Shown here: piece after piece, positions 1 through 64,000 of the stretch
Position numbering within the stretch: position 1 is the first letter of the stretch
How the letters are laid out: every line of letters begins with the position of its first letter
Assembly: GCF_030817535.1 (NCBI RefSeq)
Contig: NZ_JAUSZL010000002.1
Span: 2,418,001-2,482,000, forward strand
DNA: 64,000 bases
Direction of reading: 5' to 3'
DNA from: Streptomyces sp. V3I8
Lineage (GTDB): Bacteria > Actinomycetota > Actinomycetes > Streptomycetales > Streptomycetaceae
Made by a program: the position numbers and the translations under genes
The notes under the pieces: model-generated
What the model saw: only the letters and a program-made list of their open reading frames with translations
The model's database searches: none
What the model was told of the DNA's origin: nothing

Positions 1-202
1 CGTACACGTCCTGGTCGTCCTCGACCTCCACCGCGTCCGTGACCAGGCCGAGGCGGGAGGACAGCTTGCCCTCGCCCGCGCGGTCGTCGCGGGTGAAGAT
101 CATGCCCTGCAGGCCGCGGGCCGAGCGGTTGTGCTCGATCTGCAGAGCCAGTGTCGACTTCCCGCAGTCCATGGTTCCGGAGAAGAACACCAGCTCGGGC
201 AT
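1..202 (-). CDS. tdk: Thymidine kinase, N-terminal part (cut by window edge)
   Basis: Phosphorylates thymidine with ATP in the dTMP salvage pathway (cytoplasm). Only the first 67 residues are in the window. They begin MPELVFFSGTMDCGKST, a P-loop of the type II thymidine kinase form, followed by the SxRG...IFTRDDRAG segment typical of the family. The ATG at 202 is the natural start because the P-loop sits about 8 residues after it. It lies 62 nt downstream of the phosphatase gene on the same strand and is probably the last gene of a four-gene operon (acetyltransferase, DUF5998, phosphatase, tdk). The C-terminal half with the lasso and zinc site is outside the window, so completeness cannot be judged. 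Confidence 0.88.
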   Translation of the reverse strand, partial: MPELVFFSGTMDCGKSTLALQIEHNRSARGLQGMIFTRDDRAGEGKLSSRLGLVTDAVEVEDDQDVY

Positions 203-264
203 GGGGAGTCGAGCACCTTTCAGCGGAGGCTTTCCAGCGGGGACGGGTCGGGACGGGCGCGGGG

Positions 265-1452
265 TCAGGAACGTACTTCCAGGAGCGGGACGTGCTGTTC
301 CGCCGGGGTCATCGAGCCGTGGTTGCCGACCATCAGCGACTCCTTCGGCTCCCGCTCGGACGCGGTGATCAGCACGTCGTCCCGGGCGGCCGCGACGACG
401 TCGCCGATGCGCGCGTGGACCCGCTCGTCGACGTGCGGTCCGAACCAGCCCGCCGCGATCGCCTCGTCGCGCGAGGCCACCCAGAACTGCTCGCCGAGCA
501 CCTCGCGCCAGCAGGTCAGGACGTCCGACTCGGCGCCCGGGACCGCGTAGACGTGCCGGGCGCGGCCTTCGCCGCCCAGCAGGGCGACCCCCGCGCGCAG
601 TTCCCAGTCCTCGTCGAAGTCGATGCGGTGCTGCTCGTCGAAGGGGACGTCGAGCATGCCGTGGTCGGCGGTGACGTAGAGGGCGGCGCGCGGCGGCAGT
701 TGCTCGGCCAGGCGCTGGACCAGCCGGTCCACGTACATGAGCTGTCCGCGCCAGGCGTCGGAGTCGATGCCGAAGCGGTGGCCCTTGCCGTCCACCTCGG
801 CGTAGTACGTGTAGACCAGCGAGCGGTCCCCCGCGGCCAGTTGCTCGGCCGCGCAGTCCATCCGGTCCTCGCCGGTCAGCCGGCCGTGGAACGTCCCGCC
901 GCTGAGCGCGATCTTGGTCAGAGGGGTGTTCTGGAAGTGCGGTGCGGACACCTGCGCCGTGTGCACGCCCGCCGCGTCGGCCAGCTGGAACACCGTCGGG
1001 TACGGCTGCCACGTGGTCGGCTTGGTCCAGGGGATCCAGCGCAGCTGGTTCATCAGCTCGCCGGTCCCCGGGTCGCGCACGGTGTAGCCGGGCAGTCCGT
1101 GGGCCCCCGGCGGCAGTCCGGTGCCGACCGAGGCGAGCGAGGTCGCGGTGGTCGCGGGATAGCCGGCGGTGATCGGCCGACCGGTGCCGCCGCGCGAGCT
1201 GCCCAGCAGGGAGGTCATGAACGGGGCCTCGTCCGGGTGCGCCTTCAGCTGCTCCCAGCCCAGGCCGTCGATCAGGAAGACGCAGTTGCGGTCGGCCGGA
1301 CCCAGCTCCGCGAGCGAGGCGGTCATGTCCGGTACGCCCATGCCGGCGGCCAGGGTGGGCAGCAGGTCCGCGAGGGAACCGGTTCCGTACTCGGGGACGG
1401 GCGCGGAGCCGACGGTGAGTGGCTCCGGGTGGTCCCAGACGTGCTGGGACAT
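265..1452 (-). CDS. Alkaline phosphatase-superfamily nucleotide pyrophosphatase/phosphodiesterase
   Basis: Predicted metal-dependent phosphodiesterase/pyrophosphatase of 395 aa, belonging to the type I phosphodiesterase/nucleotide pyrophosphatase branch of the alkaline phosphatase superfamily. Visible motifs are FLIDGLGW near residue 80 (metal-binding Asp), GYPATTATSLAS (Thr nucleophile region), YAEVDGKGHRFG (Asp/His metal ligands) and TADHGML (Asp-His pair). No signal peptide or membrane segment is obvious, so a cytoplasmic location is inferred. Its ATG at 1452 shares one base with the TGA of the upstream DUF5998 gene (TGATG), which suggests translational coupling. tdk follows 62 nt downstream. 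The substrate is not evident from sequence. Confidence 0.85.
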   Translation of the reverse strand: MSQHVWDHPEPLTVGSAPVPEYGTGSLADLLPTLAAGMGVPDMTASLAELGPADRNCVFLIDGLGWEQLKAHPDEAPFMTSLLGSSRGGTGRPITAGYPATTATSLASVGTGLPPGAHGLPGYTVRDPGTGELMNQLRWIPWTKPTTWQPYPTVFQLADAAGVHTAQVSAPHFQNTPLTKIALSGGTFHGRLTGEDRMDCAAEQLAAGDRSLVYTYYAEVDGKGHRFGIDSDAWRGQLMYVDRLVQRLAEQLPPRAALYVTADHGMLDVPFDEQHRIDFDEDWELRAGVALLGGEGRARHVYAVPGAESDVLTCWREVLGEQFWVASRDEAIAAGWFGPHVDERVHARIGDVVAAARDDVLITASEREPKESLMVGNHGSMTPAEQHVPLLEVRS

Positions 1453-2039
1453 CAGCGGGTGACGTCCGTGGTCGCCTCGGAGAGCGACTGTGCGAAGGCG
1501 AGCGTCTGGCGCACGGCGTCCGGGCCGTCCCCGGCCTCGCTGACGCGCAGGCTCAGGTCGTCCGCCGTCGAGCTGCCGGTGTAGCCGTGGTCGGCCTCGC
1601 AGTTGGAGTCGCCGCAGGCCGCGGGCTCCAGGTCGATGCGGGCGACCGCGCCCCAGCCGATGGTGAGGACGACCTCGCGCGGCAGCGTCCCCACGACGTA
1701 CTTCTCGGGGTTCGCCACGACGCGGCTGAGCACCACCGACGAGATCCGGCCGAGCTTCACGGACTCGGTGGACGTGGTCGCGTACGGCGTCGGCGACGTG
1801 CTGTCAGCCGCCTGCTCGTCCGTGTGGCTCACGATGAAGCGGTTGCCCGTGAGGACGAGCACCGTGACGTGCCGACGCACCTCGTTGGCGTCGAACGTGG
1901 TCTCCTGGTGGACCAGGTACGACCGGATCGGCTCGCCGCCCACAGCGGCCTCCACCGCCTCGGCCACGAGGGCCGGGTAGTAGCCGCTGCGCTCGATCGC
2001 CGCTCGCAGCCCCTGGGTCGTCGTACTGGTCTTGGCCAT
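1452..2039 (-). CDS. DUF5998 family protein
   Basis: Conserved actinobacterial protein of 195 aa without an established function. I place it in the DUF5998 group from its overall pattern (GLRAAIERSGYYPALVAEAV at the start, then a beta-rich region with RHVTVLVLTGNRFIVSHTDE and a GDSNCEADHGYTGS segment). The start is taken as the ATG at 2039 (MAKTSTTTQ); a longer in-frame start at 2063 would leave almost no spacer to the preceding gene. The gene sits 41 nt after the acetyltransferase gene and overlaps the phosphatase gene by one base, so it is very likely co-transcribed with both. Confidence 0.82.
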   Translation of the reverse strand: MAKTSTTTQGLRAAIERSGYYPALVAEAVEAAVGGEPIRSYLVHQETTFDANEVRRHVTVLVLTGNRFIVSHTDEQAADSTSPTPYATTSTESVKLGRISSVVLSRVVANPEKYVVGTLPREVVLTIGWGAVARIDLEPAACGDSNCEADHGYTGSSTADDLSLRVSEAGDGPDAVRQTLAFAQSLSEATTDVTR

Positions 2040-2080
2040 GACGTCCATCCTACGGTGGTGCACCGACTGCGAGGCACCGG

Positions 2081-5005
2081 TCAGTACACGGGAAGGGTGC
2101 GGGGGCCGAGGTCGTCGCGGGCGGGCGGTGGGGCGAGTCGCACGGAGGCGCCGAGCACGCTCAGTCCGCGCGGGGCGACGACGGCGGGCTCCAGGGACAC
2201 GGAGACGACCTCCGGGTGGTCGTCGACCAGGCGTGACAGGCGGAGCAGCAGTTCCTCCAGTGCCGCGACGTCCGCCGGGGCGGAACCCCGCCAGCCGAAG
2301 AGGAGCGGCGCGGTGCGGATGGAGCGGACCAGGGAGGCCGCGTCACGGTCGGTGACCGGGATCAGCCGGTGCGCGGTGTCCCCGAGCAGCTCCGACGCCG
2401 CCCCGGCGAGCCCGAAGGAGAGCACCGCCCCGGCCGCCGGGTCGATGACCGCGTGGACGACCGTGTCGACGCCCCGGGGCGCCATGCCCTGGACCACCGG
2501 GCGCAGTTCCCCGGGCTCTCCGAACAGGCCGGTCAACTCGGCGTACGCCCGCCGCAGTTGTCCTTCGTCCGCGAGGTCCAGCCGGACGCCGCCCAGGTCG
2601 GCGCGGTGGCGCAGGTGCGGGGCGGTGGTCTTCAGGGCCACGGGGTAGCCCAGGCGGTCCGCCGCCGCCACGGCCTCCTCGGGCGTGGGCGCGGACAGGG
2701 CGCGGCGGACGCCGATGCCGTACCGGGCGAGGAGGTCGCAGGTGTCGTCGGGGCCCAGTACGAGGCCGTCCTCACCCGGTTCCCCGGCGGCGAGGAGGCG
2801 GGCGATCTGTCCGGCCGCGCCCTTCTCGTCGATGTCCTCGTACTCGGGCACCCGGCCGGGATCGGCGTCCTCGCGCCGCCACTGGCCGTATCTGACGGCT
2901 TCGGCGAGCGCGCGGACGGCCCGCTCGGCGGCGGGGTAGGCCGGGATGAGGCGGGAGGGGGCCCCGGCCCCGGGATCCGCCGCCCGGTCGTCCTGCGCCA
3001 CCGCCGGCGGGGGGCCGTCGGCCGGGCGGACCGGGTGGGCGTCGCCGGCCGCCGCGCTCCCGGCATCCGCCGTGCTCCCGGCATCCGCTGTGCTTCCGGC
3101 GTCCGCCGTGCTTCCGGCAGGGGCGGGGGCGGGCTGTGGTGCGGTGCCGGCGGCCGCGGACAGGGCTTGCGCGAGGCCGCCCAGCTCCACGTGGACCACG
3201 AGGACCGGCTTGTCGGGAGCCGCGGCCGAGGCCGACCGCAGGGCCTGCGCGAGGGCGGCGTCCCCGGCCGACCGCTCCCCCACCGCCGGAATGGCGGTGA
3301 CCACCACGGCGTCGCACGCCTCGTCGGCCAGCGCGTGCGCCAGCGCGGTACGGAAGTCCCCGGCCGAGGCGTTGGTGGTCAGGTCTCGGGGCGGCAGGGG
3401 CCGCAGTCCTTGGGCGAGACACGCGTCGTACGTCAGGAGCCCGAGCGATTCGGAGTTCCCGAGGATCGCCACCCTGGGGCCGGCGGGCAGCGGCTGGCGG
3501 GCCAGCAGCAGTCCCGCGTCGACCAGCTCCGTGATCGTGTCCACCCGGATGACCCCGGCCTGCCGCAGCAGCGCGGACACCGTGGCGTGGGGCAGCCGGG
3601 TGGCCCGTACCGCGTGCCCCTGGGGCGCCGCTCCGCCGTGCCGGGCGCCCTGGACGACGACCAGTGGCTTGGCCGCCGCCGTGCGCCGCGCGAGGCGGGT
3701 GAACTTCCGCGGGTTCCCGATCGATTCGAGGTACATCAGCGCGACATCGGTGTCGGGGTCGTCGTACCAGTACTGAAGGACGTCGTTCCCGGACACGTCC
3801 GCCCGGTTGCCCGAGGAGACGAAGGTCGACACGCCCGTCACACCCGTGACCCCGCCGCCGCGCCGGTGCAGACGGGACAGCAGCGCGATCCCGATGGCCC
3901 CGGACTGGGCGAACAGGCCGATGCGGCCGGTGCGTGGCATCTCCGGCGCGAGCGAGGCGTTGAGCCGCGTCCGCGGCGAGGCGTTGATGACGCCGAAGGC
4001 GTTCGGCCCGATGAGCCGCATTCCGTACGTACGGACCTGGCGGACGAGTTCGCGCTGGCGCTCCCTGCCCTCGGGGCCGCTCTCGGCGTACCCCGCGGAC
4101 ACCACGACCAGTCCTTGCACGCCGTGCTCACCGCACTGCGCGACCGCCTCGGGCACCCGTTCGGCCGGAACGGCGATCACGGCGAGGTCGACGGGCTCGC
4201 CGATGTCCCGCACGCTGCGGTGGGCCGGGACACCGGCCAGCTCCTTCTCCCCGAGCGCCCCGTTCACCGCGTACAGGCGGCCGGTGAATCCGGCGTCGCG
4301 CAGGTTCTCCAGGATGCTGCGCCCCACTCCCCCGGGCGTGCGGCCGGCTCCGACGACCGCGACCGAACCGGGCGCGAGGAGGCGGGCCACCGAGCGTGCC
4401 TCCGCCCGCTGCTCCCGCGCGCGCTGCACGGCCAGCGAGCGGTCGGTGGGCTCCAGGCCGAACTCCAGGCGTACGACGCCGTCCTCGAAGCTGCGCTTCT
4501 GCCGGTACCCGGCGTCCGTGAAGACCTTGATCATCTTGTTGTTGGCGGGCAGCACCTCGGCGGCGAACCGGCGCACGCCCCGCTCGCGGGCGACGGCCGC
4601 GATGTGCTCGAGCAGGGCGGACGCCACGCCGCGGCCCTGATGGGCGTCCTGGACGAGGAAGGCGACCTCCGCCTCGTCCGCGGGGGCGGAGGCGGGCATG
4701 CCGTCCGCGCTGATGCGGTCGTAGCGCACGGTGGCGATGAACTCGCCGCCGACGGTGGCCGCGAGCCCCACCCGGTCCACGAAGTCGTGGTGGGTGAAGC
4801 GGTGGACGTCCTTGGCGGACAGGCGCGGGTACGGCGCGAAGAAGCGGTAGTACTTCGACTCGGCGGACACCTGCTCGTAGAAGCTGACCAGGCGGTCGGC
4901 GTCGTCGGCCGTGATGGGCCGGACGCGCGCGGTGCCGCCGTCGCGCAGCACGACGTCGGCCTCCCAGTGCGCGGGGTACTCGTGCCGGTCCGTCGGGGTC
5001 TGCAT
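2081..5005 (-). CDS. GNAT/NDP-forming acyl-CoA synthetase-like protein acetyltransferase (Pat type)
   Basis: A 974-aa, two-part protein. Residues about 10-175 form a GNAT acetyltransferase with the acetyl-CoA loop HQGRGVAS. The rest resembles ADP-forming acetyl-CoA synthetases: a CoA-binding Rossmann domain (SVAVVGAGRTPGGVGRSI), two succinyl-CoA-ligase-like domains (LFAQSGAIG, then VAILGNSESLG) and a C-terminal ATP-grasp module. The order GNAT first, synthetase second is, from memory, that of the Streptomyces lividans PatA enzyme that acetylates acyl-CoA synthetases, and the reverse of enteric Pat. The likely role is therefore lysine acetylation control of acyl-CoA metabolism. The start at 5005 (MQTPTDRHEY) places the GNAT domain at the N-terminus; the frame stays open further upstream only because of GC bias. 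An Ala/Pro-rich linker carries a repeated STADAG motif (DNA 3061-3114). Confidence 0.88.
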   Translation of the reverse strand: MQTPTDRHEYPAHWEADVVLRDGGTARVRPITADDADRLVSFYEQVSAESKYYRFFAPYPRLSAKDVHRFTHHDFVDRVGLAATVGGEFIATVRYDRISADGMPASAPADEAEVAFLVQDAHQGRGVASALLEHIAAVARERGVRRFAAEVLPANNKMIKVFTDAGYRQKRSFEDGVVRLEFGLEPTDRSLAVQRAREQRAEARSVARLLAPGSVAVVGAGRTPGGVGRSILENLRDAGFTGRLYAVNGALGEKELAGVPAHRSVRDIGEPVDLAVIAVPAERVPEAVAQCGEHGVQGLVVVSAGYAESGPEGRERQRELVRQVRTYGMRLIGPNAFGVINASPRTRLNASLAPEMPRTGRIGLFAQSGAIGIALLSRLHRRGGGVTGVTGVSTFVSSGNRADVSGNDVLQYWYDDPDTDVALMYLESIGNPRKFTRLARRTAAAKPLVVVQGARHGGAAPQGHAVRATRLPHATVSALLRQAGVIRVDTITELVDAGLLLARQPLPAGPRVAILGNSESLGLLTYDACLAQGLRPLPPRDLTTNASAGDFRTALAHALADEACDAVVVTAIPAVGERSAGDAALAQALRSASAAAPDKPVLVVHVELGGLAQALSAAAGTAPQPAPAPAGSTADAGSTADAGSTADAGSAAAGDAHPVRPADGPPPAVAQDDRAADPGAGAPSRLIPAYPAAERAVRALAEAVRYGQWRREDADPGRVPEYEDIDEKGAAGQIARLLAAGEPGEDGLVLGPDDTCDLLARYGIGVRRALSAPTPEEAVAAADRLGYPVALKTTAPHLRHRADLGGVRLDLADEGQLRRAYAELTGLFGEPGELRPVVQGMAPRGVDTVVHAVIDPAAGAVLSFGLAGAASELLGDTAHRLIPVTDRDAASLVRSIRTAPLLFGWRGSAPADVAALEELLLRLSRLVDDHPEVVSVSLEPAVVAPRGLSVLGASVRLAPPPARDDLGPRTLPVY
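3061..3114. repeat. Three in-frame 18-bp tandem repeats inside the acetyltransferase gene
   Basis: Three near-identical 18-bp units (3061-3078, 3079-3096, 3097-3114) encode a repeated ADAGST hexapeptide in the linker before the ATP-grasp domain. The unit is a multiple of three, so copy-number changes keep the frame. Confidence 0.9.
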
Positions 5006-5091
5006 GGGGCCCAGACTACGGCTCGGGTCCGACAACGGCGGGGGCTCTGCCGGGCCGATCCCGGCGTGCGTCCCTGTGTGCGTCCCGGCGC

Positions 5092-5138
5092 CGGGCGGGT
5101 CCCGGGCGGGTCCCGGGCGGGTCCCGGGCGGGTCCCGG
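5092..5138. repeat. 11-bp GC-rich tandem repeat between the acetyltransferase gene and ptsH
   Basis: About four copies of an 11-bp unit of the form gggcgggtccc lie in the divergent spacer between the acetyltransferase start (5005) and HPr (5308). They do not belong to a gene I accept. No function is evident. Confidence 0.8.
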
Positions 5139-5307
5139 GTCAGCGCGGACGGACCGCGTGCTCCGTGCCGCCGCGCGCGCTCCGTGCCGCCGGGCTCGCG
5201 CACGGCCGGGGCGCGGGGCAGTCTTGGGGTCGCGTCCCGCCCGGGGCGCGCTCCACGTGTGGAACACTGGTCTAGACAACCTTGAGACACCTGAAGGGCA
5301 GCATCAC

Positions 5308-5589
5308 ATGGCTGAGCGCCGCGTCAACGTCGGCTGGGCCGAGGGTCTTCACGCCCGCCCCGCCTCCATCTTCGTCCGGGCGGTCACGGCCTCCGGCGTC
5401 CCCGTGACGATCGCCAAGGCCGGCGGCGACCCCGTCAACGCCGCTTCCATGCTCGGGGTCCTCGGCCTGGGCGCCCAGGGTGGCGAGGAGATCGTCCTGG
5501 CCTCCGACGCCGACGGCGCGGACACCGCGCTCGACCGCCTGGCCAAGCTGGTCTCCGAGGGTCTCGAGGAGCTCCCCGAGACGGTCTGA
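5308..5589 (+). CDS. ptsH: HPr-family phosphocarrier protein
   Basis: Small cytoplasmic phosphocarrier of the PEP:sugar phosphotransferase system, 93 aa, the usual HPr length. The active-site His15 lies in GLHARPAS, and the second conserved helix AASMLGVLGLG carries the Ser that corresponds to the regulatory Ser46 region. ATG at 5308 was chosen because it gives the canonical N-terminus; the frame is open further upstream only through GC bias. It is followed by a GC-rich hairpin (5623-5655) that looks like its terminator, so it is probably monocistronic. A GntR regulator is encoded convergently next door, but nothing shows that it controls ptsH. Confidence 0.95.
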   Translation: MAERRVNVGWAEGLHARPASIFVRAVTASGVPVTIAKAGGDPVNAASMLGVLGLGAQGGEEIVLASDADGADTALDRLAKLVSEGLEELPETV

Positions 5590-5622
5590 TCCGCGCGACC
5601 CGCGTATCTCCACGTACGGCGG

Positions 5623-5655
5623 AGCCGCGTCACTCCCACCCGGGGCGACGCGGCT
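5623..5655 (+). terminator. Hairpin terminator after ptsH
   Basis: Perfect 9-bp stem (agccgcgtc at 5623-5631 with gacgcggct at 5647-5655), 15-nt loop, followed by ttt. It lies 34 nt after the ptsH stop. Confidence 0.7.
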
Positions 5656-5679
5656 TTGCCGTTCACGCTTTTCGGCCGA

Positions 5680-5727
5680 CGCCGGCCGGCCGATTCCCGT
5701 ACACGCCGGCCAGCCGATTCCCGTACA
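5680..5727. repeat. 24-bp direct tandem duplication in the ptsH/GntR convergent spacer
   Basis: Two adjacent 24-bp copies (5680-5703 and 5704-5727) differ at one base. The core is gccgattcccgtaca. A partial third echo (cgctaattcccgg) follows near 5745. No gene is assigned here. Confidence 0.85.
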
Positions 5728-5825
5728 CACGGAAATACCGTGCCCGCTAATTCCCGGAAACGCGGAAAAAGGGGCAACAGAAATAGGCCCCCACCGAATA
5801 ACACTCTTTGTATACGGCGCTTCTG

Positions 5826-6518
5826 TTAATGCCGCAGGCCCGCCGTGTTTACGGGATGTTGCGAAGTCCTCACACGCTCGGCGCGGTTCCCGCCGGGGAA
5901 GCGCAGCCGGTGCGCGGCCGTCGCCCGTTCGGCGTGCAGCGCCGTGACGGACCGGGCCCGGTCGCTGTCCCCGCGGGCGACGGCGTCCACGATGGCCCCG
6001 TGCTCGGTCCAGGACTCGGCGGGGTGCGCGGGCGCCTCCACCGAGTACATCCAGGCGATCTTGTGCCGCAGCTGGGCGAGTGTCGAGGTCAGTGCCGGAC
6101 TGCCCGAGGCCTGCGCGAGCGTCTCGTGGAACCAGCCGCCGAGCGAGCGCAGATCCTCGCTGTTGCCCCGCCTGGCCCGCTCCTGTCCCAGCCTGACCAG
6201 GCCGCGCAGCACCTTGAGATGGGCCTCGGTACGGCGCTGGGCGGCCCGGGCGGCGCCCAGCGGCTCCAGCAGCACGCGCATCTCCAGGAGGTCGGCGGCC
6301 TCCTGCTCCGTCGGTTCCGCGACGCACGCGCCCGCGTGCCGGCGCGTGACCACGAACCCCTCCGCCTCCAGGGTGCGCAGCGCCTCGCGCACGGGGACCC
6401 GCGAGACGCCGTACCGGCGCGCGAGCAGTTCCTCGGTGAGCCGGCCGCCGCGTTCGTAGACACCCGCGACGATGTCGTCACGGATCGCCGTGCATACCGA
6501 GCGCGCGGGAATACGCAT
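5826..6518 (-). CDS. GntR-family transcriptional regulator (FadR/FCD subfamily)
   Basis: DNA-binding regulator of 230 aa. Residues about 5-70 form the winged HTH (LARRYGVSRVPVREALRTLEAEGFV is the GntR signature), and residues about 80-205 an all-helical FCD ligand-binding domain (LLEMRVLLEPLGAARAA, then FHETLAQASGSPAL). FCD regulators bind small carboxylic acids and often a metal ion. It starts at the ATG at 6518. It stands alone between convergent ptsH and the M23 gene, so its regulon cannot be read from its neighbours; it may autoregulate through the AT-richer stretch near 6580-6635. Confidence 0.9.
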   Translation of the reverse strand: MRIPARSVCTAIRDDIVAGVYERGGRLTEELLARRYGVSRVPVREALRTLEAEGFVVTRRHAGACVAEPTEQEAADLLEMRVLLEPLGAARAAQRRTEAHLKVLRGLVRLGQERARRGNSEDLRSLGGWFHETLAQASGSPALTSTLAQLRHKIAWMYSVEAPAHPAESWTEHGAIVDAVARGDSDRARSVTALHAERATAAHRLRFPGGNRAERVRTSQHPVNTAGLRH

Positions 6519-6636
6519 GACCGGACCTCCGCCTTAACCCCCGCGAAACGCGGTCGATTGACGCTTCTCCGGTGACTCTATTGCAGAGGACGGGAAATTC
6601 CGAAGGCAGTCCGGAATCCATGGATATTTTTTGGAC

Positions 6637-6699
6637 ACACCGCACTTCGGCGGAAGGCCCCGGCTCGGTGAGCCGGGGCCTTCCGCCGAAGTGCGGTGT
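6637..6699 (-). terminator. Very long perfect hairpin downstream of the M23 peptidase gene
   Basis: A perfect 29-bp stem (6637-6665 paired with 6671-6699) with a 5-nt loop, 43 nt after the M23 stop codon. There is no T-tract on the minus strand, which is common for Streptomyces terminators. Confidence 0.85.
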
Positions 6700-6741
6700 C
6701 GTGCGACGCGGTGTCCTGCGACGCGAGGCTGTGCCGTGCGG

Positions 6742-7518
6742 TCAGACGTTCACGCCGTGCCCGCGCAGGTACGCGACCGGGTCCATGTCGGATCCGTACT
6801 CGGCGGTGGTGCGCGCCTCGAAGTGCAGGTGCGCCCCGGTGACGTTGCCGGTCGCCCCGGAGAGGGCTATCCGCTGTCCCGGCGTGACCGTCTGGCCGAC
6901 CGTGACGCCGATGGACGACAGGTGCCCGTACTGGGTGTACGTGCCGTCGGTCATCCTGATGACGACCTGGTTGCCGTAGGCGCCGCCCCAGCCCGCCTCC
7001 ACGACCGTGCCCGAGCCCACCGCGTGCACGGGGGTGCCGCCGGCGGCGTGGAAGTCGATGCCGGTGTGGCTGCCCGAGGACCAGATGCCGCCGCCGGCCT
7101 GGTAGGAGGTGGAGACGTACGAGCCGGCGATCGGCGCGGTGTACGCGTTGAGACGCTTGCGCTCGGCCTCGCGGGCGGCACGCACCTTGGCCTCGCGCTC
7201 CTTCTCGGCCTTCGCCGCGGCCTCCTCGGCGCGCTTCTTCGCGTCGGCCTCGGCCTTCTCGCGGGCGGCGGCCTGCTCGGCGGCCTGCCGCTGGGCGGTG
7301 GCCTGCGCGTCGATCTCGTGGGCGACCGAGTCGCCCATGGTGACGGCCTTGAGGGGCCCCGTCTGCTCGATCCCGCCCTCGGCGGCGAGCGCCGGCGAGG
7401 CGGCCAGGGTGCCCACGACGCCGGTGGTGGCGAGGGCGGCGACGCCGACGGTCCTGCGGGTGGTACGCGTCATGCGGCTGGGAAGACGGTGCTTCCCCGT
7501 GGCGCGGGTGAACGCCAT
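6742..7518 (-). CDS. Secreted M23-family metallopeptidase (peptidoglycan endopeptidase)
   Basis: Exported cell-wall hydrolase of 258 aa. It has an N-terminal signal peptide (basic start, hydrophobic VGVAALATTGVVGTLAAS, cleavage near ALA-AE). An Ala/Glu/Lys/Arg-rich coiled coil follows at about residues 60-125, then a C-terminal LytM/M23 domain with the zinc/catalytic motifs HTGIDFH (HxxxD), YGHLS and GAHLHFE. The family cleaves peptide cross-links in peptidoglycan. The mRNA leader is a ydaO-type c-di-AMP riboswitch (7536-7690), as is known for several actinobacterial cell-wall hydrolase genes, so expression should respond to c-di-AMP. A 29-bp hairpin closes the transcript. It is monocistronic. 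Confidence 0.93.
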   Translation of the reverse strand: MAFTRATGKHRLPSRMTRTTRRTVGVAALATTGVVGTLAASPALAAEGGIEQTGPLKAVTMGDSVAHEIDAQATAQRQAAEQAAAREKAEADAKKRAEEAAAKAEKEREAKVRAAREAERKRLNAYTAPIAGSYVSTSYQAGGGIWSSGSHTGIDFHAAGGTPVHAVGSGTVVEAGWGGAYGNQVVIRMTDGTYTQYGHLSSIGVTVGQTVTPGQRIALSGATGNVTGAHLHFEARTTAEYGSDMDPVAYLRGHGVNV

Positions 7519-7535
7519 GAAGTGGCTGGTCCTTT

Positions 7536-7690
7536 CCTTCCTTCTCGCCTACCGGGTTAGCTGACGGGTTCGGAGCAGGAAGGTCTCCTACGGGCGCCCT
7601 TCGGGAAGGGCGTCCGATTCACCCCAGGGACGTGTGGGTCCCCGGCTCCCCGGGCTCGCGCCGTACGGGGACTCGGCGATGACTGTCCGG
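7536..7690 (-). promoter_or_regulatory. ydaO/yuaA-type c-di-AMP riboswitch in the M23 leader
   Basis: Read on the minus strand, the leader contains the conserved blocks of the ydaO riboswitch in order: GAGCCGGGGACCCA, then TGGGGTGAATC, a variable hairpin (CGCCCTTCCCGAAGGGCG), GTAGGAGACCTTCCTGCTCC, and the 3' block GAACCCGTCAGCTAACCCGG followed by TAGGCGAGAAGGAAGG. It ends about 18 nt before the M23 ATG. The class senses cyclic di-AMP and normally turns expression off when bound. The boundaries are by eye. Confidence 0.92.
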
Positions 7691-7905
7691 TGCCGCGGAC
7701 GCGGCGCACTGCCTGACGAACAGCCGGACCGACGCTAAACGGCGCCTCTTTCGGCAGACAAACGGATCACCACTTTTGTAGCGCACGCCACAGGGCAGAC
7801 GGGCAACCTCTGTACCAATACGGGCGCATCGGACACGCCACGCACCGAGGCGGACAACGGACGGAAGACAGACAAGAAGACAGACGGAAGAGGCGGAAGA
7901 AACGG

Positions 7906-7942
7906 AAAAGGGCCCGGGGGACTCATCCAGTCACCCGGGCCC
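7906..7942 (-). terminator. Rho-independent terminator after the M16 operon
   Basis: On the minus strand a GC stem (GGGCCCGGG paired with CCCGGGCCC, loop containing ACTGGATGAGT) is followed by TTTT. It lies 16 nt after the stop of the second M16 gene. Confidence 0.9.
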
Positions 7943-7957
7943 AGCCTCCGCCGGCCG

Positions 7958-9346
7958 CTACTCGGCCGTCACCACGCTCACTTCACCGATACCGAGGGCC
8001 CTGACCGGCTCCTCGATCTGCGCGGCGTCACCGACGAGGACGGTCACCAGCCGGTCCACCGGGAAGGCGTTCACGGCGGCCGCGGTGGCCTCCACGGTGC
8101 CGGTGGCGGCGAGCTGCCGGTACAGCGTCGCCTGGAAGTCGTCCGGCAGGTGCTGCTCGACCTGGTCGGCGAGCGTGCCCGCGACGGCTGCCGCGGTCTC
8201 GTACTTCAGGGGCGCCACGCCCACCAGGTTCTGCACGGCGACGTCCCGCTCGGCGTCCGTCAGCCCCTCGGCGGCGAGCGTGCGCAGCACCTTCCAGAGG
8301 TCGTCGAGCGCCGGGCCGGTGTTCGGGGTGTCCACGGAACCGCTGATGGCGAGCATCGAGATGCCCGTGCCGTCCGGGGCGGAGCGCAGCACCTGGCCGA
8401 ACGCCCGTACGCCGTAGGTGTATCCCTTCTCCTCGCGCAGGACGCGGTCCAGGCGGGAGGTGAGGGTGCCGCCGAGGCAGTACGTACCGAGCACCTGGGC
8501 GGGCCACACGCGGTCGTGCCGGTCTGCGCCGACCCGGCCGATGAGCAGTTGCGTCTGTACGGCGCCGGGCCGGTCGACGATGATCACCCGGCCGGTGTCG
8601 TCGGCGGTCACCGAGGGCACGGGACGCGCCTCGGCCTGCGATCCGGTCCAGGCGCCGAGCGTGTCCGCGAGCAGCGCGTCGAGGTCGACGCCGGTGAGGT
8701 CGCCGACGACGACCGCGGTGGCCGTGGCCGGGCGCACGTGCTTCTCGTAGAAGGCGCGTACGGCCGCGGAGTCGATCGCGGTGACCGTCTTCTCGGTGCC
8801 CTGGCGCGGACGCGACATGCGGGAGTCCGCCGGGAAGAGCTGACGGGACAGCTCCTTGGCGGCCCGGCGGGCCGGGTTGGCGCTCTCGTGCGGGATCTCG
8901 TCGAGCCGGTTGCGCACCAGCCGCTCGATCTCGCCGTCGTCGAACGCGGGCGCCCTGAGGGCGTCGGCGAGCAGGCCGAGCCCCTTGGGCAGCCGGGAGA
9001 CGGGCACTTCGAGGCTGAGCCGGACGCCGGGGTGGTCGGCGTGGGCGTCGAGCGTGGCGCCGCAGCGCTCCAGCTCGGCGGCGAACTCCTCGGCGGAGTG
9101 CTTGTCGGTGCCCTCCGAGAAGGCCCTCGCCATGATCGTGGCGATGCCGTCCAGGCCCTTCGGCTCGGCCTCCAGCGGGGCGGCCAGGAGCACCTCCACG
9201 GCGACGACCTGCTGGCCGGGGCGGTGGCAGCGCAGCAGCGTCAGGCCGTTGCCGAGCGCGCCGCGCTCGGGCGCCGGGAAGGCCCAGGGCCGGGCCTCGC
9301 CGGCCTGGGGCTGCGGGTGGAACTCCATCGTGGCGAGCTCGGTCAC
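7958..9346 (-). CDS. M16-family peptidase-like protein lacking the zinc motif
   Basis: A 462-aa M16 (insulinase/mitochondrial processing peptidase-like) protein with two repeated halves. The position of the HxxEH zinc motif reads GLDGIATIMARAFSEGT, with no His, so this subunit should be catalytically dead. In bacterial heterodimeric M16 enzymes one subunit supplies the zinc site and the other an R/Y pair. The C-terminal half contains the expected CLGGTLTSRLDRVLREEKGYTYGVRAF block with the Arg/Tyr residues. Its GTG start (9346) overlaps the TGA of the upstream catalytic M16 gene by 4 nt (GTGA), so the two subunits are probably made in equal amounts and form one enzyme. Confidence 0.92.
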   Translation of the reverse strand: MTELATMEFHPQPQAGEARPWAFPAPERGALGNGLTLLRCHRPGQQVVAVEVLLAAPLEAEPKGLDGIATIMARAFSEGTDKHSAEEFAAELERCGATLDAHADHPGVRLSLEVPVSRLPKGLGLLADALRAPAFDDGEIERLVRNRLDEIPHESANPARRAAKELSRQLFPADSRMSRPRQGTEKTVTAIDSAAVRAFYEKHVRPATATAVVVGDLTGVDLDALLADTLGAWTGSQAEARPVPSVTADDTGRVIIVDRPGAVQTQLLIGRVGADRHDRVWPAQVLGTYCLGGTLTSRLDRVLREEKGYTYGVRAFGQVLRSAPDGTGISMLAISGSVDTPNTGPALDDLWKVLRTLAAEGLTDAERDVAVQNLVGVAPLKYETAAAVAGTLADQVEQHLPDDFQATLYRQLAATGTVEATAAAVNAFPVDRLVTVLVGDAAQIEEPVRALGIGEVSVVTAE

Positions 9347-10716
9347 TTGGCCGCCTCCTCGTCGGTGTCGTCAGCGGCGGTGTCGGTGCCCTCGGAGGCG
9401 CCGGTCCCCTCGGGGGCGGTCGGCTCGTAGACCAGCACCGCGCGGTTGTCGGGGCGCAGGCGGGCCTCGGCGACCTCCCGCACCTCCTCCGCGGTGATGT
9501 CGAGGACGCGCTGCACGGCGGTCAGGGCGAGCTGCGGGTCGCCGAACAGGACGGCGTACCGGCACAGTTCGTCGGCGCGGCCCGCGACCGTGCCGAGGCG
9601 GTCCAGCCACTCGCGCTCCAGCTGGGCCTGCGCGCGCTCCATCTCCTCGGCCGTGGGGCCCTCCGCGGCGAACCGGGCGAGCTCCTCGTCGACGGCGGCC
9701 TCGATCACCGGGACCTCGACGTCGCCGGACGTCTTCACGTCGAGCCACCCCAGGGAGGGCGCTCCGGCGAGGCGCAGCAGGCCGAACCCGGCCGCGACGG
9801 CGGTGCGGTCGCGGCGTACGAGCCGGTTGTAGAGCCGGGACGACTCACCGCCGCCGAGGACGGTCAGGGCGAGGTCGGCGGCGTCGGACGCGCGCGTACC
9901 GTCCTCCGGGAGCCGGTAGGCGGCCATCAGCGCGCGGGCCGGGACCTCCTCCTCGACGACCTCGCGCAGCTGCCCGCCCATGGTCTCCGGGAGCGAGCCG
10001 TCGCGCGGGGCGGGCTTGCCGTCGTGGCCCGCGATGGAGCCGAAGTACTTCTCGACCCAGGCGAGCGTCTGCTCCGGGTCGATGTCGCCGACGATCGACA
10101 GCACGGCGTTGTTGGGCGCGTAGTAGGTGCGGAAGAAGGCGCGGGCGTCCTCGAGGGTGGCCGCGTCCAGGTCCGCCATCGACCCGATCGGGGTGTGGTG
10201 GTACGGGTGGCCCTCCGGGTAGGCGAGGGCGGTCAGCTTCTCGAAGGCGGTGCCGTAGGGGACGTTGTCGTAGCGCTGGCGGCGCTCGTTCTTGACGACG
10301 TCCCGCTGGTTCTCCATCGACTCCTCGTCGAGCGCGGCGAGCAGCGAGCCCATGCGGTCGGCCTCCAGCCAGAGGGCGAGCTCCAGCTGGTGCGTCGGCA
10401 TGGTCTCGAAGTAGTTGGTGCGCTCGAAACTCGTCGTCCCGTTGAGCGAACCGCCCGCTCCCTGCACCAGTTCGAAGTGGCCGTTGCCCTTGACCTGGCC
10501 GGAGCCCTGGAACATCAGGTGCTCGAAGAGGTGGGCGAGCCCGGTGCGGCCCTTGACCTCGTGGCGCGACCCGACGTCGTACCAGAGGCACACCGCCGCG
10601 ACCGGGGTCAGGTGGTCCTCGGAGAGCACCACACGCAGGCCGTTGGCCAGGCGGTGCTCGGTCGCTGTCAGGCCGCCGGAACCGGCCTCAGCTGTGGCCG
10701 TGTGACCCATGGGCAT
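9343..10716 (-). CDS. M16-family zinc metallopeptidase, catalytic subunit
   Basis: Catalytic half of a two-gene M16 peptidase, 457 aa. The inverted zinc motif HLFEH (His62, Glu65, His66) is intact, and the distal Glu ligand lies in the LALWLEADRMGSLL...EESMENQRDVVKNERR segment. No signal peptide is seen, so it is probably cytoplasmic. The start is the ATG at 10716, with GAAGGGA five nt upstream; a second in-frame ATG lies six nt later (10710). The longer frame upstream is untranslated GC-rich sequence. It is followed with a 4-nt overlap by the non-catalytic partner. The substrate is unknown; family members degrade peptides or processed leader sequences. Confidence 0.93.
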   Translation of the reverse strand: MPMGHTATAEAGSGGLTATEHRLANGLRVVLSEDHLTPVAAVCLWYDVGSRHEVKGRTGLAHLFEHLMFQGSGQVKGNGHFELVQGAGGSLNGTTSFERTNYFETMPTHQLELALWLEADRMGSLLAALDEESMENQRDVVKNERRQRYDNVPYGTAFEKLTALAYPEGHPYHHTPIGSMADLDAATLEDARAFFRTYYAPNNAVLSIVGDIDPEQTLAWVEKYFGSIAGHDGKPAPRDGSLPETMGGQLREVVEEEVPARALMAAYRLPEDGTRASDAADLALTVLGGGESSRLYNRLVRRDRTAVAAGFGLLRLAGAPSLGWLDVKTSGDVEVPVIEAAVDEELARFAAEGPTAEEMERAQAQLEREWLDRLGTVAGRADELCRYAVLFGDPQLALTAVQRVLDITAEEVREVAEARLRPDNRAVLVYEPTAPEGTGASEGTDTAADDTDEEAAK

Positions 10717-11234
10717 GTACGTCCCTTCGATCGCGGGGAAATGCTGAATTCCTGCTAGTCGTGCCACTGTATGCAAGCGCGCGGACAGCTGGCGAAGTTC
10801 CCGTGTCGCGTACGCCGGGAGCGAGCACGCCGACGCGCTCCGATCCCGTAGGACGGACCACCGGATCTCGTACCGTCGTACGGTCGTACGAGCGCGCACG
10901 CTCCCGGGCCGGCGACGGACCCGGTCGGGAGTCACCCCGCGGGGCGCTTCTCGAAGGGCGCTCCCGAGATCGCTCCCGAGGGGCGCGGGCAACTGCGCGG
11001 CCGGCGACGCGGTAGCGTCCTGGGACCTCCGCAGGCAGCTGGAGGCCGCGCCCGTCAGGCCTTTCGGGGCCCCCTCGATCGCGGTCGGCGAGGCCTGCCG
11101 GGGCGGTGGCGCGCCCGGTCCGTGAAGCCCGTACGGACGGGTCGTGGTCCGCGTTGTCAGTACCCAGGTCCACAATGGACCGCGTCAGAACCCGTTCATG
11201 CCCCGGCAGAGACTGTGAAGGAGTCGCAGCAGCG
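10717..11234. other. 518-bp divergent spacer between the M16 operon and parC
   Basis: No convincing gene is seen. It must hold both promoters. A doubled CGTACG (10877-10882 and 10885-10890) sits inside a run of imperfect palindromes, but I cannot tie it to a known regulator. Confidence 0.5.
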
Positions 11235-13685
11235 ATGGCCCGCCGCAGCACGAAGACCCCGCCTCCGGACGACTTCGAGGAGCGCATCCTCGACATCGAC
11301 GTCGTCGACGAGATGCAGGGCTCCTTCCTCGAGTACGCGTACTCGGTCATCTACTCCCGAGCCCTGCCGGACGCCCGCGACGGCCTCAAGCCCGTGCACC
11401 GCCGCATCGTCTACCAGATGAACGAGATGGGGCTCCGGCCCGACCGCGGCTACGTGAAGTGCGCCCGCGTCGTCGGCGAGGTCATGGGTAAGCTCCACCC
11501 CCACGGCGACGCCTCGATCTACGACGCCCTGGTCCGCCTGGCCCAGCCCTTCTCCATGCGGCTGCCCCTGGTCGACGGCCACGGCAACTTCGGTTCGCTG
11601 GGCAACGACGACCCGCCGGCCGCCATGCGGTACACCGAGGCGAGGATGGCCGACGCCACCTCCCTGATGACGGAGTCGATCGAAGAGAACACGGTCGACT
11701 TCAACCCGAACTACGACGGCCAGGAGCAGGAGCCCGCGGTCCTCCCGGCCGCGTATCCGAACCTCCTGGTCAACGGTGCGTCGGGCATCGCGGTCGGTAT
11801 GGCGACCAACATGGCGCCGCACAACCTCGGCGAGGTGATCGCCGCCGCCCGCCACCTGATCCGCCACCCCGGCGCCGACCTCGACACGCTCATGAAGCAC
11901 GTCCCCGGCCCCGACCTGCCCACCGGCGGCCGGATCGTCGGCCTGTCCGGGATCAGGGACGCGTACGAGAAGGGCCGCGGCACCTTCAAGATCCGTGCGA
12001 CGGTCGCCGTGGAGAACGTGACGGCGCGCCGCAAGGGCCTCGTCGTCACCGAACTGCCCTTCACCGTCGGCCCGGAGAAGGTGATCGCCAAGATCAAGGA
12101 CCTGGTCAACGCGAAGAAGCTGCAGGGCATCGCCGACGTCAAGGACCTCACCGACCGGGCGCACGGCCTGCGCCTGGTCATCGAGATCAAGAACGGCTTC
12201 GTACCGGAGGCCGTCCTGGAGCAGCTCTACAAGCTGACGCCGATGGAGGAGTCCTTCGGCATCAACAACGTGGCGCTGGTGGACGGCCAGCCGCTCACAC
12301 TGGGCCTCAAGGAACTGCTGGAGGTGTACCTCGACCACCGCTTCGAGGTCGTGCGCCGCCGCAGCGAGTTCCGCCGTACGAAGAAGCGCGACCGGCTGCA
12401 CCTGGTCGAGGGCCTGCTCGTCGCGCTGCTGGACATCGACGAGGTCATCCGCCTCATCCGCTCCAGCGACAACTCCACCCAGGCCAAGCAGCGCCTGATC
12501 GAGCACTTCTCGCTGAGCGAGATCCAGACGCAGTACATCCTGGACACGCCGCTGCGCCGGCTGACCAAGTTCGACCGCATCGAGCTGGAGACCGAGCGCG
12601 ACCGGCTGAACGGTGAGATCGACGAGCTGACCGGCATCCTGGAGTCGGACTCCGAGCTGCGCAAGATGGTGTCGGGCGAGCTGGCCGCGGTGGCGAAGAA
12701 GTTCGGCACCGACCGGCGTACGGTGCTGCTGGAGTCCGCCGGTTCCACCACCTCGGCCGTCCCGCTGCAGGTGGCGGACGACCCGTGCCGGGTGCTGTTG
12801 TCGTCGACGGCGCTGCTGGCGCGCACGGCCAACGGCGAGCCCTTCGGGGAGGACGGGGCCAGGCGCGTCAAGCACGACCTGATCGTCTCCGCCGTTCCGG
12901 CGACGGCGCTGGGGGAGATCGGCGCGGTCACGTCCACCGGACGGCTCCTGCGCATCAACGTCATCGACCTCCCGCAGCTGCCCGAGACCGCCGCGGCCCC
13001 CAACCTCTCCGGGGGTGCGCCGATCTCGGAGTTCCTGAGCCTGGAGGGCGACGAGCAGGTGGTCTGCCTGACGACGCTCGACGAGTCCTCGCCGGGCCTC
13101 GCGCTCGGTACGCAGCAGGGTGTGGTCAAGCGCGTGGTGCCGGACTACCCGTCCAACAAGGAGGAGCTGGAGGTCATCACCCTCAAGGACGGTGACCGGA
13201 TCGTCGGCGGGGCCGAGTTGCGCACGGGCGAGGAGGACCTGGTCTTCATCACCGACGACGCGCAGCTGCTGCGCTACCAGGCGTCCCAGGTCCGCCCCCA
13301 GGGCCGGCCCGCGGGCGGCATGACGGGTGTGAAGCTCACGGACGGCGCCAAGGTGATCTCGTTCACGGCGGTCGACCCGGCCGTGGACGCGGTGGTCTTC
13401 ACCGTGGCGGGCTCGCGCGGCACGCTGGACGACTCGGTCCAGACGACCGCCAAGCTGACCCCCTTCGACCAGTACCCGCGCAAGGGACGCGCCACGGGCG
13501 GTGTGCGCTGCCAGCGGTTCCTGAAGGGCGAGGACTGCCTGAGCCTGGCGTGGACGGGCCCCGCTCCGGCACGCGCCGCCCAGAAGGACGGCACGCCCGC
13601 GGAGCTTCCGGAGATGGACCCGCGCCGCGACGGCTCGGGAGTCTCCCTGGCGAAGACGGTCTCGGTGGTGGCAGGCCCGGTCTAG
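11235..13685 (+). CDS. parC: DNA topoisomerase IV subunit A / second GyrA-like protein
   Basis: Type IIA topoisomerase A subunit, 816 aa. It cuts and passes DNA strands together with the B subunit ParE encoded at 25537-27660. Near the N-terminus are [22 protein letters not shown] and the catalytic Tyr133 in AMRYTEARM. The GyrA-box-like C-terminal pinwheel (repeated LLRxN, VxxxG blocks) covers roughly residues 500-790. The ATG at 11235 ([17 protein letters not shown]) gives the standard N-terminus; AAGGAG lies 11 nt upstream, a longish spacing. The stop TAG shares the palindrome CTAG with the stop of the convergent CobW gene. Parc/GyrA assignment rests on the pairing with the separate ParE-like gene. 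Confidence 0.93.
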
Positions 13686-14845
13686 AGCACGCCTTCCGTC
13701 TGCGCCTCCCGCTCCGGTAGGCCCGGTTCCTGTACGCCCGGTTCCTCTACATCCTGTTCTTGTACGTCCGATTCCTGTACGTCCGGTTCCTGTACGTATC
13801 TGAGGACGCCCCACATGCCGCGCTCATCGGCGTGCGGGGCGTCGTCCTTGCACGCCTCCAGTTCCTTGCCGAGCGCGAGGGTGTCGATGCCCGAGCCGAT
13901 GAGCACGAGCTGGGTGAGGCGCTCCTCCCGCTCACCCGGGGCCCAGGGCTCCGGATAGAAGCGCAGGAAACGGCCCACGGCGTGGACGGCGTACCGGTTG
14001 CGGGGGTCGGACGGACCGAAGTCGACGTACCCCTTGATGCGGTACAGACCGTCGGACCTGCTGTCGAGGAAGCCCATCAACCGCCGGGGCGCGAGGGGCA
14101 CGTCGGAGGTGAAGGAGAGGGATTCGTAGGCGGAGTGCAGATGCCGGCGGTGCTCGTCGGCCCCGCCGGACCCGCCGGGCTCATCCCTTCCCTCGGGCCG
14201 GTGGAGGTCGTCGAAGGAGAGCTGGCCGATACGGTCCCCGGCCGGCCGGCAGTCGAAGAGGAACTCGGGGTCGATCCGTCCGTACGAGGCGGACACGACG
14301 GCGGCACCGCCGGCGAGCGTCCGCACGAGCCCCAGCACCCGGTCGGGATCCGCCGCCCGGTCCGTCTTGTTGACGACGACGAGGTCGGCGACGGCGAGGT
14401 GCCGGTCGATCTCGGGGTGCTTCTCGCGGGTGGCGCCGAACTCTGCGGCGTCGACGACCTCGATGAGGCCGCCGTAGACGATGTGCGGGTTCTCGCTGGC
14501 GAGGAGCATCTTCACCAGCTCCTGCGGCTCGGCGAGGCCGCTCGCCTCGATGACGATCACGTCCATCCGGGCGGAGGGGTGGGCGAGCCGGTCCAGGTAG
14601 AGGTCGAGCTCGCTGGAGTCGACGGCACAGCACAGGCACCCGTTCCCGAGGGAGACGGTGGAGTCGCCGAGCGCCCCGGCCACGGCCATGGCATCGATCT
14701 CGATGGCCCCGAAGTCGTTGACGACAGCCCCGATACGACTGCCTCCACTGCGGTGCAGGAGATGGTTGAGCAGGGTGGTCTTACCCGACCCGAGGAAGCC
14801 GGCGAGGACGAGGACGGGGATCTGGCGGGGGCTCGCCTGACTCAA
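13682..14845 (-). CDS. CobW/COG0523-family GTP-binding metallochaperone
   Basis: P-loop GTPase of 387 aa in the COG0523 family, which hands metals (zinc, cobalt) to target proteins. Motifs are the Walker A GFLGSGKTT (residues 16-24), the metal-binding CLCC (Cys70, Cys72, Cys73), the switch/Walker B-type VIEASGLAEP, the NKTD guanine specificity motif and a C-terminal CobW_C domain (LYRIKGYVDF, then WGVLRYV). Some Streptomyces members are Zur-regulated, but I found no clear Zur box upstream. The last 30 residues are a degenerate pentapeptide repeat rich in VQEP/VQES (DNA 13724-13798), outside the folded domain. Its stop overlaps the parC stop on the opposite strand. Confidence 0.9.
   Translation of the reverse strand: MSQASPRQIPVLVLAGFLGSGKTTLLNHLLHRSGGSRIGAVVNDFGAIEIDAMAVAGALGDSTVSLGNGCLCCAVDSSELDLYLDRLAHPSARMDVIVIEASGLAEPQELVKMLLASENPHIVYGGLIEVVDAAEFGATREKHPEIDRHLAVADLVVVNKTDRAADPDRVLGLVRTLAGGAAVVSASYGRIDPEFLFDCRPAGDRIGQLSFDDLHRPEGRDEPGGSGGADEHRRHLHSAYESLSFTSDVPLAPRRLMGFLDSRSDGLYRIKGYVDFGPSDPRNRYAVHAVGRFLRFYPEPWAPGEREERLTQLVLIGSGIDTLALGKELEACKDDAPHADERGMWGVLRYVQEPDVQESDVQEQDVEEPGVQEPGLPEREAQTEGVL
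13724..13798. repeat. Five 15-bp tandem repeats in the 3' end of the CobW gene
   Basis: Five 15-bp units (consensus cggttcctgtacgtc) run from 13724 to 13798 and encode the acidic pentapeptide tail. The period is a multiple of three, so the frame is kept. Confidence 0.9.
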
Positions 14846-15164
14846 CGTGCGACCTCTTTCACCAATGCGTACACCGGCTCACGGACCGGCTCTCACGACA
14901 GGAAACGAATGCCCGTCAAGGATACGAGCCGCCGGATACCACGAGGAGTGAACGATTGTTAGCGGCGCTCGCGGGGCACACGTCAGGCAAGGCGCCGAGT
15001 TGCGCGACCCGCGCTTCCCTCCGTGCGCCGCCTCTCCGCCTCCCAGTCGAACGGATCCGCTCGGGCACCCTGGGAGACGGCAAGCGCCGCCCAACGCTCG
15101 CCGGTCCCCATCAGTCGACCCGCACCCGACGACCGGCGGACGGCCGCCTGATCCGGGGGTTGAC
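14846..15164. other. 319-bp divergent spacer upstream of CobW and the DUF6082 gene
   Basis: It holds both promoters, and I see no gene in it. I looked for a Zur operator on the CobW side; the best candidate stretch (around 14895-14920) matches too poorly to call. Confidence 0.45.
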
Positions 15165-15722
15165 ATGGTCACACAGAAAAGTGGCATGAGGGGGCTGGCT
15201 CCGGCCGCCGTAGCGGGTTTCGGCCTGCTGGCAGGAGCCTTGGCCGCCCTGACCGCACAGCGCCACACGATCGATTCGCTGCGCATCCGGCTCAGTTGCC
15301 TGGAGGAAGCGGCTCGCACGCAACAGCATGCCAATCTCGCGAACCAACAGCGCCTGCACTGGGAATTGTTGAGCAAGGCGATCGACAACCCGGAACTCGC
15401 CGAGGTGCTCGACGTCTTCAAGGGACCACTGTCCCCACAGCGGCGACGCCAGTTCCTCTTCGCCAACGCCCTCTACACGAACCAATTGTTCGCCTATCGG
15501 GTGGGCAACATCAGCCGCGAGGAGTTCTTCGGTCTGGTACGCGGCCTGCTCCAGAACCCCATCGTCCGCGACTACTGGTACGCGGGCCAGGAGCAGAGGG
15601 CGACCATCGCCGACGAATCCGATGAGGCAAAGCTAGGACGTATGGTCGACGAACTCCTGCGCCAACTGGAGGACACAGACGCGGACGAGTGGTGGGTGGT
15701 CGGAGAAACACCCCCCGACTAG
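15165..15722 (+). CDS. DUF6082 family membrane-anchored protein
   Basis: Protein of 185 aa of unknown function; the DUF6082 assignment is from pattern memory. It has one N-terminal membrane helix (LAPAAVAGFGLLAGALAAL, about residues 10-30), a short coiled-coil stretch and a helical domain with RRRQFLFANALYTNQLFAYRVGNISREEFFGLVRGLLQNPIVRDYWY. This is the form seen in small Streptomyces proteins often found near signalling genes. The start is ATG 15165 after TGAC; a second Met at residue 8 is possible. A bidirectional hairpin separates it from the convergent small gene. Codon use is less GC-extreme than in neighbours, which hints at later acquisition. Confidence 0.75.
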   Translation: MVTQKSGMRGLAPAAVAGFGLLAGALAALTAQRHTIDSLRIRLSCLEEAARTQQHANLANQQRLHWELLSKAIDNPELAEVLDVFKGPLSPQRRRQFLFANALYTNQLFAYRVGNISREEFFGLVRGLLQNPIVRDYWYAGQEQRATIADESDEAKLGRMVDELLRQLEDTDADEWWVVGETPPD

Positions 15723-15723
15723 A

Positions 15724-15751
15724 GGCCGGCCCATGACGGTACGGGCCGGCC
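15724..15751. terminator. Bidirectional hairpin between two convergent small genes
   Basis: A 9-bp perfect stem (ggccggccc at 15724-15732, gggccggcc at 15743-15751) with a 10-nt loop, starting 2 nt after the DUF6082 stop. Confidence 0.75.
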
Positions 15752-15765
15752 GGTGCGCGTGACGG

Positions 15766-16005
15766 TCACGCGTCGGGGATGTCCGCCTTGGCTCTGAGAA
15801 GGGTCTCGCGTGTGATCACGACGATGCGTTCGTAGTCGGCACGGGAGGCGTCCCGAGGGAGATCCTCATCCAGTGAGTCGGTGAGATCCGTACCGATGAT
15901 TGCGAAGCGTCCGTCGGACAATTCGAAGATGTCCGGGCAATTTGCTCCGCCTGCGCTGCCTCGATCGCGTGGAGATGCACCGAGTCGGCGGATAATCTGA
16001 CTCAC
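15766..16005 (-). CDS. Small conserved hypothetical protein
   Basis: A 79-aa protein of unknown function. The middle CPDIFELSDGRFAIIGTDLTD resembles a family of small Streptomyces proteins often encoded beside HTH or DUF397-type genes; no catalytic motif is visible. I prefer the GTG at 16005 (VSQIIRRLG), preceded by AGGA within an A-rich leader, over the longer frame up to 16050. It is convergent with the DUF6082 gene and lies in a stretch (about 15.2-16.3 kb) of lower GC than the rest of the window. Confidence 0.7.
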   Translation of the reverse strand: MSQIIRRLGASPRDRGSAGGANCPDIFELSDGRFAIIGTDLTDSLDEDLPRDASRADYERIVVITRETLLRAKADIPDA

Positions 16006-16282
16006 TGTTGTTTTTTCCTGTCTCACGGTCCGGCCGGTGCACGGTGACACACCGACTCAAATCCGCCCCTGCGAGTTGCCGGGACACCGGACCATTGCAC
16101 CTTGCGGCGAGGTGCCCAACAGGCAGCTCGTCGAGGGCGTTGGAGCAACGTAAACCTCCGGCGCAGGGAAAGGCTGGGGGTTTATCAGTTCGTTACCGCC
16201 TCGACGTTCACTCACGCGAGTCGGACCGAAATGATACTGAAGTTGACCTTTTTGAGCTTACCGGTTGCAGCGTGACATTTCT

Positions 16283-17473
16283 TCACGCCGTCGGCACCAC
16301 AACCGGCGCCCCCGGTCCCACGTACCGCGCCGCCGGCCTGATGATCTTCGGGTCGTCCGCCTGTTCCAGGATGTTGGCGCTCCAGCCGATCACGCGGGCC
16401 GCCGCGAACGTCGGGGTGAACATCTCCCTCGGGAGTCCGCACAGTTCCATGACGACGCCCGCGTAGAACTCCACGTTGGTATGCAGCTCACGCCCCGGCT
16501 TGAGCTCCGCCAGGATCGCCTCCACCCGGCGCTCGACCTCGACGGCGAAGTCGACCAGCGGACCACCGAACCCCTGCGCGATCTCGCGGAGCATGCGCGA
16601 GCGCGGGTCCTCCGTGCGGTAGACGGGATGACCGAAGCCCATGATCCGGTCGCCCGCCAGAACCCGTTCACGGATCCAGGAGTCGATGCGGTCGGGCGTC
16701 CCGATCGCATCGAGGGTGTCCAGCGCCCGGCTCGGCGCACCACCGTGCAACGGACCCGAAAGCGCCCCCACCGCCCCGACCAGGCAGGCCGCCACATCCG
16801 CACCCGTCGACGCGATCACCCGAGCAGTGAATGTTGACGCATTGAATCCGTGGTCAATGGTTGAGATCAGGTACTGCTCCACAGCCCGCACCCGGGCGGG
16901 CTCGGATTCCGAACCCGTCATCATGTAAAGGTAGTTGGCGGCATATGACAGGTCGTCCCGCGGCTCCACCGGATCGAGACCCCTCCCGAGCCGGTGCAGT
17001 GCCGTCAGCAGCGTCGGCACCGCCGCCGATGCCGCGAGCGCGTCCGCCCGGCGCTGTTCGCCGTCGAGGTCGTACACGGGCCGGAAGCCGCGCGCCGCGC
17101 CGAGCAGCGACAACGCGGTCCGCATCCCGGCGAGCGCCCCCGACCGGCCGCCGGCCGCGGCGATCGCGGGCAACGCGTCCCGCACCTCCCGCGGCAGCCA
17201 CCGCAGCTCCCCGATCCGGGCGGCGAACGCGGAACGCTGTGCCGCGTCCGGCAGTTCACCGTGCACCAGCAGGTGCCACACGTCCTCGAAGCCACGGCTG
17301 CGCGCGAGTTCGACGGCCGAGTACTGGCGGTAGTGGTAGAAGCCTTCCAGACCCCTGACGTCACCCAGCTCGGTGTCGGTGACGACGACGCCCGCGAGTC
17401 CTCGCGGTACGTCGACGGGGGTACCGGCGGACGCACCCGCGGTCCTACCGGCCGCGACCCGATCGATCGACAT
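16283..17473 (-). CDS. Citrate synthase/methylcitrate synthase homologue with Glu at the catalytic Asp position
   Basis: A 396-aa type II-like citrate synthase fold that would condense an acyl-CoA with a 2-oxo acid. The two active-site His motifs are present (PLHGGAP and MGFGHPVYRTEDPRSRM). The third catalytic residue, normally Asp in NVDFY, is Glu here (HTNVEFY, about residue 335). I recall the same change in other actinobacterial homologues, so it may mark a subfamily with a different substrate or altered activity. The ATG at 17473 is supported by GAAGGTGG ten nt upstream. It is divergent from an HTH-citrate synthase fusion, across a 136-bp AT-rich spacer with several TTGA/TCAA palindromes. 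Confidence 0.9.
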   Translation of the reverse strand: MSIDRVAAGRTAGASAGTPVDVPRGLAGVVVTDTELGDVRGLEGFYHYRQYSAVELARSRGFEDVWHLLVHGELPDAAQRSAFAARIGELRWLPREVRDALPAIAAAGGRSGALAGMRTALSLLGAARGFRPVYDLDGEQRRADALAASAAVPTLLTALHRLGRGLDPVEPRDDLSYAANYLYMMTGSESEPARVRAVEQYLISTIDHGFNASTFTARVIASTGADVAACLVGAVGALSGPLHGGAPSRALDTLDAIGTPDRIDSWIRERVLAGDRIMGFGHPVYRTEDPRSRMLREIAQGFGGPLVDFAVEVERRVEAILAELKPGRELHTNVEFYAGVVMELCGLPREMFTPTFAAARVIGWSANILEQADDPKIIRPAARYVGPGAPVVVPTA

Positions 17474-17529
17474 GTCTGCCACCTTCAACTCGTTGTCCGG
17501 ACTCGCTGACCTACGCTCGTTTCTTGTAC

Positions 17530-17590
17530 TTGATTCGACTGTCCATGCTTGACTCAAATATTGTCAATGTTGATTTAGTCAATATGTAAT
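17530..17590. promoter_or_regulatory. AT-rich palindromic operator region between the two citrate-synthase genes
   Basis: In a strongly AT-rich spacer several TTGA/TCAA half-sites cluster: TTGACTCAA (17549-17557, perfect palindrome), TTGTCAA (17561-17567, perfect palindrome), and the longer inverted pair ATATTG (17558-17563) with CAATAT (17580-17585). The local composition contrasts sharply with the rest of the window. It is probably the binding site for a regulator, and the HTH of the adjacent fusion gene is the obvious candidate (inference). Confidence 0.6.
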
Positions 17591-17609
17591 CCGCGGATAC
17601 GGTGACGCC

Positions 17610-18869
17610 ATGAAGGATCAGGAAGCCGCCCCTACGCACGAAAGGCGGCGGATCAGCACCAGGGAAGCCGCCGAGCTGCTCGGTGTGAAGCCGGAGACGG
17701 TATACGCGTACGTGAGCCGCGGCCGGCTCGGCAGCCGGAGCAGTCCGGGCGGCCGGGGCAGCACGTTCGACCCCGGGGAGGTCGAAGCCCTCGCGCGCCG
17801 CAGCAGGCGCGAGCCCGCGGGGAGTGCGCCCGCGGTGGGCGGCCTCCCCGTCCGCACCCGGATCACCTTGATCGACGAGGACCGCTACTACTTCCGGGGC
17901 GTCGACGCGACGGAACTCGCCGCACACCACTCCTACGAAGAGGTCGCGGAGTGGCTCTGGACGGGCGTGCTGCGCCCCGGCGCCACCTTCACCGCCCCCG
18001 CGGCCTCCGTCGAGGTGGCACGCCGCGCCGTCGACGCGCTGCCCGAGCACACAAGTCCCACCGACCGGCTCCGCGTGGCCGCCATCGCCGCGGCGACCGC
18101 CGATCCCTTGCGGTTCGACCTCTCCGAAGAGGCCGTGCTGGGAACGGCCCGCACCCTGATCCCCACGCTCGTCGCCGCCCTGCCGCCCAAGTGTTACGGC
18201 CACACGGACGACGGTCCGCTCGCCCACCGGCTGTGGACCCGGCTCAGCGGACGTGAGGCACCGGAGGCATCCCTGCGGGCCCTGGACACGGCCCTCGTCC
18301 TGCTCGTCGACCACGACCTGGCCGCCTCGACCCTGGCGGTCAGGGTGGCCGCCTCGGCCCGCGCGCACGCGTACGCCGCCGTCTCGGCGGGTCTCGGCGT
18401 CCTGGAGGGCCCTCTCCACGGAGCGGCCAGCGGTCTGGCGCACCGGATGCTCCTCGAGGTCCTCGACCACGGCACGGCAGCTCCGGTGATCGCCGACGAG
18501 CTCCGTGCCGGACGCCGCGTCCCGGGACTCGGCCACCGCCTCTACCAGGGCGAGGACCCGCGCGCGCGGGCGCTGTTCGCCCTCCTCGAGGAGATGCCCG
18601 GTGCCCGTCCCGCCCTGGCGGCGGCTCAGGACGTCGTGGCCACCGCGGCCCGTCACGTCCCCCTGCACGCCAATATCGATCTGGCGCTCGCCGTCCTCAC
18701 GGTCTCGTCCGGTATGCAGGCCTCGGCGGGCGAGACGATCTTCGCCGTGGCACGGACGGCCGGATGGATCGCCCACACCCTGGAGGAGTACGGCGAGGAA
18801 CCCCTGCGGATGCGCCCGAGCGGACACTACGTAGGGGAGAGGCCACCCCGGCCGCTTCCGGAGCAGTGA
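17610..18869 (+). CDS. Citrate synthase homologue fused to an N-terminal MerR/excisionase-like HTH
   Basis: A 419-aa fusion. Residues about 14-65 are a helix-turn-helix of the MerR/excisionase type (RRISTREAAELLGVKPETVYAYVSRGRLG). Residues about 80-410 are a citrate-synthase domain that keeps all three catalytic positions: His in PLHGAASG, His in GLGHRLYQGEDPR and Asp in HANIDLALAV (about residue 357). The combination suggests either an enzyme that regulates its own locus or a citrate-synthase fold used as a ligand sensor. It is divergent from the Glu-type homologue across a palindrome-rich spacer. The ATG at 17610 is the only start that keeps the HTH complete. Whether it has enzymatic activity cannot be told from sequence. 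Confidence 0.9.
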   Translation: MKDQEAAPTHERRRISTREAAELLGVKPETVYAYVSRGRLGSRSSPGGRGSTFDPGEVEALARRSRREPAGSAPAVGGLPVRTRITLIDEDRYYFRGVDATELAAHHSYEEVAEWLWTGVLRPGATFTAPAASVEVARRAVDALPEHTSPTDRLRVAAIAAATADPLRFDLSEEAVLGTARTLIPTLVAALPPKCYGHTDDGPLAHRLWTRLSGREAPEASLRALDTALVLLVDHDLAASTLAVRVAASARAHAYAAVSAGLGVLEGPLHGAASGLAHRMLLEVLDHGTAAPVIADELRAGRRVPGLGHRLYQGEDPRARALFALLEEMPGARPALAAAQDVVATAARHVPLHANIDLALAVLTVSSGMQASAGETIFAVARTAGWIAHTLEEYGEEPLRMRPSGHYVGERPPRPLPEQ

Positions 18870-18902
18870 CACCACGCGTCCCAGAGGCGTTCGTAAGTCC
18901 GG

Positions 18903-18921
18903 TCAGGTTAGGCTCACCTCT
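18903..18921 (+). promoter_or_regulatory. Iron box (DmdR/IdeR-type operator) abutting the start codon
   Basis: The 19-mer TCAGGTTAGGCTCACCTCT matches the actinobacterial iron box TTAGGTTAGGCTCACCTAA at 16 of 19 positions, including the whole core AGGTTAGGCTCACCT. It ends one base before the GTG of the sucrase/ferredoxin-like gene, so bound repressor would block the promoter or a near-leaderless transcript. Confidence 0.8.
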
Positions 18922-19872
18922 GTGAGTACGTGCGCGAAGGTCTCACGAGACCTGGAAGAGCCCCTCGCGGGAACTGCCGCCACGGCGAGGACGTGGTTGC
19001 TGGTCGAACAGCCAGGTCCCTGGGGCGCCGACGCGCTGACCTCGAGCCACCTGGATCCCGCACTGGGCCGCGCCCTGGAGAAGGCGGCCGAGGGCACCGG
19101 CGTGCGCATCGCACTGATCCGGCGCCCGGGGCGTCACGCCGACCGCCGCACGATCGCCGAGCGCCAGGTGTACGCGGCCCACACCGCTCCGGGGAACGTA
19201 TGGCTGCGCAACGCCGTCACATCAGACCCCGAACAGCTGCTCGGCCTTGATTTCGCCGCACTCGGCGGGGGCCGGCCCGGCACCTTCGACAAGGCTCTCG
19301 GTGGTCGCCCCCACCCCGGCGGCCCGCTCGCCCTCGTGTGCACCAACGGCAAGCGCGACCGGTGCTGCGCCCTCCTCGGCCGTCCCCTCGCCGCCGAACT
19401 CGCCGCCTCCGGAGTGGACGGCGCGTGGGAGGTCACGCACCTGGGAGGCCATCGCTTCTCGCCCACCCTCCTCGTACTGCCGTTCGGCTACGCCTATGGG
19501 CGCGCCGAGGCGCACGCCGTCAAGGAAGTCCTCCAGGGCGTACGGGAAGGCCGTGTCGTCACCGAGGGATGTCGTGGCGGTTCCGCGTGGGAGCGGCCCG
19601 GTCAGGCCGCCGAGCTGGCCGTGCGGGCGGCGGTGTCCGAGGACGCGGCCGACGCGCTCGACGTGATCCGTACCGAGGGCGGGGAGCCCCGCTGGGAGGT
19701 GACGGTCGCCCATGCCGACGGCCGCCGCTGGCTCGTCACGGTCGCCCAAGGCGCCTCGTCGCCGCCTCGGCCGGCGAGCTGCGGCTCGGTCCTGGGTTCG
19801 CCGGCGCGGATGGACGTGCTGGCGGTGCGCGAGCTGCCGCGTACTACCGGCATGGATCCCGCGCCCCGCTGA
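18922..19872 (+). CDS. Sucrase/ferredoxin-like (thioredoxin-fold) family protein
   Basis: A 316-aa protein of the Suc_Fer-like family, related to thioredoxin-like [2Fe-2S] ferredoxins. Visible are the N-terminal CAKVSRDLEEPLAGTAATA motif, the Cys-rich VCTNGKRDRCCALLGRPLA (about residues 140-158), where cluster ligands are expected, and HLGGHRFSPTLLVLPFG. In actinobacteria these proteins are often iron-regulated and associated with iron uptake or release of iron from siderophores. Here an iron box lies directly before the GTG start, supporting induction under iron starvation. The C-terminal 80 residues are variable. It is 52 nt downstream of the HTH-citrate synthase and has its own control site. 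Confidence 0.88.
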   Translation: MSTCAKVSRDLEEPLAGTAATARTWLLVEQPGPWGADALTSSHLDPALGRALEKAAEGTGVRIALIRRPGRHADRRTIAERQVYAAHTAPGNVWLRNAVTSDPEQLLGLDFAALGGGRPGTFDKALGGRPHPGGPLALVCTNGKRDRCCALLGRPLAAELAASGVDGAWEVTHLGGHRFSPTLLVLPFGYAYGRAEAHAVKEVLQGVREGRVVTEGCRGGSAWERPGQAAELAVRAAVSEDAADALDVIRTEGGEPRWEVTVAHADGRRWLVTVAQGASSPPRPASCGSVLGSPARMDVLAVRELPRTTGMDPAPR

Positions 19873-19937
19873 CCAGGCGTTTCGACGAGATCCACGCCAC
19901 ACCTCCGACAGGCCCTCGCACCGCTCCCCGTACCGTC

Positions 19938-21674
19938 ATGGGTATGAGTTCCCCTCCTCCTGCCCGACGACTGCGCCTCGGGATGCCGAAGCGGATGTTC
20001 TCGCAGGTGCTGCTGATGCAGGTGGCGATCGCCGCCGGAGTCGCCGTGCTCGCGACGGGCCTGTTCCTCGCGCCGCTCAGCGATCAGCTGGACGACCAGG
20101 CGATGCGTCGCGCGCTCGCGATCGCGCAGACCACGGCGGCGCAGCCGCAGCTCGCCGAGGAACTCGTGTCGACGGGTCCCTCCGCGGACGGTCCCGTACA
20201 GGCCGAGGCGGAGCGGGTCCGAAGGGCCAGCGGGGCCGAGTACGTCGTGGTCATGAACATGCGCGGGGTGCGCTGGTCGCACACCCATCCCGCCGAGATC
20301 GGCAGGCGCGTCTCCACCGACCCGCGGGAGGCGCTGGCCGGCCGGGAGGTCATGCAGATCGACGACGGCACGCTGGGCCGCTCGGCGCGCGGCAAGGTGC
20401 CGTTGCGCGACGCCGACGGCCTGATCGTCGGTGCGGTCTCGGTCGGTATCGAGTACGACAGCGTGCGTGCCCGTCTGATCCATGCGATCCCGGGGCTCTT
20501 CGCCTACGCGGGCGGTGCCCTGGCCGTCGGCGCGCTGGCGGCCTATCTGATCTCGCGACGGGTGCAGCGGCAGACCCGTGACCTGGCCTTCTCCGATATC
20601 GCCGGGCTCCTGGCGGAACGTGAGGCCATGCTGCACGGCATCAGGGAGGGCGTGGTCGCGCTGGACCGCGACGGCAGGATCCGGTTGCTCAACGACGAGG
20701 CACGGCGGCTGCTCGGCCTCGGCGACGAGGCCGTGGGGCAGCCGCTCGGCGCGGTGCTCGGTGAAGGACGCACGACCGATGTGCTGGCCGGGACCGTCGG
20801 CGGAACCGATCTGCTGACCGTCCGCGGGCAGCGGGTCCTGGTCGCGAACCGTATGCCGACCGATGACGGCGGGGCCGTCGCCACCCTGCGGGACCGCACG
20901 GAGCTGGAGCAGCTGGGCCGCGAGCTCGACTCCACCCGCGGCCTGATCGACGCCCTGCGCGCGCAGGACCATGAGCACGCCAACCGGATGCACACCCTGC
21001 TCGGTCTGCTGGAACTGGAGATGTTCGACGACGCCGTGGAGTTCGTCGGCGAGGTGGTCGGCGATCACAGGGCCACCGCGGAACAGGTCACCGAGAAGAT
21101 CCACGACCCGTTGCTCGCCGCCCTCCTGGTGGGCAAGGCCACCGTCGCGGCGGAACGTGCGGTGGCCCTGCGGATCTCCGGGGGAACGCTGTTCCCCGAC
21201 CGGCTGGTCGACCCGCGCGGGCTGGTCACGATCGTCGGGAACCTCGTCGACAACGCGCTCGACGCCGTCGCGGGCACCCGCCACGCGCGCGTGGAGGTCG
21301 AACTGCGGGCGGAAGGGCGTACGGCCGTGCTCGAGGTACGTGACACCGGGCCGGGGATCCCGGCCGGGCAACGCGAGCTGGTGTTCACGGACGGCTGGTC
21401 CACCAAGGAACCGCCGGCCCACCGCGGGCGCGGGATCGGACTGTCGCTGGTGCGCAGGCTCGCCGAGCGGCAGGGTGGCAGCGCGCGGGTCACCGAGGCG
21501 GAGGGCGGCGGCGCGGCGTTCACGGTCGTGCTGCCGGAGGCACTGGCCGAGCCGGGACCCGCGTCCGCACCGGGATCCGTGTCCCCACCGGGGCGCGCAT
21601 CCGGGGCACCCGCACCGGAGCACGGGTCCGCATCCGCGGAAGCCGCCACGGCCACCGAGGAGGGATCGCGATGA
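19938..21674 (+). CDS. CitA/DcuS-type sensor histidine kinase
   Basis: Membrane sensor kinase of 578 aa. TM1 is at about residues 20-42, followed by an extracytoplasmic PAS/Cache-like domain with the family feature GRSARGKVPLRDADGLIVGAVSVG. TM2 is at about 178-200, then a cytoplasmic PAS (residues 215-310). The phospho-acceptor His345 lies in AQDHEHANRMHTLLGLLEL, the CitA/DcuS type. The ATP-binding domain has N box IVGNLVDNALDAV, DTGPGIP and GRGIGLSLV. CitA/DcuS kinases detect citrate or C4-dicarboxylates outside the cell. The last 40 residues are low-complexity. Start at ATG 19938 (MGMSS) or the in-frame ATG at 19944. It overlaps its response regulator by 4 nt. Confidence 0.93.
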   Translation: MGMSSPPPARRLRLGMPKRMFSQVLLMQVAIAAGVAVLATGLFLAPLSDQLDDQAMRRALAIAQTTAAQPQLAEELVSTGPSADGPVQAEAERVRRASGAEYVVVMNMRGVRWSHTHPAEIGRRVSTDPREALAGREVMQIDDGTLGRSARGKVPLRDADGLIVGAVSVGIEYDSVRARLIHAIPGLFAYAGGALAVGALAAYLISRRVQRQTRDLAFSDIAGLLAEREAMLHGIREGVVALDRDGRIRLLNDEARRLLGLGDEAVGQPLGAVLGEGRTTDVLAGTVGGTDLLTVRGQRVLVANRMPTDDGGAVATLRDRTELEQLGRELDSTRGLIDALRAQDHEHANRMHTLLGLLELEMFDDAVEFVGEVVGDHRATAEQVTEKIHDPLLAALLVGKATVAAERAVALRISGGTLFPDRLVDPRGLVTIVGNLVDNALDAVAGTRHARVEVELRAEGRTAVLEVRDTGPGIPAGQRELVFTDGWSTKEPPAHRGRGIGLSLVRRLAERQGGSARVTEAEGGGAAFTVVLPEALAEPGPASAPGSVSPPGRASGAPAPEHGSASAEAATATEEGSR

Positions 21675-22351
21675 TCGAGGTACTGGTCGTGGACGACGAC
21701 GTCCGGGTCGCCCAGGTCAACGCCGCCTACGTGGAGAAGGTCGCCGGCTTCCACGTGGCGGGCGAGGCGCACTCGGCGGCGGAGGCTCTGCGGCAGGTGG
21801 AGGCGCTGCCTCGGCTGGATCTGGTGCTGCTCGACCACTATCTGCCCGACGGGACGGGCCTCGCGGTCGTACGGGAGATGCGGCGGCGCGGTCACCAGAC
21901 CGACGTGATCATGGTGACCGCGGCGCGGGACATCACCACGGTCCAGGCGGCGATGCGGCACGGCGCCCTGCAGTACCTGGTGAAACCGTTCGCCTTCGCC
22001 GGGCTCCGCGCGAAGCTCGAGGCGTACGCCGAGCTGCGCCGCACCCTCGACGGCGGCGGCGAGGCCGAGCAGGCGGAGGTCGACCGGATCTTCGGCGCGC
22101 TTTCGGCGGGCACCGAGCCGAACCTGCCCAAGGGGCACTCCCCCACCACCGCGGAGGCCGTGCGCCAGGCGCTGATGAACGCGCAGGGCCCCCTGTCCGC
22201 CCAGGAGCTCGCCGACCGGACCGGCCTCAGCCGGCAGACCGCCCAGCGCTACCTGAAGCTCCTGGAGCGCACCGGGCGGGCCACGCTGAGCCTGAAGTAC
22301 GGCGACGCGGGCCGCCCCGAACACCGTTACGTCTGGGCGACCCGCGCCTGA
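21671..22351 (+). CDS. CitB/DcuR-type response regulator
   Basis: Cytoplasmic regulator of 226 aa paired with the kinase just upstream (4-nt ATGA overlap). The receiver domain has the acidic pair at Asp8/Asp9, phospho-acceptor Asp55 in VLLDHYLPDG, Thr in MVTAARD and Lys in YLVKPF. A linker follows, and the C-terminal HTH at about residues 160-215 (LSAQELADRTGLSRQTAQRYLKLLERTGRA) is of the CitB type. It probably controls genes for uptake or use of a carboxylate. The convergent SSS-family symporter and the nearby citrate-synthase pair are natural candidates, but no shared binding site is evident. Confidence 0.93.
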   Translation: MIEVLVVDDDVRVAQVNAAYVEKVAGFHVAGEAHSAAEALRQVEALPRLDLVLLDHYLPDGTGLAVVREMRRRGHQTDVIMVTAARDITTVQAAMRHGALQYLVKPFAFAGLRAKLEAYAELRRTLDGGGEAEQAEVDRIFGALSAGTEPNLPKGHSPTTAEAVRQALMNAQGPLSAQELADRTGLSRQTAQRYLKLLERTGRATLSLKYGDAGRPEHRYVWATRA

Positions 22352-22378
22352 GGTGCACCCGGGTCCGGGTCGGTCTGC

Positions 22379-22432
22379 GGCTCGGTCCGCCGTGGTGGCT
22401 CGGTCCGGCGTGGAGGCTCGGTCCGGCGTGGA
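22379..22432. repeat. Three 18-bp tandem repeats between convergent genes
   Basis: Units ggctcggtccggcgtgga at 22379-22396 (two mismatches), 22397-22414 and 22415-22432, filling most of the gap between the response regulator and the symporter. No hairpin terminator is clearer than this repeat here. Confidence 0.9.
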
Positions 22433-22439
22433 GGCGCTC

Positions 22440-24032
22440 TCAGACCGCCCCCGCGCCCGTCAGTGCCCGTACCTCGGTCTCCGCGTACTTGGCCTCGTCC
22501 GGCGGCTCCGCCGAGGTGAGCGTGCCGAGCCAGCCCGCGAGGAAGCCCAGCGGAATGGACACCAGGCCGGGATTGTCCAACGGGAAGTACTGCAGGTCCA
22601 CGCCCGGGAAGAGCGAGGCGGGGCTGCCCGACACCACGGGCGACAGCACCACCAGCACCAGGGCCGGCACCAGGCCCCCGTACACGGACCAGACCGCGCC
22701 GCGCGTCGTGAAGTTCCGCCAGAAGAGCGAGTACAGCAGGACGGGCAGATTCGCCGACGCGGCGACCGCGAAGGCGAGTCCCACCAGGAATGCCACGTTC
22801 AGGTCCCGCGCGAGCAGGCCGAGCGCGATGGCCACGATGCCGATCCCCACCGCGGCGGCGCGGGCCACGGCCACCTCGCTGCGCGGCTTCGCCCGCCGCC
22901 TCCGCAGTGACGCGTACAGGTCGTGGGCCACGGACGCCGAGGAGGCGAGGGTGATGCCGGCGACCACCGCGAGGATCGTGGCGAAGGCGATCGCGGCGAC
23001 GATCGCGAACAGAACCGTTCCTCCGGTGGACGCGGTACCGCCCCCCAGGTCGAGCGCCAGCAACGGGACCGCCGTGTTCCCGGCCGCGTTCGATCCGCGT
23101 ACGGCGTCGGGGCCGACGATCGCCGCCGCTCCGAACCCCAGCACGATCGTCATCAGGTAAAAGCCGCCGATCAGGCCGATCGACCAGACCACCGAGCGGC
23201 GTGCGGCGCGGGCGGTCGGCACGGTGTAGAAGCGCGACAGGATGTGCGGCAGCCCCGCCGTGCCGAGCACCAGCGCGAGGCCCAGGCTGATGAAGTCCAG
23301 GCGCGCCGTCCAGTCCCCGCCGTACTTGAGCCCCGGCGCGAGGAACGACCTCCCGTGCCCGCTGCGCTCCGCCGCCGTACGCAGCAACTGGTCGAAGTCG
23401 CCGTGGAACCGCATCAGGACGAGCACCGTCAGCGCCATCGCCCCGCCCATGAGCAGGACCGCCTTGACGATCTGGATCCACGTGGTGGCCCGCATGCCTC
23501 CGAACGACACGTAGACGACCATGAGCGCGCCGACGCCGATGACCGTCCAGGTCTGCGCCGCCTCGCTCGTGCCGCCGAGGAGGAGCGCGACCAGGCTGCC
23601 CGCCCCCACCATCTGCGCCACCAGGTACAGGACGGACACGGTCACCGAGGACGTTCCCGCCGCGATCCGTACCGGCCGCTCGCGCATGCGCGCGGCGACG
23701 ACGTCGGCGAGCGTGTACCGGCCGCAGTTGCGGACCAGCTCGGCGACCAGGAAGAGCACGACGAGCCAGGCGACGAGGAAGCCCACCGAGTACAGCAGCC
23801 CGTCGTAGCCGAAGAGCGCGATCAGCCCCGAGATACCGAGGAAGGAGGCGGCGGACATGTAGTCGCCCGCGATGGCAAAACCATTCTCCATCGGCGAGAA
23901 GAGCCGGCCACCCGCGTAGAACTCCTCCGCCGAGCCGTGCCGGTGGCGGCTCACCCAGGTCGTGATTCCCAGGGTGATCGCGACGAACACGCTGAAGAGC
24001 AGCAGCGCCAGCGTCTGGTGGTTCCCGGTCAC
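22440..24032 (-). CDS. Sodium:solute symporter (SSS family, acetate/monocarboxylate permease-like)
   Basis: Integral membrane transporter of 530 aa with about 13 hydrophobic helices. It shares ActP/CitP-like SSS features: EEFYAGGRLFSPMENGFAIAGDYMSAASFLG near the N-terminus, the sodium-site region, and AGITLASSASVAHDLYASL in the second half. Family members co-transport acetate, pyruvate or other small carboxylates with sodium. The GTG start at 24032 overlaps the DUF485 stop by 4 nt (GTGA); DUF485 proteins are the usual small partners of ActP-type permeases. The gene is convergent with the CitAB-like two-component system, so it is a plausible regulatory target. The substrate cannot be fixed from sequence. 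Confidence 0.92.
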   Translation of the reverse strand: MTGNHQTLALLLFSVFVAITLGITTWVSRHRHGSAEEFYAGGRLFSPMENGFAIAGDYMSAASFLGISGLIALFGYDGLLYSVGFLVAWLVVLFLVAELVRNCGRYTLADVVAARMRERPVRIAAGTSSVTVSVLYLVAQMVGAGSLVALLLGGTSEAAQTWTVIGVGALMVVYVSFGGMRATTWIQIVKAVLLMGGAMALTVLVLMRFHGDFDQLLRTAAERSGHGRSFLAPGLKYGGDWTARLDFISLGLALVLGTAGLPHILSRFYTVPTARAARRSVVWSIGLIGGFYLMTIVLGFGAAAIVGPDAVRGSNAAGNTAVPLLALDLGGGTASTGGTVLFAIVAAIAFATILAVVAGITLASSASVAHDLYASLRRRRAKPRSEVAVARAAAVGIGIVAIALGLLARDLNVAFLVGLAFAVAASANLPVLLYSLFWRNFTTRGAVWSVYGGLVPALVLVVLSPVVSGSPASLFPGVDLQYFPLDNPGLVSIPLGFLAGWLGTLTSAEPPDEAKYAETEVRALTGAGAV

Positions 24033-24517
24033 CGTCCACCACCCGCGACACCGCGCGTCAGTTCCTGTGTGTCCCAGCGCAGGTCGAGCGCGGCGCGGTC
24101 CCTGCGCAGCCGTGCGTGCCGCGCGTACGCCCAGGTGAAGAGGAAGGTCGTGAGGAACTGCCCGAGCCCCGCGACCATCGCCACGTTCACCGCGCCGGCG
24201 ACGGGCCGCGCCATGAAGCCCGGTGCCGTGGTCGCCGTGACGACATATCCCACGTACCAGGTGAAGAAGACGGCGACGCTCGGGATCACGAACCTCCGGT
24301 ACCGGCCGCGCACCTCCTGGAAGGCCGCACTGCGCTGCACCTCCAGGTAGACATCGGCGGCACGGGCGTCGTGGTCCTCCGGCCGCCCGCGCGCGGGCGG
24401 CACGGCGGGGGCCGGTGCGCCCGTGCCGTCCAGCTCGCCCCACCCGGAGGCGAGCGCGTCGTACCAGGGGTCGTCGATCCGGGCCCTTCCGGAGTCGGGA
24501 CCGTCGTGCTTCTCCAC
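24029..24517 (-). CDS. DUF485 family membrane protein
   Basis: Small membrane protein of 162 aa with two hydrophobic segments (FVIPSVAVFFTWYVGYVVTA and GAVNVAMVAGLGQFLTTFLFTW, about residues 75-135). This is the two-helix DUF485/YjcH pattern normally found just upstream of ActP-type symporters, as here. The N-terminal 60 residues are a hydrophilic, Pro/Ala-rich extension. I place the start at GTG 24517, because AAGGAG sits six nt upstream; the longer frame from 24559 has no such site. Its precise role with the symporter is not known. Confidence 0.88.
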   Translation of the reverse strand: MEKHDGPDSGRARIDDPWYDALASGWGELDGTGAPAPAVPPARGRPEDHDARAADVYLEVQRSAAFQEVRGRYRRFVIPSVAVFFTWYVGYVVTATTAPGFMARPVAGAVNVAMVAGLGQFLTTFLFTWAYARHARLRRDRAALDLRWDTQELTRGVAGGGR

Positions 24518-24693
24518 CGAACTCTCCTTGTCCGCCGCCCGTTCCGGCCGCGTGCCCAAGGATGGACAGATCGGGAAGATCCCTGACTCTTCTCTCCGTG
24601 CACTTCACCCCATCAGGTGACCCACCCCCCTGGTGGGCGCACAAGTCTCTCCGCATGGGCGTAACGGCGGAGCGCGCAGGACACACGCCTGCG

Positions 24694-25218
24694 TCACACC
24701 CGCTCCCGCCACGAGGGCGGGGGTACGTCCGTGCCGTATGCCACGTTGTGCCCGTGCACCGGACGCGGTCCCCGCGCCCGGTGGGCCAGGGTGGCGGAGC
24801 GGACGAGCAGCGTCAGGGCGAGCCCGAGGAGCAGGCCGGAGGTGCCCTGGTGGAGACCGGACAGGGCCCCGAGACCGACCAGCGCGGCCCGCAGGGCCGT
24901 GCCGGCGATCCAGACGAGGACACCGGCCCTGCTGCCCCTGCTCCACACCGCTCCGTCCGGCGTGGCCCAGACGCGGGTGGTCCATCCCCAGCCGAGGCCG
25001 GTGACCAGGGCGATGAGCAGTTCGGCACCGAGCAGGAGGGCGGACGCCGTCCGATGGCCGGGATCGAGCAGGCCCGGCTCCCGCACGGCGAGGCAGACCA
25101 GCACCGCAGGCAGGACCCACCGGCGCCTGTCCGCCTCCGTCCGGCGGATGCGGAACTGGCGGGCGATCACCAGGATGACAACGGCGAGGATCGCCAGGGC
25201 ATCGACGAGTCCGGACAT
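24694..25218 (-). CDS. DUF1453 (CcdC-like) membrane protein
   Basis: Membrane protein of 174 aa with about four hydrophobic helices (VDALAILAVVILVIARQF, WVLPAVLVCLAV, ASALLLGAELLIALVTGLGWGW, VLVWIAGTALRAALVGLGAL). The RQFRIRRTEADRRRWVLP segment suits the DUF1453/CcdC-like group. No function is established. The ATG at 25218 has GGAGG five nt upstream. It lies between parE and the DUF485-symporter pair on the same strand, with about 176 nt to DUF485, and is probably its own transcription unit. Confidence 0.75.
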   Translation of the reverse strand: MSGLVDALAILAVVILVIARQFRIRRTEADRRRWVLPAVLVCLAVREPGLLDPGHRTASALLLGAELLIALVTGLGWGWTTRVWATPDGAVWSRGSRAGVLVWIAGTALRAALVGLGALSGLHQGTSGLLLGLALTLLVRSATLAHRARGPRPVHGHNVAYGTDVPPPSWRERV

Positions 25219-25350
25219 CGCGGCCTCCGTGAGCGCGAGAGGAAGGTGCCGGCAGCGGGTGCTGCCGACGCCTTCGACGCTACGAAGACGGGCCGGTCCG
25301 CAGATCGGCGCCAGGGTGGATCAAGAGCGGATCAAGGGTGGATTCCGACG

Positions 25351-25386
25351 AGGGCCGCTCTCCACCCGAGGGTGGAGAGCGGCCCT
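25351..25386 (-). terminator. Strong hairpin in the 318-bp gap after parE
   Basis: A perfect 16-bp stem (25351-25366 with 25371-25386, core gggccgctctccacc) and a 4-nt loop, about 150 nt downstream of the parE stop. The rest of the gap (25219-25536) holds the DUF1453 promoter region and no gene. Confidence 0.85.
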
Positions 25387-25536
25387 GTCGCGTCCCCACC
25401 GCCCCCGCGGAGCCGCTCCCCGCGCGGGAGCCGCTATCCCAGGGTGCCGCTGCCCCGGGCGCCGACCGCAAGGCCGGACGGCAGCCTCGGGCAGCACCGC
25501 GGGCGGCCCCGTCGGATCACCGGCCCGCGGGATCGC

Positions 25537-27660
<2,124 letters not shown>

Positions 27661-28100
27661 GCGGTTCGCTCCTCGCTGAATTTCAGTTGGGACCCTTTTG
27701 GGCAAGGGCCCGGCTTCGGTCACCGGTCCGAGGGTACCGAGGCCTGGTAGAGCCGTTGTAACGCCACCCTCGTCCCAAACGCAGACTAGTCCAGAGTCGT
27801 ATGGGTGTTCGATCCCTCGTTGGAGTGAAGTACATATCACGTTCCCTTCGGGGCATGAACCATTTAGGCTCCGGGCACGTCCTCAAGAACAACCGGCAAG
27901 CCAGCCGGAGGACTGAACCTGACAGAGTGCGAAACCCGTAAGACACGAAGACACGCAATACGGCTCATTCGCCGCCAACCGGCAGCAGACAGCCGACTCG
28001 GAAAGATTTTTTTCGAGGAAGAGCCACAAGCGGGAACGTTTTCGGCCTGGTTGGATGTTGACCCTGGTACGACAGCTCGTCGAGCTAGAGAAGAGGCGAC
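27661..28100. other. 440-bp divergent spacer between parE and the DUF7455 gene
   Basis: No gene is seen. It must contain both promoters. A TTGACC near 28060 could be a -35 element for the plus-strand gene, but no well-spaced -10 follows. A stretch resembling a tRNA T-arm near 27810 does not belong to a tRNA. Confidence 0.4.
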
Positions 28101-28331
28101 GTGACTACTGTTCTGACCCCCGCGAGCCCGCTGACGGCCGCTGACCGCTGCGACCGTTGCGGCGCCCAGGCATATCTGCGCGTCGTCCTCCTCAACGGTG
28201 GTGAACTGCTCTTCTGCGCCCACCACGGGCGCAAGTTCGAGCCGGAACTCAAGAAGATCGCCGCTGAGATACAGGACGAGACGGAGCGGCTGACCGCTGC
28301 TCCGGCAAGCGCCAACGACGAAGAGCACTGA
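28101..28331 (+). CDS. DUF7455 small zinc-ribbon-like protein
   Basis: A 76-aa protein with a CDRCGAQAY...FCAHHGRKF arrangement (two CxxC/CxHH half-sites, about residues 17-47) that looks like a zinc-binding ribbon, followed by a short charged helix. Function is unknown; it is conserved beside parE/hrdB in Streptomyces, as far as I recall. GTG start at 28101, preceded by AGAGGCGAC. It is monocistronic and ended by a hairpin at 28380-28409. Confidence 0.82.
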   Translation: MTTVLTPASPLTAADRCDRCGAQAYLRVVLLNGGELLFCAHHGRKFEPELKKIAAEIQDETERLTAAPASANDEEH

Positions 28332-28379
28332 CCCTTCGCGCAGACGACGAGCCATCTCCGGCACAGGCCGGTGACCGGG

Positions 28380-28409
28380 CGGCCGCCCCTGAATCCCCAG
28401 GGGCGGCCG
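28380..28409. terminator. Hairpin between convergent DUF7455 and serine protease genes
   Basis: A 12-bp perfect stem (cggccgcccctg at 28380-28391 with caggggcggccg at 28398-28409). The following 28450-28570 stretch is rich in imperfect gggactc/cccgg repeats with no gene. Confidence 0.8.
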
Positions 28410-28573
28410 TTCGCGCTCGTGTCCCCGGAAGCCGTCCGGGAGACCTCGAAGCCACCTCTCAGGGCCCTCGGCCCAAACCCGGACCCGGGACCCGGGACTC
28501 GGGACTCAAACCCAGACCCCGGGCTTCGGGACTCAGGGCTCAGACCCGGAGTCCTTCACCCGGCTCCCGGGGC

Positions 28574-29416
28574 TCAGACCCCAGAACCCTTAAGCCGGTC
28601 CTCAGTGGCCCCCTCCAGCGCCGTGACGGCCCCTGAGACCCTCGTGTAGACCCCTGGGCTCCCCGCCCGCCCGCAACCGCCTCCCCACGACACGAGGCCG
28701 ATCAGCAGCCCCTGAGCGACCAGTGGCCCGCCGCTGTCGCCCTGACAGGCGTCCCGGCCTCCCTGGGCCTGCCCCGCGCACAGCATGGAGCCGGCGAGGT
28801 ACGTTCCGTCCGCGCTGCCGGGATAGGCCCTTCCGCAGACCGTGTCCGACAGCACCTTGACGCGCGCCGCCCGCAGAGCGCCCGCGTAGTCGCCGCTCCC
28901 CGTCATGTCGCCCCAGCCGTAGACCGCGGCGTCCGTACCAGGCGTGTACGCGGCGTTCCCGGCGCCGGCCATGCGGATGACCGAACCGGCGCCGAGCGGC
29001 TCCGCCAGGGTGAGCACGGCGAAGTCGCCGTCGTTCGTATAGCCGTCGTGCCGGGGGTTGATCCAGATGTCGCGTACGGCGATCTCCCGGCCCCCGCCCG
29101 CCTCCAGGTCGCCGCGTCCCGCGATGACCCGCAGGTCCCGGACCTTGCGCGGGGGAGCGCCCAGCACGTCCTCGCCCAGGCAGTGGGCGGCCGTCAGCAC
29201 GGTGGACCGCCCGATCACCGCGCCCCCGCAGAACTGCCCCGCGCGGGTACCCCCGAACCGGTCACGACTGGACAGGGCCACCGTCCAGGGGGCCCCGGAG
29301 ATCTCGACCGGGTAGCCGCCGATGACGACATCGGCCGTCGCGGGGACGGGAAGGGCCAGCGGTGTCACGGCCACCGCGGCCGCCAGGGCCAGTGCTCGGG
29401 CGAAGGGACGACGCAT
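28574..29416 (-). CDS. Secreted trypsin-like serine protease (S1 family)
   Basis: Exported protease of 280 aa. The signal peptide covers residues 1-28 ([23 protein letters not shown]), followed by an unusually short or absent pro-peptide with VIGGYPVEI replacing the usual IVGG. The catalytic triad is complete: His in LTAAHC, Asp in NDGDFAVL and Ser in [11 protein letters not shown]. Several Cys suggest disulphides. Substrate preference is probably trypsin-like, because an Asp (in DACQGDSGG) sits six residues before the Ser. It is transcribed toward DUF7455 and lies between parE and hrdB. ATG start at 29416. Confidence 0.92.
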
Positions 29417-29567
29417 GCGCGCTCCTCACTCTGGGATTGTCATGAAACACCCAGCGTGATCCAGGCAGCCGCGCTCCGCACTCCGCGCCCCGCAGTTCGC
29501 ACGGATCAGGCGCGGCTGCGCGGCTGCGTGACTCCGTGCGGACGGGGCCCACCCCCTGGCCGCACAG

Positions 29568-29609
29568 ACCGAGGGCCCGGCTCCCCTGGCGGGGTGCCGG
29601 GCCCTCGGT
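29568..29609 (-). terminator. hrdB terminator
   Basis: A 14-bp perfect stem (accgagggcccggc at 29568-29581 with gccgggccctcggt at 29596-29609), about 50 nt after the hrdB stop. Confidence 0.85.
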
Positions 29610-29657
29610 GACGTACCGCGGCCGGGACCTGGTGGGTGACCCGGTCGGGACGTCCTC

Positions 29658-31199
29658 CTAGTCGAGGTAGTCGCGCAGGACCTGCGAACGCGAGGGGTGA
29701 CGCAGCTTCGACATCGTCTTGGACTCGATCTGACGGATCCGCTCACGCGTCACGCCGTACACCTTGCCGATCTCGTCGAGAGTCTTCGGCTGGCCGTCGG
29801 TGAGACCGAAACGCATCGAGACGACGCCCGCCTCGCGCTCGGAGAGGGTGTCCAGGACCGAGTGCAGCTGCTCCTGGAGGAGCGTGAAGCTGACCGCGTC
29901 GGCCGGGACGACCGCCTCGGAGTCCTCGATGAGGTCACCGAACTCGCTGTCGCCGTCCTCACCCAGGGGGGTGTGGAGGGAGATCGGCTCACGACCGTAC
30001 TTCTGGACCTCGATGACCTTCTCGGGGGTCATGTCGAGTTCCTTCGCCAGCTCCTCCGGGGTGGGCTCGCGGCCCAGGTCCTGGAGCATCTGGCGCTGCA
30101 CGCGCGCGAGCTTGTTGATGACCTCGACCATGTGCACCGGGATACGGATGGTGCGGGCCTGGTCGGCCATGGCGCGGGTGATCGCCTGACGGATCCACCA
30201 CGTGGCGTACGTCGAGAACTTGTAGCCCTTGGTGTAGTCGAACTTTTCCACCGCGCGGATCAGACCGAGGTTGCCCTCCTGGATGAGGTCCAGGAAGAGC
30301 ATGCCGCGGCCGGTGTACCGCTTGGCCAGGGAGACTACCAGACGGAGGTTGGCCTCCAGGAGGTGGTTCTTGGCGCGGCGGCCGTCCTCGGCGATGATCT
30401 CCAGCTCGCGCTTGAGCTTCGGCGCCAGCTTGTCGGCGTTGGCCAGCTTGTCCTCGGCGAACAGACCGGCCTCGATGCGCTTGGCGAGCTCGACCTCCTG
30501 CTCGGCGTTGAGCAGCGGGACCTTGCCGATCTGCTTGAGGTAGTCCTTGACGGGGTCGGCGGTGGCACCGGCCGCGGCGACCTGCTGCGCGGGCGCGTCG
30601 TCCTCGTCCTCGTCGGACAGGACGAAGCCCTGCGCGCCGTCCTCGGTGGGCTCGTCGCCGGCCGCCTTGGCCGCGCCCGGGGTCTCCTCGGCGGCATCGT
30701 CGTCGACCAGCTCGGCGTCGTCCTTCTTGCCCGCGGTCTTCTTGGCCACCGCCTTCTTGGCGACAGCCTTCTTCGCGACGGCCTTCTTGGCTGCCGCCTT
30801 CTTGGCGACGGGCTTCCCGGCGGACGCGTCCTCGTCGGGAACGTCGGTGGCGGGCATCATCGGCGTGGCGGTGGCGGTGGCCTTCTTGGCCGTCGCCGTC
30901 TTCGCCGCCACGGTCTTGGTGGCGGTGCGCTTGGCCGGACTCTTCGCTGCGACGCTCTTCCGGGTGCGCTTGGGCTCCGCGGCACTGACCATCAGCGTCA
31001 CACCCTCTTCCTCGAGGATCTGGTTGAGGCTGCGCAGTACGTTCTTCCACTGAGTGGCCGGAATCTGGTCAGCTTCGAAGGCCCGACGCACGTCATCGCC
31101 GGCGATCTGCCCCTCAGCCTTTCCCCGCTCAATGAGCGCCATGACAGAGACGGACTCGGCGATCTCCGGCGGGAGCGTACGGGATGTGCTGGCCGACAC
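29658..31199 (-). CDS. hrdB: Principal RNA polymerase sigma factor (sigma-70 group 1)
   Basis: Primary vegetative sigma factor of Streptomyces, 513 aa, very close to the 511 aa I recall for S. coelicolor HrdB. It has a Lys/Ala/Thr-rich N-terminal region (about residues 75-170, repeated [10 protein letters not shown] and similar). Region 1.2 is [21 protein letters not shown], region 2 is [54 protein letters not shown], and regions 3 and 4 end in the [26 protein letters not shown] 31199 is the start ([11 protein letters not shown]), with GAGAGG six nt upstream. A long leader (31200-31602) carries an ECF-like promoter, and a 14-bp hairpin terminates the transcript. The whiH-like gene lies upstream on the same strand. 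Confidence 0.97.
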
Positions 31200-31365
31200 G
31201 AACAACCTCTCGGAACGTTGGAAAACGGCTTCCGGCCCCGTCCACTGCGGACCGGAGCCGACGACCGACGGCTTTGGAGTGGGCCGGCGGCGCGGGCGAG
31301 AGCCGGAAAGAGTCACAGCGCCTGAAGCGGCGCCCGTATTCCCTGCTCGGCTGTCACCTCTTAGG

Positions 31366-31392
31366 TCATCGCGCTGTTCCGAAGAGCGTTAC
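31366..31392 (-). promoter_or_regulatory. Candidate hrdB promoter (ECF-type)
   Basis: On the minus strand GTAACG (31392-31387), 15 nt, CGATGA (31371-31366), about 165 nt before the hrdB start. From memory, the main hrdB promoter in Streptomyces is read by the ECF sigma factor ShbA and has this form; I cannot confirm the exact consensus here. A GGGAAT further downstream (31343-31338) could be part of a SigR-type second promoter, but its -10 (GCT instead of GTT) is imperfect. The rest of the 403-bp gap holds the whiH terminator. Confidence 0.55.
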
Positions 31393-31490
31393 GCCCAATC
31401 TGCGTGGCCCGAGTCACACCTCGTAAGCGCATAAAAGTAGCCATATGCGGTCATAGGTGGTCAGCCGGATGATTACAGCGTCTCATCACA

Positions 31491-31537
31491 CCGCCGGGCC
31501 CCGTCGGCTTCTCATGGAATCCGATGAGGCCCGGCGG
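31491..31537 (-). terminator. Hairpin terminator after the WhiH-like gene
   Basis: A 10-bp outer stem (ccgccgggcc at 31491-31500 with ggcccggcgg at 31528-31537) and an inner CCGATG/CGTCGG helix, between the whiH-like stop (31603) and the hrdB promoter. Confidence 0.8.
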
Positions 31538-31602
31538 CAGACCGTTCCCCGGTCCGGCCGTGCGGAGCAGCCGTTCCCGGCCGCGCCGCCCGCGGCAGGC
31601 GA

Positions 31603-32490
31603 TCAGTGCTCGCGCGGCGCGGGCACGACGCGCTCCACCTCGGGGTGGACGGTGAGCAGTTGCCGCATGGCGGCCTCGGCCGCCGAGGCGTCGCCCGCCG
31701 CGAGGGCGTCCGCGATACGGGCATGGTGCGCGAGAGAGCTCTCGTTCGGCCGCTCGCAGCCGGCGACCGGGCCGCCGGACACCTGGAGCGCGGACGAGAC
31801 GATCCCGGAGAGGTGCTCCAGCATGCGGTTGCCGGCGACCTGGATGAGCAGGGAGTGGAACTCGGCGTCCGCCCGCGAGAAGGTGAGCGCGTCGCCCTGC
31901 CCCAGCGCGTGCCCCATGATCTCGACCATGTCGGTCAGACGCTGCTGGACCTCGGGTCGGCCGTGCCCGGCGGCGAGACGGGCGGCCAGCGGTTCGATCG
32001 TCCAGCGCAGCTCGCTCAGCTCGCGCCGCTGGTCGTCGCGCTGCGGTCCGAAGGCGCGCCACTCGATGATGTCCGGGTCCAGGAGGTTCCAGTCGCTGAC
32101 CGGCCGCACCCGCGTGCCGACGTTGGGGCGGGCACTCACCAGACCCTTCGCCTCGAGCACACGGAGTGACTCACGGACGACGGTGCGGGAGACCTCGAAC
32201 CTCTGCCCGATCTCCTCGGGCACGAGCGGGCGGTCCGCACCGAGGTCACCGGAGACGATCATCTGACCCAGCTGCTGGACCAGTTGTCCATGCAGGCCGC
32301 GGCCGCGACTGCCGCCGGTACGTCGGCCCACGCGCCCCATCTCCGGGTCCGTGGCATCCCACACGGAGGCGCCGAGGCGGTCCGCGCCGGGGGTCTCCGC
32401 GTAGGGGTAGCGATCGAGTTCGCCCGGTCCGGCGAGGCCGGAGTCTGCGGAACGGGCTGCGGTCATCATGGCGTGCGCAAGGGTAGTCAC
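31603..32490 (-). CDS. whiH: WhiH-like GntR-family sporulation regulator
   Basis: A 295-aa DNA-binding protein, the same length I recall for S. coelicolor WhiH, whose gene also neighbours hrdB. About 75 N-terminal residues precede a GntR winged HTH (LVPEEIGQRFEVSRTVVRESLRVLEAKGLV, about residues 88-117) and a C-terminal FCD ligand domain (RRELSELRWTIEPLAARLAA, FHSLLIQVAGNRML). WhiH acts in sporulation septation of aerial hyphae and responds to an unknown small acid. The start is GTG 32490 with AAAGGA close upstream; the longer frame is promoter DNA. A TCCGATAA on the minus strand (32590-32583) is close to the WhiG sigma -10, GCCGATAA. Confidence 0.88.
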   Translation of the reverse strand: MTTLAHAMMTAARSADSGLAGPGELDRYPYAETPGADRLGASVWDATDPEMGRVGRRTGGSRGRGLHGQLVQQLGQMIVSGDLGADRPLVPEEIGQRFEVSRTVVRESLRVLEAKGLVSARPNVGTRVRPVSDWNLLDPDIIEWRAFGPQRDDQRRELSELRWTIEPLAARLAAGHGRPEVQQRLTDMVEIMGHALGQGDALTFSRADAEFHSLLIQVAGNRMLEHLSGIVSSALQVSGGPVAGCERPNESSLAHHARIADALAAGDASAAEAAMRQLLTVHPEVERVVPAPREH

Positions 32491-32582
32491 GGATCCTTTG
32501 TCGGCGTTGGCTCCAACTCCCTTGAGGTCTTTGGTGAAAAGCACACGAAAGGGTGATCGCTCACACCGTCGCAATTGACGCC

Positions 32583-32590
32583 TTATCGGA
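32583..32590 (-). promoter_or_regulatory. WhiG-like -10 element upstream of whiH
   Basis: TCCGATAA on the minus strand matches 7 of 8 bases of the sigma-WhiG -10 box GCCGATAA and lies about 93 nt before the whiH start. No clear TAAA -35 sits 15 nt upstream, so this is only suggestive. whiH of S. coelicolor is known to be WhiG-dependent. Confidence 0.4.
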
Positions 32591-32652
32591 AGGAAGTGGG
32601 CGTTCTGCGCGGAGTTGTGTGCATGAGGGGAACGCGCGTGCATGGACGGTCG

Positions 32653-34419
32653 TCATCGGACCCGGCTCCGTAGACTCGTGAGCAGATACGCGCAGAGCAG
32701 AGCCGTCAGTGACAACATCAGCGCGCCGGCGACGGGTTGGGCGATCACGCCTGCCGCGGCGGCCAGGTAGTGCTCGCCCCCGAACGGCCACCGCACCAGC
32801 ACGAGCTCACGCAACCGGGTCGAGAACCCGGCGGCCGTCCGGACCGACGGGCCCTCCAGGACCTTTTGCACGACCGGCACGACGGCGATCGGCACGGCGA
32901 GGACGGCCGCGAGTCCGGCGGTCGTGGACCGGAAGACGCCCGCCGCCAGAACGCCCGCCCAGGCGCAGCCGACCACCAGACCGATCCAGCTCGCGCCCAG
33001 TTCGATCCAGTCCGGGGGAACTCCGGTCAGCTCCCGTCCGTAGAGAAGGTGGAGCAGTTCGGCGTCCACGCCCACCACGACGACCGCCAGCGTCAGCGCG
33101 GTGAGCGCGGCGACGACGAGCTTGGCGGCCAGCAGCCCCAGGCGGCGCGGGACGGTACCGCGGTCCACCGCCAGGGCAGGGTGACGGAACTCGTCGCCGA
33201 AGGCGAAGGCACCGAGCAGTCCCGCGCCGAGCGCCGCGGGCGGCAGCGGAAAGTCCCGCGGCCACGCGGCGAGCAGCCGCGACTGCGGCGTGTGGCCCGC
33301 CCTGGCCAGCAGCACGGAGACGACGGCGGAGGCGACGAGCACGACGGCCGCGGTCGTCCAGCCCGTACCGATCCCCGCCGCGCGCCGCAGTTCGTAGCGC
33401 AGGGGCCGCAGGGGGCCGACACCCGGGCGGACCGCGAGGGGCGGCGGAAGGGGGGACGAGGCGCGCGTGCCCTGCTCCTGCGCGGCCTGCGCGGAGGGCG
33501 TCGCGGCCTCGCCAGGACCCTTCTCGGGCTCCGGTACGGGTACCGGCCCCATGTCGCCCACCTCGTCCGCGAGTTGGTGTACGAGGATGCCGTGCCGGTA
33601 GGCGGTCTCGCCGATGTCGGCACAGGTGCTGCCGTACACGCAAAGGCGGTTGCCGTCCTCCCGGACGACCTCCACGGAGTGCCGGGCGGAGCGGGCCTCC
33701 TGGGTCAGCAGGGCACCGAGCCGGGCGGCGTGCGGGCTCCGGACGGCGACGCGCGGTCGCAGGCGGGTGCGTGAGAACTCGGCGGCCTCCTGGTCGGCGA
33801 CCACCCTGCCCCGCTCCAGCGTGACGACCCGGTCGGCTGCGCTCGCGGCCTCCTTGGGGTCGTCCGTGGCGAACAGCACGGCGCCGCCCGCACCGGCATG
33901 GGCACGCAGAACCCCGTGCAGCCAGCGGCCTTCACGGGCGGAGAGTCCGTCGGCCGCACCGTCGAGGACCAGGGCGTGCGGATCCGGCAGCAGGGCGCAG
34001 GCCAGGCCCAGGCGGCGGTCCATGCCGCGCGAGAGCGTGCCCAGACGCTCGTCGCGCAGCCCGGCGAGACCCACCACCTCCAGGACGTCGTCGGCACGGG
34101 ACGCGGGTACGCCCGCCGCCGCGCACAGCATGCGGAGTTGGCCCCGGACCGTGCGTGCCGGGTGCCCGGGGACCTCTCCCAGGAGGACACCCACCTCGCG
34201 CGAGGGATGGGGGACGCGATGGAGCGGGCGGCCCCTGAAGTAGGTGATTCCACGGCCCGGTTCGAGTTCGAGCATGAGTCTCAACGCGGTCGTCTTCCCC
34301 GCGCCCGGAGCTCCCAGGAGCGCCGTGACACGGCCGGCGGGCGCCTCGAAGGAGACGTCGTCGACGGCGGGGGGAAGCTCCTTGCGGGCATTGCTGGTCA
34401 GTCCGATGGCCTGGATCAC
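32653..34419 (-). CDS. ABC transporter-type fusion (ATPase domain plus membrane domain) with degenerate catalytic motifs
   Basis: A 588-aa protein. Residues 1-220 are an ABC ATPase domain, and residues about 330-580 a membrane domain with about six helices, like an ABC-2 permease. Walker A is intact (GAPGAGKTT), as is a signature-like LSRGMDRR. Two catalytic positions are lost: the Walker B end reads ALVLDGAADGL instead of LDEP, so the catalytic Glu is Gly, and the H-loop reads ATDDP instead of STHDP. ATP binding is likely but hydrolysis is doubtful. A Pro-rich linker (about 300-340) joins the halves. GTG start at 34419. It lies upstream of whiH with a 162-bp gap; the substrate is unknown. 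Confidence 0.88.
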   Translation of the reverse strand: MIQAIGLTSNARKELPPAVDDVSFEAPAGRVTALLGAPGAGKTTALRLMLELEPGRGITYFRGRPLHRVPHPSREVGVLLGEVPGHPARTVRGQLRMLCAAAGVPASRADDVLEVVGLAGLRDERLGTLSRGMDRRLGLACALLPDPHALVLDGAADGLSAREGRWLHGVLRAHAGAGGAVLFATDDPKEAASAADRVVTLERGRVVADQEAAEFSRTRLRPRVAVRSPHAARLGALLTQEARSARHSVEVVREDGNRLCVYGSTCADIGETAYRHGILVHQLADEVGDMGPVPVPEPEKGPGEAATPSAQAAQEQGTRASSPLPPPLAVRPGVGPLRPLRYELRRAAGIGTGWTTAAVVLVASAVVSVLLARAGHTPQSRLLAAWPRDFPLPPAALGAGLLGAFAFGDEFRHPALAVDRGTVPRRLGLLAAKLVVAALTALTLAVVVVGVDAELLHLLYGRELTGVPPDWIELGASWIGLVVGCAWAGVLAAGVFRSTTAGLAAVLAVPIAVVPVVQKVLEGPSVRTAAGFSTRLRELVLVRWPFGGEHYLAAAAGVIAQPVAGALMLSLTALLCAYLLTSLRSRVR

Positions 34420-34572
34420 CCGAAGCAAGATAGCGCTGTATGTACCTTTTTGTGGGCATCCTGGACCGACGCGAGGGCAGACTCCGTGCAGGTCCGGCCA
34501 CTTGGCCGGACCGCCGGCCCCGGATGCGCCCGTCACATCGGCACGGGCCGGCCGGTCGGTCCCGGGCCGGCG

Positions 34573-35331
34573 TCAGACCTCCGGGCGGAGCATCGGCGGG
34601 TTGAGCAGGGTGGCCCCGCCGGCGCGGAAGAGCTGGGCGGGGCGGCCGCCCTGCCTGGTCGTCGTGCCGCCGGTGGGAACGAGGAAGCCCGGCGTTCCGG
34701 TCACCTTGCGGTGGAAGTTGCGAGGGTCGAGTGCCACACCCCATACCGCCTCGTACACCCGGCGCAGTTCGCCGACCGTGAACTCGGGCGGGCAGAAGGC
34801 GGTGGCCAGCGACGAGTACTCGATCTTGGAACGAGCGCGCTCCACACCGTCCGCGAGGATCTGGGCGTGGTCGAAGGCGAGCGGCGCGGCCTGCTCCCCG
34901 TCACGCCCGTAGCCACTCTGATGGAGCAGGTCCTCGACCGAAGCCCAGCGTGCGCTGTTGGCGTCTCCGCCCGCTCTCGGCGCCGGCAGGTCGGGCGCGA
35001 GGGCGAGATGGGCGACGCTGACGACCCTCATCCGCGGATCGCGCTTGGGGTCGCCGTAGGTCGCGAGCTGTTCCAGGTGCGCGCCGTTGGCCTGGGCGGG
35101 GGCGTCGGGGTCGTGGGCGCAGAGCCCGGTCTCCTCCAGCAGCTCCCGTGCGGCTCCCTGCGACAGGTCCTCGTCCGGCCTGACGAAGCCGCCGGGCAGC
35201 GCCCACCGTCCCTGGAAGGGCGGCTCGCCCCTCCGTACCGCCAGCGCGCAGAGGGCGTGACGACGCACGGTCAGTACGACCAGGTCGACGGTGACGGCGA
35301 ACGGGGCGAAAGCTGACGGGTCGTAGGGCAT
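34573..35331 (-). CDS. Nudix hydrolase with C-terminal winged helix (NrtR-like regulator)
   Basis: A 252-aa protein. Residues about 10-150 hold the Nudix fold with the box GGFVRPDEDLSQGAARELLEETG, which keeps the REL.EETG core. Residues about 155-250 form an HTH (FTVGELRRVYEAVWGVALDPRNFHRKV), the order seen in NrtR-type regulators that bind ADP-ribose and repress NAD or sugar genes. It could still be an enzyme, because the REXXEE residues are present. An inverted repeat TCGTC-N5-GACGA (35345-35359), about 14 nt before the start, is a candidate autoregulatory operator. ATG start at 35331; the ribosome site is weak. Confidence 0.85.
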   Translation of the reverse strand: MPYDPSAFAPFAVTVDLVVLTVRRHALCALAVRRGEPPFQGRWALPGGFVRPDEDLSQGAARELLEETGLCAHDPDAPAQANGAHLEQLATYGDPKRDPRMRVVSVAHLALAPDLPAPRAGGDANSARWASVEDLLHQSGYGRDGEQAAPLAFDHAQILADGVERARSKIEYSSLATAFCPPEFTVGELRRVYEAVWGVALDPRNFHRKVTGTPGFLVPTGGTTTRQGGRPAQLFRAGGATLLNPPMLRPEV

Positions 35332-35344
35332 GCCGCGATCATAG

Positions 35345-35359
35345 TCGTCTGCCTGACGA
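35345..35359. promoter_or_regulatory. Short palindrome upstream of the Nudix-HTH gene
   Basis: TCGTC (35345-35349) and GACGA (35355-35359) are separated by 5 nt, just before the Nudix gene start, embedded in an AT-richer stretch (ATAG...TAAA). This is the position expected for an autorepressor site. Confidence 0.45.
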
Positions 35360-35457
35360 TAAACACTCCCTTCGCCGGTCGCTCACGTGGCTGATCCGCC
35401 GCCCTCGGACAGGCCGCCGCGGTCTTCGGCGGCACCGGCCGCAGCCCTGGCTGGTTC

Positions 35458-37560
35458 TCAGGCTCCCAGCTGCAGTCCGTCGGCCGCCTCCTCCACCATG
35501 GCGAGGCCGAGCCTGCTGACGCGTACGGAGAAGGCGGCTCCCGCGACGCGCAGCCCGGTCAGCTCGATCTCTCCCAGCGGCGCCCCCCTGACCGGGCGCA
35601 GTGTCACCGTGCGGGCGGGGGCGTCGGGGCGGATTCCGGCGAGGGTGGTGAGCAGGAGGACACCGGCGGCCGCGGCCGTCGCCGCCGGTCTGCAGGCCAT
35701 CGGGTGCGGCACCGGGGCGCCGCCCTCGGCGCGCTGTTCCCCCGCGTACATCTCGGGCAACCGGTGGCCGAAGGCCTCGGCGGCCGACAGCACGCCCCGC
35801 AGCAGCGAACCGGCCTCCTTCTCATAGCCCGCGGCGGCCAGCCCCGCCACGGCGAGAGCCGTCTCGTGGACGCGCACGGCACCGCTGCGATGCCCGAACG
35901 GGTTGTAGCCCACCTCCTTGACCCCGAGGCTGCGCAGCCCCCATCCCGAGTCCATGGCGGGTCCACCGAGCAGGCGCGCGAGCTGCTCCGTACGCACTCC
36001 GTCGAGCAGGCCCGGGGCCGGGGCGCCCGCGCCGAGCAGCCCGGTGTCGAGCAGGTGGACGCTGCCGGCGCCGAGATACGGCACGACCCGCTCCCCCGGC
36101 AGACGGGCCGCGGCCGGTCTGCCACCTCCTCTGTCCTCGATCCAGAAGTCCTCCCGGAACGCGGTCCTCATCTCCCCCGCCCATTCCCGCAACTCGGCGG
36201 CGCCTCCTCTGCCGTACGCGTCGAGGAGGTCCGCGCCCAGCAGGGCGGCCCGGTGAGCGTGCGCCTGGGTCTCACAGCGCCAGGGCCCGCCCGGATGCGG
36301 GTCCGGCAGATACACGCCGCCGCCGACAGCGGTGCGCAGCCACCGGAGGCACCGTTCCGCCGCGGGCAGCAGCTCCTCCGTCTCCGCCTCGGAGAGGCCC
36401 CAGCGGCGGGCCTCCGCCAGGACCACGGGAAAGAGCAGGGTCGCCTCCTGCCCCGTGCAGCTCGGTGGGAGGTGGGCACCGGTCTGCCGTCGCGGGCCTG
36501 GGATCAGGCCGGACCGTGGCCCCTCGCCCACGAGCTGGGTGCGGGCGAGGGTCCGCAGGGTGCCCGCGGCAAGGCGCGTGCCCAGCGGCAGGGTCATACG
36601 CGCCGCCGCGAGGGCCTCGGCCGGTGCCATGCCACAACGCCAGGGAGCCCCGGCCGCCAGGTGCGTGTCGGACGGCCGCACGGGGTCACGCAGGAGGAGG
36701 GCCTGAAGGTCCCCGATGCCGGTGCGCAGGAGCGCCCCGATCCGCGGGTCGTCACCGGTGGCCCGTGCCGGAGCGAACGGGCTCGTGGCGCCGCGCGCGA
36801 CGGCCCGGACGGGCCCCGACCCTGCCGGTCCCACCCGCAGTTCCACACTCCGGCTGCCGCCGGGCGGCAGTTCGAACTCCCAGCGGAGCAGTCCCGCGGA
36901 GGCCAGCGCGTCCGAGGGCGGCGGGTCGGCCGTGACGACGGAGTGCACCGGGCCCGACGACCATCGCATGCCGGAGTCATGGACACTGGCCGGCAGGTCG
37001 GGTCCGGCTCTTCCCGCGGCGACCGCTCCCAGTTCGGCCAGATCCGTGCCGAGCGCCACCTCGACGGGCAGGCGCAGTGGTCGGCGGGCCGCGTTGCGCA
37101 GGGTGATCCGCTCCGTGCCGTCCGCGTACCGCACCCGTTCGACCAGGACGTCCGGGTCGGGTCCGCCGTCGGTGAACAGGCTGAGGGTCGCGACGAACCG
37201 GGCCTGGTCGGCCGCGATCATCCGCGCCTGCACGGCGAGCGGCTCCCGGCCGGCCACCCGCAGCCGGCACCGGGAGAGCACACGTCGGCCGGATCGGTAG
37301 AAGCCCTCGAGCCCGTGACCGGTCAGCTGTCCTTGTTCCGTCGAGATCGCCAGTCCCGGCAGGGCGACACAGATCAGCGTGGTGTGCGCGGCCGGCAGAT
37401 CCATCGCGCCACGCTGCGCGGTCGGCGCCGTCTGCGGAGCCAGGACGGCACCACGGCCCAGGGAGGGCGGTGCGGACCTGCCGGGAGCGGGCGGGCCGTT
37501 GCCCGGAACGATCGGACCGGAGGGCGTGGAGGGCGTGGAGGACGGGTTGGGCAGAGGCAT
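35458..37560 (-). CDS. Glycogen debranching N-terminal domain / alpha-glucosidase-like protein
   Basis: A 700-aa cytoplasmic protein of the glycogen-debranching-like group. Residues about 60-260 form the GDE N-terminal bis domain (YRSGRRVLSRCRLRV, then the RVRYADGTERITLRN beta-sandwich), and the remainder an (alpha/alpha)6-barrel glycoside-hydrolase-like region (PWRCGMAPAEALAAAR, RTQLVGEGPRSGLIPG, GYNPFGHRSGAVRVHETALAVAGLA). Such proteins may cleave alpha-1,6 branches or act on trehalose-type polymers; the precise substrate is not known. The N-terminal 50 residues are Pro/Ser-rich. ATG start at 37560. It stands alone; nearby genes do not suggest a pathway. Confidence 0.82.
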   Translation of the reverse strand: MPLPNPSSTPSTPSGPIVPGNGPPAPGRSAPPSLGRGAVLAPQTAPTAQRGAMDLPAAHTTLICVALPGLAISTEQGQLTGHGLEGFYRSGRRVLSRCRLRVAGREPLAVQARMIAADQARFVATLSLFTDGGPDPDVLVERVRYADGTERITLRNAARRPLRLPVEVALGTDLAELGAVAAGRAGPDLPASVHDSGMRWSSGPVHSVVTADPPPSDALASAGLLRWEFELPPGGSRSVELRVGPAGSGPVRAVARGATSPFAPARATGDDPRIGALLRTGIGDLQALLLRDPVRPSDTHLAAGAPWRCGMAPAEALAAARMTLPLGTRLAAGTLRTLARTQLVGEGPRSGLIPGPRRQTGAHLPPSCTGQEATLLFPVVLAEARRWGLSEAETEELLPAAERCLRWLRTAVGGGVYLPDPHPGGPWRCETQAHAHRAALLGADLLDAYGRGGAAELREWAGEMRTAFREDFWIEDRGGGRPAAARLPGERVVPYLGAGSVHLLDTGLLGAGAPAPGLLDGVRTEQLARLLGGPAMDSGWGLRSLGVKEVGYNPFGHRSGAVRVHETALAVAGLAAAGYEKEAGSLLRGVLSAAEAFGHRLPEMYAGEQRAEGGAPVPHPMACRPAATAAAAGVLLLTTLAGIRPDAPARTVTLRPVRGAPLGEIELTGLRVAGAAFSVRVSRLGLAMVEEAADGLQLGA

Positions 37561-37830
37561 GGGGCGGCTTCTTCCGTGCTCCGCTCGCCGGGTGCGTGCT
37601 CGGCGATGTGTGGGGTTCGGCGATACCTGCGGGTCAGGGCCGGGTCACGTAGAGGGCTCGGCAATGTGTGCGACTCCGACGGGACGGGGCCGGTGCGACG
37701 AAACGGCGCAGCCGGGAGCGGCACCACTCGGATGAACGGGGCGGGCGTCGCCCGAGTCACGCACGGGTCCGCTCCTGCCCACCGATCGGACCCGCCGGAT
37801 CGTCTCCCTCACGTCTCCTCTTCCGCTCTC

Positions 37831-39579
37831 TCAGGTGTCCCCCTTCGGCGTCCCGGATTGTCCGGCGCTCCGACGGGACCGGGCCGCACCGCCTGCACGG
37901 TCACCACCCCGGTTCGGTCCTTCCGTTGCGAGGGCGCCGGAAGCGGCAGGCGCGGAGCGGGGTCGGCGCGTGTCCCCGGCGCCGTCCGACCGGGAGCCGG
38001 GGCGGTCGGCAGCGCTCTCCGTGGCCCGCGTCCTGCGCCGGCGGCGGGAAGGGGGCCGGGACGACTTCACCGGAGCGGGGCCGGAGGTCCCGTCGGCGCC
38101 GACGGGTGACGGCGACGGCGACGGCGACGGCGACGAAGCATTCGTGTCCGTGTCCATGTCCGCGCCTGGGTCCGTGCCTGGGTCCGTGGCCTCGTCGATG
38201 TGGTTCGTGACGTGGTCCGTTCGTCCACCGCGGAGGCAGCGGCGAATCGACTCCGGGTCCAGGCCCTCGTTGCACGCCTGGTGGAGGAGGCGGGCGAAGA
38301 GGTACGCGGAATCCGCTCCGAGCGCCATGGCCAGGGCTTCGCGGGCTTCCAGTTCGTCACCGCAGGACCAGGCGACCCACCCGGCGAGCGTGAGCGGAGC
38401 CGCGGCGTGCTCGCCGTACGATCCGACGCAGCGGCGGGCCAGAGCTCGCCAGAGACGCAGGGCCGGTCCGGCCTCGTCGCCCTCCATCCACTGCGCCGCC
38501 CGGTCCCGTGTCGTGCGGTCCTGCAAGCCGAGGATCAGCATGGCCGCCTCGTCGTGCCGCAGCAGTTCGTCGTCCCGGAGATCCGCCGGAGGGATGCCGG
38601 AGCCACGGGCCACAGGGGTGGCGTCCGCGAACCGGCGCATGACCTGGCCGGCCAGCTCCAGGGTCTGGGCCGCCACACCGGCGCGGCTCTCGTCGTCCAG
38701 GATGCGGGGAATCAGCGCCGCGCTCATCGCGTCCAGGGCGGACTCCTGTTCCGGCGCGGCCTTTGTCTGCCACGGGGTGAGCCTCGCCCGCAGTTCTCGC
38801 AGGGTTCCCCGGATCTGCAGACCGGCGTAGGTGGCGGCCGCGGCCAGCACCGAGGTACCGGGGAGCCCCATGGCTGTACCGTCCGACGGGCAGCAGTGCT
38901 CGCTCGGGCAGCAGTACGACCAGAAACGGCCGTCCGAAATGCACAGGGCCTCGATCACCGGGACGTCGAGCGCCCCGCAGGCGGTGCGGAGCAGTTGCGC
39001 GAGCGGGCGCAGACGCTCCATGACCGCGCGGCCCGATTCCCCCTCCCCCGGGTCCTGGCAGAGGAAGGCGACCATGCTCTCGGGCAGGGCGCCCCTTCGT
39101 TCGCTGCCCTTCACGAGGCCGTGCGTCAGCTGATGCGCCGCGGAGGGCCAGTCGTCCCCGTTGCCTGGAATGCCGAGCCGGGCCCGTCCGCCGAACCGGC
39201 CGCGCCCGTCCCTGTCGTGGAGGGCGACGAGCACGATGCTGTCCTCGGGCCGGTACCCGAGCAGATACGGCAGGGCGTCGGCCAGTTCGGCCGGGGTGCG
39301 GAGGGTGACCTGACGCTCGGGGCCCGGGGCGTCGACCGCGCCATGTACCCGGCCGACGGGGACAGCGTCGTCATAGTCCCTCTTCCGCCTGCCGCGGCCC
39401 GCACCCGGTCCGCCTCGTCCCGCGCCGAATCCGGCATGATCCGCGCTCGGTCCGGCATGGCCCGGTCCGTCCGTCGCGGGCCGCTTCCCCTCCCTTTCCC
39501 TGTCCCGCGCGGCCATTTCGTCGCATCCGCCGGTGTCACCGTCGCCGAGGTTCCCGGCCGGTTCGATGTGGTTCGTCAT
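37831..39579 (-). CDS. DUF4192 domain-containing protein
   Basis: A 582-aa protein of unknown function. The DUF4192 domain spans about residues 85-430, with the family pattern LRTPAELADALPYLLGYRPEDSIVLVALHD at the start, CCPSEHCCPSDGTAMGLPG in the middle (a Cys-rich feature) and WVAWSCGDELEAREALAMALGADSAYLFARLLHQA near the end. The first 80 residues and the last 120 are low-complexity and charged; the DNA there has a short (ggcgac)n run near 38110-38132, encoding a (SP)n run. It is divergent from recQ across a 133-bp spacer. DUF4192 proteins are common in actinobacteria and not characterised. ATG start at 39579. Confidence 0.85.
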   Translation of the reverse strand: MTNHIEPAGNLGDGDTGGCDEMAARDREREGKRPATDGPGHAGPSADHAGFGAGRGGPGAGRGRRKRDYDDAVPVGRVHGAVDAPGPERQVTLRTPAELADALPYLLGYRPEDSIVLVALHDRDGRGRFGGRARLGIPGNGDDWPSAAHQLTHGLVKGSERRGALPESMVAFLCQDPGEGESGRAVMERLRPLAQLLRTACGALDVPVIEALCISDGRFWSYCCPSEHCCPSDGTAMGLPGTSVLAAAATYAGLQIRGTLRELRARLTPWQTKAAPEQESALDAMSAALIPRILDDESRAGVAAQTLELAGQVMRRFADATPVARGSGIPPADLRDDELLRHDEAAMLILGLQDRTTRDRAAQWMEGDEAGPALRLWRALARRCVGSYGEHAAAPLTLAGWVAWSCGDELEAREALAMALGADSAYLFARLLHQACNEGLDPESIRRCLRGGRTDHVTNHIDEATDPGTDPGADMDTDTNASSPSPSPSPSPVGADGTSGPAPVKSSRPPSRRRRRTRATESAADRPGSRSDGAGDTRRPRSAPAASGALATEGPNRGGDRAGGAARSRRSAGQSGTPKGDT

Positions 39580-39619
39580 GCCGTGACCATCCCGCGAATC
39601 CGGGAATCGCGCTCTGCCC

Positions 39620-39661
39620 TGTGGATAACCAGGGCCATGCTCACGTCAGGACTTGTCCACA
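39620..39661. promoter_or_regulatory. Two DnaA-box-like sequences between the DUF4192 gene and recQ
   Basis: TTATCCACA on the minus strand (39628-39620) is a perfect E. coli-type DnaA box, and TTGTCCACA on the plus strand (39653-39661) is the preferred Streptomyces form. They are in opposite orientation, 24 bp apart, in the promoter region of the recQ-like gene. Chance occurrence of each 9-mer in high-GC DNA is low, but a regulatory role is inference. Confidence 0.6.
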
Positions 39662-39712
39662 GTCGACAGGGCTCATTCGCGCGATGTCCGACCCATCGGG
39701 TTGCATGGGGCC

Positions 39713-41875
39713 ATGAGCAACGAAGAGCTGCATGCCGCGGCCGACACCGTCCTCGCCCGCCTCGTCGGCGCGCCGGGAGGCGACGCCCGGCTGCGCGGGG
39801 ACCAGTGGCGCGCCATCGAGGCCCTGGTGGCCGACAAGCGCAGGGCCCTGGTGGTGCAGCGCACCGGCTGGGGCAAGTCCGCCGTGTACTTCGTCGCGAC
39901 CGCGCTGCTGCGGGAGCGTGGGGCAGGCCCCACCGTCATCGTCTCCCCGCTCCTGGCGCTCATGCGCAACCAGGTCGAGGCGGCGGCACGCGCCGGCATC
40001 AGAGCGCGGACCATCAACTCGTCCAACACGGAGGAGTGGGACACGATCCAGGACGAGGTGGCCGCGGGTGAGGTCGACGTCCTCCTGGTGAGCCCCGAGC
40101 GGCTCAACAACCCGGACTTCAGGGACCAGGTGCTGCCCAAACTCGCCGCGGCGACCGGCCTCCTCGTGGTGGACGAGGCACACTGCATCTCCGACTGGGG
40201 CCACGACTTCCGGCCGGACTACCGCCGTCTGCGCACGATGCTGGCCGACCTCCCCCCGGGTGTCCCGGTCCTGGCGACCACCGCCACGGCCAACGCGCGC
40301 GTGACGGCCGACGTCGCCGAGCAACTGGGCACCGGCGGCAGCACGGACGCCCTGGTCCTGCGGGGCCCGCTGGACCGGGAGAGCCTGAGCCTCGGTGTGC
40401 TGAGGCTGCCGGACGCCGCCCACCGGATGGCCTGGCTCGCCGAGCACCTGGGTGAGCTGCCCGGCTCCGGGATCATCTACACGCTCACGGTGGCCGCCGC
40501 CGAGGAGGTCACCGCCTTCCTCCGGCAGTGCGGGCACACCGTGACCTCGTACACGGGGAAGACGGAGAACGCGGACCGTCAGCAGGCGGAGGAGGACCTG
40601 CTCGCCAACCGGGTCAAGGCCCTCGTGGCCACCTCGGCGCTGGGCATGGGCTTCGACAAGCCCGACCTCGGTTTCGTGGTGCACCTGGGCTCCCCGTCCT
40701 CACCCATCGCCTACTACCAGCAGGTGGGCCGCGCGGGCCGCGGAGTGGAACATGCCGAGGTGCTGCTCCTGCCCGGCAAGGAGGACCAGGCGATCTGGCA
40801 GTACTTCGCGTCGATCGCCTTTCCTCCGGAGGAGCAGGTCAGGCGCACCCTGGACGTGCTGGCCCAGGCGGGCCGTCCGCTGTCGCTGCCCGCGCTCGAA
40901 CCACTGGTGGAGCTGCGCCGGTCCCGGCTCGAGACGATGCTCAAGGTCCTGGACGTGGACGGCGCCGTGCAGCGCGTCAAGGGTGGCTGGGTCTCCACGG
41001 GCGCCCCGTGGGTGTACGACACCGAGCGCTACGCGTGGGTCGCCAAACAGCGCGCGGCCGAACAGCAGGCCATGCGCGACTATGTGGCGACGACCGACTG
41101 CCGGATGGAGTTCCTGCGCCGGCAGCTGGACGACGAGGGGGCCGTCCCGTGCGGCCGCTGCGACAACTGCACCGAGCCGCGGTTCTCCGACGGCGTGTCC
41201 TCCTCCGCACTGGACACGGCACGCGGGGAGCTCGACCGCGCGGGCGTCGAGGTGGAGCCCCGGAAGATGTGGCCGACGGGTCTGCCCGCCGTGGGCGTCG
41301 ACCTGAAGGGACGTATCCCGGTCGGCGAACAGGCCGCGACGGGGCGGGCACTGGGAAGGCTTTCGGACATCGGCTGGGGCAACCGGCTGCGGCCGATGCT
41401 CGGCCCCCAGGCGCCGGACGGACCCGTTCCGGACGATGTGGCGCAGGCCGTCGTCGGCGTGCTGACCGACTGGGCGAAGGGTCCGGGCGGCTGGGCCTCG
41501 GGCGGTTCCGACGCCCTGCCGAGGCCGGTCGGTGTCGTCACCATGGCATCGCAGCGCAGGCCGCACCTGGTCCGGTCACTGGGCGCGCGGATCGCCGAGG
41601 TCGGCCGATTGCCTCTGCTGGGCTCCCTCGCGTACGCACCGGGCGCCGACGCCTCGCAGGCCTCCAGAAGCAACAGCGCGCAGCGACTGAAGGCCCTGGA
41701 CGGCGCGCTGGTGGTGCCGCCCGCTCTGGCCCAGGCGCTCGCCGATGCCGAAGGACCCGTCCTGCTCGTGGACGACTCGACCGAGACCGGCTGGACGCTC
41801 GCGGTGGCCGCGCGCATGCTCCGGCGGGCCGGCGCAAGGGGGGTGTTGCCGCTGGTCCTCGCCATGCAAGGGTGA
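39713..41875 (+). CDS. RecQ-family DNA helicase fused to a phosphoribosyltransferase-like domain
   Basis: A 720-aa ATP-dependent 3'-5' DNA helicase. Motif I is [12 protein letters not shown], motif [20 protein letters not shown], the QxxGRxGR motif QQVGRAGRG, and the zinc-binding end of the core [10 protein letters not shown]...CGRCDNC (about residues 463-489). The last 150 residues do not look like a helicase: [36 protein letters not shown] resembles a phosphoribosyltransferase PRPP loop. Helicase-PRTase fusions exist in actinobacteria, to my knowledge, with unknown role. ATG start at 39713, supported by the translated context; a longer frame begins at 39653 inside the promoter. DnaA-box-like sites lie just upstream. 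Confidence 0.9.
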
Positions 41876-42098
41876 TACTGGCGCGACGTGGGTAGATACC
41901 GGGCAGGGATATATGCGACGGATCGCCAAATAGCGGTTCGGTGGCCCCAATTGCTCGTTGCCGCAACCAAGTTCGACAGGAAGAATTGGTCTCGCGCCCC
42001 GCGTGGTCTTCCGAGACCCCCCGTTCGGGCTGTGCTGCGGCGCGCTCCCCCAGTCCGACCCCCGCCCGCAGCGCGGGCGCGTAGCCGAAGGGAGGACC

Positions 42099-42725
42099 GT
42101 GACCTTCGGATTCGCTCCGTCCTCGTCGGCGTCGATGTCGACGTCCGCCACTTCCGCCAACCCACTGGCCCGGATGCTCGAACCCGCCGAATGGGCCGCT
42201 GCGGGGATTCCACTCCTGAGCAATCCCCGGGAGGTCGTCAGCGGGCTGCACTCCCGGCATCGGCCCAGGCCCGGGACCGCGATCGTGGCGGTGCTGGGTC
42301 CCGACGAACGGCTGAACGCGAGCGCCTCCTTCATCCGGCGGCCAGCTCCGGCGGACGGCTGGATGTTCCGCAACGCGCTGCTCTCGCAGCTGCGCCGGAT
42401 CGTCCCGCACGATTTGCGGCGCCGCACGCCGGTGCGTACGGCCGTGCTGCTCTACTGCCGTGACGGCGACGCGCGTTGGACGGAGGAGGACGGGGCGTGG
42501 ATGTGGGGGCTGCGGGACGCCTGCACCCTGCACGGACTGCGCTGCGGGGCCTACATCACACTGACACGTGACGGCTGGCAGGTGCTCGGCGAAGGACGTG
42601 GGGGGCGGCGGCCCAATGCGGACTCGCCGCCGGAGTCGCTGGATGCGTCGGCGATGACCGAGGCGATACAGCCGCGTACCGGTGGCGTCGCTTCGGAGGT
42701 ACTGCGGCGCGCGGCCGCCCGCTGA
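42099..42725 (+). CDS. Conserved hypothetical protein
   Basis: A 208-aa protein I cannot assign. It is Ser/Ala-rich at the start, then has a compact region with WMFRNALLSQLRRIVPHDLRRRTPVRTAVLLYCRDGDARWTEEDGAWMWGLRDACTLHGLRCGAYITLTRDGWQVLGEG. It looks like a small mixed alpha/beta domain; no catalytic motif is recognisable. The GTG at 42099 was chosen for its strong AGGGAGG five nt upstream. It is separated from recQ by a 223-bp spacer with no gene. A pair of long hairpins follows it. Conservation in Streptomyces is assumed from this synteny block, not checked. Confidence 0.75.
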   Translation: MTFGFAPSSSASMSTSATSANPLARMLEPAEWAAAGIPLLSNPREVVSGLHSRHRPRPGTAIVAVLGPDERLNASASFIRRPAPADGWMFRNALLSQLRRIVPHDLRRRTPVRTAVLLYCRDGDARWTEEDGAWMWGLRDACTLHGLRCGAYITLTRDGWQVLGEGRGGRRPNADSPPESLDASAMTEAIQPRTGGVASEVLRRAAAR

Positions 42726-43031
42726 GCCGACGACCACCGCCGGCGCCGTCGGTGAAGCCGTCGGATGAGCCGTCGGGGAACAGGCACGGACGCGGATACG
42801 GGCTGTCGTTGCGGCCCGGTCCACCTCTGTGGCCCCGCGCTCTGTGCGTCCGCGCGGATCAGCGAGCGCCCTTCCTTCGCGGGGCCGCACACGGACCGGA
42901 ACCCGGCCGCGGGACCACGGCGGACCGGCGAGGGCACGACGTGCGGGACTGAGGACTCTACGGCCCCGTGCGCCTGCGTGCCTGCGCCTGGCTCCTGGGG
43001 CTCCTGGCTCCTGGCTCCTGGCTCCTGCGCA

Positions 43032-43091
43032 GCTGTGCCCGACTGCCGTGCGTCAGGAGAAATTGCCTGGCGCACGGCAGCCGGGCACAGC
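43032..43091. terminator. 26-bp near-perfect hairpin in the convergent gap
   Basis: Arms 43032-43057 and 43066-43091 pair over 26 bp with two mismatches around an 8-nt AT-rich loop (agaaattg). It lies in the 506-bp gap (42726-43231) between convergent genes. The stretch just before it (42990-43030) repeats ggctcctg several times. It could be a bidirectional terminator or a stable small RNA. Confidence 0.8.
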
Positions 43092-43175
43092 GCTCTCACG
43101 ATGACGGCCGACGCCGGCACGTTCCCGTACCGGCACACGTCGGACCGCCCTCCGTGCTTGTCGCACGCTCCGGTC

Positions 43176-43197
43176 AGGTGCCACCGCGGTGGCACCT
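43176..43197. terminator. Perfect 22-bp palindrome near the end of the minus-strand gene
   Basis: AGGTGCCACC-GC-GGTGGCACCT, 35 nt after the stop of the 43232-43861 gene (minus strand). Probably a terminator; an operator cannot be excluded. Confidence 0.65.
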
Positions 43198-43231
43198 GCG
43201 CGGCGTGAAGCCCCCGGAAGAGCGGGAGTCC

Positions 43232-43861
43232 TCAGACCGCCGCACTCAGCACCGAGTTGATCCGCTGCGGTTCCCCGCAGACGATCAGCAAGGTGCCCGC
43301 TCGGCCGCGGGCCAGCGGCAGGGCGGTGGCAGCGGTGGAGTCGGGTCCGCCGTTGACGGCGACCACCACCACGGGCCGGGACGCGGCACGACCGAGAGCG
43401 GAGGCGTCGGCGTAGAACACGTCGTCCCCCGCGTCGTGCTGGGCCCAGTACGCGGCCTCGCCGAAGGAGAGCTCGTGCGCGGCCCACGGGTGCGGTTCGC
43501 CGGTGGTGATCACCAGCACCTCACCGGGGGTCGTGCCCGAGTCGAGGAGTAGGTCGACCGCTTCCTCGGCGGCGTCCAGCGCACCCTCGGCCGAAGCCGG
43601 GATCACCTGGATCTGCGGAGTCGGGGCAGCGGCGGGGGCCGCCGGAGCGGCAGGCTCCGACTTGGCCACGGCCGTGTCGCGCGGCGTGCGTTGCACAGGC
43701 GGCATCGGCCGGACAGGACCCGGACGGCCTGGACGCGGCGGAGCCGCGGGACGGGGGCCGGGTACGGGACGGGGGGTCGGCGCGGTACGGCCGGTGGCCG
43801 GACTGACGCGGGGACCCTGGGCACTCTCGTGAATCTGAGGCTCCTCGGGAATGAGAGGCAT
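43232..43861 (-). CDS. Conserved hypothetical protein beside rnhB
   Basis: A 209-aa protein with no recognised domain. The first 95 residues are Pro/Ala/Arg-rich and look disordered. The C-terminal part has a compact alpha/beta pattern (EGALDAAEEAVDLLLDSGTTPGEVLVITTGEPHPWAAHELSFGEAAYWAQH, then RPVVVVAVNGG and GTLLIVCGEPQRINSVLSAAV), which resembles a P-loop-free nucleotide-binding-like fold, but that is a guess. The start at ATG 43861 is uncertain: there is no clear ribosome site, and an in-frame upstream start (43912, MCHPPTRVAPVFDKNQL) is also possible. It is 68 nt downstream of rnhB on the same strand. Confidence 0.7.
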   Translation of the reverse strand: MPLIPEEPQIHESAQGPRVSPATGRTAPTPRPVPGPRPAAPPRPGRPGPVRPMPPVQRTPRDTAVAKSEPAAPAAPAAAPTPQIQVIPASAEGALDAAEEAVDLLLDSGTTPGEVLVITTGEPHPWAAHELSFGEAAYWAQHDAGDDVFYADASALGRAASRPVVVVAVNGGPDSTAATALPLARGRAGTLLIVCGEPQRINSVLSAAV

Positions 43862-43929
43862 GAGCTGATTTTTATCAAACACCGGTGCGACACGCGTAGG
43901 CGGGTGGCACATGAGTGCGAACGGAATCG

Positions 43930-44631
43930 TCAGAAATCGAAGCCGAGTTGCCCCTCGATCTCCGGAACGCTTCCGTCCGCCCAACTGCGGACCTTCTTGA
44001 GGTGCCGCCACTGGGGCAACGCATCAAGATACGCCCACGACAGCCGGTGGTACGGGGTGGGGCCCCGCATCTCCAGCGCGGCCCTGTGCACCGGTGACGG
44101 GTACCCGGCGTTGGCCGCAAAACCGAAGTCTGCATGGTCGACACCCAGTTCGGCCATCATTTTGTCGCGCTGGACCTTGGCGATCACCGAGGCGGCCGCG
44201 ACGGCGACGCAGGACTGATCGCCCTTGATCACCGTACGGACCCGCCACGGGGTGCCCAGATAGTCGTGTTTTCCGTCGAGGATGACCGCGTCGGGACGCA
44301 CCGGCAGCGCTTCGAGGGCGCGACAGGCGGCCAGCCGCAGTGCGGCCGTCATCCCCAGTTGGTCGATCTCCTCCGGGGAAGCATGCCCCAGGGCGTGCGA
44401 CGTCACCCACTCGGCCAGTATCGGCGCGAGCGCTGTGCGCCTCTTGACGGTGAGGAGCTTGGAGTCGGTGAGGCCTTCGGGTGGGCGACGCAGGCCCGTG
44501 ACCGCCGCGCAGACGGTGACCGGGCCGGCCCAGGCCCCGCGCCCCACCTCGTCGACACCGGCAACGGTCTTCGCTCCGGTCGTGGCGCGCAGGGAGCGCT
44601 CGACGGCGTGGGTAGGTGCTTCGTACGGCAT
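43930..44631 (-). CDS. rnhB: Ribonuclease HII
   Basis: Cytoplasmic endonuclease of 233 aa that cleaves RNA in RNA-DNA hybrids and removes misincorporated ribonucleotides. The DEVGRG motif (Asp27, Glu28) is complete, and downstream catalytic positions are visible in [12 protein letters not shown] (Asp) and the [10 protein letters not shown] region (Asp). The ILDGK and [23 protein letters not shown] blocks are diagnostic of type 2 RNases H. The N-terminal extension is short and normal. ATG start at 44631. It probably forms an operon with the downstream hypothetical gene. The function fits the replication/repair theme of the wider region. Confidence 0.95.
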
Positions 44632-44767
44632 GACGCGATCAGCCTACGCCGCCCGCAACCCCGTACGACACCCTGGTTCCCCGAAGCACCCCGAGGGCCT
44701 CCGCCCGAGCGCCCGGAAAGCCACGGCCACCGATCACAGCCACGGTCACGGCCCATCCGCAGCCGCA

Positions 44768-44822
44768 CCGGCCAGAGACCGGTCAGAGACCGGCCAGGGG
44801 CCGGTCAGGAGCCGGTCAGGAA
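44768..44822. repeat. Five 11-bp tandem repeats overlapping the 3' end of the TetR gene
   Basis: Units of the form ccggtcagaga/ccggccagggg run from 44768 to 44822 in five copies with 1-3 changes each. The last copies overlap the TetR gene's stop (44816). Confidence 0.75.
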
Positions 44823-45439
44823 CCTTCCGGCCGCAGCAGCGGGACCATGAACTGGTCGATCATCTCCTCGATGTCCCGCTCGCTCCATTCACTCGCGCAC
44901 ACCTTCGAGCGGTACATCATCATGGCCGGAATGGCGTCGAAGACGTAGGAGTTGGCCGCGTCCGACCGCACCTCTCCCCGGCGGATTCCCCGCTCGACGA
45001 TCTCACCGAGCAGACGGACGGTCGGCTCGATGACCCCCTTGAGGATCACTTCCTGGAAGCGTCCGGCCTGGGACGCGTCGCATTCGTGAATCACCGAGCG
45101 AAGGGCGAACCCGGGGCGCGAGAACATCGCCTTCCGGGCCCGTCGGCACAGTTCCAGCAGGTCGTCCCGCGCGCTTCCCAGGTCGGGCACGTTCTGCAGC
45201 GGGGGCAGTCCCGCCTGGAGCGCGTCCGCGACGAGGTCCTCCTTCGAGGGCCAGCGGCGGTAGACCGCCGCCTTGCCGGTCTGGGCGCCGGCCGCGACGC
45301 CCTCCATCGTGAGGCCGTTCCAGCCGACCGTACTGAGCTGTTCCAGTGCGGCGTCGAGGATCGCGCGTTCGAGTACGGCGCCGCGCCTGCGCGGGGCAGC
45401 CGCCTGAGCGGGGGCGGCCGTCCAACTCGAGCTAACCAT
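44816..45439 (-). CDS. TetR-family transcriptional repressor
   Basis: A 207-aa repressor. The N-terminal HTH (about residues 20-65) reads ILDAALEQLSTVGWNGLTMEGVAAGAQTGKAAVYRRWPSKEDLVADAL, a typical TetR DNA-binding block; the rest is an all-helical ligand domain. It is divergent from an MFS exporter gene. Two near-identical 20-bp palindromes (45546-45565 and 45595-45614) lie between the two genes and are almost certainly its operators, so it should repress the exporter and itself until a ligand, probably a transported drug or metabolite, binds. ATG start at 45439 with GGAG eight nt upstream. Confidence 0.93.
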   Translation of the reverse strand: MVSSSWTAAPAQAAAPRRRGAVLERAILDAALEQLSTVGWNGLTMEGVAAGAQTGKAAVYRRWPSKEDLVADALQAGLPPLQNVPDLGSARDDLLELCRRARKAMFSRPGFALRSVIHECDASQAGRFQEVILKGVIEPTVRLLGEIVERGIRRGEVRSDAANSYVFDAIPAMMMYRSKVCASEWSERDIEEMIDQFMVPLLRPEGS

Positions 45440-45545
45440 GGGCCTGTCTCCGTTTGAGCGGGTGAGTGGCACGCGCGTTCGCACGTACGTGCCGGACGGA
45501 CCGGGGTCCGTGGGCGGGCGGATGACAAAAAGCGGCAGCGACTTC

Positions 45546-45565
45546 AGTGAACGCTTGCGTTCACT
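45546..45565. promoter_or_regulatory. TetR operator 1
   Basis: Palindrome AGTGAACGCTTGCGTTCACT: nine-base arms AGTGAACGC/GCGTTCACT around TT. The same arms recur in operator 2, 49 bp away. Confidence 0.88.
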
Positions 45566-45594
45566 GTCGGGGACTCACTACCTTTTGACGCGGC

Positions 45595-45614
45595 AGTGAA
45601 CGCGAGCGTTCACT
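45595..45614. promoter_or_regulatory. TetR operator 2
   Basis: Palindrome AGTGAACGCGAGCGTTCACT: the same nine-base arms as operator 1 with GA in the centre, ending 25 nt before the exporter start codon. Confidence 0.88.
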
Positions 45615-45638
45615 AACGCACTCGTGGGGGGCTCGACA

Positions 45639-47186
45639 GTGACAACCTCTCCTTTGATGCAGGACCAGAAGCCGGGAGCGGCCCGCCGGGAGGGGCATCC
45701 CGGCATCGCACTCGCCGTCATCGCGGCCTGCCAACTCATGGTGGTACTCGACGCGACGATTGTGAACATCGCGCTCCCGCACATTCAAGGCGCCCTGAAG
45801 TTCTCCACCACGGATCTCACCTGGGTGGTCAGCGCCTACACACTCACCTTCGGCGGTCTGCTGCTGCTCGGTGGCCGGGCCGGCGACATCCTGGGCCGGC
45901 GCCGCGTCTTCACCACCGGCATCCTGCTCTTCACGGCCGCCTCGCTGCTCGGCGGCTTCGCCCAGGAGCCCTGGCAGCTGCTGGCGGCACGCGCCCTGCA
46001 GGGGGTGGGCGGCGCGATCGCCTCCCCCACCTCGCTGGCGCTGATCACCACGACGTTCCCGGAGGGGCCCGAGCGCAACAGGGCGTTCGGGGTCTTCGCC
46101 GCGGTCTCGGCCGGTGGCGGCGCGATCGGTCTGCTGGCGGGCGGCATGCTCACCGAGTGGCTCGACTGGCGCTGGGTGCTCTTCGTCAACGTACCCATCG
46201 GTCTGCTGATCGTCCTGGTCACGCCGCTCTACATCAGCGAGTCCGAGCGGCATCCGGGGCGCTTCGACATCGCCGGGGCGATGACCTCGACGCTCGGTAT
46301 GGCCTCGCTCGTCTACGGCTTCATCCGGGCCGCGGAGGAGGGCTGGCGGGACAGTCCGACCATCGCGTCCTTCGGAGCCGCGGTCGTCCTCCTGGTGGCG
46401 TTCGCGCTGATCGAGTCGCGGGCCGGGGAGCCGATCACCCCGCTGCGGATGTTCGCCGACCGCAACCGCTCGGGCACGTACGTGATCATGCTGAGCCTGG
46501 CCGCGGCGATGTTCGGCATGTTCTTCTTCATCGTCCTCTTCGTGCAGAACGTGCTGCAGTACACGCCGATCGAGGCCGGTCTGGCGTTCCTGCCCATCAC
46601 GGTCGCGATCGTCGCCGGCGCGGGCCTGTCGCAGCGGTTCCTGCCGGTGCTCGGCCCTAAGCCGTTCATGGTCGTCGGATCGTCCCTGGTGGCGCTCGGG
46701 CTCGGCTGGCTGACCTTCATCGATCCCGGCAGTTCGTACGTCAGCGGCGTGCTCGGTCCGATGCTGCTGTTCGGCTTCGGCATGGGGCTGAACTTCGTGA
46801 CGCTCACCCTGACCGCGGTCTCCGGAGTGGCCCCGCACGAGGCGGGCGCCGCGTCGGGCCTGCTCAACGCCATGCAGCAGGTCGGTGGATCGCTCGGCCT
46901 CTCCATCCTGACCACGGTGTTCGGCACGGCGAGCCGCGAGGAGGCGGAGAAGCAGGTGGCGGACTTCATGGCCACCGCCTCGGCCGAGCAGAAGGCGGAG
47001 TTCGCGAGGACGCACCAGCTGCCGGCGCCCTGGAGCCACGAAGTGCTCTCGCACGGCATCTCCACGGCCTTCATCCCGGCCGTGGGCATGGCCGTACTGG
47101 CCCTGCTCATCGCCACCCTGGTGGTCAGGGTCCGCAGGAGCGACCTGGAGGCCCTGTCGGGCACGGCGGGACCCGCGGCGGGCTAG
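45639..47186 (+). CDS. MFS transporter, DHA2 (EmrB/QacA) drug-export family
   Basis: Membrane exporter of 515 aa with about 14 helices, the DHA2 drug:H+ antiporter architecture. Motifs: QLMVVLDATIVNIALP in TM1, LLLGGRAGDILGRRRVF (motif A), the motif C-like GGGAIGLLAGGMLTEWLDWRWVLFVNVPIG, and SGLLNAMQQVGGSLGLSILTTVFG near the end. It exports toxic compounds, perhaps an antibiotic or a self-made metabolite. Divergent from its TetR repressor, with two operator palindromes upstream. GTG 45639 is preferred over the GTG at 45624 because a G-rich ribosome site lies seven nt upstream. Paired hairpins follow the stop. Confidence 0.93.
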   Translation: MTTSPLMQDQKPGAARREGHPGIALAVIAACQLMVVLDATIVNIALPHIQGALKFSTTDLTWVVSAYTLTFGGLLLLGGRAGDILGRRRVFTTGILLFTAASLLGGFAQEPWQLLAARALQGVGGAIASPTSLALITTTFPEGPERNRAFGVFAAVSAGGGAIGLLAGGMLTEWLDWRWVLFVNVPIGLLIVLVTPLYISESERHPGRFDIAGAMTSTLGMASLVYGFIRAAEEGWRDSPTIASFGAAVVLLVAFALIESRAGEPITPLRMFADRNRSGTYVIMLSLAAAMFGMFFFIVLFVQNVLQYTPIEAGLAFLPITVAIVAGAGLSQRFLPVLGPKPFMVVGSSLVALGLGWLTFIDPGSSYVSGVLGPMLLFGFGMGLNFVTLTLTAVSGVAPHEAGAASGLLNAMQQVGGSLGLSILTTVFGTASREEAEKQVADFMATASAEQKAEFARTHQLPAPWSHEVLSHGISTAFIPAVGMAVLALLIATLVVRVRRSDLEALSGTAGPAAG

Positions 47187-47375
47187 GCGACCGCCCGCGC
47201 GACAGGCGGGCCGCACAGCACCCGCGAAGCGGAACGGAGCGGAGCCTGCCGCGCTGCCCGCCACCGTCACGGCTGCCACTGTCACGACTGCCACCGTCAG
47301 GTCTGCCACGGCCACTGCCACTGCCACGGCTGCCATCGTCACGGCCGGCGCCGGCCGCCGTCGAACCCGGAGCAC

Positions 47376-47413
47376 GGGCCGGGTCGCTGCCCTCAGGGAC
47401 GGCGACCCGGCCC
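47376..47413. terminator. Hairpin 1 between the convergent MFS and DUF4173 genes
   Basis: A 12-bp perfect stem (gggccgggtcgc at 47376-47387 with gcgacccggccc at 47402-47413), 14-nt loop. The preceding 47250-47350 is a run of imperfect ctgccac repeats with no gene. Confidence 0.8.
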
Positions 47414-47422
47414 GTTCGGTGC

Positions 47423-47446
47423 GCACGCCGGTCGCGACCGGCGTGC
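47423..47446. terminator. Hairpin 2 (24-bp perfect palindrome) after the DUF4173 gene
   Basis: Perfect self-complementary GC palindrome with half-site gcacgccggtcg (47423-47434) and its complement to 47446, ending 8 nt before the DUF4173 stop (47455). It most likely terminates the DUF4173 transcript on the minus strand. Confidence 0.75.
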
Positions 47447-47454
47447 GTCCCGCC

Positions 47455-49221
47455 TCAGCCGTACGCCAGCTCCAGGTCCAACCGGTTGCACTCGCGCCGG
47501 TCGGCCTCGGGGGACAGGTCACGCCCGTCGAGGACGTCCCGGGCGTGTGCCTCCCCCCAGCTCGTGGCGTACCAGGGGTCGGCGTGTCCTTCCAGGTCCT
47601 CCGCCATGTGTGTCAGGGCGCAGGACCGCAGCGGCTCGTCGAGCCTGTCCAGCGCGGGTACGGCATCGGCGGACAGCCCGCGTGCGTACGCGAGGTCGAA
47701 GCGGCCCGTCTCCTCGTACCGCTGGACGTTGCGCTCGGCGATCAGGGCGTCCGGCGACAGGATCCCGAAGGCAAGGACCCCCGCGGCGGCACTGGCCAGC
47801 ACGGCGCGCGGCAGCCAGCGGGCGCCCAGCACGCCGGCCGCCATGATGAGCACGATGACCAGGCCCAGCCACAGTTCGACGCTCACCACGGAGATGCGCA
47901 GCCGGGTCAGCCCGTACGCCTGCACGTACATGTCCATGCGCCGCACCGCCGAGGCCACGACGACGAGGGCGAGGGCGCAGAGGGTGCCGAGGACTGCGCG
48001 TACCAGCGTCCAGTCACGCGCGCCGTCCCGCGGGGCCCAGCGCAGGGCGAGGACGATGACCACCAGGGTGAGGAGCGTGACGAGGAGCAGCTGCCAGAAG
48101 CCCTGCCGCGCGTAATCGGCGTACGTCAGTCCGGTCTTCTCCAGTACGGCGTCGTACCCGCCGAACAGGACGGCCAGCTGGACGGCGTTGAAGGCCGCGA
48201 AGAGCGCGGCCAGCACGATCAGGGGCAGCGCCCACTCGACGCGTCCGCGAGCACGTCCCGACGGCACCTCGACGCGGTCCCACCGGAGGGGCGCCGCGGC
48301 CGTGTGCGCGGCTGCCAGGGCGCCGGCCACGCCGATCACGAACAGGACGACGTGCCAGGGGCCGCCGGAGACCGACGCGTCCGGTACGAGGCTTCCGAGG
48401 AGGTCCGCGAAGGCCGCGTCCGCCCCGGCGAACAGGGCGCCGAAGACCACCAGCAGGACCACGGCCACCGCGGTCGCGCGCAGTACCGGGCCCACGTTGC
48501 CGCGGGTGCCGTCGGTCCGCGCGCGCAGTCCGCGCCAGCCCCAGGCCGGTCCGGTGAGCAGCGAGGTGTAGAGGCCGATCGGGCCGAACAGCATGCCGGT
48601 CCAGGTACGGCCGCCGTGCAGCGCGATCGAGCCCACCGCCGCGGCCGCGACCACGGCCAGGAAGGACGGCCAGTCGGCGTCGCGCAGCGCGGGAACGATC
48701 AGCAGGGCGAGTCCCCCGGTGCCCCACACCAGCGTCCAGGGACGCGGGCGTCGTCCCGCCCTGCCCGCGGCGAAGTACGCGCCGAGCGTGAGCGGGATCG
48801 CCACCAGCAGGAGGTTGAGCGCCAGCCCCTCGCCGAGCAGGAGCATGCTGAGCAGGCCGGTGGCCAGGACGGACCAGAGCGTCGCGGTACGGACCGGTGC
48901 GGGAGTCCTCGCCTGGATGTCCGCGAACCAGGACTCGACGGCGGGACCGCCCCCGGAGTCGTCCCTGAAGTCGTCCCTGAAGTCCTCCCCGGAGTCGTCC
49001 TCGGAGTCGTCCTCGGCGAAGTCGTCCCCGCTCTTCCCCGGCCCGGCGGCGGTGCCACGGTCCCGGGCCGCAGGAAGAGTGCCCTCCGCCTCGGTCACTG
49101 AACCCGCCGAACCTGCCGAACCTGCCGAATCCATCGAATCTGTTGAACCCGCTGAACCCGCGGACTCCGCGGACTCCGCTTCCGGTCCTCTCGGCTCGGC
49201 CTCGGACGGCTTGTCGGACAC
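47455..49221 (-). CDS. DUF4173 family integral membrane protein
   Basis: A 588-aa membrane protein with about a dozen hydrophobic helices from residue 105 on. The DUF4173 hallmarks are GLTYADYARQGFWQLLLVTLLTLVVI and RRMDMYVQAYGLTRLRI. Function is unknown; some members sit next to signalling genes. The first 100 residues are an acidic, Ser/Asp-rich, low-complexity region with repeated SAGSAGS and EDDSGEDF blocks, unlike the rest of the protein; the DNA there (48960-49180) is a series of imperfect 12-bp repeats. GTG start at 49221 with GGAGGGGG four nt upstream. It is convergent with the MFS gene. Confidence 0.82.
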   Translation of the reverse strand: MSDKPSEAEPRGPEAESAESAGSAGSTDSMDSAGSAGSAGSVTEAEGTLPAARDRGTAAGPGKSGDDFAEDDSEDDSGEDFRDDFRDDSGGGPAVESWFADIQARTPAPVRTATLWSVLATGLLSMLLLGEGLALNLLLVAIPLTLGAYFAAGRAGRRPRPWTLVWGTGGLALLIVPALRDADWPSFLAVVAAAAVGSIALHGGRTWTGMLFGPIGLYTSLLTGPAWGWRGLRARTDGTRGNVGPVLRATAVAVVLLVVFGALFAGADAAFADLLGSLVPDASVSGGPWHVVLFVIGVAGALAAAHTAAAPLRWDRVEVPSGRARGRVEWALPLIVLAALFAAFNAVQLAVLFGGYDAVLEKTGLTYADYARQGFWQLLLVTLLTLVVIVLALRWAPRDGARDWTLVRAVLGTLCALALVVVASAVRRMDMYVQAYGLTRLRISVVSVELWLGLVIVLIMAAGVLGARWLPRAVLASAAAGVLAFGILSPDALIAERNVQRYEETGRFDLAYARGLSADAVPALDRLDEPLRSCALTHMAEDLEGHADPWYATSWGEAHARDVLDGRDLSPEADRRECNRLDLELAYG

Positions 49222-49504
49222 AGGACCCCCTCCCGGCCGGTCCCGGCAGCACGCCGCGCGGAACCGCGGGGAAGCTCGGTGACCGGTTTCTCGTCGGCAC
49301 CGCCGCGTGATGATCAACGAGCGGCGTGGCGGAAAGGTTAACCGGGGCACAGTCGGCAGAGCCCGCCACCGTCGCTCTGTGGCAGGGCTGTGACAGTGAT
49401 CGACCGGCGGACCGGGGAAAGGCGCACACGCGCGCGTGCGGCCCGAGAGCCCGACCCGTGGCCACCACACCACACCGCTCAACGCAGTGCTCCGTACGCC
49501 TCAC

Positions 49505-50416
49505 TCAAGAAGCAGCCCCCGGCGTCCACCCCGGCAACGCCTCCGTCCGCCGCGCCCACTCCCGTGGCGGCGCCCCCGCCGTCCCCGCGGCGGCCACGAC
49601 ACCTCCGACGATCGCGCACGTCGTGTCCATGTCGCCGCCCACCTGCGCGGTCGCCCAGAAGCCCTCTTCGTAGTCGCCGAGGGCCCGCGCCGCCGACCAG
49701 AGGGCGAAGGGCACCGTGTCGTGCGCGCTCGTGCGCCGTCCGCAGCCGAGGACGGCCGCCACGGTGGTCGTGTCGCCGTAGTCGAGCATGTCCCGGGCGC
49801 GCCGCAGTCCCGCCTCGACAGCGCTGCGCGGCACGAGGGCGATGACCCCGTCGAGCAGGGCGCCGGGCGCGGGCGGGCCTTGTGGCGCCGCGACCAGTGC
49901 GGCGGCGGCCGCCACGGCCATCGCGCCGACCACCGCCTCGCGGTGCTGATGGGTGGGGTAGGCCGAGATCTCCGCCTGGTGCGTGGCCTGCTCCGGATCG
50001 TCCGCGTACCAGGCGCCCAGGGGGGCGATGCGCATCGCGGCGCCGTTGCCCCACGAGCCCTGCCCCCGGAAGAGGGCCGAGGCCGGCCCGCGCCAGTCGC
50101 CGTCCTTCCCGATCTGCCGCAGCAGCCGGTCGACGGCGGGCCCGTACCCCCGGTCGGCGTCGTGGTGCGCGGCGAAGGAGCGGGCCAGGGCGTCCTGGTC
50201 GATGCGCTGGTGGGCGGCCAGGGTGGCCACTACGGACGCGGCCATTTCCGTGTCGTCGGTCCACTTCCAGGGCCCGGGCGGCAGTGCGCGGTCCTTGAGC
50301 AGCGGGTAGTTCGCCGGCATGAAGAACTGCGAGCCCAGCGCGTCCCCGACCGCGAGCCCGCGCAGGCTGTCGAGGGCGCGGCCGAGGCGCCCGGCGGAAG
50401 AGCGGTCGGCGGTCAT
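49505..50416 (-). CDS. ADP-ribosylglycohydrolase family protein
   Basis: A 303-aa ADP-ribosylglycohydrolase (DraG/ARH-like), which removes ADP-ribose from proteins or hydrolyses ADP-ribose conjugates. The metal-binding motifs are present: KWTDDTEMA (Thr-Asp-Asp), GSWGNGAAMRIAPLG and GGDMDTTCAIVGG, the last a variant of GGDTDT. The catalytic metal site is therefore mostly intact, with Met in place of Thr at one position. It is predicted cytoplasmic. It follows a histidine-phosphatase gene with a 21-nt gap, so the two are probably co-transcribed. ATG start at 50416. The physiological substrate is unknown. Confidence 0.9.
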   Translation of the reverse strand: MTADRSSAGRLGRALDSLRGLAVGDALGSQFFMPANYPLLKDRALPPGPWKWTDDTEMAASVVATLAAHQRIDQDALARSFAAHHDADRGYGPAVDRLLRQIGKDGDWRGPASALFRGQGSWGNGAAMRIAPLGAWYADDPEQATHQAEISAYPTHQHREAVVGAMAVAAAAALVAAPQGPPAPGALLDGVIALVPRSAVEAGLRRARDMLDYGDTTTVAAVLGCGRRTSAHDTVPFALWSAARALGDYEEGFWATAQVGGDMDTTCAIVGGVVAAAGTAGAPPREWARRTEALPGWTPGAAS

Positions 50417-50437
50417 CGCACTGTCACCTTGTCCACT

Positions 50438-51115
50438 TTATCCACTGATTCCGTACAGTTGCGGATCTCCGTACGGTTCCGGGTCGCGCCAGCGTTCGAA
50501 GGGACGGTCGATCGTGTACTTGTCGTCCTCACCCAGGACGAGCATCCGCATCTCGGCGTTCCCCGGGTTCGACAGCGACTCGAACTCGGCGACCGTCCAG
50601 TGGAACCAGCGCATACAGAACAGCCGCATGGCCAGGCCATGCGTCACGAGGAGCACGTTGGGCGGGTGGTCGGACGCCTCGAAACTCCGGAACAGACTCT
50701 CCAGGAAGTTGCCGACCCGGTCGTACACGTCGGCGCCGGACTCGCCCTGCGCGAAGCGGTAGAAGAAGTGCCCGTACGCGTCGCGGTACGCCTTCTGCAG
50801 GCGTACGTCGTCCCGGTCCTGCCAGTTCCCCCAGTCCTGCTCACGCAGCCGGGGCTCCTCCCGGACCCGTACCTGCCCCGGGTCGAGGTGGAAGGCGCGG
50901 AAGGTCTCGTGCGTGCGGCGGTACGGGGAGACGTACACGCTCACCTGCTCGTTGCCGAAGACCTCTCTGAGCCGTTTGCCCGTCTCCTCCGCCTGCCGCC
51001 ACCCCTTCTCGGTGAGCGCCAGGGCGTGGTCGGGTTCCCGCTCGTAGACGGAGTCATCGGCATTGCCCACCGACTCGCCGTGCCGGACAAGGACGATGCG
51101 CCGTGGACGTGCCAT
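50438..51115 (-). CDS. Histidine phosphatase (phosphoglycerate mutase-like) family protein
   Basis: A 225-aa histidine-phosphatase superfamily member. The catalytic RHGES (His12) follows an N-terminal beta strand, and the second catalytic His is in LLVTHGLAMRL (about residue 160). Other motifs: YVSPYRRTHETF and REQDWGNWQ. Substrates range from sugar phosphates to nucleotides, so the activity cannot be named. It lies directly upstream of the ADP-ribosylglycohydrolase gene. ATG start at 51115. An 18-bp repeat array lies further upstream at 51221-51327. Confidence 0.9.
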   Translation of the reverse strand: MARPRRIVLVRHGESVGNADDSVYEREPDHALALTEKGWRQAEETGKRLREVFGNEQVSVYVSPYRRTHETFRAFHLDPGQVRVREEPRLREQDWGNWQDRDDVRLQKAYRDAYGHFFYRFAQGESGADVYDRVGNFLESLFRSFEASDHPPNVLLVTHGLAMRLFCMRWFHWTVAEFESLSNPGNAEMRMLVLGEDDKYTIDRPFERWRDPEPYGDPQLYGISG

Positions 51116-51220
51116 ACCGGAACCCTAGATCGGGTCACGCCCGATCGAGCACTCGTACGGGCTCCATACGTCACAGGTCACACGAATCGGAGCTCTGGGA
51201 CCGTTCAGGGCCTGGGGTCG

Positions 51221-51327
51221 TTCGGAACCCTCGGTCCATTCGGAACCCTCGGTCCATTCGGAACCCTCGGTCCATTCGGAACCCTCGGCCGTTCGCGGCC
51301 CTCGGCCCGTTCGCGGCCCTCAGACGG
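51221..51327. repeat. 18-bp tandem repeat array (six units)
   Basis: Three identical 18-bp units ttcggaaccctcggtcca (51221-51238, 51239-51256, 51257-51274), then three diverging units (51275-51291, 51292-51309, 51310-51327). It occupies most of the spacer between the YdbC-like gene and the phosphatase and reaches into the last codons of the YdbC-like gene (stop at 51320). Confidence 0.92.
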
Positions 51328-51925
51328 TCCAGGTCGGTTCCAGCTGGACTATGTCCCCCGTGAGCGCCGCGACGTCCGCCTCTATCTGGGCCCGCAGGGC
51401 GAGCCGCTCCACGCGTTCGGCGCGGTACTTGCCGTGCTCGGCGGCCGACTGCCACATCGACAGGACCAGGAACTCGTGTCCGGGAGCCTCCCCGAACAGA
51501 CCCCGGACCATGCCGGGCGAACCGGCCATCGCCGGGTTCCAGACCTTCTCCTGCATCAGGGCGAAGTGCTCGGCGCGCTCCTCGTGCACACGGCAGTGCG
51601 CCACCCGCACCAGATCGACCTCGGTGAAGCGCGGTTCGAAGCCGGTCTTCACGTCGAAGCGGTGATCGAAGAGCGTGGCGTGCTGATCCTTGAAGGTGCC
51701 CGCCTGCGAGGAGGCCAGCCGGTCATGGGAACGCGCCATGAAGGAGTCGTAGAAGGCACGGCTCTCCCAGAAGGCGAAGATGTGGGCGACTCCGGGCCTC
51801 CCCCGGCTCCAGCCCCCGCCCTGTCCCCGGAAGCCCGGCTCCCCCAGAAGTCCCGCCCACTTCCGCTGCCCCCGCTCGAAGCCGCGGCGGTCGACCACGG
51901 TGCAGCGAATCCACTTGACCAGCAC
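51320..51925 (-). CDS. YdbC/DUF4937-like protein
   Basis: A 201-aa protein resembling YdbC-like antibiotic-biosynthesis-monooxygenase-fold proteins; the DUF4937 assignment is from pattern memory. Two duplicated ferredoxin-like halves are visible: FERGQRKWAGLLGEPGF...VAHIFAFWESRAFYDSFM and then HFALMQEKVWNPAMAGSPGMVRGLFGEAPGHEFLVLSMWQSAAEH. Function is unknown. I prefer the GTG at 51925 (VLVKWIRCTVVDRRGF); the frame is open upstream only through GC bias. It is divergent from the TerD gene. Confidence 0.78.
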   Translation of the reverse strand: MLVKWIRCTVVDRRGFERGQRKWAGLLGEPGFRGQGGGWSRGRPGVAHIFAFWESRAFYDSFMARSHDRLASSQAGTFKDQHATLFDHRFDVKTGFEPRFTEVDLVRVAHCRVHEERAEHFALMQEKVWNPAMAGSPGMVRGLFGEAPGHEFLVLSMWQSAAEHGKYRAERVERLALRAQIEADVAALTGDIVQLEPTWTV

Positions 51926-52077
51926 CGCGCCATCGTACGGCCCAGGGACGTGGCGCCGGTCATGCTCGGGCGGACTGCCTGCGAGCGAGCGCCCCCGTGC
52001 GCGTGACACGATGGGTAACACGCCGCACCTGCGCAGCAGTTGAGGCGTCCGACGCAGGGGATCCGGAGGGAGATGCG

Positions 52078-52611
52078 GTGAACGGCCTGAACAAGGGCAT
52101 CAGCAAGGTCGAGGTCTCGGTGAAGTGGGATCCCAGTTCACCCGGTGAACCGGCCATCGATCTCGACATCGTCGCCGCCACCTACCTCGCGACCGCCAAT
52201 CACGAGAATCCCGACTACGTGGTGCACTTCGGCAGCCGCTCCCCGGACGGCACCATCTACCTCGACCGGGACAGCAAGGACGGCAAGGGCTTCGGCTGGG
52301 ACGAGGTGATGACCCTGGAGCTGTCCCGTCTCAACGCCCGCTACGCGCGCGTGATGGTCGGTGTCGCCATCCAGCAGCGCGCCGGGCGGCGCACGTTCGC
52401 GAGCGTGCGCAACCCGGCCCTGCGCATCCGCGAGGGCCACACCGTGCTGGCCGAGGGCGACTTCAACGGCGTCCTCGGGGCCACGGCCACGACGGTCGCG
52501 GAGTTCGTCCGTGACGACTCCGGGGAGTGGACCTTCCGTCCGGCGGTCCGCGGTTTCGACGCGGACCCGGCGACCTTCGCGCGGATCATGGGCAGCGCCG
52601 AGAACGCCTGA
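52078..52611 (+). CDS. TerD-family protein
   Basis: A 177-aa TerD domain protein (tellurite-resistance/stress family). TerD domains bind calcium and act in membrane-linked stress responses; many Streptomyces carry several copies, some needed for development. Family features are KVEVSVKWDPSSPGEPAIDLDIVAATY (first Ca-binding strand) and GDFNGVLGATATTVAEFVRD. No membrane segment is present, so it is predicted cytoplasmic. GTG start at 52078 with GGAG five nt upstream. Monocistronic; closed by the hairpin at 52628-52666, which also serves convergent nrdJ. Confidence 0.9.
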   Translation: MNGLNKGISKVEVSVKWDPSSPGEPAIDLDIVAATYLATANHENPDYVVHFGSRSPDGTIYLDRDSKDGKGFGWDEVMTLELSRLNARYARVMVGVAIQQRAGRRTFASVRNPALRIREGHTVLAEGDFNGVLGATATTVAEFVRDDSGEWTFRPAVRGFDADPATFARIMGSAENA

Positions 52612-52627
52612 CCCGCGCCATGCATGA

Positions 52628-52666
52628 GGGAGGGGCGGTACGGCCGGTGGCCGTACCGCCCCTCCC
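52628..52666. terminator. Bidirectional hairpin between terD and nrdJ
   Basis: An 18-bp perfect stem (52628-52645 with 52649-52666, core ggggcggtacggcc) and a 3-nt loop, followed on the plus strand by a C-rich run. It lies between convergent stops. Confidence 0.88.
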
Positions 52667-52713
52667 CCGTGCGGGCACCGTCCGGGTCCACGCCCGGACG
52701 GTACCCGTGGTGA

Positions 52714-55623
52714 TCAGCTGCAGCCGCTGGTCGAGCCGCAGCCCTCGCAGATGTAGCAGGAACCGGCCCGCTGCATCTTCGTACCGCAGGAGAAGCACAG
52801 GGGGGCGTCCGCCTGGATGCCCAGCTGCATCTCCACCAGCTCGGCGCTGGTGTGGGCCTGCTGCGGGGCGGGCTTGACCGCTTCGACCTCGGCCTTCGGG
52901 GTGACGACGGCCTTCAGCTCCTGCGCGCGGGGCGCGGACTGGGCCAGCCCCTCGACGTCGACGTCGACGTCTTCCTCGCTCGACTCGTACGAGCCCGTCT
53001 CCAGGTGGCGCTGGCGCTCGTCGATCGAGTGGATGCCGAGCGCGGAGCGCGTCTCGAAGGGCAGGAAGTCGAGCGCCAGGCGGCGGAAGATGTAGTCGAC
53101 GATCGACTGCGCCATCCGCACGTCCGGGTCGTCCGTCATGCCGGCCGGCTCGAAGCGCATGTTGGTGAACTTCGAGACGTACGTCTCCAGGGGCACGCCG
53201 TACTGCAGGCCCACGGAGACCGCGATCGAGAAGGCGTCCATCATGCCCGCGAGGGTGGAGCCCTGCTTCGACATCTTCAGGAAGACCTCGCCGAGACCGT
53301 CGTCCGGGTAGGAGTTGGCGGTCATGTAACCCTCGGCGCCGCCGACCGTGAAGGACGTGGTGATGCCGGGACGGCCCTTGGGGAGGCGCTTGCGGACCGG
53401 GCGGTACTCGACGACCTTCTCGACCGCGGTACGGATCGTGTCCTCGGCCCTGGCCGTGACGGCGTCGGTCGCGGTCTTCTCCTTCTCCTTGGTCTTCGCG
53501 GAGAGGGGCTGGCCGACCTTGCAGTTGTCGCGGTAGATCGCGAGCGCCTTGACGCCCATCTTCCACGCCTCGAAGTAGACCTCTTCGACGTCCTCGACGG
53601 TCGCCGTCTCCGGCAGGTTGACCGTCTTGGAGAGCGCGCCGGAGATCCAGGGCTGGATCGCGGCCATCATGCGGACGTGGCCCATCGCGGAGATGGAACG
53701 CTCGCCCATGGCGCAGTCGAAGACCTCGTAGTGCTCGGCCTTCAGGCCCGGGGCGTCGATCACGTTGCCGTGGTCGGCGATGTGGGCGACGATCGCCTCG
53801 ATCTGCTCCTCCTGGTAGCCCAGGCGGCGCAGGGCCTGCGGGACGGTGCCGTTGACGATCTGCATCGAGCCGCCGCCGACCAGCTTCTTGAACTTGACCA
53901 GCGCGAGGTCGGGCTCGAGACCGGTCGTGTCGCAGGACATCGCGAGACCGATGGTGCCGGTCGGGGCGATGACCGAGGCCTGCGCGTTGCGGAAGCCGTT
54001 CTTCTCGCCGAGGTGCAGCACGTCCTGCCAGGACTCTGTGGCGGCGGCCCAGATCGGCGTGTCCAGGTCGTCCACACGGGGGGCCACGGCGTTGGCGTCG
54101 GAGTGCTGCTTCATGACGCGCTGGTGCGGCTGCGCGTTGCGGGCGTAGCCGTCGTACGGGCCGACGACCGCGGCGAGCTCCGCGGAGCGCTTGTACGAGG
54201 TGCCGGTCATCAGCGAGGTGATGGCGCCGGCGAGCGAGCGGCCGCCGTCGGAGTCGTACGCGTGACCGGTCGCCATCAGGAGGGCGCCGAGGTTGGCGTA
54301 GCCGATGCCCAGCTGGCGGAAGGCGCGGGTGTTGTCGCCGATCTTCTGGGTCGGGAAGTCCGCGAAGCAGATGGAGATGTCCATCGCCGTGATGACGAGC
54401 TCGACGACCTTCGAGAAGCGCTCGACGTCGAAGGACTGGTGGCCCTTGCTGTCGTCCTTCAGGAACTTCATCAGGTTCAGCGAGGCGAGGTTGCAGGACG
54501 TGTTGTCCAGGTGCATGTACTCGCTGCACGGGTTCGAGCCGTTGATGCGGCCGGACTCCGGGCACGTGTGCCAGCGGTTGATCGTGTCGTCGTACTGGAT
54601 GCCCGGGTCGGCGCAGGCCCAGGCCGCCTCGGCCATCTTGCGGAAGAGCGACTTGGCGTCGACCTCCTCGATGACCTCGCCGGTCATACGGGAGGTGAGG
54701 CCGAACTTCTCGCCGTTCTCGACGGCCTTCATGAACGTGTCGTTCACACGGACCGAGTTGTTGGCGTTCTGGTACTGGACGGACGTGATGTCGTCGCCGC
54801 CCAGGTCCATGTCGAAGCCCGCGTCGCGCAGCGCGCGGATCTTCTCCTCTTCCTTCACCTTGGTCTGGATGAAGTCCTCGATGTCGGGGTGGTCGACGTC
54901 GAGGATGACCATCTTGGCGGCTCGGCGCGTGGCGCCGCCCGACTTGATGGTCCCCGCGGAGGCGTCGGCACCGCGCATGAAGGAGACGGGACCCGAGGCG
55001 TTGCCGCCCGAGGAGAGCAGTTCCTTGGAGGAACGGATCCGGGAGAGGTTCAGGCCGGCGCCCGAACCGCCCTTGAAGATCATGCCCTCTTCCTTGTACC
55101 AGTCGAGGATCGACTCCATGGAGTCGTCGACGGCCAGGATGAAGCAGGCGGAGACCTGCTGCGGCTGGGGCGTGCCGACGTTGAACCACACCGGCGAGTT
55201 GAAACTGAAGATCTGGTGCAGGAGGGCGTACGCCAGCTCGTGCTCGAAGATCTCGGCATCGGCGGGCGAGGCGAAGTACTTGTAGTCCTCGCCGGCCTTC
55301 CGGTACGTCTTCACGATGCGGTCGATGAGCTGCTTGAGGCTCACCTCGCGCTGCGGGGTACCCACAGCACCGCGGAAGTACTTGCTGGTGACGATGTTGA
55401 CCGCGTTCAACGACCAGAAGTCGGGGAACTCGACGCCACGCTGCTCGAAGTTGACCGAGCCGTCGCGCCAATTGGTCATGACGACGTCACGGCGCTCCCA
55501 GGCGACCTCGTCGTACGGGTGCACGCCCGGGGTGGTGTGGATGCGCTCGATACGCAGTCCCTTGATGGCCTTGGTGCCCTTCGTGCGGGAACCTCGTGCC
55601 GGACCGCTCGCCGTCTCTGTCAT
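52714..55623 (-). CDS. nrdJ: Vitamin B12-dependent (class II) ribonucleotide reductase
   Basis: Adenosylcobalamin-dependent reductase of 969 aa that converts ribonucleotides to deoxyribonucleotides for DNA synthesis; oxygen-independent. It has the NrdJ core: SFNSPVWFNVG, the substrate-loop NPCSEYMHLDNTSCNLASLNL, and VIAPTGTIGLAMSCDTTG. The C-terminal Cys-rich tail CFSCGTKMQRAGSCYICEGCGSTSGC holds the zinc-like knuckles and probably the thioredoxin-reducible Cys pair. ATG 55623 has GGGAGG five nt upstream. It lies 165 nt downstream of nrdR and is co-transcribed with it, under NrdR control. No B12 riboswitch is seen in its leader, unlike that of nrdABS genes in Streptomyces. Confidence 0.96.
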   Translation of the reverse strand: MTETASGPARGSRTKGTKAIKGLRIERIHTTPGVHPYDEVAWERRDVVMTNWRDGSVNFEQRGVEFPDFWSLNAVNIVTSKYFRGAVGTPQREVSLKQLIDRIVKTYRKAGEDYKYFASPADAEIFEHELAYALLHQIFSFNSPVWFNVGTPQPQQVSACFILAVDDSMESILDWYKEEGMIFKGGSGAGLNLSRIRSSKELLSSGGNASGPVSFMRGADASAGTIKSGGATRRAAKMVILDVDHPDIEDFIQTKVKEEEKIRALRDAGFDMDLGGDDITSVQYQNANNSVRVNDTFMKAVENGEKFGLTSRMTGEVIEEVDAKSLFRKMAEAAWACADPGIQYDDTINRWHTCPESGRINGSNPCSEYMHLDNTSCNLASLNLMKFLKDDSKGHQSFDVERFSKVVELVITAMDISICFADFPTQKIGDNTRAFRQLGIGYANLGALLMATGHAYDSDGGRSLAGAITSLMTGTSYKRSAELAAVVGPYDGYARNAQPHQRVMKQHSDANAVAPRVDDLDTPIWAAATESWQDVLHLGEKNGFRNAQASVIAPTGTIGLAMSCDTTGLEPDLALVKFKKLVGGGSMQIVNGTVPQALRRLGYQEEQIEAIVAHIADHGNVIDAPGLKAEHYEVFDCAMGERSISAMGHVRMMAAIQPWISGALSKTVNLPETATVEDVEEVYFEAWKMGVKALAIYRDNCKVGQPLSAKTKEKEKTATDAVTARAEDTIRTAVEKVVEYRPVRKRLPKGRPGITTSFTVGGAEGYMTANSYPDDGLGEVFLKMSKQGSTLAGMMDAFSIAVSVGLQYGVPLETYVSKFTNMRFEPAGMTDDPDVRMAQSIVDYIFRRLALDFLPFETRSALGIHSIDERQRHLETGSYESSEEDVDVDVEGLAQSAPRAQELKAVVTPKAEVEAVKPAPQQAHTSAELVEMQLGIQADAPLCFSCGTKMQRAGSCYICEGCGSTSGCS

Positions 55624-55788
55624 GCCGCCTCCCTGTATCAGGCTAAAACGCCCTGAAGTGCCTCGTTCTTCCCGGGGCACGGTATGTGTGTGGTGTCGCG
55701 CGCACCGCTTACGCGTCCGCTCGCGACAGGTCTGTGATCGCCTCTGTGATCGCCGCCGGCCGGCCGGTCCGCCGCCGGCCGCTCCTCG

Positions 55789-56340
55789 TCAGTCGGCGGT
55801 ACCGGCGGGCACGGGGGCTTCGACAGCCTCTCCGGACCCCCGGTCGCTTCCTTGACACCCCGCGCACACGTCGTCGTCGGCCGTGGCGGGGCCCTGTGTC
55901 TCTTCCCTGAGCTCCGTGATGGCGGACTCGAAGTCCTCCAGCGAGTCGAACGCCCGGTACACGGACGCGAACCGCAGGTAGGCGACGAGGTCGAGTTCCT
56001 GCAGTGGGCCGAGTATGGCCAGCCCCACGTCGTGGGTGGTCAGTTCGGCGCTTCCGGTGGCCCGCACCGCCTCCTCGACCCGCTGGCCGAGCTGGGCGAG
56101 CGCGTCCTCCGTGACGGGCCGCCCCTGGCATGCCTTGCGCACGCCGTTGATGACCTTCGTGCGGCTGAAGGGTTCGGTGACCCCGGACCGCTTGACCACC
56201 ATCAGGGAGCACGTCTCCACGGTCGTGAACCGACGGGAGCAGTCGGGACACTGGCGACGCCTGCGGATCGACGTGCCGTCGTCCGTCGTACGACTGTCGA
56301 CGACACGGCTGTCGGGGTGCCTGCAGAAGGGGCAGTGCAT
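55789..56340 (-). CDS. nrdR: Transcriptional repressor NrdR
   Basis: A 183-aa zinc-ribbon/ATP-cone repressor that senses ATP and dATP and controls ribonucleotide reductase genes. The zinc ribbon uses Cys3, Cys6, Cys31 and Cys34 (MHCPFC...CPDC), and the ATP-cone region (about 49-139) includes [23 protein letters not shown]. The last 30 residues are a variable acidic tail. It is the first gene of the nrdR-nrdJ operon. Two NrdR-box-like sites spaced 31 bp apart lie upstream (56450-56494), consistent with autoregulation. Divergent from lexA. ATG start at 56340 with GAAGGAGG upstream. Confidence 0.96.
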
Positions 56341-56449
56341 GGCTCCGACCCTCCTTCACAGCACGACTCGATAGCCTCAAGAGGCCCTTGGGCCCCTCGG
56401 AGCGAGCCCAAGCATAGGGGATGACCTGGGGCTCGGAAGACCAGGGGAA

Positions 56450-56494
56450 CCACAACTTCTGGGTCACCGTGGCACTCCGACCACTATATGTAGG
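56450..56494 (-). promoter_or_regulatory. Tandem NrdR boxes upstream of nrdR-nrdJ
   Basis: CCTACATATAGTGG (56494-56481) and CCCAGAAGTTGTGG (56463-56450) share CC.A.A..T.GTGG and are separated by 31 bp, about three helical turns, as NrdR box pairs are. The first has the AT-rich ATATA centre. They lie about 110-155 bp before the nrdR start. Confidence 0.75.
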
Positions 56495-56781
56495 GCCTGA
56501 CCCGAATTTCACGCTCTGCGCGCGTGTCGCTCCCGTATTGGCATGTGCCGCCTGGCCATTCCGGCGCGGAGCGTGCGGGGATACGGTGTGCGGCACCGAG
56601 GACGGGGGCCGGTTCGCGGCCCGCCGGACACCTGGTGGCAGACTGACTCCCGCCCCGCACCGACCCACAAGGTCACGGCGGCGACGGCGAACGGCACGCC
56701 GGAACGTCCCGCAGGGCACTCGCGCGGCGGTAGTCATACACCCAAACGCGTGATCACGTAAGGCCATCTGCGTTTTTTCAC

Positions 56782-56797
56782 TCGAACGTGTGTTTGG
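56782..56797 (+). promoter_or_regulatory. SOS (LexA) box upstream of lexA
   Basis: TCGAACGTGTGTTTGG matches the actinobacterial LexA box TCGAAC-N4-GTTYGA in ten of twelve specified bases and lies 60 nt before the lexA start. lexA should therefore be autoregulated. The rest of the 516-bp nrdR-lexA spacer holds no gene. Confidence 0.8.
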
Positions 56798-56856
56798 CGC
56801 AACCTTTCGAAAGCATCTACCGTTGTCCAGCAGGGAGACGAACGAGAGGGGCCGAC

Positions 56857-57639
56857 GTGACCACCACCGCAGACAGTGCCACCATCACCGCCCAGGACCG
56901 CTCCCAGGGCCGATTTGAGCCGGTGCATGCCATGAATGAAACCGTGAACCAGGAGGGGACGAAGCCCGCACGCTCCCTGCCGGGTCGACCTCCAGGCATC
57001 CGGGCGGACAGTTCCGGACTCACCGACCGGCAACGCCGGGTCATCGAGGTCATCAGGGACTCCGTCCAGCGACGGGGCTACCCGCCGTCCATGCGGGAGA
57101 TCGGGCAGGCCGTCGGCCTCTCCAGCACCTCCTCGGTCGCCCATCAGCTGATGGCGCTGGAGCGCAAGGGCTTCCTGCGCCGCGATCCGCACCGCCCCAG
57201 GGCCTACGAGGTCCGGGGCTCCGACCAGGCCACCGCACAGCCCACCGACACGGCGGGCAAGCCGGCGGCGTCGTACGTCCCGCTGGTCGGCCGTATCGCC
57301 GCCGGTGGACCGATCCTCGCCGAGGAGTCCGTCGAGGACGTCTTCCCGCTGCCCCGGCAACTGGTCGGCGACGGCGAGCTGTTCGTCCTGAAGGTCGTCG
57401 GCGACTCGATGATCGAGGCCGCCATCTGTGACGGCGACTGGGTGACGGTCCGCCGCCAGCCGGTCGCGGAGAACGGCGACATCGTGGCGGCCATGCTGGA
57501 CGGCGAAGCGACGGTCAAGCGCTTCAAGCGCGAGGACGGCCATGTGTGGCTGCTGCCGCACAACAGCGCGTACCAGCCCATCCCGGGTGACGAGGCGACC
57601 ATCCTGGGGAAGGTCGTGGCGGTGCTCCGGCGGATCTGA
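56857..57639 (+). CDS. lexA: LexA repressor of the SOS response
   Basis: A 260-aa repressor that autocleaves when RecA* forms after DNA damage. The N-terminal winged HTH (about residues 55-115) contains [29 protein letters not shown]. The peptidase S24 domain has the cleavage site Ala149-Gly150 ([10 protein letters not shown]) and the catalytic pair Ser184 (VVGDSMIEA) and Lys221 (GEATVKRF). The N-terminal 50 residues are a variable extension. GTG 56857 is the start. The SOS box upstream supports autorepression. Divergent from nrdR-nrdJ and convergent with dinG, which I expect to be in the same response, though I see no SOS box before dinG. Confidence 0.97.
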
Positions 57640-57654
57640 GGATCCTCCCTGACC

Positions 57655-57688
57655 GGGCCCCGGGACCACTGCGCCGGTTCCGGGGCCC
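57655..57688 (+). terminator. Hairpin after lexA
   Basis: A 9-bp perfect stem (gggccccgg at 57655-57663 with ccggggccc at 57680-57688), 16-nt loop, 15 nt after the lexA stop. Confidence 0.75.
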
Positions 57689-57834
57689 TGTGCTGTCCGC
57701 GCGCACCCCTCGGACGTCCGCACGCACACCGCACGGCACCACGGACCGTCCGCACGCGCACCACACGGCAAGGTGGACCCTCCGCGTGTACACCGCGCGG
57801 CGCTGCGGGCCGTTCCCACGTCCGCCGTGCACGT

Positions 57835-57880
57835 CACAGGGGCTGCTCCCCGGCCCGGGCCGGCCGGAGCGGCCCCTGTG
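57835..57880 (-). terminator. Hairpin after dinG
   Basis: A 15-bp stem (57835-57849 with 57866-57880, one mismatch; core cacaggggc) 13 nt from the dinG stop. The 57690-57830 stretch between the two hairpins is GC-rich with imperfect repeats and no gene. Confidence 0.75.
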
Positions 57881-57892
57881 GTGTCGCGGCGT

Positions 57893-59887
57893 TCAGGACT
57901 CCCCGGTCCCGGCCTCCGTCTCGGCCTTGCGTGCCGTCTCGTCGATGGCCGCCAGCGACCGCCGCACCTGGTTGCGGTCCGTCGTGTACCAGAAGTCGGG
58001 CAGGGACGCCTTGAGGTAGTTGCCGTAACGGGCGGTGGCCAGCCGCTGGTCCAGCACGGCGACCACCCCCCGGTCCTCCGTCGCCCGTACGAGGCGGCCG
58101 GCGCCCTGCGCCATGAGCAGGGCCGCGTGCGTGGCGGCGACGGCCATGAAGCCGTTGCCCCCCGCGTCCTCGACCGCCTTCTGGCGGGCGCTCATCAGCG
58201 GGTCGTCGGGGCGCGGGAAGGGGATCTTGTCCATGACGACCAGCTGGCAGCTGGCGCCCGGGACGTCCACGCCCTGCCAGAGCGAGAGCGTGCCGAACAG
58301 GCAGGTCTTCGGGTCCGCCGCGAAGTTCTTGATCAGCTCGCCGAGCGTCTCCTCGCCCTGCAGCAGGATGGGGAACTCCGGGATGCGGGAGCGCAGTTCC
58401 TCCGCGGCGAGCTGGGCGGCCCGCATCGAGGAGAACAGGCCGAGCGTACGGCCGCCGGCCGCCTGGATCAGCTCGGTGAGCTCGGTGAGCATGTCCCCGC
58501 GGTCGCTGTCCCTGGCGGGTCTGGCCAGGTGTTTCGCGACGTACAGGATGCCCTGCCTGCCGTAGTCGAAGGGCGAGCCGACGTCGATGCCCTTCCAGGG
58601 CGGGATGTCCTCGCCCTCGGTGCCCTCGGGGGCCAGGCCCAGCGAGGCACCCACGCCGTTGAAGTCGCCGCCGAGCTTCAGGGTGGCCGAGGCCAGGATG
58701 ACGGAACGGTCCGTGAAGAGCTTCTCGCGCAGCAGGCCCGACACCGACATCGGCGCCACCCGCAGCGACGCCCCGAAGCGGTCGTGCCGCTCGTACCAGA
58801 CGACGTCCCACTCCGAGCCGTTCGTGATGCGCTCCGCCACGTCGTGGACGCTCTCCACGGAGGCGAGGGCCTGCTTGCGCACCGCGTCCTCGTCCGTGAC
58901 GGACTTGTCACGGGTCGCCCCGATACCCGAGATCACCGTACGGGCGGCGTCCCGCAGGGCCATCAGCGCGTACCCGAGGTCCTCCGGGATCTCCTCCAGG
59001 CGGCCCGGCAGCGCCAGTTCCATCAGGCGCTCGAAGCCCTCGGCGGCCGTCTGGAGCTGGTCGGCGGCCTTCTCGTTCACCAGCTTCGCCGCCCGGCGCA
59101 CGGCACGGTTGACCTGCCCCGGGGTGAGCTCTCCGGTCGCGACCCCGGTGACCCGGGAGACCAGCTCGTGGGCCTCGTCGACGATCAGCACCTCGTGCTG
59201 CGGGAGGACGGGGGCGCCTTCGATGGCGTCGATCGCCAGCAGCGCGTGATTGGTGACGACGACCTCGGCGAGCTTGGCGCGCTCACGGGCCGCCTCGGCG
59301 AAGCACTCCGCTCCGTAGGCGCACTTCGAGGCGCCGAGGCACTCCCTGGAGGAGACGGAGATCTGTGACCAGGCCCGGTCCGAGACGCCCGGGGTGAGGT
59401 TGTCGCGGTCCCCCGTCTCGGTCTCCTGCGACCACTCCCGCAGCCGCAGCAGGTCCTGGCCCAGCTTGCTGGTGGGCGCGGCCGCCTCGAACTGGTCGAA
59501 GAGGCCCTCCTCCTCGTCCTGCGGCGCTCCCTCGTGGAGGCGGTGCAGGCACAGGTAGTTCGAGCGGCCCTTGAGCATCGCGAACTCGGGACGCCGGCGC
59601 AGCAGCGGATGCAGCGCGTCCACCGTGCGCGGCAGGTCCCGCTCCACGAGCTGGCGCTGGAGCGCCAGGGTGGCCGTCGCCACGACGACCCGCTCCCCGT
59701 GCGCCAGCGCGGGGACCAGGTAGCCGAGGGACTTGCCGGTGCCGGTGCCGGCCTGGACCAGCAGATGGGAACCGTCGTCGATGGCCTGCGCGACGGATTC
59801 GGCCATGGTCACCTGGCCGGGGCGCTCCGTACCGCCGACGGCTGTGACGGCGGCATGCAGGAGTTCGGGGAGTGAGGGCTCTGTCAT
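57893..59887 (-). CDS. dinG: DinG/XPD-like ATP-dependent DNA helicase with Fe-S domain
   Basis: A 664-aa superfamily 2 helicase related to DinG/XPD, unwinding DNA 5'-3', including R-loops and G-quadruplexes. Walker A is QAGTGTGKSLGY and Walker B is VDEAHEL; the helicase C-terminal motifs include SLWQGVDVPG and QGAGRLVR. Four Cys suited to a [4Fe-4S] cluster are visible: one in YLCLHRLH and three in ECLGASKCAYGAECF. The family acts in replication-fork and SOS-linked repair, and its position convergent with lexA fits. ATG start at 59887. No SOS box seen upstream. Confidence 0.93.
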   Translation of the reverse strand: MTEPSLPELLHAAVTAVGGTERPGQVTMAESVAQAIDDGSHLLVQAGTGTGKSLGYLVPALAHGERVVVATATLALQRQLVERDLPRTVDALHPLLRRRPEFAMLKGRSNYLCLHRLHEGAPQDEEEGLFDQFEAAAPTSKLGQDLLRLREWSQETETGDRDNLTPGVSDRAWSQISVSSRECLGASKCAYGAECFAEAARERAKLAEVVVTNHALLAIDAIEGAPVLPQHEVLIVDEAHELVSRVTGVATGELTPGQVNRAVRRAAKLVNEKAADQLQTAAEGFERLMELALPGRLEEIPEDLGYALMALRDAARTVISGIGATRDKSVTDEDAVRKQALASVESVHDVAERITNGSEWDVVWYERHDRFGASLRVAPMSVSGLLREKLFTDRSVILASATLKLGGDFNGVGASLGLAPEGTEGEDIPPWKGIDVGSPFDYGRQGILYVAKHLARPARDSDRGDMLTELTELIQAAGGRTLGLFSSMRAAQLAAEELRSRIPEFPILLQGEETLGELIKNFAADPKTCLFGTLSLWQGVDVPGASCQLVVMDKIPFPRPDDPLMSARQKAVEDAGGNGFMAVAATHAALLMAQGAGRLVRATEDRGVVAVLDQRLATARYGNYLKASLPDFWYTTDRNQVRRSLAAIDETARKAETEAGTGES

Positions 59888-59987
59888 AGCTCGACCACCC
59901 TACGGGTCGGCACCGACAACGGTGTGCTCGCGGCGGCGGGGAGGGATGTGATCAGGACGCCCGCGCGAACACCAAAGCGGTGGGTGA

Positions 59988-60824
<837 letters not shown>

Positions 60825-60837
60825 CGGAAGCGGCGGC

Positions 60838-61581
60838 TCACCACAGGTCGCGCAGAGCCCGGTCCCGGACCATGAGGGCCGCCTTCTTGTCGGGCAGGTC
60901 CACCTCGGCGGAGAACCGGAAGCCGGCGCTCAGGAAGGCGGACACGGAGGGGGTGTTGCGGAGGTCGGGCTCGGCGACGACCCGTGCGCACGAGGGGCGC
61001 CGGTCGAGGACGAGATCGGAGACGGCACGGAGCAGGATCGTGCCGGTCCCCCGCCCGCGGTGGGCGACGCCGCCGATGAGGAGATGGATCCCGGTGTCGT
61101 GCGGGCGGGCCGGGTAGTGGCGGGCCAGCGCGTCCAGGTCCGCGCGGTAGATCTCCCAGTAACTCATCGGCGTGCCGTCCAGCACGCCGAGACAGGGGAC
61201 GCTGCGTCCGTCGCCTCCGAGCTGGGCGCGCAGGTGCTCCTCGGTCGCCTTCTCGGGGCCGGAGAGCTCCCAGAAGGCGGCCACAGCGGGGTCGTTCATC
61301 CAGCGGGCGACGAGCGGAAGATCGCGTTCGACGTGTACGGGGACCAGGTGGAAGACGCCCGCGGCGGTGGTCGTCGGCCCCCAGTCACCGACGCGGTCGA
61401 GCAGATCGTCACCGGCCGGGGCGGCTGCTCCGGCGCCGGCCGCGAAGAGCGCGAGGAGTTCGTCGGGCAGGCGCAGGTCGAGGGTGTCCTGGCTGTCCGC
61501 GCCGGGGTCCGGGTCGCTCCGGGAAGCGGGGCGGGGGGCAGGGCCGGCGTCGGCGTCGGTGCTCGCATCGGTGGGAGACAC
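60838..61581 (-). CDS. GNAT siderophore acyltransferase (IucB/AlcB-like)
   Basis: A 247-aa acyltransferase of the IucB/AlcB/RhbD type, which acylates an N-hydroxylated amine to make the hydroxamate arm of a siderophore. The first 70 residues are a variable low-complexity extension. The catalytic domain has FHLVPVHVERDLPLVARWMNDPAVAAFWELSGPE at the start, then SYWEIYRADLDALARHY and the CoA-loop GGVAHRGRGTGT, and ends SVSAFLSAGFRF. GTG start at 61581 with AGGAG seven nt upstream. It lies between the intact IucA/IucC gene (61 nt upstream) and the broken one (14 nt downstream), all on the minus strand, so it is probably co-transcribed with them. Confidence 0.88.
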   Translation of the reverse strand: MSPTDASTDADAGPAPRPASRSDPDPGADSQDTLDLRLPDELLALFAAGAGAAAPAGDDLLDRVGDWGPTTTAAGVFHLVPVHVERDLPLVARWMNDPAVAAFWELSGPEKATEEHLRAQLGGDGRSVPCLGVLDGTPMSYWEIYRADLDALARHYPARPHDTGIHLLIGGVAHRGRGTGTILLRAVSDLVLDRRPSCARVVAEPDLRNTPSVSAFLSAGFRFSAEVDLPDKKAALMVRDRALRDLW

Positions 61582-61642
61582 GGCGACGCTCCTCTCGGAG
61601 GACGGGGCGGGGATTCCTCGGGAGTCAGGGGTGGAGGAGGGG

Positions 61643-63757
61643 TCAGGAGTGGAGGGGGTTGGCGATGGTCACGTAGACGGACTGGGTGTCGACCGGGCCC
61701 ACGAGTTCGTCGAGGCCGTGCAGCCGGGTCAGCAGGTTGGCCTTGCAGCGCAGGACGGGTGAGTCGAGCAGATGGGCGGGCAGGGTGGTGCGCAGCCGGG
61801 CGGGCCCGGAGGCGACGGTGCCGAGGAAGCGGCGGAAGGCGGCCAGCAGCAGCCGTTCGTCGGCGAGGCGCTGCGAGCCGAAGGCCCCGATGAGACCGAG
61901 TACGTTGTTGATGGCGAGGTAGTAGGCGAAGCGTTCGTCGGTGACCGCGTCGGACACGAAGGTGTCGCTGCGCTCGCCGATTCCCGGCAACCGCGCGTCC
62001 AGGTCCGTACGCCGGGACTCGCGGAAGTAGTAGCCCTGGTTGTCCCGGTAACGGCCGCCCCTGGGCCAGCCCTCGGCGTCCAGCAGGAGCAGGGTGTTCT
62101 GCTGGTGTGCCTCCAGCGCGACACCGGCCTCGGCGTCCAGCCAGAGGACGGGGCGGACGACGTGTTCGAGGTAACGCAGGAACCACTCGGCGGCGACGGC
62201 GCCACGGGGCCGGCCCGTGCGTCCGGCGAGCCGGGTGACGATCTCGGTGAGCCGGGACCGGGTCGTGGGCCCGGGCTGCTCCGGGTGCCGGTGTCCCGGC
62301 GACGTGGCTCCCGGCCTGGGCGAGACGAGTCCGGCGACGCAGGTGACGTCGTCCGAGGGCGCGAACGGGTTGTGGCGGATCATCACGTCGAGGCCGGGCA
62401 CGGGGGTGCCGTCGAGGTCGTCCACCGCGAGCCAGGCGGGATCCCGGACGATGTCGAAGCCCGGGTGGGCCGCCCGCCACTGCTCGGTGAGGCCGGCCCG
62501 CAGCAGGCGGTGGACCTCGACCCCCCGGTGGAACTCCTTGCGGAGGTTCTCCCGGCGGGAGTTAGTGATGCGCAGGCCCAGCGACGGTTTCAGCATCGCG
62601 GGGGCGCCGGAGCGGTAGAGGGTGCGGACGGAGGAGGTGGGGTGCCACGGGGAGCCGTACGGGCCGAGGTCCCGGAGCAGCCCGGCGTCCAGGAGCGCCG
62701 CCGTCTCCGGACGGCGTCGGACCTCTCTGAGCTGCCAGGGGTGCACCGGCAGCGCGGCGTGTCCGTCGGGCAGCCGCAGTCCGGTACCGGCGAGCCGGGA
62801 GGTGAGCCGGTCCGCCGGCACGAGGCGGCCGCGCTCGGTCCACGCCGAGTCGGTGGCGAGCACGGAAGGGGCGACGGCGATCCAGTGCAGTGCGAAGGAG
62901 CCGCGCAGCTCGGGCGAGTAGAGCCGGTTGTCGATCCAACTGAGTCCTTCGCGGCTCTTCGGGGTGGGGTGGAGCGGATGGCCGAGCAACAGGGACTGCT
63001 CGGCGGAGAGGAACAGGTCGGGGCCGTCGGCCGGGTTCTCCCTGCGGTCCGCGATGAACACGACGGTCCGTCGCAACGAGTCCGCGACGCGACCGACCAG
63101 GTCGCCTTCGCCCGCCCCGGCCCGGGGCGTGGCGCGGACGCGCGATGCGGCGGGCTCGCCGGGCGCACCGGGCGCGGTGGAGGCAAGGAGATCGGCGAGG
63201 GCGGACGGCGCGGCGGAGACCGTCACCGCGGCGTTCGCGGCGTTCGCAGCCTCCGCGGCGGACTCGACGGGCACGTCGGACCCCGCGAATTCGCCGGACT
63301 CGCCGGGCCCGGCGAGGTGCGCGTCCGTCGGGGTCTCCCGCTCCAGCAGGGCCGCCAGCGTGACGGCGTCGAGGGGAGGGGCGTGGTCCGGGGCGTCCGC
63401 CAGGCGCGGTGGACCCAGGCGGTGCCACCCCGTGGGGGACCAGTAGTGGACCGGGACGACGAGGGTCGTGCCCCCGGCCGGGAGGGGGACGCGCAGGACG
63501 CCGTCGGCGGGGGCGGACAGGTCGTGCTCGCGCACCCAGCAGCGCAGCAGGTTCTCGACGGCCGCGGCCTGGGCGGCGACGTGGGGATCCGGGTGCTCCA
63601 GCAGGTCGGCAGTGGCGCCGTACAGCCCTTCGGACGTTCCTGGCCCTGCCGCCTGCCGGGGGACCGACTCGGTCCCCGGCCCGTGGGGGGCCTGCGTGCC
63701 GAGGGCTGCTCGCTCATGGGTGTGGGGGCGGCCGTCGGATGCGGAGGTGACGTTCAA
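61643..63757 (-). CDS. IucA/IucC-family NIS siderophore synthetase
   Basis: An NRPS-independent siderophore synthetase of 704 aa, joining carboxylate and amine/hydroxamate units with ATP. It is longer than the usual ~600 aa because of N-terminal and linker insertions rich in Ala/Pro/Gly (residues ~1-40 and ~160-220). Family motifs: GHPLHPTPKSREGL, LPVHPWQLREV, SSVRTLYRSGAPAMLKPSLGLRITNSRREN (ATP-binding core), EAHQQNTLLLLD and CKANLLTRLHGLDEL. It probably starts the operon seen here, with the GNAT gene and the broken synthetase downstream. The start is a TTG at 63757 preceded by GAGGA; no ATG or GTG with a better site occurs close by. S. coelicolor has a related, poorly studied locus. Confidence 0.92.
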   Translation of the reverse strand: MNVTSASDGRPHTHERAALGTQAPHGPGTESVPRQAAGPGTSEGLYGATADLLEHPDPHVAAQAAAVENLLRCWVREHDLSAPADGVLRVPLPAGGTTLVVPVHYWSPTGWHRLGPPRLADAPDHAPPLDAVTLAALLERETPTDAHLAGPGESGEFAGSDVPVESAAEAANAANAAVTVSAAPSALADLLASTAPGAPGEPAASRVRATPRAGAGEGDLVGRVADSLRRTVVFIADRRENPADGPDLFLSAEQSLLLGHPLHPTPKSREGLSWIDNRLYSPELRGSFALHWIAVAPSVLATDSAWTERGRLVPADRLTSRLAGTGLRLPDGHAALPVHPWQLREVRRRPETAALLDAGLLRDLGPYGSPWHPTSSVRTLYRSGAPAMLKPSLGLRITNSRRENLRKEFHRGVEVHRLLRAGLTEQWRAAHPGFDIVRDPAWLAVDDLDGTPVPGLDVMIRHNPFAPSDDVTCVAGLVSPRPGATSPGHRHPEQPGPTTRSRLTEIVTRLAGRTGRPRGAVAAEWFLRYLEHVVRPVLWLDAEAGVALEAHQQNTLLLLDAEGWPRGGRYRDNQGYYFRESRRTDLDARLPGIGERSDTFVSDAVTDERFAYYLAINNVLGLIGAFGSQRLADERLLLAAFRRFLGTVASGPARLRTTLPAHLLDSPVLRCKANLLTRLHGLDELVGPVDTQSVYVTIANPLHS

Positions 63758-63902
63758 AGGGGTTCCTCGGGGGTGGTCCAGGCTCGTACGGCGACGAACC
63801 GCAGCTGTTGCGGCGTGGACGGGCGTAGGTGGTACCGATGCGCTTCTCGGCCGGTGCGGGTGGACGTCCGGTCGGACACCCTCACGGCCCCGGCGGGGCC
63901 GG

Positions 63903-64000
63903 CTACCGGACCGCCCGCCGGACGGCCCGCCCGACCCGCGGTGCCCGTTTCGCGACCTGCGTCACCGCGTCCGCGAGTCTGTCGAGCACCGCGGTCGCCT
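63903..64000 (-). CDS. C-terminal end of an unidentified upstream gene (cut by window edge)
   Basis: An open frame ends at TAG 63903-63905 and reads ATAVLDRLADAVTQVAKRAP followed by RVGRAVRRAVR. The helical, basic ending is protein-like, and the spacing (145 nt) to the synthetase start suits an upstream gene of the same locus. A pyridoxal-phosphate enzyme is expected here by analogy with related loci, but 32 codons are too few to identify it. Confidence 0.45.
   Translation of the reverse strand, partial: ATAVLDRLADAVTQVAKRAPRVGRAVRRAVR

Follow-up and report, generated by a model that had tools for sequence, protein, structure and literature searches.

A citrate-synthase fold with a helix-turn-helix head as a predicted regulator of a divergent Glu-type citrate synthase gene in Streptomyces

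Streptomyces sp. V3I8 carries two citrate-synthase homologues encoded head to head: a protein in which a helix-turn-helix (HTH) is joined to a citrate-synthase domain (the fusion), and a citrate synthase with Glu in place of the catalytic Asp (Glu-CS). The fusion combines a DNA-binding and a sensor-type domain and keeps an intact active site; it is very probably a regulator, because a conserved operator-like element lies between the two genes, the genes are inherited together, and the element is absent from the locus where either gene is missing. From these sequence comparisons, we hold with considerable confidence that the fusion is a one-component regulator with the citrate-synthase fold as its sensor, which would bind an operator in the spacer and control the divergent Glu-CS gene, repression being the likelier mode.

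The divergent gene pair and its products

The sequence-only reading of the window (the whole stretch of 64,000 nucleotides analysed here) had described a divergent pair of citrate-synthase homologues. The pair is real and its coordinates hold: both genes start with ATG and Pfam detects Citrate_synt in both products. The features of the locus are as follows.

17610 to 18869, plus strand: HTH-citrate synthase fusion, 419 aa, ATG start
17655 to 17801, plus strand: HTH_17 domain of the fusion (residues 16-64), including the conserved stretch TVYAYVSRG (Pfam and conservation)
17850 to 18818, plus strand: citrate-synthase domain of the fusion (residues 81-403; Pfam, active-site alignment and AlphaFold model)
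16283 to 17473, minus strand: Glu-type citrate synthase, Glu335 for the catalytic Asp, 396 aa, ATG start (NCBIfam PRK12350)
18922 to 19872: sucrase/ferredoxin-like gene, next after the fusion
19917 to 21674: sensor kinase with an sCache_3_2 domain
21671 to 22351: response regulator

The mechanical list of open reading frames starts the minus-strand gene farther out, with a TTG at 17557. The source genome (9,319,798 bases in 4 contigs) has PF00285 in 5 places. In S. coelicolor, SCO5831 adjoins the sucrase/ferredoxin-like SCO5830 and the two-component pair SCO5829/SCO5828, as described in the accessible part of PMC9739823. Given that the gene order matches SCO5831-SCO5830-SCO5829-SCO5828, we assign the fusion as orthologue to SCO5831 and Glu-CS to SCO5832; they are thus probably the counterparts of citA3 and citA4, respectively. 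In the accessible parts of PMC9739823 and PMC12323332, this pair has the same gene order with an MtrA site in the shared spacer, and its products are described as (putative) citrate synthases or citrate-synthase-like, with no mention there of an HTH, an operator or mutual control.

In the fusion, HTH_17 scores 31.3 bits against a cut-off of 27 and Citrate_synt (PF00285) 215 bits, whereas MerR (PF00376; 20.3 bits vs a gathering score of 28.2) and the excisionase HTH (TIGR01764; 24.6 vs 28.8) stay below theirs, and so do all 23 NCBIfam models listed. The catalytic positions are His235, His270, His309 and Asp357, together with Arg318, Arg382 and Arg402; these are invariant across 27 aligned HTH-citrate synthase proteins, and the active-site residues are retained in 115 to 118 of the 118 fusions that could be aligned. 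This agrees with the early description of an HTH joined to a citrate-synthase domain that keeps the His/His/Asp triad. In the DNA-binding part, Thr30, Tyr32, Ser36 and Arg37 are retained in 119 to 121 of 121 fusions. The AlphaFold model has a mean pLDDT of 87 and a fold that matches citrate synthases, so that domain, fold and active-site residues all place the protein in the citrate synthase family (PF00285). The one-component architecture, i.e., a DNA-binding and a sensor-type domain in one chain, was found by Pfam in the window protein and three others, and at the other loci of the 121 described below it was judged from an alignment beginning at residue 25 or earlier. The close relatives among the matches listed bear citrate-synthase names, and the homologues with a named source come from Streptomyces. 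The conserved catalytic residues would fit a plain enzyme as well.

The facing protein, Glu-CS, matches Citrate_synt (PF00285) over residues 25-381 with 359.8 bits (cut-off 27) and PRK12350 (NF009005) with 343.1 bits (cut-off 332); the latter model is also passed by the partners in A. fabrum (454.6) and in a Gemmatimonadetes contig (348.6). It retains His243 and His282, and its HTNVEFY aligns with NVDFY, NVEFY or NLDWF of solved citrate synthases, which puts Glu335 at the position of the catalytic Asp, as the sequence-only reading had it. That reading had gone on to suggest that this Glu may imply another acyl-CoA or 2-oxo acid, and this is not supported here: the same Glu occurs in 2c6x, a B. 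subtilis citrate synthase which we take to be CitA, in M. tuberculosis CitA (8gi7, 8glb), in the M. bovis structure 6wgy with citrate bound, and in a second citrate synthase of the source genome (TNVEFWA), and the aligned His and Arg positions of Glu-CS read like those of citrate synthases. Since Glu is common in citrate synthases, it is no argument for another substrate, and the idea that it marks a new reaction was dropped.

The spacer and its operator-like element

The spacer had been noted as AT-rich and dense in palindromes, and this is borne out: its 136 bp have 47% G+C, against 71% for the window, and contain overlapping TTGA/TCAA inverted repeats. Four features were located in it.

17564 to 17583, plus strand: predicted operator core TCAATGTTGATTTAGTCAAT (TCAA-N2-TTGA-N5-TCAA; pattern scan and conservation)
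17549 to 17583, plus strand: extended element with an extra TTGA half-site on the left (TTGACTCAAATATTGTCAA...), present in many Streptomyces spacers
17530 to 17547, plus strand: conserved box TTGATTCGACTGTCCATG adjoining the Glu-CS gene (likeness to an MtrA site; conservation)
17598 to 17603, plus strand: putative -10 hexamer TACGGT, 6 nt ahead of the fusion ATG (sequence, and conservation by eye)

The strict pattern TCAAYRTTGA-N3..11-TCAAY has a single match in the 9,319,798-base genome, at 17564-17583, and its reversed form, used as a control, has none. By eye, the spacers of the Streptomyces pairs have TTGAC...TGTCAATATTGATTGAATCAAT in common, and TTGACA on the minus strand, read at the TGTCAA of the spacer, is the likely -35 of the Glu-CS promoter, overlapped by the element. 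The putative -10 lies so near the ATG that it suggests a leaderless mRNA for the fusion. The box TTGATTCGACTGTCCATG resembles the MtrA site TTGACTTAACTGTCCA reported for S. coelicolor, where MtrA is said to bind a probe from the shared SCO5831/SCO5832 spacer (PMC12323332, accessible part); this reported binding indicates that other regulators act at the spacer too.

Distribution of the pair and the element

Among 61 Streptomyces genomes, the fusion was found in 36 (37 before a weak match of 35% identity in G010 was left out) and Glu-CS likewise in 36; both genes are present in 35 and neither in 24, so that the module, though common, does not occur throughout the genus. Of the 35 genomes with both genes, 33 have the strict element at the pair; in the 26 others, it never occurs at that place. 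Both exceptions have related sequences, with one mismatch in G031 and TC in place of the Y-R centre in G047. Elsewhere, strict-pattern matches occur in 6 of the 61 genomes, three without the pair and three with it (G002, G011, G014, G021, G051, G059), and the reversed pattern yielded one match in total (G019).

Natural losses of either gene were also found. Two genomes, G013 and G251, have the fusion without Glu-CS; the element is absent upstream of the fusion in both, and the -10-like box before the ATG is kept or nearly kept (GATACGGTG and GATACCGTG). G027 has Glu-CS without the fusion; the element is absent at the locus, and the Glu-CS promoter retains GACTGTCCATG, a part of the box TTGATTCGACTGTCCATG that is like part of the reported MtrA site. 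The absence of the strict pattern is genome-wide in G013 and G027 and was established at the level of the locus in G251. In G032, the Glu-CS gene is oriented the other way round and is accompanied by an exact copy of the element, and the fusion retains a copy with one mismatch. Another genome, G012, had seemed a counter-example with Glu-CS apart from the fusion; Glu-CS is split there by a rearrangement, its N-terminal piece still facing the fusion across an exact element and the remainder lying elsewhere.

Among 296 sampled genomes of the phylum, divergent pairs of this kind turned up far beyond Streptomyces, and a plasmid of A. fabrum bears the same head-to-head arrangement. The collected set of 121 HTH-citrate synthase loci, mostly from Actinomycetota and Pseudomonadota with a few from other phyla, is a sample made up of 40 loci from Streptomyces, 19 from other Actinomycetota, 6 from plasmid records (regions chosen from 60 listed of 179 records) and 56 found among the best 80 matches of a species-wide scan with one genome per species. 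The loci from these best 80 matches are mostly proteobacterial, with some from Myxococcota/Deltaproteobacteria and Actinomycetota and one contig each from Gemmatimonadetes and Anaerolineales. Repeats of the same place (L002, L004, L075, L076-L087) were left out, as were matches that start after residue 25 (such as L049) or lack the HTH.

Within 250 bp upstream of the fusion, TCAANNTTGA-N5..9-TCAA was found exactly in 96 of the 121 loci and with at most one mismatch in 107, the remainder having two mismatches (7 loci) or four or more or no element (7 loci); the one-mismatch class itself comprises 11. The upstream stretches were also shuffled 20 times per locus, by dealing out their base pairs afresh and thus not as a dinucleotide shuffle in the strict sense; among these 2,420 there was no exact element, and 7 had one mismatch. 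The control set of 36 citrate synthase genes without HTH, i.e., the 24 other loci of the species-wide scan and 12 further ones, had no exact element; one mismatch was seen in three, each of them a Firmicutes locus. Two of the 12 further loci, L068 and L069 (the latter split), are Glu-CS genes that do not adjoin a fusion in an intact pair. The orientation of the element is identical in 106 of the 107 loci, and the spacing of its half-sites follows lineage: 5 prevails in Streptomyces and the f29 genomes, 8 in f18 and 9 in Proteobacteria.

The element also follows the partner. With at most one mismatch, it is present at 88 of 89 loci with a divergent citrate synthase within 700 bp and at 19 of 32 without one (Fisher p 4e-8), and the distances between fusions correlate with those between partners (Mantel r 0.97 for 82 loci and 0.92 for the 47 outside Streptomyces, reached in 0 of 2,000 permutations); the loci are related by descent, hence the counts are not independent and both tests measure association rather than independent events. 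The catalytic residue is Glu in all 84 readable divergent partners (5 are unreadable). At least two mismatches in the searched stretch were seen for 14 of the 121 fusions, 13 of which have no citrate synthase partner within 700 bp. One of the 14 (L048) carries an exact element next to its Glu-CS, at a distance of about 1.1 kb, and another (L092) has one about 2.9 kb upstream; the rest have no known element.

Other genes may take the place of Glu-CS opposite the fusion. In Pseudoxanthomonas, the fusion and the element face prpB followed by prpC (532.8 bits vs 353 and 704.2 vs 550), and, by likeness, the same holds for Stenotrophomonas and a Lysobacteraceae genome. A homocitrate-synthase-like gene, assigned by Pfam and below every NCBIfam cut-off, faces them in Asanoa (L152) and in one f20 genome (L041/L077); in a second f20 genome (L040) such a gene is recognised by likeness and the element has two mismatches. 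A family III CoA-transferase gene holds this position in Paraburkholderia (tested for L096) and in Rubricella (L141, one mismatch). On a B. cepacia plasmid, no element was found at the fusion, and an exact one opens the gene run that ends with the fusion. In the Gemmatimonadetes contig, Glu-CS is paired with a leuB-type dehydrogenase gene. In these cases, too, the element travels with the fusion, and several of the putative targets make or handle citrate-like acids; the prpB-prpC and homocitrate-synthase-like genes indicate that the fusion family deals with several citrate-like products.

These neighbours revive the question of whether the Glu enzyme itself acts on another acyl-CoA or 2-oxo acid. 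Members of the fusion family precede a 2-methylcitrate synthase gene (prpC, with prpB) in Xanthomonadaceae-type genomes and a homocitrate-synthase-like gene in Asanoa, and the leuB-type neighbour in the Gemmatimonadetes contig points the same way; nevertheless, the solved B. subtilis, M. tuberculosis and M. bovis citrate synthases with the same Glu, one of them holding citrate, and the citrate-synthase-like His/Arg positions make this possibility an unlikely one.

A scan for a wider regulon with the strict pattern gave a match in 26 of 28 genomes; the two without (G146, G373) have elements with one mismatch at the locus (L045 and L141). Further matches were seen in 7 of the 28 (G356, G358, G360, G362, G363, G365, G370), and the reversed control gave one in total (G369). 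Three Paraburkholderia have an alike further match, which in two of them lies just ahead of a gene whose beginning resembles, by eye, a LysR-type regulator. Four of the stretches with further matches were inspected and hold neither an HTH-citrate synthase nor a citrate synthase; the further matches are treated as likenesses, not as targets.

Predicted regulation, competing explanations and significance

The proposal that the fusion regulates the divergent enzyme through the spacer, made from the sequence of the window alone, is strongly supported by the survey, with the element conserved, the genes co-inherited and the element absent from the locus when either is missing; binding itself is a prediction. 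In the mechanism envisaged, the N-terminal winged HTH would bind the TCAA/TTGA operator between the genes, and a dimer, usual for the citrate-synthase fold, would place two HTH heads on the inverted repeats. The C-terminal domain, with its intact active site, may sense a substrate or product of the reaction of its target, the candidate ligands being oxaloacetate, acetyl-CoA, citrate or 2-methylcitrate. The fusion would then control Glu-CS and probably its own gene. Repression relieved by the ligand is the likelier sign, because the element overlies the likely -35 of the Glu-CS promoter. An overlap of the operator with a -10 box was also considered for the loci of the N9 type and was rejected: a -10-like (TATAAT-like) hexamer was found in the operator region of 17 of 38 such loci (45%), hardly more often than with shuffled spacers (36%), and this lends no support to a repressor acting in that way.

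Alternatively, the fusion could be a plain citrate synthase isozyme with an HTH that is vestigial or otherwise used, the element being part of the promoters or the site of a global regulator, for instance MtrA or GlnR. The retained catalytic residues agree with this, and so does the literature: in the accessible parts of the papers, both Streptomyces genes are called putative citrate synthases with MtrA binding between them (PMC12323332), and in Saccharopolyspora citA and citA4 are reportedly under the control of GlnR (PMC10704036). On the other hand, the Glu-CS promoter of G027, a genome without the fusion, has no element yet keeps part of the MtrA-like box; the element accompanies the fusion in distant groups and precedes unrelated target genes; and the four HTH residues are kept almost throughout. 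Taken together, these observations leave the isozyme explanation with a low probability. It is less probable still that the element serves as the site of a third, unlinked regulator whose occurrence tracks the pair, with the fusion a co-factor at most: binding by the fusion is itself only predicted, but such a regulator would have to follow the pair through Actinomycetota, Pseudomonadota and a few loci of other phyla, and the element stands beside the fusion gene in 107 of 121 loci.

Part of this picture is already known, namely the gene pair by name in S. coelicolor, the binding of MtrA at the spacer, and enzyme-fold regulators as a kind. In B. subtilis, CitA is faced by a divergent gene for the LysR-type regulator CitR; as here, a minor Glu-type citrate synthase (2c6x) has a dedicated regulator gene facing it, but CitR carries a LysR substrate-binding domain, not a citrate-synthase domain like the fusion. 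A comparative-genomics paper of 2012 on propionate regulation reportedly predicted for Xanthomonadales a regulator, PrpQ, with a MerR-like and a citrate-synthase domain, encoded before prp genes; PrpQ would thus resemble the fusion of the Pseudoxanthomonas locus, which likewise precedes prp genes. BirA, NadR and PutA are, like BzdR, one-component regulators with an enzyme fold. All four use other folds, whereas the sensor of the fusion is a citrate synthase with its catalytic set kept. According to the accessible part of PMC3602430, BzdR couples DNA binding to the reading of a metabolite by a domain of enzyme origin, as the fusion would. A literature search, mostly of freely readable text, found no paper on an HTH-citrate synthase regulator, which does not prove that there is none. 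RegPrecise 3.0 (PMC3840689) gave no match for PrpQ or citrate.

The trio of an HTH-citrate synthase fusion, a facing gene and a conserved DNA signal, recurring across distant bacterial groups, points to a family of gene switches that has been overlooked and in which a metabolic enzyme supplies the fold; since close relatives are named citrate synthases, a class of regulators that crosses phyla may hide under the name of an enzyme. A bolder reading, which we put forward as tentative, is that the fusion is a working citrate synthase and a transcription factor at once: its catalytic cycle, opening and closing with substrate, would set how firmly it grips the operator, and the flux through this isozyme would thereby decide the synthesis of the Glu-type one; a single operator grammar would mark a cross-phylum class governing the synthesis of citrate-like acids. 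The fusion would offer a direct case of an enzyme fold that has become a sensor of the pathway it belongs to, its active site intact, with a defined (predicted) operator and a clear target. If true, this would account for the retention in bacteria of a second, Glu-type citrate synthase that is controlled separately.

Glu-type citrate synthases beyond the pair

Outside the divergent pair formed by the fusion (an HTH joined to a citrate synthase, HTH-CS) and the Glu-CS gene (glutamate at the catalytic aspartate), the genome of the window encodes a second Glu-type citrate synthase:

G000:C2:3886731-3887744, second Glu-type citrate synthase (L003), motif TNVEFWA

M. tuberculosis CitA is a near relative of this protein, and a search upstream of its gene for the HTH-CS element, the predicted TCAA/TTGA operator of the pair, showed that the element is absent there. 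Two other arrangements of the Glu-CS gene were also observed; in a contig titled Gemmatimonadetes (L110, 613-2798) the order is predicted operator, leuB-type dehydrogenase gene and Glu-CS gene, and in genome G012 (L174) a rearrangement splits the Glu-CS gene, the N-terminal part of which still faces the fusion.

Plasmid members and operator-like matches elsewhere

The HTH-CS protein of a Cupriavidus plasmid (L091, 4992-6236) has lost two catalytic histidines and the aspartate, and no good operator was found at this gene; it is possibly a degenerate or repurposed member. On a B. cepacia plasmid (L092), an exact predicted operator with N9 half-site spacing lies at 1382, distant from the HTH-CS start, flanked by a D-glycerate dehydrogenase gene and a run of SDR, MFS, VOC and HTH-CS genes. 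Three Paraburkholderia (L195, 4201; L196, 3945; L197, 4232) have in common an operator-like match at another place in their genomes, and in two of them it directly precedes a gene whose start resembles a LysR-type regulator.

Genes surrounding the pair in the window

Other genes lie close to the pair:

13682-14845 (-), CobW-type GTPase gene (PF02492 and PF07683)
15766-16050 (-), open frame of 94 aa adjoining the Glu-CS gene; no match in a Pfam search
19917-21674 (+), kinase of a two-component pair adjoining the locus
21671-22351 (+), second gene of the two-component pair

The kinase carries a sCache_3_2 sensor domain and its top NCBIfam match is DcuS/MalK, under the cut-off (347 bits versus 520). 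Judging from these domain matches, the kinase may be an outside sensor of di- or tricarboxylates, next to the predicted inside sensor represented by the fusion.
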